From NCBI GenBank assembly GCA_903842455.1, contig CAIMLX010000210.1:1-39212 (forward strand): DNA of 39,212 nt, given 5' to 3'. Shown one piece after another: positions 1 through 39,212 of this stretch. This DNA is from an uncultured Hyphomicrobiales bacterium. Lineage in GTDB: Bacteria; Pseudomonadota; Alphaproteobacteria; Rhizobiales; Devosiaceae. The position numbers were made by a program, and so were the translations under genes. The first letter of the stretch is position 1, and each line of letters opens with the position of its first letter. The notes beneath the pieces are model-generated. The model was given only the letters and a program-made list of their open reading frames with translations, did not search any database and was not told where the DNA came from.

Positions 1-82
1 CGGGTGAGAAGCGGAAACATGCTGACGACCCGGTTCGGTGCATCAAGCCACTGCCCTCAGCACGCCAGATGCTCGGAAAACT

Positions 83-158
83 TGGTGACCTCGGGTGGAT
101 TCGAACCACCGACCAACAGCTTAGAAGGCTGCTGCTCTATCCCCTGAGCTACGAGGCC
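83..158 (-). tRNA. tRNA-Arg (anticodon UCU)
   Basis: A complete 76-nt cloverleaf reads on the minus strand. The acceptor stem pairs GGCCTCG with CGAGGTC (one G-U), and CCA is encoded at 83-85. The T-arm carries GGTTCGAATCC. The anticodon stem GCAGC/GCTGT holds the loop CTTCTAA, giving anticodon UCU, which reads AGA. Both flanks are intact and no integrase is adjacent, so it looks functional. The first 82 bases and 159-199 hold nothing else I recognise. Confidence 0.95.
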
Positions 159-199
159 GTTGGGGATCGTTTAGCGCAAAGCCGGCGGCTTGTCAGTCG

Positions 200-1711
200 T
201 CATGGTTTGAAGCCCTTGCCGAGCCAGATTTCGTAGAGGCCGAGGCTGCGTCCCAGACGCACCGGTTCGATCAGGTCGATCTGTTCGATCGTCTCGAAGC
301 GCTCCTCTACCCCGCGGACATTTCCGATCACGATCATGTCCCGGCCAGCGTCATCCGCACCGAACGTCCGTCCAGTCAGCCGGTCGATGCGACCGCCCAT
401 GTCCGTGACATCGGCATCGCTGCCCAGCGCAAACGCCAGTCGCGCCAACTGGGCGTAGGCCGTCCCCACGATCGCGATGGCGCCGCGCTCGGTGGCACGC
501 CTCGAGACAGCGGGGGCGAACGGTTCGAAGCTCATGGTGCGCGCCGCCTCGTAGTCGCGGATGCCGAGCAGATCGGTCGGTAGCGGCGCCAGCACGAAAT
601 ATAGGGTCGCGACGGTGTTGATGAGAAAGCCCCATCCCAGGTGCAGGCCGATCATCCAGCGCGAGCGCAGGTAGAGCGGTGCGACGAGCATGAACGGCAG
701 AAAGCTGAGCACCAGCCAATGCGGGCTGACCTGCGAACCGAGCGCGCCCCAGGCCGAAAGCGGCAGCAGCACGATGGTAGAGATCAGCGCCGTGCCCCTC
801 CCGAGCAGGATGACACCGGTCTGCGCGGCGACTGCCGGACGACTGAACAGGAAGCGCCAGAACGCCACCACCAGAAACGGCGACAGCATCAGTGCCGACA
901 GGATGACGGTGCGCAGCAGCAGCATCGGCGTGAAGGCGGCGGCGTCCTCGTTCAGCCGATCGAGCGCATGCAGTTCGAGCGAAGCGAAACGGTGCTCGGC
1001 GTTCCAGATCAGCACCGGCAAGACAATAGCAAAGGTCAGCGCGCCAGCCGCGTAAAGGTGCGGTGACCTCAATAGGCGGCGCAGGCGCGGTGCGGCGATC
1101 AGCACCACCACCAGCCCTGCCGCCACGAACACCGCATTATACTTGCTGAGCCCGGCGAGGCCGAGAAAGACTGCGCCGAGATAGAGGTCGGAGTGCCGCT
1201 CGATCCCGCCGAGTACGCCGTTCAGGAACCGCCCGATCAGCAGCAGCGCCAGCGCGGAGAAGCAGATCAGAAGGTGGTCAGGGTAGTTCAGCGTCGTCAG
1301 GGCGTTGAACAGCGGCGAGCCGCACAGGGTGGCGAGGCCGAGCCAGAAGAACCAGACGGGGTCCTCCGGAGCAATCCAGCGCGCGGCGCGGCGCAGGACC
1401 AGGACAAGCGCCAGGAACGACACGAAGGCCGGCAGGTGCAGAGCGGCCGGTGTCCAGCCAGCAACGAGCCGCGCTACCGCCGATGTCCAGCCGACCATCG
1501 GGGCATGGTCGTAGTATGACATCTGCAGGTGGCCGCCCCACAGCCAGTAATAGGCTTCGTCGCCATTGGGCGGCACAAACACGCCGTAAACGATCTTGAG
1601 GAATACAAAGAAAGCGACGGCGACCTGCAGCAGCACGACGCTGCGACGCGTTGCCGGCGCCGGACTGGCACCGTCTGCGATGACGGATACTGATACCAAG
1701 ATATGCCCCAA
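200..1711 (-). CDS. GT39 (ArnT/PMT-like) membrane glycosyltransferase
   Basis: A 503-residue polytopic inner-membrane protein of glycosyltransferase family 39. Just after the first membrane helix (about 26-46) it has the family signature: the acidic pair in DEAYYW (51-56) and SYYDHAPM (65-72). In ArnT/PMT enzymes this periplasmic loop binds the polyprenyl-phosphate sugar donor. Repeated hydrophobic segments follow to about residue 375, then a soluble C-terminal tail of about 120 residues. The family transfers a sugar from a lipid-phosphate donor to a protein or lipid; the acceptor cannot be read here. The predicted start is TTG, about 50 bp after the LacI gene on the same strand. No ATG lies before the first helix, so the start is uncertain. 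A polymyxin-type lipid A role is possible but unsupported, because no other arn genes are nearby. Confidence 0.8.
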   Translation of the reverse strand: MGHILVSVSVIADGASPAPATRRSVVLLQVAVAFFVFLKIVYGVFVPPNGDEAYYWLWGGHLQMSYYDHAPMVGWTSAVARLVAGWTPAALHLPAFVSFLALVLVLRRAARWIAPEDPVWFFWLGLATLCGSPLFNALTTLNYPDHLLICFSALALLLIGRFLNGVLGGIERHSDLYLGAVFLGLAGLSKYNAVFVAAGLVVVLIAAPRLRRLLRSPHLYAAGALTFAIVLPVLIWNAEHRFASLELHALDRLNEDAAAFTPMLLLRTVILSALMLSPFLVVAFWRFLFSRPAVAAQTGVILLGRGTALISTIVLLPLSAWGALGSQVSPHWLVLSFLPFMLVAPLYLRSRWMIGLHLGWGFLINTVATLYFVLAPLPTDLLGIRDYEAARTMSFEPFAPAVSRRATERGAIAIVGTAYAQLARLAFALGSDADVTDMGGRIDRLTGRTFGADDAGRDMIVIGNVRGVEERFETIEQIDLIEPVRLGRSLGLYEIWLGKGFKP

Positions 1712-1760
1712 GTCCCCGCGACTTGTCTGGCACTCCGAACGTGTTCGCGCAACGGGAAAA

Positions 1761-2786
1761 TCAGGCGCGCCGGGTGCTTTCGCGCAGCACCAGTTCGGCC
1801 CGCAACGTCACGTGCACCGGTTCGTCAGCGGGGATCACACCCTCGATGATGTCGATCAAGGTGTTGGTGGCGAAGCGGCCGATATCCTCGCGCGGCTGGC
1901 GCATGGTGGTGAGGGGCGGGGCGGCAAAAGCGGCGACCGCAATGTCGTCAAAGCCGATCACCGACAGGTCGCGGGGGCATTCGACGCCAGCGAGCCGGAG
2001 CCGGTGAACGACGCCGATCGCCATCTCGTCATTGCCGCAGAAGAGGGCGGTCGGGCGCTCTGACTGCGCCAGCAGGTGCTCACCGGCTGCAATGCCGGTG
2101 CCGAGGCTATGGTCACCCTGCATCATCCACTCGGGGCGGATCGGCAGACCTGCCTCTTGCATTGCCTGCTCGAAACCGATCCGCCGCTCATGCAGCGACT
2201 TGTTGCGCGAGGGGCTCATCAGATGGCCGATGCGGGTGTGTCCAAGTTCGATCAGGTGGCGCGTGGCCCGGGCCGCAGCGGCGCGATTGTCGACCAGCAC
2301 GGAGTTGACGCGGGGATCGGGGATTTCGTCGTAGGCAGCGACCAACGGCAGGTTCGGGCCTTCCTCGTCACTGCCGTTGATGCCGAACGTATCGAGCGAG
2401 CCGTCGAACAGCAGCAGCCCGTCGGCGCGGTTCGAATGCAGGTAATCGGCCAGCCAGCGGTTGGGATCCTGGCCGAGGCGGGTAGCGACGAGAACGGAGT
2501 AACCGCGTTCCGATGCCGCGCGGATCACCCCATCGAGCACCGTTGAATAGTAGGGATTGCCGATGTTCGGCGCGGCCATCAGAATCGTCCGGGCGTTGCG
2601 CAGACGCAGCGAGCGGGCAGCCTGATTGATGGTGTAGCCGGTGGCGCTGACAGCGGCCTGAACGCGCTCACGGGTGGTTTTGGACACGCGGTCGGGGCTC
2701 GACAGCACCCGGCTCACGGTGGCTGCCGAGACATTTGCCTGGCGGGCAACGTCCTGAATAGTTGGTGTTTTTCGGATCGGAACCAT
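1761..2786 (-). CDS. LacI-family transcriptional regulator of the sugar locus
   Basis: A 341-residue LacI/GalR-type regulator. The N-terminal helix-turn-helix (about 9-30, IQDVARQANVSAATVSRVL) is followed by the hinge helix, whose Leu60 in AARSL is the usual minor-groove wedge. A periplasmic-binding-protein-like sensor domain runs from about 66 to 335 and ends in the usual FDD...PPLTT segments. The ATG at 2786 was chosen because it lies three residues before the HTH and has an AGGGAG ribosome site upstream. A much longer open frame extends upstream but crosses the operator region and the opposite-strand transport gene, so it is not credible. The gene is divergent from the transport operon, whose promoter region carries two palindromes of LacI type. 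It probably represses that operon and itself, with the imported sugar or a metabolite as inducer. Confidence 0.92.
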   Translation of the reverse strand: MVPIRKTPTIQDVARQANVSAATVSRVLSSPDRVSKTTRERVQAAVSATGYTINQAARSLRLRNARTILMAAPNIGNPYYSTVLDGVIRAASERGYSVLVATRLGQDPNRWLADYLHSNRADGLLLFDGSLDTFGINGSDEEGPNLPLVAAYDEIPDPRVNSVLVDNRAAAARATRHLIELGHTRIGHLMSPSRNKSLHERRIGFEQAMQEAGLPIRPEWMMQGDHSLGTGIAAGEHLLAQSERPTALFCGNDEMAIGVVHRLRLAGVECPRDLSVIGFDDIAVAAFAAPPLTTMRQPREDIGRFATNTLIDIIEGVIPADEPVHVTLRAELVLRESTRRA

Positions 2787-2869
2787 GGCCGGCAGCACTC
2801 CCTTTTCGCTGCCTGTGACTGACTGTCTAGTTCCACCTTGACACATCCGCAAGGAATGTCTGAAACTCC

Positions 2870-2883
2870 TGCAATCGATTGCA
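2870..2883. promoter_or_regulatory. LacI-type operator O1 (14-bp perfect palindrome)
   Basis: TGCAATCGATTGCA is a perfect palindrome with the central CG typical of LacI-family operators. It lies directly upstream of the predicted -35 of the transport operon, and its centre is 35 bp from the second operator. The regulator gene is divergent, so this is most likely its binding site. Confidence 0.75.
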
Positions 2884-2912
2884 TTGGACTTTCGTTCAAG
2901 TTCGTGTAATCG
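2884..2912 (+). promoter_or_regulatory. Predicted sigma70-type promoter of the sugar operon
   Basis: TTGGAC at 2884-2889 and TAATCG at 2907-2912 are separated by exactly 17 bases. The -35 abuts operator O1 and the -10 lies inside operator O2, so a regulator bound at either site would block RNA polymerase. This implies a leader of roughly 100 bases before the binding-protein gene. The prediction is by eye. Confidence 0.5.
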
Positions 2913-2920
2913 ATTACACG
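2903..2920. promoter_or_regulatory. LacI-type operator O2 (18-bp perfect palindrome)
   Basis: CGTGTAATCGATTACACG is an 18-bp perfect palindrome. It shares the AATCGATT core with O1 and contains the predicted -10 of the transport operon. The 35-bp centre-to-centre distance puts the two operators about 3.3 helical turns apart, compatible with cooperative binding. Confidence 0.8.
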
Positions 2921-3023
2921 CTGACGGCATCGGGCGGCCCTCCCAAGAGAGAGCCCCGAGCCGCCTGAAGCAATTTCGCGAGGGGCGAGTTCGCTCCTGG
3001 GTGAACGTTGGGAGGACTACATT

Positions 3024-4274
3024 ATGAAGCTTATTATGTCGGCAACGGCCTTGCTGGCCGCTGCCCTGCTTGGCGGCACGTCCGTACGCGCCGCTGATGT
3101 TGAAGTCGTTCACTGGTGGACGTCGGGTGGCGAGCAGGCGGCTGTGTCCGTGTTCGCCAACGAGTTCGATGCCACCGGCGACAAGTGGATCGACGGCGCC
3201 ATCGCGCTGGGCGAGACCGCTCGTGCCACCGTCATGCAGCGCGCCCTCGGCGGCGATCCGCCGGACGCTTCGCAGTTCAACCCGGGCCGTCAGTACGAAG
3301 AACTGATCGCCGCCGGGCTGCTGCTCGACCTGACCCCGCTCGCCGAGAGTGAAGGCTGGGCCGACTTCGTCCGCCCCGCACAGATCGCCGAGCCTTGCCT
3401 GATCGACGGCAAGTGGTGGTGTGTTCCGGTGAACATCCACATGCAGAACTGGGCCTGGGCGTCGGTCGCGGCGTTCCAGAAGGCCGGACTTGAAGTTCCG
3501 ACCACCTGGGACGACTACCTGGGCGCTCTGCCCAAGCTGCAGGAAGCGGGCGTCATCCCGTTCGCCGTCGGCGGTGACGGTGGTGGCTGGCAGATTTCGC
3601 TGCTCGCCAACCAGCTCATCCTCGCCCAGCTGGGTGCGGAGACTGTCGAGAAGATCTGGAAAGACAAGGATCTCGAACTCGCTGGCGGGGCTGACGTGCT
3701 CAAGGCCTTCCAGACGCTGAAGGGTCTGGGTGAGTATGCCGACGATGGTTCGCCGAACCGCTCGTGGGCCGACACCACCTCGCTGGTCATCCAGGGCGAA
3801 GCTGCCCTGCAGGTGATGGGTGACTGGGCTCAGGGTGAATTCCAGGTTGCCGGCCAGAAGCCGGGCGTCGACTACGCCTGTCTCCTCGGGCCGCTGGTTG
3901 CCGAGCCGAAGTATGTCCGCACCGGTGGCGACATCTTCGTGTTCTTCAAGCAGAACGATCCGGAAGTCGAGCGCGCCCAGCTTTCGCTGGCCTCGCTGAT
4001 GGTGAACCCGCGCACCCAGGCGCTGTTCAACACCGCCAAGGGTTCGGCTCCGATCCGTGACGACGTCGACATGTCGCTCGCCAATGACTGCATGAAGGCA
4101 GCCATCGACGTGCTGAAGCAGGACGGCTCGGTTGTTCCCGATGCCAACCAGTGGCGCAACGAGGCCTTTACGACGGCCCAGAACGCCATCTTCTCGGACC
4201 TGATCTACAACGACGCGACCACTCCGGAAGCGGCCCAGGCGCAGTTCGTCGAACTGCTGCGGAACGCCGAGTAA
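3024..4274 (+). CDS. CUT1 sugar ABC transporter, substrate-binding protein
   Basis: A 416-residue periplasmic binding protein of the extracellular solute-binding family 1. A Sec signal peptide (about 1-23, cleavage near VRA|AD) precedes VEVVHWWTSGGE, a start typical of glucose/mannose-type CUT1 binders. Other recognisable segments are GDPPDASQFNPGRQYEEL and GDWAQGEF. The ATG follows a clear GGGAGG site. It is first in the operon and is followed by two permeases and an ATPase. A strong hairpin just after the stop probably protects its mRNA, so that binding protein is made in excess over the membrane parts. The ligand cannot be read from sequence; the family binds mono- and disaccharides. Confidence 0.93.
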   Translation: MKLIMSATALLAAALLGGTSVRAADVEVVHWWTSGGEQAAVSVFANEFDATGDKWIDGAIALGETARATVMQRALGGDPPDASQFNPGRQYEELIAAGLLLDLTPLAESEGWADFVRPAQIAEPCLIDGKWWCVPVNIHMQNWAWASVAAFQKAGLEVPTTWDDYLGALPKLQEAGVIPFAVGGDGGGWQISLLANQLILAQLGAETVEKIWKDKDLELAGGADVLKAFQTLKGLGEYADDGSPNRSWADTTSLVIQGEAALQVMGDWAQGEFQVAGQKPGVDYACLLGPLVAEPKYVRTGGDIFVFFKQNDPEVERAQLSLASLMVNPRTQALFNTAKGSAPIRDDVDMSLANDCMKAAIDVLKQDGSVVPDANQWRNEAFTTAQNAIFSDLIYNDATTPEAAQAQFVELLRNAE

Positions 4275-4288
4275 ACTGACACGATCTG

Positions 4289-4321
4289 GCGGCGGTCCGG
4301 TGCTCAGAGCCGGGCCGCCGC
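4289..4321 (+). promoter_or_regulatory. Intercistronic mRNA hairpin after the binding-protein gene
   Basis: A 12-bp stem (GCGGCGGTCCGG with CCGGGCCGCCGC, one U-G pair) closes a 9-base loop. No T-tract follows, so it is more likely a 3'-end stabiliser or partial attenuator than a full terminator. This is a common arrangement between a binding-protein gene and its permease genes. Confidence 0.6.
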
Positions 4322-4357
4322 TCTGATCCTGGCCATCGATGCGGGGATGGAGCACGA

Positions 4358-5308
4358 GTGACCACCTTAACTGCGACTGAACAAGGGCTCGCAGATCGCG
4401 AGCTCAAAGCGAGGGCCAGACGTCGGCGCCTCATGGGCAAGCTGCCTGCCATCATCGGCACCCTGCCAATGATGATCGTAGCCATCGGCGTGTTCGTCAT
4501 CGGCATCGCCTTCACGGTGGTCCTGTCGTTCACCAACACCAAGTTCTTCCTCATCAACATCGACTTCGTCGGGATGCGTCAGTACGACATCCTGTGGTCG
4601 ACGCCGCGCTGGCTCCAGTCGGTCGCCAATATCTGGCTGTACGGCTTCGGTCACATCGGGCTTTGCGTCGTCCTGGGCTTCCTGCTCGCGGTGGCGATGG
4701 ACCAGCGCATTCGCGGCGAAGATACCTTCCGCACCATTTTCCTCTATCCGTTCGCGCTGTCGGCAGTAATCACCGGTCTGGTCTGGCAGCTTATGCTCGA
4801 TCCGATCTGGGGCCTGCAGGCCTATGTGCGCAGCCTCGGCTTCGCCGACTTCACCTTTGCGCCGCTCGCCAATGGCAGCACCGCGCTCTACGGCATGATC
4901 ATCGCCTCGACCTGGAACGGCGTGGGCGTCACCATGGCGATCCTGCTCGCCGGTCTGCGGGGGGTCGATGAAGAGATCTGGAAGGCCGCCAAGATCGACG
5001 GCATCCCGACCTGGCGCACCTATATCTCCATCGTCATCCCGATGATGCGCGGCGCTACCGCCACGGCGCTGGTGCTGCTGGTCGTCAACACCGTGCGCAC
5101 CTTCGACATTGTCATCGCCATGACCGGCGGCGGCCCCGGTATCTCGACGCAGATGCCCGCCACCTACGTCATCGACAGCATCAATGCGCGCAACGTGGCA
5201 CAGGGTACGGCTGGCGCGACCGTCATGCTGCTCCCAATCGCCGCATTGATCCTGCTGCAGGCATTCTTCCGTTGGCGCGCTGCGCGCATCAAAGCGAGGG
5301 CAGTATGA
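4358..5308 (+). CDS. CUT1 sugar ABC transporter permease 1 (MalF-like)
   Basis: A 316-residue inner-membrane permease. A basic N-terminal tail (17-28) leads into six or more hydrophobic segments. The cytoplasmic EAA loop, which docks on the ATPase, is visible at about 206-228 (EEIWKAAKIDGIPTWRTY). The start is GTG, preceded by a GGGATGGAG site; no in-frame ATG fits better. The stop codon overlaps the next gene's ATG in ATGA, which indicates translational coupling. It forms the translocation pore with the next permease. Confidence 0.93.
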   Translation: MTTLTATEQGLADRELKARARRRRLMGKLPAIIGTLPMMIVAIGVFVIGIAFTVVLSFTNTKFFLINIDFVGMRQYDILWSTPRWLQSVANIWLYGFGHIGLCVVLGFLLAVAMDQRIRGEDTFRTIFLYPFALSAVITGLVWQLMLDPIWGLQAYVRSLGFADFTFAPLANGSTALYGMIIASTWNGVGVTMAILLAGLRGVDEEIWKAAKIDGIPTWRTYISIVIPMMRGATATALVLLVVNTVRTFDIVIAMTGGGPGISTQMPATYVIDSINARNVAQGTAGATVMLLPIAALILLQAFFRWRAARIKARAV

Positions 5309-6225
5309 GCGCCGCCACCACAACGTACGGCGTCGAGCCATCGGGTCCGAAGCCCCGGCGCGTGACGCCGGCTCGCATCGGCATCTACGCCTTTCTCATC
5401 GTCGCGGCGATCTTCTTCCTGATCCCGCTGGCGGTGATGATCCTCACCTCGATGAAGCCCATGGACGAGATTCGCGGCGGCAACATCTTCGCCCTGCCGC
5501 TGAATCCGACGCTCGACTACTGGGTGAAGGCGTGGAGTTCGGCCTGTACCGGCCGCGACTGCAATGGCCTCGCTCCGGGCTTCTTCAACTCGATGAAGAT
5601 CACCCTGCTGGCGGTGCCGATCTCGATCATCCTGTCGATGCTCAACGGCTATGCGCTCAGCTTCTGGCGCTTCCGCGGTTCGGAGCTGATGTTCGGCCTC
5701 CTGGTATTCGGCGCCTTCGTGCCGTTCCAGGTGCTGGTCTACCCCATCATTTTCGCGCTGAGCAGCGTCAAGCTGCCGTGGGGTGGTACGCTGTTCGGCA
5801 CGCTGCCGGGCATCGTCATCGTGCATTCGATCTTCGGCATGCCGATCCTCACGCTGCTGTTCCGCAACTTCTTCGCCTCGCTGCCCGGCGAATTGTTCAA
5901 GGCGGCGCGCGTCGATGGAGCAGGGTTCTGGCGCATCTTCTTTTCGGTGATGCTGCCGATGTCGGTTCCAATCACCATCGTGGCCGTCATCCTGCAGGTC
6001 ACCGGCATCTGGAACGACTTCATCTTCGGCCTGGTGTTTGCCGGCCGTGAGAACCTGCCGATGACGGTGCAGCTCAACAACATCGTGCGCACCTCGACCG
6101 GTACGGTCGAGTACAGCACCAACATGGCGGCGACGATCCTCACGGGTGCCGTGCCGCTGATCGTCTACTTTGTTTCCGGCAAGTGGTTCGTCCGCGGTAT
6201 TGCTGCCGGCGCCGTGAAAGGCTGA
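5305..6225 (+). CDS. CUT1 sugar ABC transporter permease 2 (MalG-like)
   Basis: A 306-residue inner-membrane permease. The ATG at 5305 overlaps the previous stop codon (ATGA), which fixes the start; the frame is open further upstream but only inside the preceding gene. Six membrane segments are visible. The EAA loop lies at about 193-218 (LPGELFKAARVDGAGFWR). A cysteine-containing periplasmic loop (81-86, CTGRDC) near the first helix is a small oddity that is also seen in some glucose-type transporters. It pairs with permease 1 and the ATPase that starts 2 bp downstream. Confidence 0.93.
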   Translation: MSAATTTYGVEPSGPKPRRVTPARIGIYAFLIVAAIFFLIPLAVMILTSMKPMDEIRGGNIFALPLNPTLDYWVKAWSSACTGRDCNGLAPGFFNSMKITLLAVPISIILSMLNGYALSFWRFRGSELMFGLLVFGAFVPFQVLVYPIIFALSSVKLPWGGTLFGTLPGIVIVHSIFGMPILTLLFRNFFASLPGELFKAARVDGAGFWRIFFSVMLPMSVPITIVAVILQVTGIWNDFIFGLVFAGRENLPMTVQLNNIVRTSTGTVEYSTNMAATILTGAVPLIVYFVSGKWFVRGIAAGAVKG

Positions 6226-6227
6226 GA

Positions 6228-7301
<1,074 letters not shown>

Positions 7302-7371
7302 ACCAATTGTCGTGGCCGGACGTGTGGAGGCGCGTCCGCCTGCGGTGTAAAAGCCCATCCCAATCGGAACT

Positions 7372-7402
7372 CACCCGCCCGGGGAATCCCCCGGCGCGGG
7401 TG
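7372..7402 (+). promoter_or_regulatory. Intercistronic hairpin between transport and enzyme genes
   Basis: A 13-bp stem (CACCCGC/GCGGGTG, then CCGGGG/CCCCGG, with one bulged C) closes an AATC loop. It lies in the 124-bp gap between the ATPase gene and the first enzyme gene. With no long T-run it probably acts as an mRNA processing or stability element, or as partial attenuation separating transport from catabolism. Confidence 0.55.
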
Positions 7403-7425
7403 CTTTACCGGAAAGAGGCAGTCCA

Positions 7426-8175
7426 ATGGATTTTTCGTTTCAGCTCTACAGCGCCCGCAATTTTCCGCCGCTCGACAGCGTTCTCGGCCGGCTCAGCCAT
7501 TTCGGCTACAAGCAGGTCGAGGGCTTCGGCGGGCTCTACGCCGAGCCCGATGTCCTCGCCGCCGCGCTCGAGAAATACGGGCTGACCATGCCCACCGGGC
7601 ATTTCGGCCTGGCTCAGTTGCTCGATACCGACACGGCGCTGAAGACTGCCGAGACGCTCGGCATCAAGTACCTCTACTGCCCGGCGATCCCCAAGGAAGA
7701 GCGGCTGAACCAGCCCGAATCCAAGTGGGTGGAGCTCGGCGAGACGCTGGCAAAGCTCGGTGAAGCGTTCCGCAAGCGCGGCTTCGGCTTTGGCTGGCAC
7801 AACCACGATTTCGAGTTCCAGCCGCTGCCAAACGGCAAGCTGCCGATGGATATCCTGCTCTCGACCGCCGCCCACAACGAGTGGGAAATGGACGTCGCCT
7901 GGGTGGTGAAGGGCGGGCAGGACCCGCTGACCTGGATCAAGAAGTACGGCGCTCGCATCAACGCCGTGCACGTCAAGGATATTGCACCGGCTGGCGAGAA
8001 CGCCAACGAGGATGGCTGGGCCGATGTCGGCCACGGTACGCTCGACTGGCAGGCGCTGCATGACGCCATCAAGACCGGCACCAATGCCCACTATTGGGTG
8101 ATGGAGCACGACAATCCTGCCGACGTCGACCGCTTCGCCAGCCGCTCGCTGGCTGCGGTCAACGGCTGGAAGTAA
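7426..8175 (+). CDS. Sugar phosphate isomerase/epimerase-family TIM-barrel enzyme, copy 1
   Basis: A 249-residue protein of the xylose-isomerase-like TIM-barrel (AP endonuclease 2) superfamily, cytoplasmic. The strand-end metal-site motifs are visible: HNHDFEF (125-131), MDVAW (155-159), HVKDI (182-186), VGHGTLDW (201-208) and MEHDN (226-230). The superfamily includes sugar isomerases, epimerases and the lyases that perform beta-elimination or hydration on 3-keto sugars. It is clearly paralogous to the next gene, with the same length and motif order. The ATG follows AAGAGG. Its place after an ABC importer and before a Gfo/Idh/MocA dehydrogenase points to catabolism of the imported sugar. The exact reaction is unknown. 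Confidence 0.88.
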   Translation: MDFSFQLYSARNFPPLDSVLGRLSHFGYKQVEGFGGLYAEPDVLAAALEKYGLTMPTGHFGLAQLLDTDTALKTAETLGIKYLYCPAIPKEERLNQPESKWVELGETLAKLGEAFRKRGFGFGWHNHDFEFQPLPNGKLPMDILLSTAAHNEWEMDVAWVVKGGQDPLTWIKKYGARINAVHVKDIAPAGENANEDGWADVGHGTLDWQALHDAIKTGTNAHYWVMEHDNPADVDRFASRSLAAVNGWK

Positions 8176-8208
8176 ACGGGCCTCGAACTCACTCGGAGGA
8201 GAACTCAC

Positions 8209-8958
8209 ATGGATATCGGTTTCCAGCTCTACAGCGCCCGGAACTACCCTCTGGCCGACGTGCTGAAGAAGGTCGCGGCGCTCGGCTACACCCAGGTCGA
8301 GGGCTACGGCGCGCTCTACGCCAACCCCGATCCGGCGGCGCTGAAGGCGCTGCTCGACCAGAACGGCCTCACCATGCCGACCGCCCACATCTCGCTCGGC
8401 GATCTCGAGGATACGGGCAAGACGCTGAAGCTCGCCGAGACGCTGGGCATCAAGGTGGTGGTCTGCCCGTGGCTGGCCCCGCACGAGCGCCCGCTGTCGG
8501 CCAGTGGCTGGCAGAAGTTCGGCGAAAAGCTGCAGAGGATCGGCAAGCCGTTCCAGGATGCCGGCCTCGGCTTCGGCTACCACAACCACGACTTCGAGTT
8601 CGTCAGCTATGGCGGCCGCTTCGGCATGGACTACCTGCTGGAGGCCGCTCCGGCCGTCGCCTGCGAGGCGGACGTTGCGTGGATCGTCCGCGGCGGCGCC
8701 GACCCGGCCGCGTGGCTCGAAGCCAATGGCGACCGCATCATCGCCGTGCACGTGAAGGACATTGCCCCCGCCGGCACCGCCGATGACGAGGGCGGCTGGG
8801 CCGATGCCGGCCACGGCACGATCGACTGGAAGTCGCTCTGGCCGATCATCCGCAACAAGACCCGGGCCGGCTACTTCATCGCCGAGCACGACAACCCCAA
8901 CGATATCGATCGCTTCGCGTCGCGCGCGATCGCCACCATCAAAGCCCTCGGAGCCTGA
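8209..8958 (+). CDS. Sugar phosphate isomerase/epimerase-family TIM-barrel enzyme, copy 2
   Basis: A 249-residue paralogue of the preceding gene. Shared blocks include FQLYSARN (5-12), QVEGYG (29-34), HNHDFEFV (125-132), HVKDIAPAG (181-189), GHGTIDW (201-207) and AEHDNP (225-230). The presumed metal ligands are kept in both copies, but the region after the active-site loop (85-105) and the 131-150 segment differ. That suggests two related but distinct steps rather than simple redundancy. The ribosome site GGAGGAGAA is strong. The next gene begins 2 bp after the stop, so the two are cotranscribed. In known pathways, pairs of such enzymes catalyse successive elimination and hydration of 3-keto intermediates; that role here is an inference. 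Confidence 0.88.
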   Translation: MDIGFQLYSARNYPLADVLKKVAALGYTQVEGYGALYANPDPAALKALLDQNGLTMPTAHISLGDLEDTGKTLKLAETLGIKVVVCPWLAPHERPLSASGWQKFGEKLQRIGKPFQDAGLGFGYHNHDFEFVSYGGRFGMDYLLEAAPAVACEADVAWIVRGGADPAAWLEANGDRIIAVHVKDIAPAGTADDEGGWADAGHGTIDWKSLWPIIRNKTRAGYFIAEHDNPNDIDRFASRAIATIKALGA

Positions 8959-8960
8959 TC

Positions 8961-10100
8961 ATGGCAAAAGTCTATGGCGTCGGCATCATGGGTGCCGGCA
9001 ATATCTCGGCCGCGTACCTGCGTCTCGCGCCGCTGTTCAAGAACCTCGAAGTCCGCGCCGTCGCCGACGTGATTCCGGAGGCCGCGAAGAAGCGCGCCTC
9101 CGAATATAACGTCGCGGCGCAGACCCCCGACGAGCTGCTGAAGAACTCCGAGCTCGACGTGATCGTGAACCTCACGGTTCCGGCCGCGCATTTCTCGGTG
9201 AGCAAGGACATTCTGTCCGCCGGCAAGCATGCCTATTCCGAGAAGCCGTTCGTGCTGTCGGTGGAAGAGGGCATCCAGCTCAAGGCGCTGGCCGAAGAGC
9301 ATGGCCTCAAGGTCGGCTCCGCCCCGGATACGTTCCTCGGCGGCGCGCACCAGCAGGCGCGCAGCATCATCGAGTCCGGCCAGCTCGGGCGTATCGCGTC
9401 GGGCACCATGCATGTGATGAGCCGAGGCATGGAGCACTGGCATCCCAATCCGGACTTCTTCTTCCAGCCCGGCGGCGGCCCGATCCTCGATCTGGGCCCG
9501 TACTACGTCACCGACCTGATCAATCTCGCCGGCCCGATCAAGCGCGTCTCTGCCTTCACCAGCATGGCCCGCGCCGAGCGCGAGGTGACCGCCGAAGGTC
9601 CGTTCAAGGGCACCTTCATCAAGGTGGGCACGCCGACGACCATCCACGCTATCCTCGAGCTGCACTCGGGCGCCATCATCACGCTTGGCACCAGCTGGGA
9701 TGTGTCGAGCCATGGCCACCACAATATCGAGCTCTACGGCACCGAAGGCTCGGTCTATGTGCCCGATCCGAACTTCTTCAACGGCGACGTGACGATCACC
9801 GATCGCGCCGGCACCAAGGAGAAGGTGACCCCGTGGGATCACCCGTTCGGCGTCGCCAACCAGGATCTCGACAAGCCGAACCCGCGCGCCAACTACCGCA
9901 ATGCCGGCCTGTCCGACATGCTGACCGCGGCCGAGACCGGCCGCCATGCCCGCTGCGATCTCGATGTGGCGCTGCACGCGGTCGACGTCATGACCTCGAT
10001 CCTCAAGGCCGGCGAGACCGGCCAGGTGATCACGCTTTCCACCACCTGCGAGCGTCCGGCGCCGCTGGGCCCGGACGAAGCCCGCGCCATGCTCCGCTGA
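8961..10100 (+). CDS. Gfo/Idh/MocA-family NAD(P)-dependent sugar oxidoreductase
   Basis: A 379-residue cytoplasmic dehydrogenase. The N-terminal Rossmann fold shows GIMGAGNIS (8-16). The family's catalytic EKP motif is at 94-96, with Lys95 as the expected proton relay. The C-terminal alpha/beta domain has GGGPILDLGPYYV (171-183), where Asp177 and Tyr181 occupy the usual active-site positions. Members oxidise or reduce a sugar hydroxyl, often at C3, with NAD(P). It is the last gene of the operon, directly followed by a strong terminator. With the two TIM-barrel enzymes it suggests oxidation, rearrangement and perhaps re-reduction of the imported sugar. Confidence 0.92.
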   Translation: MAKVYGVGIMGAGNISAAYLRLAPLFKNLEVRAVADVIPEAAKKRASEYNVAAQTPDELLKNSELDVIVNLTVPAAHFSVSKDILSAGKHAYSEKPFVLSVEEGIQLKALAEEHGLKVGSAPDTFLGGAHQQARSIIESGQLGRIASGTMHVMSRGMEHWHPNPDFFFQPGGGPILDLGPYYVTDLINLAGPIKRVSAFTSMARAEREVTAEGPFKGTFIKVGTPTTIHAILELHSGAIITLGTSWDVSSHGHHNIELYGTEGSVYVPDPNFFNGDVTITDRAGTKEKVTPWDHPFGVANQDLDKPNPRANYRNAGLSDMLTAAETGRHARCDLDVALHAVDVMTSILKAGETGQVITLSTTCERPAPLGPDEARAMLR

Positions 10101-10124
10101 GCCAGCCACGGCAGCAAACAGAGC

Positions 10125-10152
10125 AGGGGCCCGGGAGCAATCCCGGGCCCTT
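10125..10152. terminator. Bidirectional rho-independent-type terminator
   Basis: A 12-bp stem (AGGGGCCCGGGA with TCCCGGGCCCTT) with a GCAA tetraloop lies between the convergent sugar operon and MFS gene. The T-tract is short, but stem strength and position make it a likely terminator for both. Confidence 0.8.
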
Positions 10153-10154
10153 CG

Positions 10155-11378
10155 CTATTGAGCGGCCGGACGGGCAGCGAGCGCAGCAGCCCAGAAACTG
10201 ACAACGATGACCGCCGCCACCACCAGCATGGCAATGAGTGTGCCGGTATAGCCACCGGTGGCGAGCATGATCCACGCGGCCGCCAGCGGCCCGACGGCGC
10301 GGGCAAGCAGCATGCAGGTGCTGATGGCGCCCGAGATCGCCCCGTAGCTCTCGCGGGAGATCATTTCGGGAATGACGATGCCGCGCACGATGGTCATGAT
10401 GCCGGTGCCGATGGCGTAGATGATGGTCGCGAGGCAGGCGACCCACAGCTGGTCCGGGCCGAAGAGCAGCACCAGGACGCTCACCGGAAAACAGAGCACC
10501 ACCACCGCGCCAAGCTGCGCTCCGGTGACTTTCGGTGCGAACAGGCTGATCAACAGGCGACCGCCGACCTGCGCTGGTCCGATCAGGGCGATTGCGAAGA
10601 CGATCCCAGTGGGATCGAGGCCACGCTGCTGGAACAGCGGATAGAGATGATACGTCAACGCCGAGAAGAACACGGCGAAGGCGGCGAACGAGGCTGCGAG
10701 AGCCCAGAATACCGGTTTTTTCAGCGCGGTCAGCAACCCGCTGTTCCGTCCCTTTCCGGTGGCATGCGTCGGCCGGTACTGGTCTCGCCGCGGGTCGATA
10801 ACGAGGATGTAGAGCCCGGCGCAGACCACGATATTGATGAGCCCGAGCACCTGAAGCGCCCCGCGCCAGCCCACATGTGCAAGCAGAAACTCGACCAGCG
10901 GGAAGAACACCGTTGACGCAAATCCGGCCCAGAGCGTCAGCGCCGTGATGCCGGACCGGGCATGCAGCGGTCCGGCCCGGCGGGCAATCACCGAGAAGGC
11001 CGGCTCGTAGAGTGTCGCGGCCTGCATTGCGCCGATACCGGCGACGAAGATGTAGAACCAGACGAGGTCGGCGACGCTGCTCCAGCCCAGCAGCAGCAAT
11101 CCGGACAGCAGCGCGCCTCCCCCCATCACCCAGCGCCCGTGTCCGCGATCTATCGCGCTCCCGGCCGGTACAGCAACGAGAGCGGAGAGCAGCATGCCCG
11201 CGGTGGCCGCACCGTAGAGTTGGGTACTGGTCCAGCCGAGGTCCTTTTCCATCGCGGCGGCGATCTGCGGGAAGCTGTAGTAGAGCGAGCCCCACGAACA
11301 GATCTGCGCAATGCCCAGGCCGGTAATGAACGGGCTGGAGCCCTTCACGGGCACCAGCGGGGGAGGGAGGTCGGACAT
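10155..11378 (-). CDS. MFS transporter (12-helix type)
   Basis: A 407-residue major facilitator superfamily protein with about 12 hydrophobic segments. The loop after helix 2 reads AGSAIDRGHGRWVMGGG (73-89), matching the family's GxxxDRxGRR-type motif. The helix 4 region and the central cytoplasmic loop (about 200-214, rich in Arg/Lys) are also typical. The start ATG is at 11378, with only a weak ribosome site. The substrate is unknown: the sequence resembles the oxalate/formate or monocarboxylate branch in general layout only. It stands alone, convergent with the sugar operon, and has a long upstream region (11379-11770) that carries two sets of short direct repeats. Confidence 0.85.
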   Translation of the reverse strand: MSDLPPPLVPVKGSSPFITGLGIAQICSWGSLYYSFPQIAAAMEKDLGWTSTQLYGAATAGMLLSALVAVPAGSAIDRGHGRWVMGGGALLSGLLLLGWSSVADLVWFYIFVAGIGAMQAATLYEPAFSVIARRAGPLHARSGITALTLWAGFASTVFFPLVEFLLAHVGWRGALQVLGLINIVVCAGLYILVIDPRRDQYRPTHATGKGRNSGLLTALKKPVFWALAASFAAFAVFFSALTYHLYPLFQQRGLDPTGIVFAIALIGPAQVGGRLLISLFAPKVTGAQLGAVVVLCFPVSVLVLLFGPDQLWVACLATIIYAIGTGIMTIVRGIVIPEMISRESYGAISGAISTCMLLARAVGPLAAAWIMLATGGYTGTLIAMLVVAAVIVVSFWAAALAARPAAQ

Positions 11379-11770
11379 GCGAGGAACTCTGGGCGGGCAA
11401 CCGACGCTTGCTACGCCAATCCTGCTGAGGCCGCCACAGCGTCCGAGCCGGTCTCAGCCGACTTTTCGTTCATATGACGTTCATTTTCACGGCTTGTTGG
11501 AGGCCATGACTTGGCCGACCTGTGGCGCCGTCGAAGAGCCCCCGTGCGGCCGGCATCTCGCATCCGACTTATCCCCACGTGTTCCAACTGGGCCACATTG
11601 TCAGCGTGTGGATCGGATGAGAACAAATTGCCCGCGTAGCCAACTGTCAAATCTTACCAAGCTGAGCTCGCTGGCTGTCAAATCCGCATCAATTGCAGCC
11701 ACCCGCCGACACCTCGCTCAAAGCGTGGATGAACCAGTTTCAGGTCTTCTCCAACGGCCGGGAGTTTCCT
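11379..11770. other. 392-bp intergenic region between divergent genes
   Basis: No convincing gene is present. I see two CGTTCAT direct repeats 11 bp apart (11467-11473 and 11478-11484), on the MFS side. Two CTGTCAAATC direct repeats, 31 bp apart (11644-11653 and 11675-11684), lie on the side of the downstream small gene. Both spacings match whole helical turns, so regulator binding is possible. Short open frames here lack ribosome sites and recognisable protein character. Confidence 0.5.
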
Positions 11771-12100
11771 ATGGCTTCGAGCGCGACTGCATTGCGAATG
11801 ATCATGACCGATCCGATCAACGAAGCGCTGATACTTTACACCGGTTTCGGCAATTCGCCGTTCCCGCGCGCCAAGACGCCTTCGCTGGTGGCCCGGTATG
11901 GCGAGAGCGCTGCGGTCGACCTCAAGCACCGCATCGTTGCCCTGCTGGAGGAATTGCAGCAACCCGTTGAAGGGCTGGAGAAGCGCTCGAGAAAAAGCGT
12001 TACGGAGCGCGCCATCGAGCAGCTTGCGCCACGGCATCCCGAACTGGACGAATCGGGTCTCAAGGCGCTGGCGTGGACCTATTCGTTCGGATTGCGCTGA
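11771..12100 (+). CDS. Hypothetical protein, 109 aa
   Basis: I do not recognise this protein. It is soluble and mixed in character, with no signal peptide or membrane segment. It starts MASSATALRMIM and contains GFGNSPFPRAKTPSLVARYG (about 27-46). The rest looks helical and charged (KHRIVALLEEL, EKRSRKSVTERAIEQL). The ATG at 11771 was chosen for the GGGAG seven bases upstream; an open frame extends to 11693 but without a ribosome site. G/C bias by codon position is normal for the window. It stands alone and its function is unknown. Confidence 0.6.
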   Translation: MASSATALRMIMTDPINEALILYTGFGNSPFPRAKTPSLVARYGESAAVDLKHRIVALLEELQQPVEGLEKRSRKSVTERAIEQLAPRHPELDESGLKALAWTYSFGLR

Positions 12101-12237
12101 AAACCGCCGCCGTCCATCGTTCAAGATAACCGAACACTGCGTTCCCCAAACGTTGAGATTCTCGCGCAGCAGTCGCGAAATTCCTGACCTGGGTCGTCTG
12201 GGTCCCGTAGAATCGATTTCCTACAGGTCTGTACTCC

Positions 12238-12349
12238 GGGCACACGGCTGTAACCCAGTATCGTCGGTGTGCCCTTGCTTCATCGGCGTGCCTGCTTGCA
12301 GAAGCGACCCAAGGGCACTTATTTCGCCCCAGTAACATTTTGATACTGG
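12238..12349 (+). promoter_or_regulatory. Structured 5' leader with two mutually exclusive folds
   Basis: Fold A nests two helices: CCAGTATC (12255-12262) with GATACTGG (12342-12349), and GTGCCCTTG (12269-12277) with CAAGGGCAC (12310-12318). Fold B uses some of the same bases: GGGCACAC (12238-12245) with GTGTGCCC (12267-12274), and CCAGTA (12329-12334) with TACTGG (12344-12349). Both overlap the GG of the GGAG ribosome site (12348-12351) of the FMN reductase gene. Pairings were found by eye, and no known riboswitch family is recognised. Confidence 0.4.
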
Positions 12350-12359
12350 AGAGCAGCAA

Positions 12360-12965
12360 ATGTCCAAACCCAAAATCGGCATCATCATCAGCTCGACCCG
12401 CCCGACCCGCTTCGGCGAGAAGCCGGCGCAGTGGATCCTCGCGCACGCCAAGGCGCGCGCCGACATCGACGCCGAGCTGATCGACCTGCGCGACTTCCCG
12501 CTCCCGCTGTTCGACGCCCCGGCCTCGGACTTGTGGATGCCGACCCCAAACGAGGTCGCCGCCAAGTGGCAGGCCAAGCTCAACGAGTTCGACGGCTTCA
12601 TCATCGTGACCGCCGAGTATAACCGCTCGATCACCGGCGCCCTGAAGAACGCCATCGACTGGGCCTACAAGCCCTTCATGCGCAAGGCAGTAGCCTATGT
12701 CGGCTACGGTTCGGTCGGCGGTGCTCGCGCCATCGAGCACCTGCGCAACATCATGGTCGAGCTGCAGGCAGTCTCCGTCCGCCACGCGATCCACATCGGC
12801 GGCTCCGACTTCGTGCCGATGATGATGGGCCAGAAAACCTGGGAAGAGACAGCGCCGCGCTTCGACGCTTTCGTGCCCGAAGTGCTCGACAACCTCGTCT
12901 GGTGGACCAACGCCACCAAGACCGCCCGCGAGGCCGATGCGGCCAACGCTACCAAGGCTGCCTGA
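12360..12965 (+). CDS. NAD(P)H-dependent FMN reductase (flavodoxin-like fold)
   Basis: A 201-residue protein of the NADPH-dependent FMN reductase family. SSTRPTRFGE (11-20) is the FMN phosphate-binding loop. TAEYNRSITGALKNAIDW (84-101) and GYGSVGG (115-121) are the two other flavin-binding segments. The family reduces FMN, quinones, chromate or azo compounds with NAD(P)H in the cytoplasm; the true substrate here is open. The ATG follows GGAGAG. The leader can form alternative hairpins that occlude this site, and a clean terminator follows the gene, so it is a single-gene transcript. The C-terminus is Ala/Lys-rich and probably disordered. Confidence 0.92.
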   Translation: MSKPKIGIIISSTRPTRFGEKPAQWILAHAKARADIDAELIDLRDFPLPLFDAPASDLWMPTPNEVAAKWQAKLNEFDGFIIVTAEYNRSITGALKNAIDWAYKPFMRKAVAYVGYGSVGGARAIEHLRNIMVELQAVSVRHAIHIGGSDFVPMMMGQKTWEETAPRFDAFVPEVLDNLVWWTNATKTAREADAANATKAA

Positions 12966-13008
12966 TCCGGTTTCCGGGGTCTTCTCCTTTCGCAACCCCG
13001 GACAAACG

Positions 13009-13040
13009 GGAGCGGCGCGCCCCTTCGCGCCGCTCCTTTT
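13009..13040 (+). terminator. Rho-independent terminator of the FMN reductase gene
   Basis: An 11-bp stem (GGAGCGGCGCG with CGCGCCGCTCC) with a six-base loop is followed directly by TTTT. It lies 44 bp after the stop codon. Confidence 0.88.
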
Positions 13041-13141
13041 CATTGGCTGCTCACCAATCGTCGGTCACCGCATTGCGCTTATGCATCCGCAAGGGCAATT
13101 TGTCGTTGAGTGCCGAGGGTGAGCGGGTGTATTGAGCCCCC

Positions 13142-13160
13142 CACCCGATAACCGGGTGAG
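13142..13160 (+). promoter_or_regulatory. Hairpin overlapping the kup ribosome-binding site
   Basis: CACCCG (13142-13147) and CGGGTG (13153-13158) form a 6-bp stem with an ATAAC loop. The 3' arm contains most of GGTGAG (13155-13160), the presumed ribosome site for the ATG at 13171. It may dampen kup translation. Confidence 0.35.
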
Positions 13161-13170
13161 CATAGCGCAT

Positions 13171-15090
13171 ATGACGCAGACCACACCGTCCGGCACGCAC
13201 GCAGCCGGCGCTACGACGGCCGGAGCAACTGGCCACGCAGCCAATACCAACCTCCCGATCATGGTCCTTGGGGCGCTCGGCGTCGTCTACGGCGATATCG
13301 GCACCAGTCCGCTCTATGCCTTTCGCGAGGCGCTGCACGCCACCGGTGGCAGGGCCAGCGAAAGCGAAGTGCTTGGGCTGCTGTCACTGATCGTCTGGGC
13401 GCTGACGCTGGTCGTCACCATTAAGTACGTCATGTTCGTGCTGCGCGCCGACAACAAGGGCGAGGGCGGTACGCTCAGCCTGATGACGCTCGCCACCAAC
13501 GCCTTCACCAAACGTCCGGCATGGGTGGTCGGGCTCGGTATCATCGGTGGTGCGCTGTTTCTCGGCGACGCCATCATCACACCAGCGATTTCCGTGCTTT
13601 CTGCGGTCGAGGGCATCGAGGTGGTCGAGCCGCGCCTGACGCCATGGGTCGTGCCACTGACCGTGGTGATCCTGCTCGGCCTGTTCATGGTGCAGAGGTT
13701 CGGCACGGCGCGCGTGTCGACGGTGTTCGGCCCGGTCATGGCGGCCTGGTTCATCATCCTCGGGTTGACGGGCCTGCTGCACATCGCCGACGCACCGCAG
13801 GTGCTGCTCGCGATCAATCCGACCCACGCCGTACAATTCCTCTACTCGCATTCGGGCATTGCGATCGTCGTCCTCGGTGCGGTGTTCCTGGCGGTGACCG
13901 GAGCCGAGGCGCTCTATGTCGATCTCGGCCATTTCGGCCGACGTCCGATCATCGTGGCGTGGCTCATGCTGGTCTTTCCGGCGCTGCTGCTGAACTATTT
14001 CGGGCAGGGCGCCTTCGTGCTGAGCCATTCGGGCGACGTCGACAATCCGTTCTTCCAGATGCAGCCGGATTGGGCGCTGCTGCCCATGGTGGGTCTGGCG
14101 ACGCTGGCAACCGTCATTGCCAGCCAGGCCGTGATTACCGGTGCATACTCGCTGGTTCGCCAGGCAATGCACCTTAACCTGCTGCCGCGTCTCGAAGTCC
14201 GCCATACCTCGGAGGAGGTGGCGGGCCAGATCTTCATGCCGCAGGTAAACGGATTGCTGCTGGTGTCCGTGTTGCTGCTGGTGATCGGTTTCCAGTCATC
14301 GGGTGCGCTTTCGGCGGCCTATGGCATCGCAGTTACCGGCGAGATGCTGGTGACAGCCATCCTGCTGTTCATCGTCATGTGGCGGTTGTGGAAGTGGCAC
14401 GTCTGGGCAGCTATCCTGGTCATCGTTCCATTGCTCATCATCGACATCGGCTTCTTCATTGCCAATGCGGCGAAGTTCGCGCAGGGCGGCTGGGTGCCGG
14501 CGGTGGTGGCGATCGTCATCGCTTCGACCATGGCGATCTGGATTGCTGGACGGCGGCGACTCGCCGAGAAGACCAGGCGCGACGAGGTGCCGCTGGAATT
14601 TCTCGTCGAGAACCTGTCGAAGAAGAAGCCGACCATCGTGCCCGGCACGGCAGTCTTCCTTACTTCCGACATCGAGGGTGCACCCACCGCTCTGCTGCAC
14701 AGCTTGAAGCACTACAAGGTTCTGCACGAGCACAACGTGATCCTCACGGTTCTGACCTCCGACCAGCCGCGCGTGCCGGACGAGGAAAAGGTGACGATCG
14801 ACGCCTACAATGACCTGTTCTATCGCGTGGTCGTCAATTTCGGCTACATCGAGACGCCCAACATCCCGAAGGCGCTGGCGCTGGCCCGCAAGCTTGGCTG
14901 GAAGTTCGACATCATGAGCACTTCCTTCTTCCTGTCGCGCCGGGCCCTGAAGCCGTCGCCGAAGAGGGGACTGATGCGCTTTGGCGACCGGTACTTCATC
15001 GCCTTGGCCCGAAACGCCACCGATGCGACGGAATACTTCCACATCCCGACCGGTCGCGTGGTTGAAATTGGCACGCAGGTAGTGATCTAG
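13171..15090 (+). CDS. kup: Low-affinity potassium transporter Kup
   Basis: A 639-residue member of the KUP/HAK/KT family (E. coli Kup is about 620). The signature GVVYGDIGTSPLYAFREAL begins at residue 37. About 12 hydrophobic segments follow to about residue 460, then a cytoplasmic C-terminal domain of roughly 170 residues. It imports K+ with H+ across the inner membrane. The ATG at 13171 is preferred; an in-frame TTG at 13132 would add 13 residues but has no better ribosome site. The N-terminal tail (5-28) is Ala/Thr/Gly-rich and probably disordered. It is a single gene between a terminator and the next operon. Confidence 0.95.
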   Translation: MTQTTPSGTHAAGATTAGATGHAANTNLPIMVLGALGVVYGDIGTSPLYAFREALHATGGRASESEVLGLLSLIVWALTLVVTIKYVMFVLRADNKGEGGTLSLMTLATNAFTKRPAWVVGLGIIGGALFLGDAIITPAISVLSAVEGIEVVEPRLTPWVVPLTVVILLGLFMVQRFGTARVSTVFGPVMAAWFIILGLTGLLHIADAPQVLLAINPTHAVQFLYSHSGIAIVVLGAVFLAVTGAEALYVDLGHFGRRPIIVAWLMLVFPALLLNYFGQGAFVLSHSGDVDNPFFQMQPDWALLPMVGLATLATVIASQAVITGAYSLVRQAMHLNLLPRLEVRHTSEEVAGQIFMPQVNGLLLVSVLLLVIGFQSSGALSAAYGIAVTGEMLVTAILLFIVMWRLWKWHVWAAILVIVPLLIIDIGFFIANAAKFAQGGWVPAVVAIVIASTMAIWIAGRRRLAEKTRRDEVPLEFLVENLSKKKPTIVPGTAVFLTSDIEGAPTALLHSLKHYKVLHEHNVILTVLTSDQPRVPDEEKVTIDAYNDLFYRVVVNFGYIETPNIPKALALARKLGWKFDIMSTSFFLSRRALKPSPKRGLMRFGDRYFIALARNATDATEYFHIPTGRVVEIGTQVVI

Positions 15091-15137
15091 TCCGCCCGGA
15101 ACAGACCGGGGATCAAGCCGGGAACCTGGGACGGCCT

Positions 15138-16367
15138 GTGAAATCTCTGGACATTGCAATTGCCGGCGCCGGGCCGGGCGGACTTGCAGCCGCCCTGCTG
15201 CTCAGCCGCGCCGGTCACCGCGTGCGTATCCTTGAGCGCTTCGACCAGCCGCAGCCGGTAGGGTCCGGCCTGATGCTGCAGCCCACCGGGCTCGCTGTCC
15301 TGCACGCGCTCGGACTGTATCGGTCAATCGCGCGGCTGGGCGCCCCCATCGACCGGCTGATCGGCACTGACGTCCACTCCGGACGCACGGTGCTCGAGGT
15401 CGGCTACCAGCCGCTCGGGGCCGGACAGCACGCCCTCGGTGTGCACCGCGCCGCGCTTTTTCGCGTGCTGCATGATGCGGTGGTCGAGGCAAAGCTGCCG
15501 ATCCGCAGTGGTTACACCGTCGACCAGCTCCAGCGCGACCTGGGCAAGAGCTGGCTGCTGTCGCCGCAGGGGCTCGAGGGGCCATTCGACCTGGTAGTCG
15601 ATGCGCTCGGCGCGCACTCGGCGCTGAAGCCGTTTGCCCGGTCGCAGGGCCGGGCACGGCCGCTGGTGTACGGCGCCCTCTGGCGGACCACCCCCTGGAC
15701 CGATGCCGGCTTCGACCGCCAGGCGCTAACTCAACGCTATCGCGGTTCGAGCGTGATGATCGGGGTGATGCCGATCGGGCGGGCCGAGCCGAACGGCTCC
15801 GAACTGGCAGCTTTTTTCTGGAGCCTCAAGCCCGCCGAGTACGCGGCCGTGCAGCAGCTTGGTTTCGCAGCGTGGCGCCAGTCGGTGCAGGCCTACTGGC
15901 CGGCGACAGCCCCGCATCTCGACGCGCTAGGCGGCTTCGAGCGTCTGACGCTGGCGCGCTACCAGCACCACACGCTGCCAGTTCCGGCTGGCGAGGGGAT
16001 CGCCTTCATCGGCGACAGCGCCCATTCGACCAGTCCGCAACTGGGGCAGGGGGCAAACATGGCGCTGCTCGACGCCGCGGCGCTGACGGCGGCTGTAGAC
16101 ATAGCCGACAGTGTTGACGAGGCGCTGGAACGATACGCGGCGATGCGGCGCTGGCATGTGCGGCTCTACCAGGCGCTATCGCTGACACTGACGCCCTTTT
16201 ACCAGTCCGACAGCGCTGTCATGCCGATCCTGCGTGACCTGCTGGTCGGCAGCTTCGCGCGCGTCCCAGCCATCCGCCGGATGCTCGCCAGTATGGTGTC
16301 GGGGCAGTTGTTGAGTCCGCTCAAGGCAATCGGACTCGAACCTGCACCATCAGGTGAAGTGCGATGA
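15138..16367 (+). CDS. FAD-dependent monooxygenase (PHBH/UbiH fold)
   Basis: A 409-residue flavoprotein of the p-hydroxybenzoate-hydroxylase fold. The dinucleotide-binding motif GAGPGG is at 10-15 with the acidic Glu33 at the end of strand 2. The DG-like motif is at 151-161 (DLVVDALGAHS) and the GD motif GDSAHSTSPQLGQGAN at 292-307. These enzymes hydroxylate or oxidise aromatic, terpenoid or quinone substrates with NAD(P)H and O2. The start is GTG with a GGGACGG site. Its stop overlaps the ATG of the next gene, so the two are translationally coupled and probably act together. The substrate is unknown. Confidence 0.88.
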   Translation: MKSLDIAIAGAGPGGLAAALLLSRAGHRVRILERFDQPQPVGSGLMLQPTGLAVLHALGLYRSIARLGAPIDRLIGTDVHSGRTVLEVGYQPLGAGQHALGVHRAALFRVLHDAVVEAKLPIRSGYTVDQLQRDLGKSWLLSPQGLEGPFDLVVDALGAHSALKPFARSQGRARPLVYGALWRTTPWTDAGFDRQALTQRYRGSSVMIGVMPIGRAEPNGSELAAFFWSLKPAEYAAVQQLGFAAWRQSVQAYWPATAPHLDALGGFERLTLARYQHHTLPVPAGEGIAFIGDSAHSTSPQLGQGANMALLDAAALTAAVDIADSVDEALERYAAMRRWHVRLYQALSLTLTPFYQSDSAVMPILRDLLVGSFARVPAIRRMLASMVSGQLLSPLKAIGLEPAPSGEVR

Positions 16368-18013
16368 GCGTTCATATACTCATCGTCGGGGCCGGCGGCG
16401 TGTTCGGTTCGCGGCTGGCACGCCTGCTGGCGCGGCGAGGCGGCTACCGCCTGAGCCTCGGTGGGCGGACAGAGTCGCGGGTGCTCCCGTTGCAGCGGGA
16501 GTTGCGCGTCGCGCATCCCGATGGCGAGTTCGCGCATGTGCATATCGATCGTGATCAGGCGAGCCCGGAGCGCCTGAAGGAAATCGGCTGCGCCATCGTC
16601 GTCGACTGTTCCGGGCCGTTCCAGGTGTCGGGCACCAGGCTGGTCGAGGCGGCTATCGGGGCACGGGTCCACTATCTCGACCTCGCCGACTCCCGCGCCT
16701 TTGTCGGCGGCATCGGCCGCTTCGACAGCGCGGCGCGCGCGGTGGGGATTGCGGTGTTTTCGGGTGCAAGCTCGACGCCTGCGCTGACCCACGCCGTGCT
16801 CGACAGCATCACCAGCGCCTGGCTCAGCGTCGACAGCGTCGACGTCGCCATCGTCCCCGGCAACCGCGTCCCGAAGGGCAAGGCGGTGATCGACGGGATA
16901 CTGAGCTGGGTTGGGCAGAGGGTACAGGTTTTCCGCGATGCCACCTGGCAGGAAGGGCGCGGCTGGACCGATCCCCGCCGGGTCGTCATCGAGGGGCTGC
17001 GGCCGCGCCGCGTCTACCTGGCCGACGTGCCCGACCTCGACCTGCTGTATCGCCGCTACCAGCCGCGTATCCGCGCCGGCTTCGATGCCGGTATGGAACT
17101 GGGGCTGCTCAACCGGCTCATCGGGATGGCCGGCTTGCTCGTGCGCTGGCGTGTCTTGAAGTCGGCTCGCGCTTTCTCGGGGCTGGGAGCCTGGGTCGCC
17201 GGCCGGCTCGACCGCTTCGGTTCGGCCGATGGCGGTATGCTGGTCGAGGCGGCGGGGCAGGATGCGCGCGGTGATACCCGCGTCGCGCGCTGGACGCTGA
17301 AGGCAGGGCACGGGGACGGCCCCTACGTGCCGGCAGTCCCCGCCGCGGCTCTCGTCGAAGCATTGGCGGCGGGCCGCGGGATTCGCGCCGGGGCCCGTCC
17401 GGCTTCCGGTGAACTGACGCTCGAGCAGATTCGCCCGTGGTTCGAGGGGCTCGACATCGAACACAAGCTGCTGTCGTACCGGGGCGAGAAGCCGCTCTAC
17501 CGCCGTATCATGGGCGACGCCTTCGACCGTCTGCCGGAAGTCACCCGCCGCCTCCACCGCGGCCGTCCCGCCGTCATCGCGATCGGGGAGGCCGACGTGA
17601 CACCGGCTGCCAGCGCGCTGGGCCGGTTGCTGGCTCGGATCTTCGGCCTGCCGGGCACGGCCGGCAAGCAGCCGGTCCGTGTGGTCATCGAAAGTCGCGA
17701 CGGCCGCGAGCACTGGACCCGGTTCTTCGGCAACCGCCCGATGCGGTCGCTGATGAGCGCCGCTCCCAACAATCTGATCGAGGAGCGCTTCGGTCCGTTC
17801 AGCCTGCGCATGCGGCTGGTACCCAAGCCCGGCGGCCTCGACATGGAGCGGGTCTCCGGCCGCCTGTTCGGCGTGCCGTTGCCCGGCTTCCTGCTACCGC
17901 GGGTTCGGGCGACCGAACGGGTCGACGACTATCGCCGCCACGCCTTCGACGTCGAGATCACCGCACCGCTGGCGGGACGGCTCGTGGCCTACAAGGGCTG
18001 GCTGGAGGTCTAG
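16364..18013 (+). CDS. Saccharopine-dehydrogenase-like NAD(P) domain fused to DUF4166
   Basis: A 549-residue two-domain protein. The N-terminal Rossmann domain has GAGGVFGSRLARLL (9-22), as in saccharopine-dehydrogenase-like reductases. From about residue 367 to the end it matches the DUF4166 layout (YRRIMGDAFDRLP, then an IESRDGREHWTRFFG stretch and an EERFGPFSLRMRL stretch). Functions of DUF4166 fusions are not established. The ATG lies in an ATGA overlap with the FAD monooxygenase stop, which indicates coupled synthesis and a shared pathway. An oxidoreductase acting on a lipid or isoprenoid product of the partner enzyme is possible, but nothing in the sequence proves it. Confidence 0.82.
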   Translation: MSVHILIVGAGGVFGSRLARLLARRGGYRLSLGGRTESRVLPLQRELRVAHPDGEFAHVHIDRDQASPERLKEIGCAIVVDCSGPFQVSGTRLVEAAIGARVHYLDLADSRAFVGGIGRFDSAARAVGIAVFSGASSTPALTHAVLDSITSAWLSVDSVDVAIVPGNRVPKGKAVIDGILSWVGQRVQVFRDATWQEGRGWTDPRRVVIEGLRPRRVYLADVPDLDLLYRRYQPRIRAGFDAGMELGLLNRLIGMAGLLVRWRVLKSARAFSGLGAWVAGRLDRFGSADGGMLVEAAGQDARGDTRVARWTLKAGHGDGPYVPAVPAAALVEALAAGRGIRAGARPASGELTLEQIRPWFEGLDIEHKLLSYRGEKPLYRRIMGDAFDRLPEVTRRLHRGRPAVIAIGEADVTPAASALGRLLARIFGLPGTAGKQPVRVVIESRDGREHWTRFFGNRPMRSLMSAAPNNLIEERFGPFSLRMRLVPKPGGLDMERVSGRLFGVPLPGFLLPRVRATERVDDYRRHAFDVEITAPLAGRLVAYKGWLEV

Positions 18014-18017
18014 AAGC

Positions 18018-18446
18018 CTATCGCTGCATGTCGGGGCAGAGATATGGCACGGTCGCCGCGACGTAGGTTTCCTGCTGCGCCCCGCCGACGAGCTTGAGGT
18101 TCAGCACCAGCTCGGCGTCCGAGAGGGACACGATATCGGCCGAGATTTCGATGCTGTCCTCGTTCCACTTGAGCGCGGTGTCCGAAGTCAGTTCCCATTT
18201 GTCGAGGCGATGCGTCTCCCAGCAACTGTCCTGCACCAGGGTGCCGTCCGAAAGGAAGATCTTCATCACCCCGGGCAGCCCGCCATCGTCGGCCTTGGTC
18301 CAGACGCGATCGGTAAGCCCAGCCTTGCTGGTCTTCTCGTTCACCGCCGACTCGGTCGACGTCTCCTCTGCGAACGCGGGAAGGCAGGCGGCGGAGCCGA
18401 CGCCCCACATGGCAAGCAGCGCGAAAAGGGCAGCTTTGCTGGTCAT
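18018..18446 (-). CDS. Hypothetical exported protein, 142 aa
   Basis: A small protein with a Sec signal peptide (about 1-26, cleavage near AFA|EE); a cysteine at residue 21 sits just before that site but does not form a good lipobox. The mature part is mostly beta-like with four Trp residues. It includes WTKADDGGLPGVMKIFLSDG and ends in CPDM. The pattern recalls small periplasmic proteins that hold a META- or lipocalin-like barrel, but I cannot name the family. ATG 18446 was chosen over the longer frame because it starts the signal peptide and has GGAG upstream. It is convergent with the DUF4166 gene, with only 4 bp between stops. Confidence 0.65.
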   Translation of the reverse strand: MTSKAALFALLAMWGVGSAACLPAFAEETSTESAVNEKTSKAGLTDRVWTKADDGGLPGVMKIFLSDGTLVQDSCWETHRLDKWELTSDTALKWNEDSIEISADIVSLSDAELVLNLKLVGGAQQETYVAATVPYLCPDMQR

Positions 18447-18532
18447 TGGCGGAGGCTCCGGTTGGTTGGGGGTGAGGTGGTGAGCATGTCGCCCGAGCGC
18501 AAGTGTCGCCCTCACATCGCGGCGAAATTCAG

Positions 18533-18562
18533 TCCGGCCGTCACCGGATAGCGACGGCCGGA
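18533..18562. terminator. Terminator-like hairpin downstream of the ene-reductase gene
   Basis: A 10-bp stem (TCCGGCCGTC with GACGGCCGGA) with a 10-base loop starts just after the minus-strand ene-reductase stop. The T-run on the minus strand is weak. Confidence 0.5.
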
Positions 18563-18568
18563 AGTGAC

Positions 18569-19699
18569 TCAAGCCGGCTGGCGGATGCCCAGCACGCGAT
18601 CCTTGTCGCGGATGCGCAGCCGCGCCTGCTTGGGCCACAGGTCGTACTCGGCGCCATCGAGCGCGTGGTGGGCATGCACCGGCCAGTTCGGATCCTCGAG
18701 CGCGCCGCGTGCGAGCGCGATGAGGTCGGCCTCGCCATTCTGCAGGATCGTCTCGGCTTCTTCAGGCGTGTTGATCAGCCCGACGGCAATTGTGGGAATG
18801 CCGGTCTCGCGCACGGCCTTCGACAGATGCACCTGGTAGAGCGGCGCTGCCTTCAGCCCATAGGTGCCGACCCCGCCCGAGGATGTGTGGATCGCATCGA
18901 CGCCGCGTGCCTTGAGTTCGCCGGCCAGCACGAGGGAGTCCTCGACCGTCCAGCCGCCCTCGGTTCCGTCGGTCGTTGAAATCCGCATCAGCAGCGGCTT
19001 GTGGGCCGGCCAGACGGCGCGAACGGCATCCGTCACCTCGAGCGCAAAGCGCATGCGGTTCTCGAGGCTGCCGCCATAGGCGTCGGTGCGCTTGTTGGCG
19101 ATCGGCGACAGGAACTGGTTGATCAGGTAGCCATGCGCGCCATGGATTTCGACCACGTCGAAACCCGCTTCGTCGGCCCGTCGCGCTGCATCGGCGAAGG
19201 CCTGGATGGTCGCCTTGATGCCGGGCTCGTCGAGTGCCGTCGGCACCTGGTAGACGTCGAGCTGCTCAGGGTTGTGGCTGACGGCGCTGGGCGCCACCGG
19301 CACCCAGTTCTCGTAGCCGTAGGCCTTGCGGTCCTCGGCAGTCTCGTTGAAACCACCGCGCCACCAGATCGGCGTCGAAGCCTTGCGGCCGGCATGCGCC
19401 AGCTGGATGCCCGCTGCTGCGCCTTCGGAGTGCAGGAAGTCGACGATGTGCTTGAGCGGCGCGATCTGCCCATCCTCCCACAGGCCGAGGTCGCCATAGG
19501 AGATTCGTCCCTCCGGGTTCACTCCGGTGGCCTCGAGGATGACGAGGCCGAAGCCGCCAAGCGCGAACCGCCCGAGGTGCACGAAGTGCCAGTCGTTGGC
19601 GTAGCCGTGCTTGGCAGAATACTGGCACATCGGCGCGACCACCGTGCGGTTGCGCAAAGTGAGATCACGCAGGGTGAAGGGAGAGAATAGCTGGGACAT
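18569..19699 (-). CDS. Old yellow enzyme family NADH:flavin oxidoreductase (YqjM type)
   Basis: A 376-residue FMN-dependent ene-reductase of the thermophilic-like (class III) OYE group. Diagnostic segments: VAPMCQYSA (21-29), with the redox-modulating Cys25 of YqjM-type enzymes; AHAGRK (101-106); EIHGAHGYLINQFLSP (184-199), with the substrate-binding pair His186/His189 and Tyr191; and NKRTDAYGGSLENR (202-215). Such enzymes reduce activated C=C bonds of enals, enones or nitro compounds with NADPH in the cytoplasm. The upstream neighbour on the same strand is a small lipoprotein about 100 bp away, with a palindromic hairpin between them. The physiological substrate is unknown. Confidence 0.94.
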   Translation of the reverse strand: MSQLFSPFTLRDLTLRNRTVVAPMCQYSAKHGYANDWHFVHLGRFALGGFGLVILEATGVNPEGRISYGDLGLWEDGQIAPLKHIVDFLHSEGAAAGIQLAHAGRKASTPIWWRGGFNETAEDRKAYGYENWVPVAPSAVSHNPEQLDVYQVPTALDEPGIKATIQAFADAARRADEAGFDVVEIHGAHGYLINQFLSPIANKRTDAYGGSLENRMRFALEVTDAVRAVWPAHKPLLMRISTTDGTEGGWTVEDSLVLAGELKARGVDAIHTSSGGVGTYGLKAAPLYQVHLSKAVRETGIPTIAVGLINTPEEAETILQNGEADLIALARGALEDPNWPVHAHHALDGAEYDLWPKQARLRIRDKDRVLGIRQPA

Positions 19700-19751
19700 G
19701 TACCGTCTGCTGCTGGGAAGTTGCCGCGGCGAATGTGCATACTCTGCTATC

Positions 19752-19769
19752 CATCGGCAAGTGCCGATG
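19752..19769. promoter_or_regulatory. Perfect inverted repeat upstream of the ene-reductase gene
   Basis: CATCGGC and GCCGATG flank AAGT. The repeat lies between the lipoprotein stop (19803) and the ene-reductase start (19699) on the minus strand. It could be a regulator site for the ene-reductase or a weak terminator of the lipoprotein gene; no T-run follows. Confidence 0.35.
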
Positions 19770-19802
19770 AACGAAGGGCTGACCTGCGCCGGGGGTTACC
19801 CG

Positions 19803-20165
19803 TCAGTCGGTAACGGTGTATCGGGTGATGCCGCCCGCTGCGACGCTCATGCGCTGGCGCGCCTCGCCCACCCCGAAAGTCCCCGCATCCACGTCCCAGC
19901 AGCCGGCCGAAACCGTCCACTGGTAGGAGCCGCCGGACGGTATCGCCAGGCCATCCGGCAACCGGTTGAGTCCGTAGGTCGAGGCGTTGCAGTTCGAGAT
20001 CAGCACGGCGTTCAGCTGGTTGGATGTCGCGTTCAAGACCTCGATCGTTCCAGTGGACGTGCCCGGCTCGACCAGGTCGCCGCCGGTGATCCAGGCATCG
20101 CCGGAACAAGCTGCCAGCGGAACGACGAAGAGCAGCGCGACAAGTCCGCGGCAAGCAGTAAGCAT
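19803..20165 (-). CDS. Small putative lipoprotein, 120 aa
   Basis: A short secreted protein. A hydrophobic signal (about 4-19) ends in the lipobox PLAAC, so Cys20 is probably lipidated. The mature part is rich in Gly, Ser and Thr. It contains GTIEVLNATSNQLNAVLISNC and a GGSYQWTVSAGCWDV segment; three further cysteines suggest disulphides. It looks like an immunoglobulin-like or beta-sandwich periplasmic domain, but I do not recognise the family. The ATG at 20165 is preferred over 20180 because GGGGGA lies just upstream of it. Its function is unknown. Confidence 0.6.
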   Translation of the reverse strand: MLTACRGLVALLFVVPLAACSGDAWITGGDLVEPGTSTGTIEVLNATSNQLNAVLISNCNASTYGLNRLPDGLAIPSGGSYQWTVSAGCWDVDAGTFGVGEARQRMSVAAGGITRYTVTD

Positions 20166-20236
20166 AGCTGTATCCCCCATGCGCCGCGTTCCGTCGCGAC
20201 GACTTCCCCAACTCGATCAATTGCTAACAGAGACTT

Positions 20237-20261
20237 AACGGTGTCTCAATGCTGAGACGTT
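20237..20261. terminator. Possible terminator hairpin between two minus-strand genes
   Basis: GTCTCA and TGAGAC form a 6-bp stem with an ATGC loop, extended by AAC/GTT past a three-base bulge. It lies just downstream of the DHA2-type MFS gene on the minus strand. Strength is modest. Confidence 0.35.
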
Positions 20262-20269
20262 CCGGCCGA

Positions 20270-21715
20270 TCAGGTCCTTGGGGTCGAAGGGCGATTAGTT
20301 GCAACGGCCGGCGCCGGCCCGTGGCCGGACACTTCCGATCCCGCCAGGCGGGGCAGCATCAGCAACTGCAGCGAAGCGGCGATGCACAGGAGCCCGACGG
20401 TGATGAAGGCAACGCGGAAGTCGTTCAGATCGAGGGCAGTGGCGCCGCGCACCAGCTGCGAGACGTTGAGGATGGCGGCCGCCAGCGCCACGCCGAACAC
20501 CATCGAGATCTGCTGGAACATGCTCGACAGGGTCGAGGCGGAGCTGCGCTTTTCTGCATCCACGTCGGCGAAGGCCAGTGTGGCGAGGGCGGTGAACTGC
20601 ATCGAGCGCGTCAGTCCGGCGACGAACAGCACTGCGAAGGTCAGCGGGTAGGCGGTGTCGGCGCCAAGGAAGCCGCAGGCGACGATCGCCAGCCCGGCCA
20701 GCGTGCCGTTGAGCGTGAGGATGCTGCGGAAGCCGAAGCGCCGGAGGATGGGCGTCGTCACCGTCTTCATCAGCAGGTTGCCGAGGAAGTACACCAGCAC
20801 CAGCCCGCCCGCCGCCAGCGGGTCGAGCCCGAAGCCGACCTGGAACATCAGCGGCAACAGGAACGGCGTCGCGTTGATAGTGAGGCGCAGCACGGCCCCG
20901 GCGAGCGCCTCGGAGGCCGCGAAGGTCGGAATGCGCAGGGTATCGAGGTCGATCAGCGGGTGGCTGGCCCGCTTGAGGCGGAGGACCGCACCGGCCCCGA
21001 CCACAAGCCCCAATGCCCCCAGGCCAAGCGCGAGGGGCAAGGGCAGGGAGCCCTGCGCCAGCCCGTCGAAACCGTAGAGCAGCGCTGCAAGGCCGGTCCC
21101 GGTCAGCACGAAGCCGGACCAGTCGAATGGATGCGCCTTGAACTCGGCGTCTTTGGGGATGATCCGCAGCACCAGCAGCATGCCGGCAATGCCGAGCGGC
21201 ACATTGATCAGGAAGTTCCAGTGCCAGCTGACATAGGTGGTGAGGAACCCGCCGATCGCCGGGCCGACCACGGGTGCAAACAGGGCGGGCCATACCGTCA
21301 GCCCGATCGCCTGCACGATCTCGGACTTCTGCACGCTGCGCAGCACGATGACGCGGCCGATGGGGAACATCAGCGCGCCGCCGGCCCCCTGCACGATACG
21401 CGCGATGACGAACTGCGTCAGGTTGGTGGCGAGGCCGCAGGCCAGCGACGATAGCGTGAACACCAGCATGGCGATGAGAAACACCCGCCGCGCCCCAAAC
21501 CGGTCCGACATCCAGCTGGCGCTAGGGATGACCACTGCGGCCATCAGCATGTAGGCGGTGATGCCGATGCTCATGTCGAGCGTCGCAACCCCGAAATCAC
21601 GCGCCATGACGGGCAGGGCGGTGACGATGATCACGCCATCGAGGATCTGCATGAACATCGATGCCGCAACGACGAGCGAAACGTTGCGGGAATGCGCGGA
21701 GAAGGTCTGGGGCAT
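20270..21715 (-). CDS. MFS drug exporter, DHA2 (EmrB-like) type
   Basis: A 481-residue inner-membrane transporter with about 14 hydrophobic segments, as expected for the DHA2 branch. Motif A is at about 60-75 (SASWMSDRFGARRVFL). The long helix-4/5 segment (LTQFVIARIVQGAGGALMFPIGR) contains the RxxQGxGxA motif of antiporters. It follows the EmrB pattern: H+-driven efflux of hydrophobic compounds. ATG 21715 was chosen; an in-frame GTG at 21760 adds 15 polar residues without a better ribosome site. No membrane-fusion partner (EmrA) is adjacent, so it may act alone. The esterase gene is divergent. Confidence 0.88.
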   Translation of the reverse strand: MPQTFSAHSRNVSLVVAASMFMQILDGVIIVTALPVMARDFGVATLDMSIGITAYMLMAAVVIPSASWMSDRFGARRVFLIAMLVFTLSSLACGLATNLTQFVIARIVQGAGGALMFPIGRVIVLRSVQKSEIVQAIGLTVWPALFAPVVGPAIGGFLTTYVSWHWNFLINVPLGIAGMLLVLRIIPKDAEFKAHPFDWSGFVLTGTGLAALLYGFDGLAQGSLPLPLALGLGALGLVVGAGAVLRLKRASHPLIDLDTLRIPTFAASEALAGAVLRLTINATPFLLPLMFQVGFGLDPLAAGGLVLVYFLGNLLMKTVTTPILRRFGFRSILTLNGTLAGLAIVACGFLGADTAYPLTFAVLFVAGLTRSMQFTALATLAFADVDAEKRSSASTLSSMFQQISMVFGVALAAAILNVSQLVRGATALDLNDFRVAFITVGLLCIAASLQLLMLPRLAGSEVSGHGPAPAVATNRPSTPRT

Positions 21716-21898
21716 CGGCCTGGCGAAGATCGTTGGTACCCTGTCGATACACCCGGGCACCGGGCCGTGGGCGAAAATCGTGGTCCGACAAACGTCGTAG
21801 CGAGAAACTCGAAATACCGATGCGCCAATGGCTTGCTACCGGGCCGCGACAAGGGTTTTCTGTGACCCCCTGTCATTTTCCGGATTCCGGTTTACGCC

Positions 21899-22861
21899 AT
21901 GCCATTCTTCGACCTGCCGCAAGACAAGCTTGTCAGCTATCGCTCGAGCACCCCCGCTCCCGCCGATTTCGACGCCTTCTGGCAGGCGACGCTTGGCGAG
22001 GCGCGCCAGCATCCGCTCGACGCCGTGTTTGAGCCGCTCGACTACGGGCTCGATGCCTTCGACATCTTCGATGTGACGTTCTCCGGCTTCGGCGGTCACC
22101 GGATCAAGGGCTGGTATATCAAGCCGGCTGGCCGTGAACCCTCGGGCACGGTGGTGAAGTATATCGGCTATGGCGGCGGTCGCGGCTTCCCGCATGAGCA
22201 TCTGCTGTGGCCGGCAACCGGCCGCGCGGTGTTCGTCATGGATACGCGCGGGCAGGGCAGCAGCTGGTCGGTCAGCGACACGGCGGACCCGATCGGCTCC
22301 GATCCGGCGCATCCGGGCTTCATGACGCGCGGCATCACCGACAAGTCGTCCTACTACTACCGGCGTGTCTACACCGATGGCGTGCGCGCCATCGAGGCGG
22401 TCCTTACCCGGCCCGAGACCAATCCCGACAAGGTCGCGGTGGTCGGCGGCAGCCAGGGTGGGGGTATCGCCATCGCCGTGGCCGGGCTCGAGCCCAAGGT
22501 GAAGGCCGCCATGCCGGACGTGCCGTTCCTCAGCGATTTCCGTCGCGCCATCGGCCTCACCACCCGCGACCCCTACAGCGAAGTCGTCCGCTACCTGACG
22601 GTCCATCGCAGCGGCGCCGAGAAGATTTACGAGACACTGAACTATTTCGACGGCATCCACTTCGCGGCCCGCGCGAAGATGCCGGGCCTGTTCTCGGCCG
22701 GCCTGATGGATGACGTCTGCCCGCCGTCGACGGTTTACGCATCGTTCAACGCCTGGGGCGGCGACAAGGAGATCGAGGTCTACACCTTCAACAACCACGA
22801 GGGCGGCGGGGTCTTCCAGGACCGCGCGCAGGTGGTCTGGCTGAAGAAGGTGCTCGGCTGA
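21899..22861 (+). CDS. Acetylxylan esterase / cephalosporin-C deacetylase family hydrolase (CE7)
   Basis: A 320-residue alpha/beta hydrolase of carbohydrate esterase family 7. The conserved RGQ is in DTRGQGSS (115-122). The nucleophile is Ser185 in GGSQGGG, the acid Asp271 in LMDDVCPPST, and the base His300 in NNHEGG. Length and spacing match the family closely. CE7 enzymes remove acetyl groups from small acetylated xylo-oligosaccharides or cephalosporins and act in the cytoplasm; no signal peptide is present. The ribosome site is weak. It ends 12 bp from a convergent MFS gene. No xylanase is in the window, so a role in xylan use is only suggested. Confidence 0.92.
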   Translation: MPFFDLPQDKLVSYRSSTPAPADFDAFWQATLGEARQHPLDAVFEPLDYGLDAFDIFDVTFSGFGGHRIKGWYIKPAGREPSGTVVKYIGYGGGRGFPHEHLLWPATGRAVFVMDTRGQGSSWSVSDTADPIGSDPAHPGFMTRGITDKSSYYYRRVYTDGVRAIEAVLTRPETNPDKVAVVGGSQGGGIAIAVAGLEPKVKAAMPDVPFLSDFRRAIGLTTRDPYSEVVRYLTVHRSGAEKIYETLNYFDGIHFAARAKMPGLFSAGLMDDVCPPSTVYASFNAWGGDKEIEVYTFNNHEGGGVFQDRAQVVWLKKVLG

Positions 22862-22873
22862 TACGCGGACAGG

Positions 22874-24103
22874 CTACCCGGCGAGCGTGTCCACCTTGCG
22901 CAGCGCCGGGAACAGCCGCGCCCACATCAGCACCACGGCGATGGTGCCGATGCCGCCGACGGCAACGGCCATCACCGGGCTCATGACGCCCGCCGAAATG
23001 CCGGCCCGGAATTCGCCGAGCTGGTTGGAGGTGCCGATGAACAGCGAGTTCACGGCGTTGACCCGGCCCCGCATATGGTCCGGCGTCAGCAACTGAACGA
23101 GCGAGGAGCGCACCACCACGCTCACCGTATCGGCGGCGCCGAGGATCAGCAGCATCAGCACCGACAGCCAGATGGCGGTGGAGTAGGCGAAGACGATGGT
23201 CGCGACGCCGAACACGCCGACGGCCCACAGCATCTTCAACCCGACCTTGTGGCTGAGCGGGAAGCGCGCCAGCAGCAGCGACATCGCCACCGCGCCGATC
23301 GCCGGGGCCGTGCGCAGCAATCCCAGCGCCCACGGTCCGGCATCGAGAATGTCGCGCGCATAGATCGGCAGCAGCGCGGTCGCGCCGCCCAGCAGCACGG
23401 CGAACATGTCGAGCGAGATGGAGCCGAGCATCACCGGCTTGGACCAGATGAAGGCCACGCCGGCAAACACCGATTCGAACGTGATCGGCGAGCGTGGCGG
23501 CATCTTCGCCGGCCGCTCGATCCGCACTACATTGTAGCTGGCGCCGAGGAACGCGGCGGCTGCGGCCGCAAACGGCACGAGGTCGCCGAATCCATAAAGC
23601 AGCCCACCGAGCGCCGGCCCGATCACCAGCGCCGTCTGCATTACCGAGGTGGAGGTGGCGACGGCCTGGGTCAGTTGCGCCTGCGGGACGATTCCCGGCA
23701 GCAGCGCCGCCATGGTGGGGCGCTCGAAAGCTGCCGCTGCACCCATCACCGCGACAGCGACGAAGATCGCCCAGATGGGCAGCCAGTTCTGCCACACCCC
23801 GATCGCCACGATCACCATCGTGGCGGCCTGCAGCCACTGGCAGACCAGGGCGATGATCCGGCGGTCGAACTGGTCGGCAACCTGGCCGGCCACCAAGGTC
23901 AGCACCAGCATCGGGAGGAACTGGAACAGCCCGACGAGGCCGAGGTCGAAGGGGTTGCGCGTCGTGTCGTAGACCAGCCAGCCAACGGCCACCGCCGACC
24001 CCTGAAACCCCATCGACGACAAGGCGCGGGAGAACAGGAAGTGCCGGAACGACGGAAGTTTGACGACGTGGGGCGGGGCTGGAGCGGCGGCGGTGGTGGT
24101 CAT
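22874..24103 (-). CDS. MFS transporter, EntS/DUF894-like exporter
   Basis: A 409-residue transporter with about 12 hydrophobic segments. FRHFLFSRALSSMGFQGS near the start and VAGQVADQFDRRIIALVCQW (about 70-89) match the EntS-type exporter pattern, where the loop after helix 2 is GxxxDxxDRR. A second DRR-equivalent loop appears as DHMRGRVNAVNSLF near residue 345. ATG 24103 was chosen; a longer frame runs into the opposite-strand regulator gene's promoter. It is divergent from a TetR regulator, with a perfect 6-3-6 inverted repeat between them, so it is probably controlled by that regulator and may export the regulator's ligand. Confidence 0.86.
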   Translation of the reverse strand: MTTTAAAPAPPHVVKLPSFRHFLFSRALSSMGFQGSAVAVGWLVYDTTRNPFDLGLVGLFQFLPMLVLTLVAGQVADQFDRRIIALVCQWLQAATMVIVAIGVWQNWLPIWAIFVAVAVMGAAAAFERPTMAALLPGIVPQAQLTQAVATSTSVMQTALVIGPALGGLLYGFGDLVPFAAAAAAFLGASYNVVRIERPAKMPPRSPITFESVFAGVAFIWSKPVMLGSISLDMFAVLLGGATALLPIYARDILDAGPWALGLLRTAPAIGAVAMSLLLARFPLSHKVGLKMLWAVGVFGVATIVFAYSTAIWLSVLMLLILGAADTVSVVVRSSLVQLLTPDHMRGRVNAVNSLFIGTSNQLGEFRAGISAGVMSPVMAVAVGGIGTIAVVLMWARLFPALRKVDTLAG

Positions 24104-24216
24104 TGTGACATCGAAATGACAGGTCCGCTGGAGCGCGGCAAGCCGCCGCACCTCATCAAAAGGTGCTAGCGCACCGCAGGGGCGGGGTCGGCGGCTCCAA
24201 ATCCCGCTTGATCCGA

Positions 24217-24231
24217 ACCGTACGTTACGGT
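24217..24231. promoter_or_regulatory. Predicted TetR-type operator
   Basis: ACCGTA and TACGGT are perfect arms around CGT. The repeat lies 22 bp before the TetR start and about 115 bp before the divergent MFS start, the usual place for a TetR autoregulatory site. No other symmetric repeat this clear is in the gap. Confidence 0.55.
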
Positions 24232-24252
24232 ACGCCAACGCTCACTCGCGAT

Positions 24253-26024
<1,772 letters not shown>

Positions 26025-26043
26025 TCTTCCGGCAGAGAATGCG

Positions 26044-26069
26044 AAAGGGGCCCTTGTGGCCCCTTTTTT
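26044..26069 (+). terminator. Rho-independent terminator of ilvC
   Basis: A 9-bp stem (AAAGGGGCC with GGCCCCTTT) with a five-base loop runs into a six-base T-tract. It is 20 bp after the stop codon. Confidence 0.92.
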
Positions 26070-26090
26070 CGTTTCGACCACTCTGAATCA

Positions 26091-26123
26091 GAAGGGCTCC
26101 GGCGGTGCAGCGCGGAGCCCTTC
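26091..26123. terminator. Hairpin, possible terminator for the DUF1127 gene
   Basis: GAAGGGCTCCG and CGGAGCCCTTC form a perfect 11-bp stem with an 11-base loop. It lies 30 bp after the minus-strand DUF1127 stop. It may also be a second terminator for ilvC. Confidence 0.55.
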
Positions 26124-26152
26124 AGTCATTTCTGTCGTCGGTGGCCGGGCCT

Positions 26153-26320
26153 TTATTCATGGCCGCGCGACGGCGAGCGGGGGTGACGGCCGTTTCGCAT
26201 GGCGCTGATGTCGGTGCGGGTCAGGCCGATGTCGCGCAGCAGATGGTCGTCGAGCTTCAGCAGGTCGCTGAGCACCTTGGCGCGTTCCGCGCGGCGGAAC
26301 AGGGTAGAAAAGTAGGACAT
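26153..26320 (-). CDS. DUF1127 small protein (YjiS-like), 55 aa
   Basis: A 55-residue protein with the DUF1127 core: a basic N-terminal helix (FSTLFRRAERAKVLSDLL) followed by LDDHLLRDIGLTRTDI (23-38). The C-terminus is Arg/His/Pro-rich. Such proteins are numerous in Hyphomicrobiales; some bind RNA and affect phosphate or central metabolism. The ATG at 26320 has a perfect AGGAG seven bases upstream, so the longer open frame is rejected. It stands alone, convergent with ilvC. Confidence 0.88.
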   Translation of the reverse strand: MSYFSTLFRRAERAKVLSDLLKLDDHLLRDIGLTRTDISAMRNGRHPRSPSRGHE

Positions 26321-26486
26321 GGTTTGCTCCTGGGTGTGCCGGGATCGGCGGAGGGGCTTATGCTCACGGCCGGATGAACGGCCTGTGAATAGGTGCTGCA
26401 GGAATTGCCGGGCGAGGCGCAACTAAAGCTTGGCTTGCGTCCCGCCGGGCGATCCCCGATACCCGACGCCTCTATTGGAGGGGCAC

Positions 26487-26981
26487 ATGTCAGTCGAAAG
26501 CGATATCGCGGGGATCATCGAGCAGGAGAAGGCCTACGTCTTCGAACGCTTCGACGAAGACACGGCCTTCGCCATCGGCTCGCATGTGCGCGAGGCAGCG
26601 CGCGCGCTCGGCAAGGGGATCGCCGTCGGCGTGCTGCTGTGGGACCGCACGATGTTTTACGGCACCACCGCTGGTATCGCCTGGGGCAACGAGCCATGGG
26701 TCAAGCGCAAGGTCGGCACCGTCCGGCTGATGCTGAAATCAAGCTACCGAGTCGTGCTCGAGCGGGGCGACAAGCCGCGGGTGCTTGAGGAGAGCTGGGC
26801 GCAGGATGTGCGCGACTACGCGCTGGCAGGTGGCGCCTTCCCGATTTCGCTCAAGGGTTTTGGCATTGTCGGCGCCGTTGCCACGTCGGGGCTGAGCGAG
26901 CGGCTCGATCACACTCTGAGCGCGGCAGCGGTCGCCAGCGTGCTTGGCATCGATGCCGCGACGCTGGCACTGCCGGACTGA
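26487..26981 (+). CDS. UPF0303 / heme-degrading-domain family protein, copy 1
   Basis: A 164-residue cytoplasmic protein of the UPF0303 (HbpS/GlcG-like, DUF336) family. Recognisable blocks: WVKRKVGTVRLMLKSSYR (71-88), the AGGAFPISLKGFGIVGAV stretch (114-131) and TSGLSERLDH (133-142). The biochemical role of the family is unsettled; members are annotated as heme-degrading-domain or GlcG-like proteins. ATG 26487 has GGAGGGG upstream. The next gene, 19 bp downstream, is a paralogue. Confidence 0.85.
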   Translation: MSVESDIAGIIEQEKAYVFERFDEDTAFAIGSHVREAARALGKGIAVGVLLWDRTMFYGTTAGIAWGNEPWVKRKVGTVRLMLKSSYRVVLERGDKPRVLEESWAQDVRDYALAGGAFPISLKGFGIVGAVATSGLSERLDHTLSAAAVASVLGIDAATLALPD

Positions 26982-27000
26982 TCCAGGAAGGGAACGCCTC

Positions 27001-27498
27001 ATGTCGAAGGAATCCGATATTGCGCTGATCAAGCGGCAGGAGACGGAACTGGTCTTCGCCGAGTTTAACGAGCTGGTGGCGCACGAGCTCGGCGAACGCA
27101 TCCGCGAGCGGGCGCTGCGCGAGAAGCTGGTGATCGTTGCCGACATCCGCACCTTCGACCGGCAGGTCTATTTCATGTCACTGCCCGGCACGACCGCCGA
27201 CAATGCCGAGTGGGTACGGCGCAAGGCCAACCTGGTGCAGCGGGTGCAGAAGTCGTCGTATCGCGCCGTGCTCGAAAACAAGACCGACGCCGACCATTTC
27301 CTGCCGCGCCGCGGGCTCGACAACGCGGATTTCGTGCTGGCTGGCGGCGGATTTCCGATCCGCGTCGCGGGGGCCGGGGTCGTCGGCTGCATCACAGTAT
27401 CGGGTCTGCATGAACGCGACGATCATCAGGTCGCGGTCGATGGCATTTGCGAGCAACTCGGCGTCGACAAGACCTCGTATACTCTGCCGCCGCTCTAG
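27001..27498 (+). CDS. UPF0303 / heme-degrading-domain family protein, copy 2
   Basis: A 165-residue paralogue of the previous gene. It keeps SKESDIA at the start, WVRRKANLVQRVQKSSYR (about 76-93), LAGGGFPIRVAGAGVVG and SGLHERDDH. The middle differs, so the two have diverged. The GGAAGGGA site precedes ATG 27001. They are likely cotranscribed and may form a heteromer, since the family is oligomeric; that is inference. Confidence 0.85.
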   Translation: MSKESDIALIKRQETELVFAEFNELVAHELGERIRERALREKLVIVADIRTFDRQVYFMSLPGTTADNAEWVRRKANLVQRVQKSSYRAVLENKTDADHFLPRRGLDNADFVLAGGGFPIRVAGAGVVGCITVSGLHERDDHQVAVDGICEQLGVDKTSYTLPPL

Positions 27499-27527
27499 CA
27501 ACGCTTGCACTTGACTTGTCCGCTACC

Positions 27528-27551
27528 GGCCCGGCATTTGCTGGCCGGGCC
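27528..27551. promoter_or_regulatory. Hairpin just before the PhzF gene
   Basis: GGCCCGGC and GCCGGGCC form an 8-bp stem with loop ATTTGCTG. It ends 12 bp before the PhzF ATG and close to its GGGAGCGG ribosome site. It could end the UPF0303 transcript or tune PhzF translation. Confidence 0.4.
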
Positions 27552-27563
27552 TGGGAGCGGCAA

Positions 27564-28451
27564 ATGAAACTCAACTACCTGTTGTTGGATGTCTTCACGC
27601 GCGAGCGGCTGAAAGGCAATCCGCTTGCCGTGGTCATGAAGGCGGATGGGCTGCTCGACAACCAGATGCAGGCAATTGCCGGGGAGTTCAACCTCTCGGA
27701 AACGGTGTTCATCAGCCGCCCGCAGGTGGAACGGCATACCGCTGCGGTGCGAATCTTCACGCCCAAGGTGGAACTGCCGTTTGCCGGTCATCCGACAGTT
27801 GGCGCCGCTGTGGTGCTCGGCCTGCAGATGCGCACCAGCGCTATCCGGCTCGAGGAGAAGATTGGCGTGATCACCTGCGTCATCGAGCGGATCGACAAGC
27901 ATATCGGCCAGGCCCGCTTCGCCCTTCCCGTTCTCCCAGAGGAAGTGGGCGCAGCGCCGCCAACGTCGGCGATTGCCGCGACGCTGGGGCTCGACCCCGA
28001 GGATATCGGCTGCGGCGAGTTGAAGCCGGGCCTGTTCTCGGCTGGCAACCCGTTCTACCTTATCCCGGTCCGCGACGCGTCGGTGCTCCGGCGCCTGCGG
28101 CTCGAGCGCCGTGGCTGGGATGAGATCTATCCGTTCGGTCGCGGTTCCATCTACGTCTTCACCCGCACACCCGAGGAGCCCGGGTACGACCTTGCGGCAC
28201 GGATGTTCTCGCCGGGCATGGGTGTCGGCGAAGATCCTGCCACAGGGTCGGCCGCCGCTGCACTGATCGGCTTGCTGTCGCGCAGCGCCGGGTCGGGGCA
28301 GACGGAGTTCGCGCTGCGGCAGGGCCACGAAATGGGCCGCCCCAGCACTATCCACCTGCAGCTGAGGATGGACGACGGCAAGCTGACCCATGGCGGTATC
28401 GGCGGCGACGCGATCGTCATCGGCGAAGGCGTGCTCGACCTCGACGACTGA
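27564..28451 (+). CDS. PhzF-family isomerase
   Basis: A 295-residue protein with the diaminopimelate-epimerase-like double fold of PhzF. The N-terminal half shows GNPLAVV (18-24), NLSETVF with the presumed catalytic Glu46 (43-49), and PFAGHPTVG (72-80). The second half has GVGEDPATGSAAAAL near residue 220. PhzF itself isomerises a phenazine precursor; most members outside phenazine clusters have unknown substrates. No other phenazine genes are here. ATG 27564 was chosen over the longer frame for GGGAGCGG upstream. Confidence 0.9.
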   Translation: MKLNYLLLDVFTRERLKGNPLAVVMKADGLLDNQMQAIAGEFNLSETVFISRPQVERHTAAVRIFTPKVELPFAGHPTVGAAVVLGLQMRTSAIRLEEKIGVITCVIERIDKHIGQARFALPVLPEEVGAAPPTSAIAATLGLDPEDIGCGELKPGLFSAGNPFYLIPVRDASVLRRLRLERRGWDEIYPFGRGSIYVFTRTPEEPGYDLAARMFSPGMGVGEDPATGSAAAALIGLLSRSAGSGQTEFALRQGHEMGRPSTIHLQLRMDDGKLTHGGIGGDAIVIGEGVLDLDD

Positions 28452-28524
28452 CGCCAAGCCGAGTCCTGCTGGAGACTCAGCGGCAACTGGTCTAGCCTGG
28501 CTCCGGGCATATTCCGGAGGGGGC

Positions 28525-28962
28525 ATGGACCTCGTCGCCATTCTCGCAGCACTGCTGATCATCATTCACATCGTGGCCTTCATCGCCGGCGGCGCCCACT
28601 CCGTTATCATGCCGATCCTCGGACCGAAGCTCGCGACCGCGACGCCCGAGGTCCGGGCGCAGTTGTTCGACATCGTCGGCAAGCTCGGCAAGGTCGGCAA
28701 GGTGGCCATGGCTACGCTGCTCGTCACCGGCATCGCTACGCTCTGGCTCAAGTGGAACTGGACCCCGCCCAATGCGGTCTGGTTCTGGATCAAGATGGCC
28801 GGCATCGTCGCCATGCTCGTCTTCATCGTGCTGAACGAGCGGAACAGCCACAAGGCGCGGGCCGGCGACTCCGAGGCGGCAAAGCGCTCGCAGATATTTG
28901 GTCCACTGACGGGCGCGGCGTTTGCCGTCGTCATCCTGTCTGCCGTGTTCGCCTTCAACTGA
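28525..28962 (+). CDS. Four-helix membrane protein, 145 aa
   Basis: A small inner-membrane protein with about four hydrophobic segments (about 2-24, 58-75, 84-103, 125-144). A conserved-looking HIVAFIAGGAHSVIMPIL starts in the first helix, and WFWIKMAGIVAMLVF spans the third. It is similar in layout and ending (SAVFAFN) to the protein at 29336, so the two are probably paralogues. The family is unknown to me; the histidines in helix 1 would suit a heme or metal site. The GGAGGGGG site is strong. Its stop overlaps the next gene (TGATG). Confidence 0.75.
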   Translation: MDLVAILAALLIIIHIVAFIAGGAHSVIMPILGPKLATATPEVRAQLFDIVGKLGKVGKVAMATLLVTGIATLWLKWNWTPPNAVWFWIKMAGIVAMLVFIVLNERNSHKARAGDSEAAKRSQIFGPLTGAAFAVVILSAVFAFN

Positions 28963-29321
28963 TGCCGCATCTCGACCACGTCAACATCACAGTGACCGAC
29001 GGACCGCGCATGGTGCGGTTTCTCGAACAGGTGCTGGAAGCGAAAGAGGGCCCCAGGCCGCCGTTCGATTTTCCGGGCCACTGGATCTACCTCGAAGACC
29101 GGCCGGTCATTCACCTCGGCGTGGTGCAACGGTCCGGTGACTACCCCGAGGGCATGGTCAACCACATCGCGTTCGGCGTGTATGAATTTCAAGAAGCGAA
29201 GGCGAGGGTCGAGGCTTCGGGCTACCCTTGGAAGCTCGCCGGCATACCCGGCACGCCAATCGGCCAGATCTTCGTCACGGGTCCGGAGGGGCTGGTGGTG
29301 GAAATCCAGTACCGGCGCTAG
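28962..29321 (+). CDS. VOC (glyoxalase/bleomycin-resistance) family protein
   Basis: A 119-residue single-domain metalloprotein with the vicinal-oxygen-chelate fold. Expected metal ligands are at His6, His51, His68 and Glu114 (HVNITV, HLGVV, NHIAFGV and VEIQY). The layout resembles FosX/glyoxalase-like members, but the substrate cannot be told. The start ATG shares one base with the previous stop (TGATG), so it is translationally coupled to the upstream four-helix membrane protein. The similar four-helix gene follows 14 bp downstream, which makes an unusual membrane-VOC-membrane sandwich. Confidence 0.85.
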   Translation: MPHLDHVNITVTDGPRMVRFLEQVLEAKEGPRPPFDFPGHWIYLEDRPVIHLGVVQRSGDYPEGMVNHIAFGVYEFQEAKARVEASGYPWKLAGIPGTPIGQIFVTGPEGLVVEIQYRR

Positions 29322-29335
29322 CCACGGAGGTCACC

Positions 29336-29734
29336 TTGGACCAGCTTCTGCTTATCGCACATCTCGGCGGCCTGATGCTCGTGGCGGCGGCGTTCCTGCC
29401 GTTGCTGGGCATGATGGGGCAGGGCGAGGCCGCGCCGCAGACGAGCCGGCTGCTCACGCGTTTCGGCCACTGGGGCATCATCGTGCTGCTGGTCAGCGGT
29501 CCGATCCTGCTGTTCGTCCGGTATGGCGGCTTTGATGGCGTCAGCCACTGGTTCTGGGCCAAGATGGGGCTGATCTTGCTGCTGGCGGCCGGGGTGGTGG
29601 TATCGGCGGTGTCGTCCCGCAAGTTGCGGGCAGGGGATGCTGCAGCGACAGATCGTGTCCGGATGGGCGGGTCGTCGCCGTTGTCTCGCTGGCGGGAACA
29701 GCCGTCTTCGCCGTGCTCGCCTTCAACTAAGTAA
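29336..29734 (+). pseudogene. Four-helix membrane protein with frameshifted C-terminus
   Basis: As read, 132 residues from a TTG start with GGAGG seven bases upstream. Three hydrophobic segments are normal (about 2-25, 42-61, 68-85), but after residue about 110 the sequence becomes polar (SSPLSRWREQPSSPCSPS). In another frame, from 29671, the DNA encodes VVAVVSLAGTAVFAVLAFN and stops at 29728-29730. That supplies the missing fourth helix and the same AFN ending as the paralogue at 28525. One base appears to be missing in the G-rich tract around 29664-29671. It is either a real inactivating mutation or a sequencing error. Confidence 0.75.
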
Positions 29735-29750
29735 CGGGCCGTACACCTCT

Positions 29751-29782
29751 TCCGATATCCGCCTTGCCAAGGCATCGGATTT
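29751..29782 (+). terminator. Terminator-like hairpin after the VOC/membrane operon
   Basis: TCCGAT/ATCGGA and inner GCCTT/AAGGC form a bulged 11-bp stem with a GCC loop, followed by TTT. It separates the membrane-protein operon from the leuA leader region. Confidence 0.5.
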
Positions 29783-29816
29783 CCCGCAGTATCGAAACCG
29801 CAAACGGATACCAGCC

Positions 29817-29942
29817 ATGCAGCGCACCCGCGCCATTGCCATTGCCGCCGTCGAACAGAAGGCTCGCCAGAGCCGGCTGATCGTTGCCGCGTCTCTGCTG
29901 CTGCTGCCGGCCGCCCTGCTTCTCCTTCTTATCAGCCCCTGA
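29817..29942 (+). CDS. Leucine-rich small ORF upstream of leuA (41 aa)
   Basis: A 41-codon ORF with a basic N-terminal half (MQRTRAIAIAAVEQKARQSR) and a C-terminal half containing nine leucines in 14 residues (LLLL then LLLLL). It ends 114 bases before the leuA ATG. Two readings are possible. It may be a leader peptide whose leucine codons sense charged tRNA-Leu and control leuA by attenuation. Or it may be a small single-helix membrane protein. Against the leader model, its ribosome site is weak and the peptide is long. Downstream pairings exist (GTACC 29943-29947 with GGTAC 29980-29984, enclosing GTCC/GGAC; CGGCCG 30011-30016 with CGGCCG 30032-30037, then TTT) but are modest. Confidence 0.4.
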   Translation: MQRTRAIAIAAVEQKARQSRLIVAASLLLLPAALLLLLISP

Positions 29943-30056
29943 GTACCGGCAGTCCGCGAATAGTGGACGGGTGGTCAGGGGTACGACTAGGCAACCGAAC
30001 AGAATTTGTCCGGCCGCGCGCGATCATTCCCCGGCCGTTTCGTCAGGACCATCAGC

Positions 30057-31613
30057 ATGACCACCACGACCTCCAAGAAAGACCGCGTCTACATCTTCGA
30101 CACCACGCTGCGCGACGGCGAGCAGAGCCCCGGCGCCACCATGACGCTGGAAGAAAAGCTGCAGGTGGCCGAGGCCCTCGACGACATGGGCGTCGACATC
30201 ATCGAGGCCGGCTTCCCCATCGCCTCGAACGGCGATTTCGAGGCGGTCGTCGCCGTCGCCAAGCAGGTGAAGAACGCCGTGGTTGCCGGTCTCGCCCGCG
30301 CCATCCCCGGTGACATCGCCCGCGCCGGCGAGGCCATCCGCTTTGCCAAGCGCGGCCGCATCCACACCTTCGTCTCCACCTCGCCGATCCATCTGGCCCA
30401 CCAGATGAAAAAGACCGAGGAGCAGGTGCTGGAGATCATCTCCGTCACGGTGGCGCAGGCGCGCAACCTCACCGACAATGTCGAGTGGAGCGCCATGGAT
30501 GCCACGCGCACGCCGCTCGACTACCTGGCGCGCTGCGTCGAACTGGCGATCAAGGCCGGCGCCACGACCATCAACCTCCCCGATACTGTAGGCTACGCCA
30601 TCCCGGACGAGCACGAGGCGATGTTCCGCTCGATCATCGAGCGCGTGCCGGGCGCCGACAAGGTGATCTTCTCGGCCCATTGTCACAACGACCTGGGCCT
30701 CGCGGTAGCCAACTCGCTGGCGGCGGTCCGTGGCGGCGCCAGGCAGATCGAATGTACCATCAACGGGCTGGGCGAACGTGCCGGCAACGCGGCGCTCGAA
30801 GAAGTGGTGATGGCGCTGCGCACCCGTGGCGACGCCATGCCCTACGATACCGAGATCGACTCGACGCACCTCAGCCGCGCCAGCCGGATCGTCTCAGCGG
30901 CGGCCAACTTCCCGGTGCAGTACAACAAGGCGATCGTCGGCAAGAACGCCTTCGCGCATGAGAGCGGCATCCATCAGGATGGCATGCTGAAGAATGCCCA
31001 GACTTACGAGATCATGACCCCGGCCTCGGTGGGCATCAAGGAAACCACCCTGGTCATGGGTAAGCATTCGGGCCGCGCCGCCTTCAAGGACAAGTTGAAG
31101 GAACTGGGCTACGAGCTGGGCGACAATGCGTTTCAGGAGGCGTTCCAGCGCTTCAAGGACCTCGCCGACCGCAAGAAGCACGTCTACGACGCCGACATCG
31201 TCGCCCTGGTCGACGACGAAGCGGGCTCGGTCGATGATCGCATCAAGCTGGTCGACATGGAGGTCATCTCTAAGACCGGCGGTATGCACCGCTGCGACAT
31301 CACTATCGCCATCGACGGCGAGGAAGTGACGGCGACGTTCGACGGGACCGGTTCGGTCGACGCGATCTTCAACGCCATCAAGCAGGCCGTGGGGAAAGAC
31401 CCGCACCTGGTGCTCTACGCCATCGACGGCGTCACCGGCGGCACTGACGCTCAGGCGAGTGCCCATGTCCGCCTCGAGATGAACGGCCGCATCGTCTCCG
31501 GCAACGCCGCCGAGCCCGACACGCTGGTGGCTTCGGCGCGCGCCTATATCAACGCCTACAACCGCCTGCTGCTCGAACGCGGCGCCGCGGCACAGGGCGC
31601 ACTCGCGGGCTGA
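30057..31613 (+). CDS. leuA: 2-isopropylmalate synthase
   Basis: A 518-residue enzyme for the first committed step of leucine synthesis: acetyl-CoA plus 2-oxoisovalerate gives 2-isopropylmalate. The TIM barrel shows FDTTLRDGEQSPG (14-26), the metal ligands in HCHND (208-212) and GLGERAGN (237-244). The C-terminal LeuA dimerisation domain, about 390-515, is the site of leucine feedback in the family. The length is that of the bacterial long form. ATG 30057 follows AGGA. The Leu-rich small ORF sits just upstream and may contribute to regulation. Confidence 0.97.
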   Translation: MTTTTSKKDRVYIFDTTLRDGEQSPGATMTLEEKLQVAEALDDMGVDIIEAGFPIASNGDFEAVVAVAKQVKNAVVAGLARAIPGDIARAGEAIRFAKRGRIHTFVSTSPIHLAHQMKKTEEQVLEIISVTVAQARNLTDNVEWSAMDATRTPLDYLARCVELAIKAGATTINLPDTVGYAIPDEHEAMFRSIIERVPGADKVIFSAHCHNDLGLAVANSLAAVRGGARQIECTINGLGERAGNAALEEVVMALRTRGDAMPYDTEIDSTHLSRASRIVSAAANFPVQYNKAIVGKNAFAHESGIHQDGMLKNAQTYEIMTPASVGIKETTLVMGKHSGRAAFKDKLKELGYELGDNAFQEAFQRFKDLADRKKHVYDADIVALVDDEAGSVDDRIKLVDMEVISKTGGMHRCDITIAIDGEEVTATFDGTGSVDAIFNAIKQAVGKDPHLVLYAIDGVTGGTDAQASAHVRLEMNGRIVSGNAAEPDTLVASARAYINAYNRLLLERGAAAQGALAG

Positions 31614-31634
31614 TCCCCAGCGTCAGGAAAAGCA

Positions 31635-31656
31635 GGGGCCGCCTTCAGGCGGCTCC
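31635..31656 (+). terminator. Possible terminator hairpin after leuA
   Basis: GGGGCCGCC and GGCGGCTCC form a 9-bp stem (one G-U) with a TTCA loop, 21 bp after the leuA stop. No T-tract follows. Confidence 0.45.
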
Positions 31657-31676
31657 AATGCCGGTGAGTCGTGCGG

Positions 31677-32864
31677 ATGCTGCTGATCAAACGAGCCGGC
31701 GGGCTCGCATGGCGACTGGTCCCGGCCGTTCGAAGCGCTGGAAAGCGTTTGCGCTGGCGGACAACGTGGGCCATCTCGCCCGGGGGTGACCGGCTCGCTC
31801 CGCCGCCGTGGAAACTTGCCGCGGTACCGCAGAGCGCCAGGCTGGTTGCCCGCTACGATGCTCCGGCAGAGCCAATTGTTCGGCCGCTCGTCTATGGCGC
31901 CACGCCCCAGCCAGCTGACCTGGTAGCCCTGCCGCAGCAAACGGCCGATCGTCCGCTTTCACTGACCTGCTATAGCGATGCGGTCATGCTGGGTCGGCGC
32001 CTCTTCCTGTCTCGTGCCGAAGGCACGGTACTGCCCTACAGCTTTCATGCCACGCGCGACAGGGACATCCCGTCATCCGACATCGGCCTGGGCCATTCGC
32101 CCCCGGGGCTAGGCCACCGGATCGAGCGAGTCTCCGGGCCGGTCTTTGCGCCGGATGTCCATTTCGACGAATTCGGGCATGTGCTTCTCGAGACGATCCC
32201 GGCGCTCGCCATGCTTGGCGACGCTCCGGCCGACGCGGTCGTTGCGACCTCCGCTACTGTCGGCCGCAGCCTGCTTGTCATGGGCGAGGCGCTCGGGGTG
32301 GCGCCTGAACGCTGGCGGCAGGTGGGCCAGCCGCTGCTGTGCGACGAACTCTACCTTCCCGACCTTCCAATTCAGATCTACCGCCACATCCACCCGATCG
32401 GCCGCGAGGCACTGGACCGACTGGGAAAGTTGGGCAAGCTGGCCCGCCTATCCGATGGACCGGAGCGGATATTCCTCTCTCGCGCCCGCATCCCGCGTCG
32501 CCGCTTGCTGAACGAGGTCGAGGTCGAGGCAGAGTTCGCGAGGCAGGGCTTCACCATTATCCACCCCGAGACGCTGCCGATCGAGAGCCAGATCGGCCTG
32601 ATGCAGGGCGCGCGCTTCGTCGCGGGTGCCGCCGGAACGGCAATGCACCTGATGGCCTTTGCACCGCCGGAGGCGCGGGTGCTCATCCTCTCCTCGCCCG
32701 TATGGTTCACAACGATCGATATCCATCTCAACCCCCGCGCCGGCCGACTGGGCTATGTCTTCGGCGTGGCCGAGCCAGTAGCGGACCGCCGCAGGTTCGT
32801 CGCGCCGTGGAGCATTGACGCAGCCGAGGTGAAGGCCGCCATCCGCGCGCATTTTGATATCTAG
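31677..32864 (+). CDS. Glycosyltransferase family 61 (DUF563) protein
   Basis: A 395-residue cytoplasmic-type glycosyltransferase of the GT61/DUF563 family. It has FDEFGHVLLET (163-173), FLSRARIPRRRLLNE (about 262-276), and near the end the GARFVAGAAGTAMHLMAF stretch that forms the family's donor-site motif. Such genes usually act on surface polysaccharide. ATG 31677 was chosen because GGTGAG is eight bases upstream; a GTG six bases earlier is too close to it. No other polysaccharide genes are adjacent, so the acceptor is unknown. The N-terminal 60 residues are basic and probably flexible. Confidence 0.82.
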   Translation: MLLIKRAGGLAWRLVPAVRSAGKRLRWRTTWAISPGGDRLAPPPWKLAAVPQSARLVARYDAPAEPIVRPLVYGATPQPADLVALPQQTADRPLSLTCYSDAVMLGRRLFLSRAEGTVLPYSFHATRDRDIPSSDIGLGHSPPGLGHRIERVSGPVFAPDVHFDEFGHVLLETIPALAMLGDAPADAVVATSATVGRSLLVMGEALGVAPERWRQVGQPLLCDELYLPDLPIQIYRHIHPIGREALDRLGKLGKLARLSDGPERIFLSRARIPRRRLLNEVEVEAEFARQGFTIIHPETLPIESQIGLMQGARFVAGAAGTAMHLMAFAPPEARVLILSSPVWFTTIDIHLNPRAGRLGYVFGVAEPVADRRRFVAPWSIDAAEVKAAIRAHFDI

Positions 32865-32934
32865 GCCCGCCGGACAGTGGTGGATTCTCAACCCCTGCGC
32901 CGTAGTTTGTCACCCGGGCTGTGAGGGTTGCTGG

Positions 32935-33891
32935 ATGCCGCTGCTGCGTGAGTTGAGGGGTGCCCTGACGGCGTTCGCACTGGTGGTGTGCGTACTGCTG
33001 GTGCTGGTCAGCTACGATATCGGCATTCCGGGGCAGGCGCTGCTGCAGTCGCTGCGCTTCCACCTCGGGGCTGCCCTTGTCGCGCTCGCGGTGACGCTGC
33101 TGATCACTGCCGCATGGTGGCGGGCGGTGCTTTTCCTCGTGGTCGCGGCGGTCAGCATCGGGCAGGGCGGGATCGTGATCTATCGCCAGCAGGAGGCACG
33201 GGCGGTCGTCGTGGCGCAGCCCGGCAAGCCATTGCTGCGGGTGCTCAGCTTCAACCTGCTGCAATCCAACATGGGCAGCGGGCGCAAGATGGCGAGCTTC
33301 ATTGAGCAGTCGGGCGCCGACCTCGTGCTGCTGATGGAGGCCGGGCCGGTGCAGCCATTCGCTGCGCAACTGGCCGCCACCTATCCCTATCGGACGCAGT
33401 GCCCGGGGCGTGGGTCCTGCGACATGTTCCTGCTGTCGAAGACGCCCCTGACCGAGGCGCGGGTCACCTCGATGAGCCGCATCTGGGACAATCGCCTCAT
33501 CACCGCCACCACCGTCATCGCCGGGGAGACGGTCCACATCGTCGGGGCGCACATGACCAAGCCCTACTTCGACGACGTAGCGGAAGGCGAGGCCTACATC
33601 ATGGGCGGCGCCATCCGGAAGACAGAGGGCCCGCTGGTACTGGCCGGCGACTTCAACTCGGCCGGTTGGTCGCGGACCATCGACCGCCTGGCCCGTGCGA
33701 ACAATCTGATCCCTGGCCCCGCCTATCCCGCCACCTGGCCGGTGCGCCTCGGCCCGCTCGGCGTCCCGATCGACAACATGTGGACGCGCGGGCCGCTCTA
33801 CATCGCTTCGATCGAGGCGCTCGATGACGCCATGGGCTCGAACCATCGCGGGCTGCTGGCCGAACTGTATCTGGCCGATCCAGCGCCCTGA
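32935..33891 (+). CDS. Membrane-anchored endonuclease/exonuclease/phosphatase-family protein
   Basis: A 318-residue protein with three N-terminal hydrophobic segments (about 10-28, 43-60, 63-82) followed by an EEP catalytic domain outside the membrane, probably periplasmic. Catalytic motifs: SFNLLQ (106-111), LMEAG with Glu135, GDFNS (238-242), IDNMW (279-283) and SNHRG (302-306), as in DNase I and sphingomyelinase-type phosphodiesterases. The layout (membrane helices then EEP) is common in bacterial proteins of unknown substrate. ATG 32935 follows GAGGG. Its stop is one base from the convergent aminotransferase stop. Confidence 0.87.
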   Translation: MPLLRELRGALTAFALVVCVLLVLVSYDIGIPGQALLQSLRFHLGAALVALAVTLLITAAWWRAVLFLVVAAVSIGQGGIVIYRQQEARAVVVAQPGKPLLRVLSFNLLQSNMGSGRKMASFIEQSGADLVLLMEAGPVQPFAAQLAATYPYRTQCPGRGSCDMFLLSKTPLTEARVTSMSRIWDNRLITATTVIAGETVHIVGAHMTKPYFDDVAEGEAYIMGGAIRKTEGPLVLAGDFNSAGWSRTIDRLARANNLIPGPAYPATWPVRLGPLGVPIDNMWTRGPLYIASIEALDDAMGSNHRGLLAELYLADPAP

Positions 33892-33892
33892 T

Positions 33893-34999
33893 TTACCCGG
33901 CCGCCGCCTCGCGCAGCGCCAGCGGCAGTTCCGCCGCCACGACGTCCATCTCGGCCTCGGGCCCGACGCTGATCCGGATGTGTTGGTCGAGACCCGGCGC
34001 CATCGGCTTGCGCACGAACACGCCCCGCCGCTCCAGCGCCTTCAACACCGAGAGCGCAAATGCGCCGTCGCGCCCGCAGTCGATCGCCACGAAGTTGGTT
34101 GCCGACTCCACCGCCGCCAACCCGTTCTCCCCGGCGATGCCGTAAAGCCGCTGCCGCGCCGCCGCCACCCGCTCGACGACGCCAAGCAGCCACGCCTCGT
34201 CGCCCAGGGCCGCTATCGCCGCCGCCTGGCTCGCCCGTGTCAGGCCGAAATGGTTGCGCACCTTGTCGAACGCCTTGATGAACCCGGCCTCGCCGATGGC
34301 GTAGCCGATCCGCATCCCGGCGAGGCCGTAGGCCTTGGAGAAGGTCCGGGTACGGATGACGTTTGGCTGGTCGACGTCCAGCGCGGGCAGGGTGTCGGCA
34401 GGCGCCGTCTCGCAATAGGCCTCGTCGAGCAGCACCAGCGTCTCCTCCGGCACCGCCTCGATAAAGGCGGAGATCTCCGCCGCGCTCCACCACGTCCCCA
34501 TCGGGTTGTCGGGGTTGGAGAGGTAGATCACCTTGGCCCGTTCGCGCCGCGCCGCCTCGGCCAGTGCACCGAGGTCCTCGCGATAGCCGGCGTAAGGCAC
34601 GAAGACGATGCGGCCGCCGAAGCCCGCCACGTGGTAGTTGAAGGTCGGGTAGGCGCCGAGCGAAGTGACGGCCGCATCGCCGGGCGCGATCACCAACCGC
34701 GCGATCAGCCCGTGCAGCCCATCGATTCCCTCGCCCACCGCCACGTTGGCCAAAGGCACGCCGAGCTTGGCCGCGAGCGCCGCCTTCAGCTCGAGCACTT
34801 CGGGGTCGCCATACATCCACATGTCCGGCGCCATGGCGCGGACCGCCTCGATCACCTTTGGCGAAGGCCCGAAGCCGCTCTCGTTGGCGCCGACGCGGGC
34901 GCGGAACGGCACGCCGATGCGGCGTTCCAGCGCCTCCGGCCCGGTAAACGGCACGGTATCGGGCAGGCCCTGGGCAATGGCGGTGAGAAGCGGTCGCAT
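33893..34999 (-). CDS. PLP-dependent aminotransferase, histidinol-phosphate aminotransferase-like
   Basis: A 368-residue fold-type I aminotransferase. It shows the PLP-phosphate region SNPDNPMG (161-168), the Asp192 pair in LDEAY (191-195), and the Schiff-base Lys222 in TFSKAYGLAGMRIGY (219-233). The C-terminal carboxylate-binding Arg is in IRISVGPE. The pattern fits HisC or aromatic aminotransferases; a HisC copy outside a his operon, as here, often serves aromatic amino acids. ATG 34999 was chosen since the longer frame reaches into the promoter region of msrA. It is divergent from msrA. Confidence 0.9.
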   Translation of the reverse strand: MRPLLTAIAQGLPDTVPFTGPEALERRIGVPFRARVGANESGFGPSPKVIEAVRAMAPDMWMYGDPEVLELKAALAAKLGVPLANVAVGEGIDGLHGLIARLVIAPGDAAVTSLGAYPTFNYHVAGFGGRIVFVPYAGYREDLGALAEAARRERAKVIYLSNPDNPMGTWWSAAEISAFIEAVPEETLVLLDEAYCETAPADTLPALDVDQPNVIRTRTFSKAYGLAGMRIGYAIGEAGFIKAFDKVRNHFGLTRASQAAAIAALGDEAWLLGVVERVAAARQRLYGIAGENGLAAVESATNFVAIDCGRDGAFALSVLKALERRGVFVRKPMAPGLDQHIRISVGPEAEMDVVAAELPLALREAAAG

Positions 35000-35157
35000 G
35001 TTGGTGCGAACACTAGCGGCTCCGCGCCGCGTCGCAACCGGGTTTATTCGCCCCATCCACGGCAGAGGTTACAGCGCCGAAGCCGCACGTTTGTTTGTGT
35101 TGTGCGTGAGCCGGGGCGGGTTCAGATAGTCGCCACAGTTTCCTCAAGGGGTATCTC

Positions 35158-35802
35158 ATGCACAAGAACAAGCTGGCCCTCGCGGTGGCCATGATGGGTG
35201 CGATGGCCATGACCAGCGCACAGGGCGCCGAGACCGCCGTGGCGATCTTCGCCGGCGGCTGCTTCTGGTCGATCGAGAGCGATTTCGACCACGCGCCGGG
35301 CGTCATCTCGACCACCTCGGGCTATATCGGCGGCCACGTCAACAACCCGACTTACGAGCAGGTCGTCACCGAGACCACCGGCCATCGCGAGGCGGTGCGG
35401 GTGGAGTACGATCCGTCGGTCACCAGCTACGAGAAGCTGGTCGATACCTTCTTCCACCTCATCGATCCGATCGAGACGCGCGGCCAGTTCTGCGACTATG
35501 GCGAGAGCTACACCACCGCCATCTACGCAGCGACCGGCGAAGAGCTGAAGCAGGCGCAGGCTGGCAAGGACGCGACGGCCGAGGCGCTCGGCAAGCCGGT
35601 CGCCACCGCCATCGAGATGGCACCGACCTTCTGGCCGGCCGAGGACTACCACCAGGATTTCTGGACGGGCGAAGAAAAGCTGCAGAACGGCCTCACCCGC
35701 GCTGAGCACTATGCGCGCTACCGTATCGGCTGCGGCAAGAACCAGCAGGTCGAAGCCATCTGGGGCAATGAAGCCTTCCGCGGCCTCGACGGCCACGCCT
35801 GA
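35158..35802 (+). CDS. msrA: Peptide methionine sulfoxide reductase MsrA, exported form
   Basis: A 214-residue MsrA. The signature GCFW (34-37) holds the catalytic Cys35, and GYIGGH (55-60) is present. FCDYGESYTTAIY and the IEMAPTFWPAEDYHQDF stretch are family segments, with a likely resolving Cys near residue 196 (GCGKN). It reduces methionine-S-sulfoxide. The first 23 residues are a Sec-type signal peptide (KNK then AVAMMGAMAMTSA), so the enzyme is probably periplasmic. ATG 35158 follows AAGGGG. No MsrB is adjacent. It converges on an MscS channel gene 10 bp away. Confidence 0.96.
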   Translation: MHKNKLALAVAMMGAMAMTSAQGAETAVAIFAGGCFWSIESDFDHAPGVISTTSGYIGGHVNNPTYEQVVTETTGHREAVRVEYDPSVTSYEKLVDTFFHLIDPIETRGQFCDYGESYTTAIYAATGEELKQAQAGKDATAEALGKPVATAIEMAPTFWPAEDYHQDFWTGEEKLQNGLTRAEHYARYRIGCGKNQQVEAIWGNEAFRGLDGHA

Positions 35803-35818
35803 CGTTTGCCGGTCAGGC
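35797..35818. terminator. Hairpin spanning both stop codons of msrA and the MscS gene
   Basis: GCCTGAC (35797-35803) and GTCAGGC (35812-35818) form a 7-bp stem with an eight-base loop. The arms contain the TGA of msrA and the TCA complement of the MscS stop. It may serve both directions, though no T-tract is present. Confidence 0.4.
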
Positions 35819-36646
35819 CTGGGGCATCTGAATCTGACCGTTGCGGATGTTGATGTCCAGCTTGCCGTAGGGGATCTCGATCCCCGCGGCGTCGAAGGCC
35901 AGCTTGGCGCGCTCGTGGAAATCGACATTGGTGCGCCACCAGTCCGGTGACATCACCCACGTGCGCATGACAAGGTCGACCGAACTGGCGCCCAGCGCGG
36001 CGACGAACACCATGGGGGCGGGTTCGGAAAGCACGCGTGGGTCCTTTGCGACATCCATCAATACCTCGCGGGCCTTGGGCAGGCTCGAATCGTAGGCGAT
36101 GCTGATCTTGGTCTCGACCATGCGCGTCGCCTGCCGCGAATAGTTGGTGATCCGGGCATCCCACAGTCGCGAGTTCGGCACGAAGATGAAGATCCCGTCG
36201 TAGGTCTTGAGCTCGGTGGCAAACAGGCCCACCTCGATGATCGTGCCGGCAGTGCCCTCGGCATCGACATACTCGCCGACGCGGAACGGCCTGAGCCAGA
36301 TCAGCATCACCCCCGATGCAATGTTGCTGAGCGTACCTTGCAGCGCCAGGGCGATGGCGAGCCCCGCCGCGCCGAGCACCGCCAGGATCGAGGTCGTCTG
36401 GATGCCGAACTGGCTCAGCGAAATCACCACGGTGACCACGATGATGCCGTAGCGCACGATCTGCGAGAGCAGCGGGGCGAGCGTGTTGTCGACGCGGCGG
36501 GTCCGCGGCAGGAGGTTGCGAATCTGCCGCGACATCAAGCCGGCGAACCAGAAGCCGACAAACAGGATCAGGCAAGCTGTGAGGATGCGCGTGACGTTGT
36601 CGGCGATCCACACAGTGGAGAAATTGAGGAGTTGCGAATATTCCAT
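35813..36646 (-). CDS. Small-conductance mechanosensitive channel (MscS family), copy 1
   Basis: A 277-residue MscS-type channel. Three membrane helices are expected (about 17-38, 62-82, 88-115). The pore helix reads LGAAGLAIALALQGTLSNIA (91-110), with the Gly/Ala packing typical of MscS TM3. The beta domain begins with RPFRVGEYV (119-127). It opens under membrane tension and releases solutes on osmotic downshock. The ATG at 36646 is the first start of the frame. The next gene upstream on the same strand is a paralogue, 60 bp away. Confidence 0.93.
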   Translation of the reverse strand: MEYSQLLNFSTVWIADNVTRILTACLILFVGFWFAGLMSRQIRNLLPRTRRVDNTLAPLLSQIVRYGIIVVTVVISLSQFGIQTTSILAVLGAAGLAIALALQGTLSNIASGVMLIWLRPFRVGEYVDAEGTAGTIIEVGLFATELKTYDGIFIFVPNSRLWDARITNYSRQATRMVETKISIAYDSSLPKAREVLMDVAKDPRVLSEPAPMVFVAALGASSVDLVMRTWVMSPDWWRTNVDFHERAKLAFDAAGIEIPYGKLDINIRNGQIQMPQA

Positions 36647-36706
36647 GGGCGCATTCTCGCAGACGAAGCCAGTCGAGCCAACGCCTCGTCGGTAAATGCG
36701 GTTGCG

Positions 36707-37558
36707 CTATTGCAGGTTCGGCGTCTGTTCGGATGGCATCATCGTGTGCGGGTCGGCGGCGAGGGTCACTTCGGCTTCCTGGGCCGACCCGCTCAGCAGC
36801 CGGTTGAGTGACAGCTTGGTCTTCTCGGTGATGTCCCTCAGCGCGTCCAGGTAGCTGGGCGTCGGCACCCAGGCCCGCAGCTGCAACACGATCTTGTCGC
36901 CCGAGAAGGTCTCGACATGCACGCTGGGCGGCGGATCGGGCTGGACGCGCGGATCGGCGAGGGCAACTTCGAGGATGGCGCGGCGCGCGGCACCCAGATC
37001 GGTCGAGTCAGGGATGGTCATGTTGACGTCGATGCGGCGGCGCGGTTCGCGGCTGTGGTTGGTGATCGCGCTGTTCCACAGCTTCAGGTTGGGGGTGAAG
37101 ATGTAGAGCCCGCTGGTCGAGCGCAGCCGCGTGCCGAACAGCCCGATTTCCACCACCACGCCCGCCACGCCGTCACCGACGATGTACTCCCCGATCGAGA
37201 TCGGCCGCAGCCACACCAGCATGATTCCCGCCGCGATGTTGGCGAGGGTGTTCTGCAGCGCCAGGGCAATCGCCAGTCCGGCCGCGCCGAGCACCGCGTA
37301 AATCGAGGCAATGGGCACGCCGATGAAGCTCAGCGCCGTCACCAGCGCGAAGATGATGATGCCGTAGCGCGCGGCCTGCGACAGCAGCGGCGCGAAGTTC
37401 CGGTCGAGGCCGTAGGCTCGCGGCAGCAGCCGGGTGATCAGCCGCGAGGCGGCCCGGGACAGGTACCAGCCCAGCGCCAGGGTTATGGCCGCGGCAAGCA
37501 GCGGCAGGCCCAGGGAGCGCATCCAATCGAGCAGCGTGGCGGTCAGATCGGCAGGCAT
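36707..37558 (-). CDS. Small-conductance mechanosensitive channel (MscS family), copy 2
   Basis: A 283-residue paralogue of copy 1. Helices are at about 15-35, 62-82 and 87-113. The pore helix reads GAAGLAIALALQNTLANIAA (91-110), and RPISIGEYI (119-127) follows. The Gln-Asn versus Gln-Gly difference in the pore helix (103 versus 104) is notable, as that region sets gating. ATG 37558 is preferred over the longer frame. It is followed by copy 1 on the same strand, so the pair is probably cotranscribed. Confidence 0.93.
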   Translation of the reverse strand: MPADLTATLLDWMRSLGLPLLAAAITLALGWYLSRAASRLITRLLPRAYGLDRNFAPLLSQAARYGIIIFALVTALSFIGVPIASIYAVLGAAGLAIALALQNTLANIAAGIMLVWLRPISIGEYIVGDGVAGVVVEIGLFGTRLRSTSGLYIFTPNLKLWNSAITNHSREPRRRIDVNMTIPDSTDLGAARRAILEVALADPRVQPDPPPSVHVETFSGDKIVLQLRAWVPTPSYLDALRDITEKTKLSLNRLLSGSAQEAEVTLAADPHTMMPSEQTPNLQ

Positions 37559-37649
37559 GGTCCATCCGGCGGTTGGGCGCAGTTTAGCAAGTTCGCGCCG
37601 CTTCGCCAGCATCGGCGCAACTACGGCAGCGGCTTGTGTGTTACTGGGG

Positions 37650-37670
37650 ATGGCTCACAATGCGAGCCAT
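37650..37670. promoter_or_regulatory. Inverted repeat before the 89-aa gene
   Basis: ATGGCTC and GAGCCAT flank ACAATGC. It ends three bases before the GGAGAG ribosome site of the 37689 gene. It could be an operator for the divergent pair or a hairpin that affects translation. Confidence 0.4.
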
Positions 37671-37688
37671 ACCGGAGAGTGAACTTCC

Positions 37689-37958
37689 ATGAGTCAAAAA
37701 GACACCGATGCGCTGGTTTCCATCCGGGCGATGCTCGTATCGGAACGCCGGGCCGCGGCAAGCGCAGGGGATCCTCAGACCGTCATCCGCATCCAGCGCG
37801 ATGTCGCGCTGGTCGACGCAGCCATCCTGGACGAACAGGCTCTCGGTCAGCAGGAAAAGGACGAGTTCGCCACCACCCGCTCGATGAGGCGCTCCCCGGA
37901 GGCCAAGAAACTCGAGGAAGTCAGCCTGCTCGACGACCCGATCAGGTTGTCGGAGTAG
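37689..37958 (+). CDS. Hypothetical protein, 89 aa
   Basis: A small, highly charged cytoplasmic protein without membrane or signal segments. The first 60 residues look helical (VSIRAMLVSERRAAASAGD and a RDVALVDAAILDEQAL stretch) and could form a coiled coil. The C-terminus ends LLDDPIRLSE. I do not recognise the family. ATG 37689 has GGAGAG nine bases upstream, and its start is divergent from the MscS pair. It is the last chromosomal gene before the element boundary. Confidence 0.65.
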   Translation: MSQKDTDALVSIRAMLVSERRAAASAGDPQTVIRIQRDVALVDAAILDEQALGQQEKDEFATTRSMRRSPEAKKLEEVSLLDDPIRLSE

Positions 37959-38017
37959 GCCCCGTTGTTTCGGCGCCGCAGTTCAGCTGCGGAGCCTATC
38001 TGTCTGTGGGAATAGGT

Positions 38018-38067
38018 TGGTGGGTGTGCACGGACTCGAACCGTGGACCCGCTGATTAAGAGTCAGC
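38018..38067 (-). pseudogene. tRNA-Lys(CUU) 3' half: attachment-site remnant
   Basis: Reading minus, the CCA end (38018-38020), discriminator A, the 3' acceptor strand, the T-arm (CACGG / CCGTG around TTCGAGT), the variable region and the anticodon arm (GCTGA-CTCTTAA-TCAGC, anticodon CUU) are intact. The sequence then diverges at 38068: no D-arm and no 5' acceptor strand follow. This is nucleotides 27-76 of a tRNA, the usual shape of an attachment site left by integration into a tRNA 3' end. Confidence 0.88.
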
Positions 38068-38189
38068 AGTTCCCTAGAAACTTAGGTGATCACTGGGAAC
38101 ATATCAGACATTTTTCCGTTTATTTTCAGACCTTTCTGGCGTATACCCTCTGACTGTGGGAACCGGAGCGATCAAGATCGATCTCGAGG

Positions 38190-38210
38190 TTGCTTCCCAA
38201 TTGCTTCCCA
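38190..38210. repeat. TTGCTTCCCA direct repeats before the integrase
   Basis: Two copies of TTGCTTCCCA at 38190-38199 and 38201-38210, 11 bp apart, lie just before the integrase ribosome site. They could be arm-type integrase sites or an operator for the integrase promoter. Confidence 0.5.
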
Positions 38211-38221
38211 GCGGGGGTCTC

Positions 38222-39212
38222 ATGCGCCTGACCAAGGAAAACATCAATCGCCTCGAATTGCCCTCGGACAAGACCGAACTGCTGGTATTCGACGACCAAG
38301 TGCGCGGCTTCGGCCTCAGGCTCCGCGCGGGCGGCAAGCGATCGTGGATTGTGCAATTTCGCATCGGCCAGAAGCAGCGTCGCCTGACTATTGGGTCTGC
38401 TGCCACCATTGATCCGGCGACCGCCCGCGAGCAGGCCCGCCAAAAACTGGCGCAAGTGGCGCTGGGGACGGACCCGCAATTGGAAAAGCGTCAGGCCCGG
38501 CGGGACGCCAGCGAGACCTTGGGCGGGCTCATCACGAAATACCTCGAAAGCCATGCGGCTGGTTCACTGTCAGCCAGAACGCTGGTGGAGGTTAAGCGGA
38601 GCCTCTCCGGACACTGGAAACGGCTGCACGAGATCCCTGTCGCCAAGATCAGCCGCCGGGATATCGCTACAGAGCTCACGGCCATCGCCCAGAACTCTGG
38701 CCCCTTCGCCGCGAATAGGGCCCGGGCATATTTGTCGTCTGCATTCGGCTGGGCTGTGATGCAGGGCCTTGCTGAAGAAAACCCGGTGTCAGGCACCGGC
38801 CGGGTTGCGCCCGAGATCAGCCGCGACCGCGTCCTGAAGGACGCCGAAATGGCGCTAATCTGGAGGAACGCCGGAGATGGTGACTATGGCGCCATCATCC
38901 GTCTGCTAGCCCTGACGGGCCAGCGGCGTGAAGAGGTTGCCGCGATGACGTGGGGCGAAGTCGACCTTGATACCGGTATTTGGGAAATCCCTGCCCCCCG
39001 GACCAAGAACGGTCGTACACATGTCGTAGCGTTATCACCTGAAGCCATATCGATCATCAAAGGGATCGAACGACGCAAAGGCCGCGATCTGGTTTTCGGC
39101 TCAGGCTCCGGGCCGTTCTCAGGCTGGTCGAAGGGGAAGTCGAAGCTTGATCAGCGGATCCTGCAGGACCTACGCCAGCAAGATCCGGACGCAGCCACCC
39201 TTCCCGACTGGC
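38222..39212 (+). CDS. Tyrosine-type site-specific integrase (P4-like), 3' end beyond window
   Basis: At least 330 residues; the frame is open to the window end. The N-terminal arm-binding domain of the DUF4102 type is visible: FDDQVRGFGLRLRAGGKRSW (23-42), followed by GQKQRRLTIGSAATIDPATAREQA. A core-binding segment follows (about 97-195). The catalytic domain begins near 200 with the first active-site Arg in LTGQRREEV (Arg235) and Lys262 in RTKNGRTHV. The His-x-x-Arg and Tyr motifs should lie just beyond the end. The ATG follows GCGGGGG. It recombines the element into tRNA-Lys. Confidence 0.93.
   Translation, partial: MRLTKENINRLELPSDKTELLVFDDQVRGFGLRLRAGGKRSWIVQFRIGQKQRRLTIGSAATIDPATAREQARQKLAQVALGTDPQLEKRQARRDASETLGGLITKYLESHAAGSLSARTLVEVKRSLSGHWKRLHEIPVAKISRRDIATELTAIAQNSGPFAANRARAYLSSAFGWAVMQGLAEENPVSGTGRVAPEISRDRVLKDAEMALIWRNAGDGDYGAIIRLLALTGQRREEVAAMTWGEVDLDTGIWEIPAPRTKNGRTHVVALSPEAISIIKGIERRKGRDLVFGSGSGPFSGWSKGKSKLDQRILQDLRQQDPDAATLPDW

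What the first reader, a model, noticed from the sequence alone, without database searches (positions are those of the whole stretch)
3024..10100. LacI-controlled importer plus twin TIM-barrel enzymes and a Gfo/Idh/MocA dehydrogenase: candidate 3-keto-sugar pathway
Seen: one operon holds a CUT1 importer, two paralogous 249-residue TIM-barrel proteins with conserved HNHDFEF and HVKD motifs, and a Gfo/Idh/MocA enzyme. Known: levoglucosan catabolism (LgdA, LgdB1, LgdB2, LgdC) uses a Gfo/Idh/MocA-type dehydrogenase with two such TIM-barrel proteins for elimination and hydration, then a reductase. Inference: this operon breaks an anhydrosugar or glycoside by C3 oxidation. Only one dehydrogenase is present, so either it does both redox steps or the reductase is elsewhere. 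There is no glycoside hydrolase or kinase in the operon, which fits a non-hydrolytic route.
Basis: partly seen in the sequence, partly recalled or inferred. Interest (0 to 1): 0.72.

Follow-up and report, generated by a model that had tools for sequence, protein, structure and literature searches.

The report
Import-and-eliminate operon for sugar glycosides
A Devosia-type bacterium appears to import sugar-linked molecules and break the sugar bond without hydrolysis, by oxidising the sugar and then eliminating its partner with twin enzymes, while the last two enzymes of the route sit elsewhere in its genome.

Summary
The operon is real: divergent lacI, two palindromic putative operators, binding protein, two permeases, ATPase, twin 249-aa TIM barrels, Gfo/Idh/MocA dehydrogenase. 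Both barrels keep every named metal-site and catalytic residue of AtOGE, the characterised 3-keto-O-glucoside beta-eliminase; a tree makes them a Devosia-lineage duplication, not an LgdB1/LgdB2 pair. Hydration and final reduction are best assigned to separate genes: an ortholog of the crystallised 2-hydroxy-3-keto-glucal hydratase (AtHYD) and a second Gfo, adjacent on another contig. In 101 of 136 Devosiaceae genomes that hydratase lies 1.2-3.6 kb downstream of the barrel. In 241 Alphaproteobacteria-class genomes, 10 of 11 with the barrel have the hydratase, against 14 of 230 without. Against: three twin-bearing Devosiaceae genomes show no hydratase hit. Levoglucosan and inositol readings fail curated models. 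A beta-glucoside or disaccharide is the likeliest substrate (8 of 12 glucose contacts of a glucose-binding protein kept). Barrel 2 has an altered pocket. New variant of a known kind; nothing has been assayed; the dehydrogenase's role and the substrate are inferred.

The parts
1761..2786 (-). lacI-family repressor, 341 aa, divergent
   Evidence: Pfam LacI 6.9e-17, Peripla_BP_3 8.6e-40; start placed by me at the ATG read as CAT at 2784-2786 (sequence)
2870..2883 (.). putative LacI-type operator 1, TGCAATCGATTGCA
   Evidence: 14-bp palindrome; motif TGNAATCGATTNCA in 12 of 13 loci with a lacI ortholog hit and 2 of the other 67
2905..2918 (.). putative LacI-type operator 2, TGTAATCGATTACA
   Evidence: 14-bp palindrome, 35 bp from the first
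3024..4274 (+). sugar-binding protein (SBP); signal peptide by eye
   Evidence: SBP_bac_1; best solved relative 5dvf, 235 bits; 8 of 12 glucose contacts kept
4358..5308 (+). ABC permease 1
   Evidence: BPD_transp_1 2.9e-13
5305..6225 (+). ABC permease 2
   Evidence: BPD_transp_1 1.3e-15
6228..7301 (+). MalK/UgpC-type ATPase
   Evidence: ABC_tran, OB_MalK, TOBE_2; UgpC subfamily over cut-off
7426..8175 (+). TIM1: proposed 3-keto-glycoside 1,2-eliminase, family-type pocket
   Evidence: AtOGE 8bvk 115 bits; AtOGE metal and catalytic residues all match; model pLDDT 97.5; Foldseek top 8 are 3-keto-beta-glucopyranoside 1,2-lyases, one unnamed barrel and AtOGE
8209..8958 (+). TIM2: paralogous proposed eliminase with altered pocket
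   Evidence: AtOGE 155 bits; W124Y in 9 of 9 TIM2 sequences compared, with other changes beside metal ligands
8961..10100 (+). GFO: proposed NAD-dependent glycoside 3-dehydrogenase
   Evidence: GFO_IDH_MocA domains; profile's best solved relatives DgpA1 105 bits and DgpA 94 bits; present beside the barrel in 76 of 80 loci

Best explanation
A LacI-controlled uptake and oxidative-elimination operon for O-glycosides, most likely beta-glucosides or beta-linked disaccharides. The importer brings the intact glycoside into the cytoplasm (inferred). GFO oxidises its C3 hydroxyl with NAD+ (inferred). A metal, probably Mn2+, held by H125, D156, H182 and E227 of the TIM barrels polarises the C3 ketone; H127 takes the C2 proton and the aglycone leaves, giving 2-hydroxy-3-keto-glucal (inferred from complete site identity with AtOGE). 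The AtHYD ortholog on contig C105 adds water to give 3-keto-glucose and the neighbouring second Gfo reduces it to glucose (inferred from orthology), so the route would be NAD-neutral and need no hydrolase. TIM1 and TIM2 are duplicated eliminases; TIM2's changed pocket suggests a second range of substrates.
For: Best solved relative of both barrels is AtOGE; E39, H66, H132, N133, H134, E161, D163, H189, E233 of AtOGE all match in TIM1 and TIM2 and are kept in 116-119 of 119 family members. Foldseek on the TIM1 model ranks 3-keto-beta-glucopyranoside-1,2-lyases AL1/BT1 and AtOGE in the top 8. The own genome has an AtHYD ortholog, 574 bits to 8ro4, with a second Gfo directly behind it. HYD is within the fetched flanks of 24 of 80 loci and RED of 20; of the 56 loci without it 50 were tested and 48 genomes carry HYD elsewhere, one only as fragments. 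Class sample: 10 of 11 genomes with TIM have HYD vs 14 of 230 without, p = 1.4e-10. Devosiaceae: 113 of 121 TIM genomes have HYD vs 5 of 15 without TIM, p = 2.3e-7; HYD lies 1.2-3.6 kb downstream on the same strand in 101 of 111 compared. The SBP keeps W35, W36, E41, Q90, W250, W270, D303, K339 of the glucose site.
Against: No member of this family has been assayed. GFO resembles no characterised C3-dehydrogenase closely (105 bits with a profile), has Tyr181 where DgpA has a His, and Foldseek does not single out a function. In the class sample only 8 of the 11 TIM genomes pass the GFO cut-off of 1e-70. In this genome HYD and RED are unlinked to the operon, and no copy of the operator (2 mismatches allowed) lies in the 20 kb around them. 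TIM without a HYD hit: G045 of the class sample, L003 and L062 of the 50 tested, and 8 of 121 Devosiaceae, three of them tandem-twin genomes (G375, G382, G385); G382 is given as 100% complete. In G382 and G385 the twins lie 1.6-2.6 kb from the contig end they point to, so a linked hydratase could be cut off there, which I could not test. 38 of 80 loci carry a GH2 beta-mannosidase homologue and 26 a GH43 gene, so in other taxa hydrolysis also serves this importer. Counts are not corrected for phylogeny beyond the family spread (9 of 10 families), and G010 is a weak TIM match (2.5e-43).
Confidence: 0.7

Rival explanations
1. Levoglucosan-type pathway: GFO oxidises an anhydrosugar, one twin eliminates and the other hydrates (LgdB1/LgdB2), the reductase being elsewhere.
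For: Same kinds of parts (LacI, ABC importer, Gfo enzymes, two PF01261 proteins) as in the B. smithii lgd locus, and LgdB2 is reported as partly bifunctional there (PMC7676230, sections 4 part 1 and 10). Three tandem-twin Devosiaceae genomes show no separate hydratase hit.
Against: GFO 41.3 bits vs a 650-bit cut-off for levoglucosan dehydrogenase NF052479; twins are 53% identical paralogues with the same site; the barrel profile gives AtHYD only 23.9 bits but AtOGE 223.6; a separate AtHYD ortholog exists in this genome and lies close downstream in 7 of 15 tandem-twin genomes; 79 of the 80 loci show one barrel.
Confidence: 0.08
2. An inositol-like (IolG/IolE) dehydrogenase/dehydratase pair: GFO oxidises a cyclitol or free sugar and the barrels eliminate water rather than an aglycone.
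For: IolE and IolG are the best NCBIfam hits of the barrels and of GFO; same class of chemistry (beta-elimination next to a ketone).
Against: Scores far below cut-off (47.9 and 58.7 of 290; 61.8 of 355); AtOGE beats IolE in sequence (223.6 vs 37.9 bits) and in the Foldseek ranking; the close tie to a 2-hydroxy-3-keto-glucal hydratase ortholog would be unexplained.
Confidence: 0.08
3. The barrels are eliminases, but GFO is not the entry dehydrogenase: C3 oxidation is done elsewhere (for example by the single GMC flavoprotein of the genome, as GlycDH does in A. tumefaciens) and GFO reduces a ketone.
For: A. tumefaciens uses a flavin GlycDH for step 1 and a Gfo for step 4 (PMC10628242 passages); GFO lacks the usual active-site His; one GMC protein is present; 3 of 11 TIM genomes in the class sample lack GFO at the cut-off used.
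Against: Loci with RED already hold that second Gfo besides GFO; the only GMC match sits on a 3.3-kb contig beside what looks by eye like a short-chain dehydrogenase; GFO is beside the barrel in 76 of 80 loci.
Confidence: 0.1

Closest known systems
A. tumefaciens glycoside pathway GlycDH-AtOGE-AtHYD-Gfo (PMC10628242; structures 8bvk, 8ro4)
   Same: Eliminase metal site and catalytic His; dedicated AtHYD-type hydratase; a Gfo reductase candidate; net conversion to glucose predicted.
   Different: No GMC flavoprotein in the operon, an NAD-type Gfo in its place; own LacI, putative operators and ABC importer; eliminase only 30% (TIM1) and 36% (TIM2) identical to AtOGE and duplicated; hydratase and reductase on another contig here.
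B. smithii levoglucosan locus lgdA-lgdB1-lgdB2-lgdC (PMC7676230)
   Same: LacI, ABC importer, Gfo enzymes and PF01261 proteins; oxidation-elimination-hydration-reduction logic.
   Different: GFO is not an LgdA equivalog; the twins are one enzyme type duplicated, not two dissimilar ones.
3-keto-beta-glucopyranoside-1,2-lyases AL1 (Alistipes) and BT1 (B. thetaiotaomicron), 8tcd, 8tcr, 8tct; seen as PDB titles only
   Same: Among the best Foldseek matches of TIM1, 20-22% identity.
   Different: Sequence match weaker than AtOGE; partner enzymes of that pathway were not compared.
C-glycoside pathway DgpA/DgpBC
   Same: DgpA1 and DgpA are the best solved relatives of the GFO profile; related Mn barrel.
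   Different: CGEs have Glu where AtOGE has His132 (PMC10628242 section 8); the twins have His. GFO has Tyr where DgpA has His.

Membership tests
AtOGE-type O-glycoside beta-eliminase | Metal site His132/Asp163/His189/Glu233 and catalytic His134 | tested here: met
   All present in TIM1 and TIM2 at aligned positions; residues named in PMC10628242 section 8
AtOGE-type O-glycoside beta-eliminase | Cleaves 3-keto-beta-O-glucosides | not testable with these tools
   Needs an assay
A. tumefaciens-type four-enzyme glycoside pathway | 2-hydroxy-3-keto-glucal hydratase (AtHYD) ortholog | tested here: met
   G000:C105, 574 bits to 8ro4; not in the operon itself
A. tumefaciens-type four-enzyme glycoside pathway | Flavin (GMC) GlycDH encoded in the locus | tested here: not met
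   One PF05199 match in the genome, on contig C127
A. tumefaciens-type four-enzyme glycoside pathway | Second Gfo acting as 3-keto-glucose reductase | tested here: inconclusive
   Gfo directly behind HYD in the own genome, 83% identical to the L004 one, whose best solved relative 3v5n is named only Oxidoreductase
Levoglucosan pathway (Lgd) | Levoglucosan dehydrogenase equivalog NF052479 (cut-off 650) | tested here: not met
   GFO 41.3 bits; the other Gfo proteins of the genome were not run against this model, except that the L004 relative of RED scores 121.8
Levoglucosan pathway (Lgd) | Two dissimilar PF01261 proteins, eliminase and hydratase | tested here: not met
   Twins 53% identical, a lineage-level duplication; direct comparison with LgdB1/B2 sequences not done
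Inositol catabolism IolE/IolG | TIGR04379 (290) and TIGR04380 (355) cut-offs | tested here: not met
   47.9 and 58.7, and 61.8 bits
C-glycoside eliminase (CGE) | Glu in place of AtOGE His132 | tested here: not met
   His at this position in 119 of 119 family members
CUT1 sugar importer | SBP, two permeases, MalK-type ATPase with OB and TOBE domains | tested here: met
P. putida-type glucose-binding protein | Twelve glucose-contact residues | tested here: inconclusive
   8 of 12 kept; K92 and N301 changed; G68 and H379 changed or not alignable, depending on the alignment

The most novel reading that the evidence does not exclude
TIM1 and TIM2 are a division-of-labour pair of eliminases that accept 3-keto-glycosides of different configuration (for example gluco and manno, or alpha and beta). 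Because elimination erases the C1 and C2 centres, all would converge on one 2-hydroxy-3-keto-glucal and leave as glucose: an epimerising, hydrolase-free funnel that turns several glycosides into one sugar. They may work as a hetero-oligomer. The beta-mannosidase homologue that accompanies the single barrel in 38 of 80 relatives would then be the hydrolytic alternative to the second barrel.
Probability: 0.18. Interest if true: 0.7.

Novelty: new variant of a known kind. Interest (0 to 1): 0.5.

Why it matters
It extends the recently found non-hydrolytic glycoside route to a conserved family of importer operons in Hyphomicrobiales and Rhodobacterales whose genes, where annotated, are called only sugar phosphate isomerase/epimerase and Gfo/Idh/MocA oxidoreductase. 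It gives those labels a testable reaction, a predicted regulator-operator pair, and a natural pair of paralogous eliminases in which a handful of pocket changes can be tied to substrate range. It also shows that the hydratase-reductase module can be detached from the eliminase operon.

Tried and rejected
Considered and rejected: levoglucosan pathway, inositol pathway, GMC-led oxidation (see rivals). Foldseek with the GFO model gave no functional discrimination: inositol, levoglucosan, DgpA and unnamed Gfo structures score alike. A link of the operon with xylose genes was checked because HYD-RED adjoins xylA-xylB in Azospirillum and lies near xylF/xylB in Roseinatronobacter; no xylA or xylB match passed the thresholds used in the 80 loci. 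The operator was sought near HYD at C105 and not found; a genome-wide scan for it was not run. Sigma-70 and terminator scans were uninformative (1 promoter-like site, mean 1.2 in shuffles; 2 terminator-like, mean 4.2). KijD10, a C3-ketoreductase that I recall uses Lys and Tyr, would bear on GFO Tyr181, but no paper on it was listed, so it is recollection only. That 5dvf is the P. putida CSV86 glucose-binding protein is recalled; the 12 residues listed in PMC7927077 all match its chain at a constant offset of 2. The Angewandte 2024 paper on AtHYD and the Nature 2024 paper on gut 3-keto lyases are recalled; two DOI forms tried for the first were not held, the second was not looked up.

Rows dropped or missing from counts: G013 (31% identity, E 2.1e-42) from the HYD count; six of 56 loci (L009, L012, L041, L059, L061, L069); G303 and G356, whose matches stand low in the list, from the distance count; the match list is cut, so 15 tandem pairs is a lower bound. 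The nine TIM1/TIM2 pairs are the window, L003 and seven Devosia loci, not all independent. The tree warns that AtOGE and L069 are long branches; the twin clade does not rest on them.

Papers, what was seen: PMC10628242 outline, passages, sections 8, 9, 14; PMC7676230 outline, section 4 part 1 of 2, section 10; PMC10066097, PMC9007349 and PMC7927077 passages only; all others listings only.


Full report
WHAT IS THERE. The window lies in a 4.56-Mb, 280-contig genome (G000:C210); the closest of the 80 named loci is a Devosia metagenome genome (83% in the barrel). The operon is as described: SBP, two permeases, ATPase, twin barrels and a Gfo/Idh/MocA dehydrogenase on the + strand with gaps of -4 to +124 bp, and lacI divergent. 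The 237-bp gap between lacI (my start) and the SBP gene holds two 14-bp palindromes, TGCAATCGATTGCA (2870-2883) and TGTAATCGATTACA (2905-2918); with one mismatch allowed the window has these two and no other, against 0.04 expected. The core TGNAATCGATTNCA is in 15 of 127 fetched loci; among the 80 loci it is in 12 of the 13 with a lacI ortholog hit and in 2 of the other 67, some of which are cut short. I read this as the footprint of a conserved regulator-operator pair.

THE BARRELS ARE ELIMINASES OF THE AtOGE TYPE. The best solved relative of both is 8bvk (TIM1 115 bits, TIM2 155 bits; next about 50), and a 52-row profile gives it 223.6 bits against 107 for the next, 37.9 for the better IolE entry and 23.9 for AtHYD. 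8bvk is AtOGE, the A. tumefaciens enzyme that cleaves 3-keto-O-beta-glucosides to aglycone and 2-hydroxy-3-keto-glucal (PMC10628242, abstract and sections 8, 9, 14). The paper names His132, Asp163, His189 and, weakly, Glu233 as metal ligands, His132, His66, Glu39 and Glu161 in a shifted site, and His134 as catalytic; all are identical in both twins and kept in 116-119 of 119 family members. A model of TIM1 (pLDDT 97.5) has in its top 8 Foldseek matches the 3-keto-beta-glucopyranoside-1,2-lyases AL1 and BT1, an unnamed structural-genomics barrel (3obe), and AtOGE (TM 0.87 on AtOGE chain B). Overall identity to AtOGE is only 30% (TIM1) and 36% (TIM2).

THE TWINS ARE A DUPLICATION, NOT LgdB1 PLUS LgdB2. 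In an 84-row tree TIM2 with its L003 ortholog is sister to TIM1 plus the single-copy Devosia genes, and these six rows form a supported clade (99/84). Of the 80 loci only L003 shows two barrels. In 136 Devosiaceae genomes the barrel family is in 121; 15 of the 119 whose positions were used have a tandem pair, a lower bound because the match list is cut. In nine pairs compared, TIM1 keeps the family's residues at most of these positions, while TIM2 has changes next to metal ligands: W124Y in 9 of 9, P140A in 7, F60V and W153V in 6 (window TIM2: Y, G, I, C). AtOGE has Tyr, Ala, Val and Ser there. The metal site is intact in both, so I read TIM2 as an active eliminase with a shifted pocket.

THE MISSING STEPS ARE ELSEWHERE. 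Within their fetched flanks 24 of the 80 loci carry a roughly 351-aa PF01261 protein and 20 a second Gfo. The first has as best solved relative 8ro4, 2-hydroxy-3-keto-glucal hydratase AtHYD of A. tumefaciens (532 bits for the L078 copy; title). The own genome has both, adjacent, on contig C105; its hydratase scores 574 bits to 8ro4. Of the 56 loci without a linked hydratase 50 were tested, and 48 genomes have one elsewhere, one of them only as fragments; the two misses are metagenome genomes L003 and L062. In a class-wide draw of 241 genomes the barrel is in 11 (one, G010, weak) and the hydratase in 24 after dropping G013 at 31% identity: 10 of 11 against 14 of 230, Fisher p = 1.4e-10, or 9 of 10 without the own genome, p = 1.2e-9; 9 of 10 families agree. 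In Devosiaceae it is 113 of 121 against 5 of 15 (p = 2.3e-7), counting a few broken or split hydratase hits. Positions were compared for 111 genomes with both: in 101 the hydratase lies 1.2-3.6 kb downstream on the same strand, mostly 1.3 kb, room for GFO; in 29 of 29 fetched Devosiaceae loci other than the window GFO is next to the barrel. Seven of the 15 tandem-twin genomes have the hydratase 1.3-3.6 kb downstream, so twin barrels and a separate hydratase coexist at one place; this is the strongest argument against calling one twin the hydratase. Five more, the own genome included, have it elsewhere. The remaining three (G375, G382, G385) show no hit, which speaks for the rival; in G382 and G385 the twins lie 1.6-2.6 kb from the contig end they point to, so it may be cut off (coordinates; not tested). 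In the own genome no copy of the operator within 2 mismatches is found in the 20 kb around the hydratase, so that pair is probably under other control.

THE DEHYDROGENASE AND THE SUBSTRATE. GFO passes no equivalog model: inositol dehydrogenase 61.8 of 355 bits, levoglucosan dehydrogenase 41.3 of 650. A 43-row profile ranks the C-glycoside pathway enzymes DgpA1 and DgpA first among solved structures, but only at 105 and 94 bits, and the fold search does not discriminate. It keeps Lys95 of an EKP motif but has an invariant Tyr181 where DgpA has His. In the class sample 8 of 11 barrel genomes pass the GFO cut-off of 1e-70. Its role as C3-dehydrogenase is therefore an inference from genetic constancy (76 of 80 loci) and from the other Gfo that accompanies HYD. 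The SBP's best solved relative is 5dvf, which I know as the P. putida CSV86 glucose-binding protein; of twelve glucose contacts listed in PMC7927077 (passage) eight are kept, in 69-71 of 71 orthologs; K92 and N301 are changed, and G68 and H379 are changed or not alignable. This fits a glucosyl unit in an altered pocket. Relatives add a GH2 beta-mannosidase homologue (38 of 80; the L043 copy has 499 bits to a solved one), a GH43 gene (26) or an aldo-keto reductase (41); GH2 and linked HYD avoid each other (4 loci with both, p = 2.6e-4). So there are two operon styles: eliminase-dehydrogenase-hydratase-reductase, to which Devosia belongs, and a hydrolase-bearing style whose genomes mostly keep the hydratase elsewhere.

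MECHANISM. Shown by computation: gene content, complete eliminase site, duplication, hydratase and reductase-type orthologs in the genome, co-inheritance, palindromes. Inferred: import of an intact glycoside, C3 oxidation by GFO, metal-assisted C2 deprotonation by H127 and loss of the aglycone, hydration and reduction to glucose, NAD-neutral overall. Not known: the glycoside, the preferred anomer, the cofactor, whether the twins form hetero-oligomers.

KNOWN OR NEW. The chemistry is known from A. tumefaciens and B. smithii (papers above) and from gut bacteria (PDB titles). What differs is the importer-coupled operon with its own LacI and putative operators, a Gfo instead of a flavoprotein, a distant eliminase clade, and a duplicated eliminase. 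My paper searches showed no paper on this operon, but most returned only the top of long lists and key papers are not held, so I make no claim of priority. Verdict: new variant of a known kind, interest 0.5.

Noticed in passing
L016, L018, L019 and 35 other loci, between ATPase and TIM: A GH2 beta-mannosidase homologue sits inside the same importer operon in 38 of 80 relatives, often with a GH43 gene and an aldo-keto reductase downstream, and rarely with the hydratase (4 loci).
   Followed up: partly
L097:8004-13070 (Azospirillum plasmid p3) and L095: The hydratase-reductase pair is followed by xylA-xylB in Azospirillum and lies near xylF/xylB in Roseinatronobacter, hinting that the module may also serve xylosides.
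   Followed up: partly
L093:859-1968 (G000:C37): The own genome has a second member of the GFO family (453 bits) with no barrel of this family beside it; its neighbours were only read by eye.
   Followed up: no
window 21899-22858: Acetyl xylan esterase (AXE1, 376 bits) about 12 kb downstream, beside an MFS transporter; a possible plant-polysaccharide link.
   Followed up: no
Devosiaceae genomes, for example G338:C1:928958-929689: A second, more distant barrel match (E about 1e-76) recurs at a separate place in several Devosiaceae; in G344 and G345 it carries an in-frame TAG.
   Followed up: no
window 16364-18010: A protein with a saccharopine-dehydrogenase-type NAD-binding domain and DUF4166, directly behind an ORF that looks by eye like a FAD monooxygenase.
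   Followed up: no
G375, G382, G385: Three tandem-twin Devosiaceae genomes without a hydratase hit; contig ends may explain two of them.
   Followed up: no
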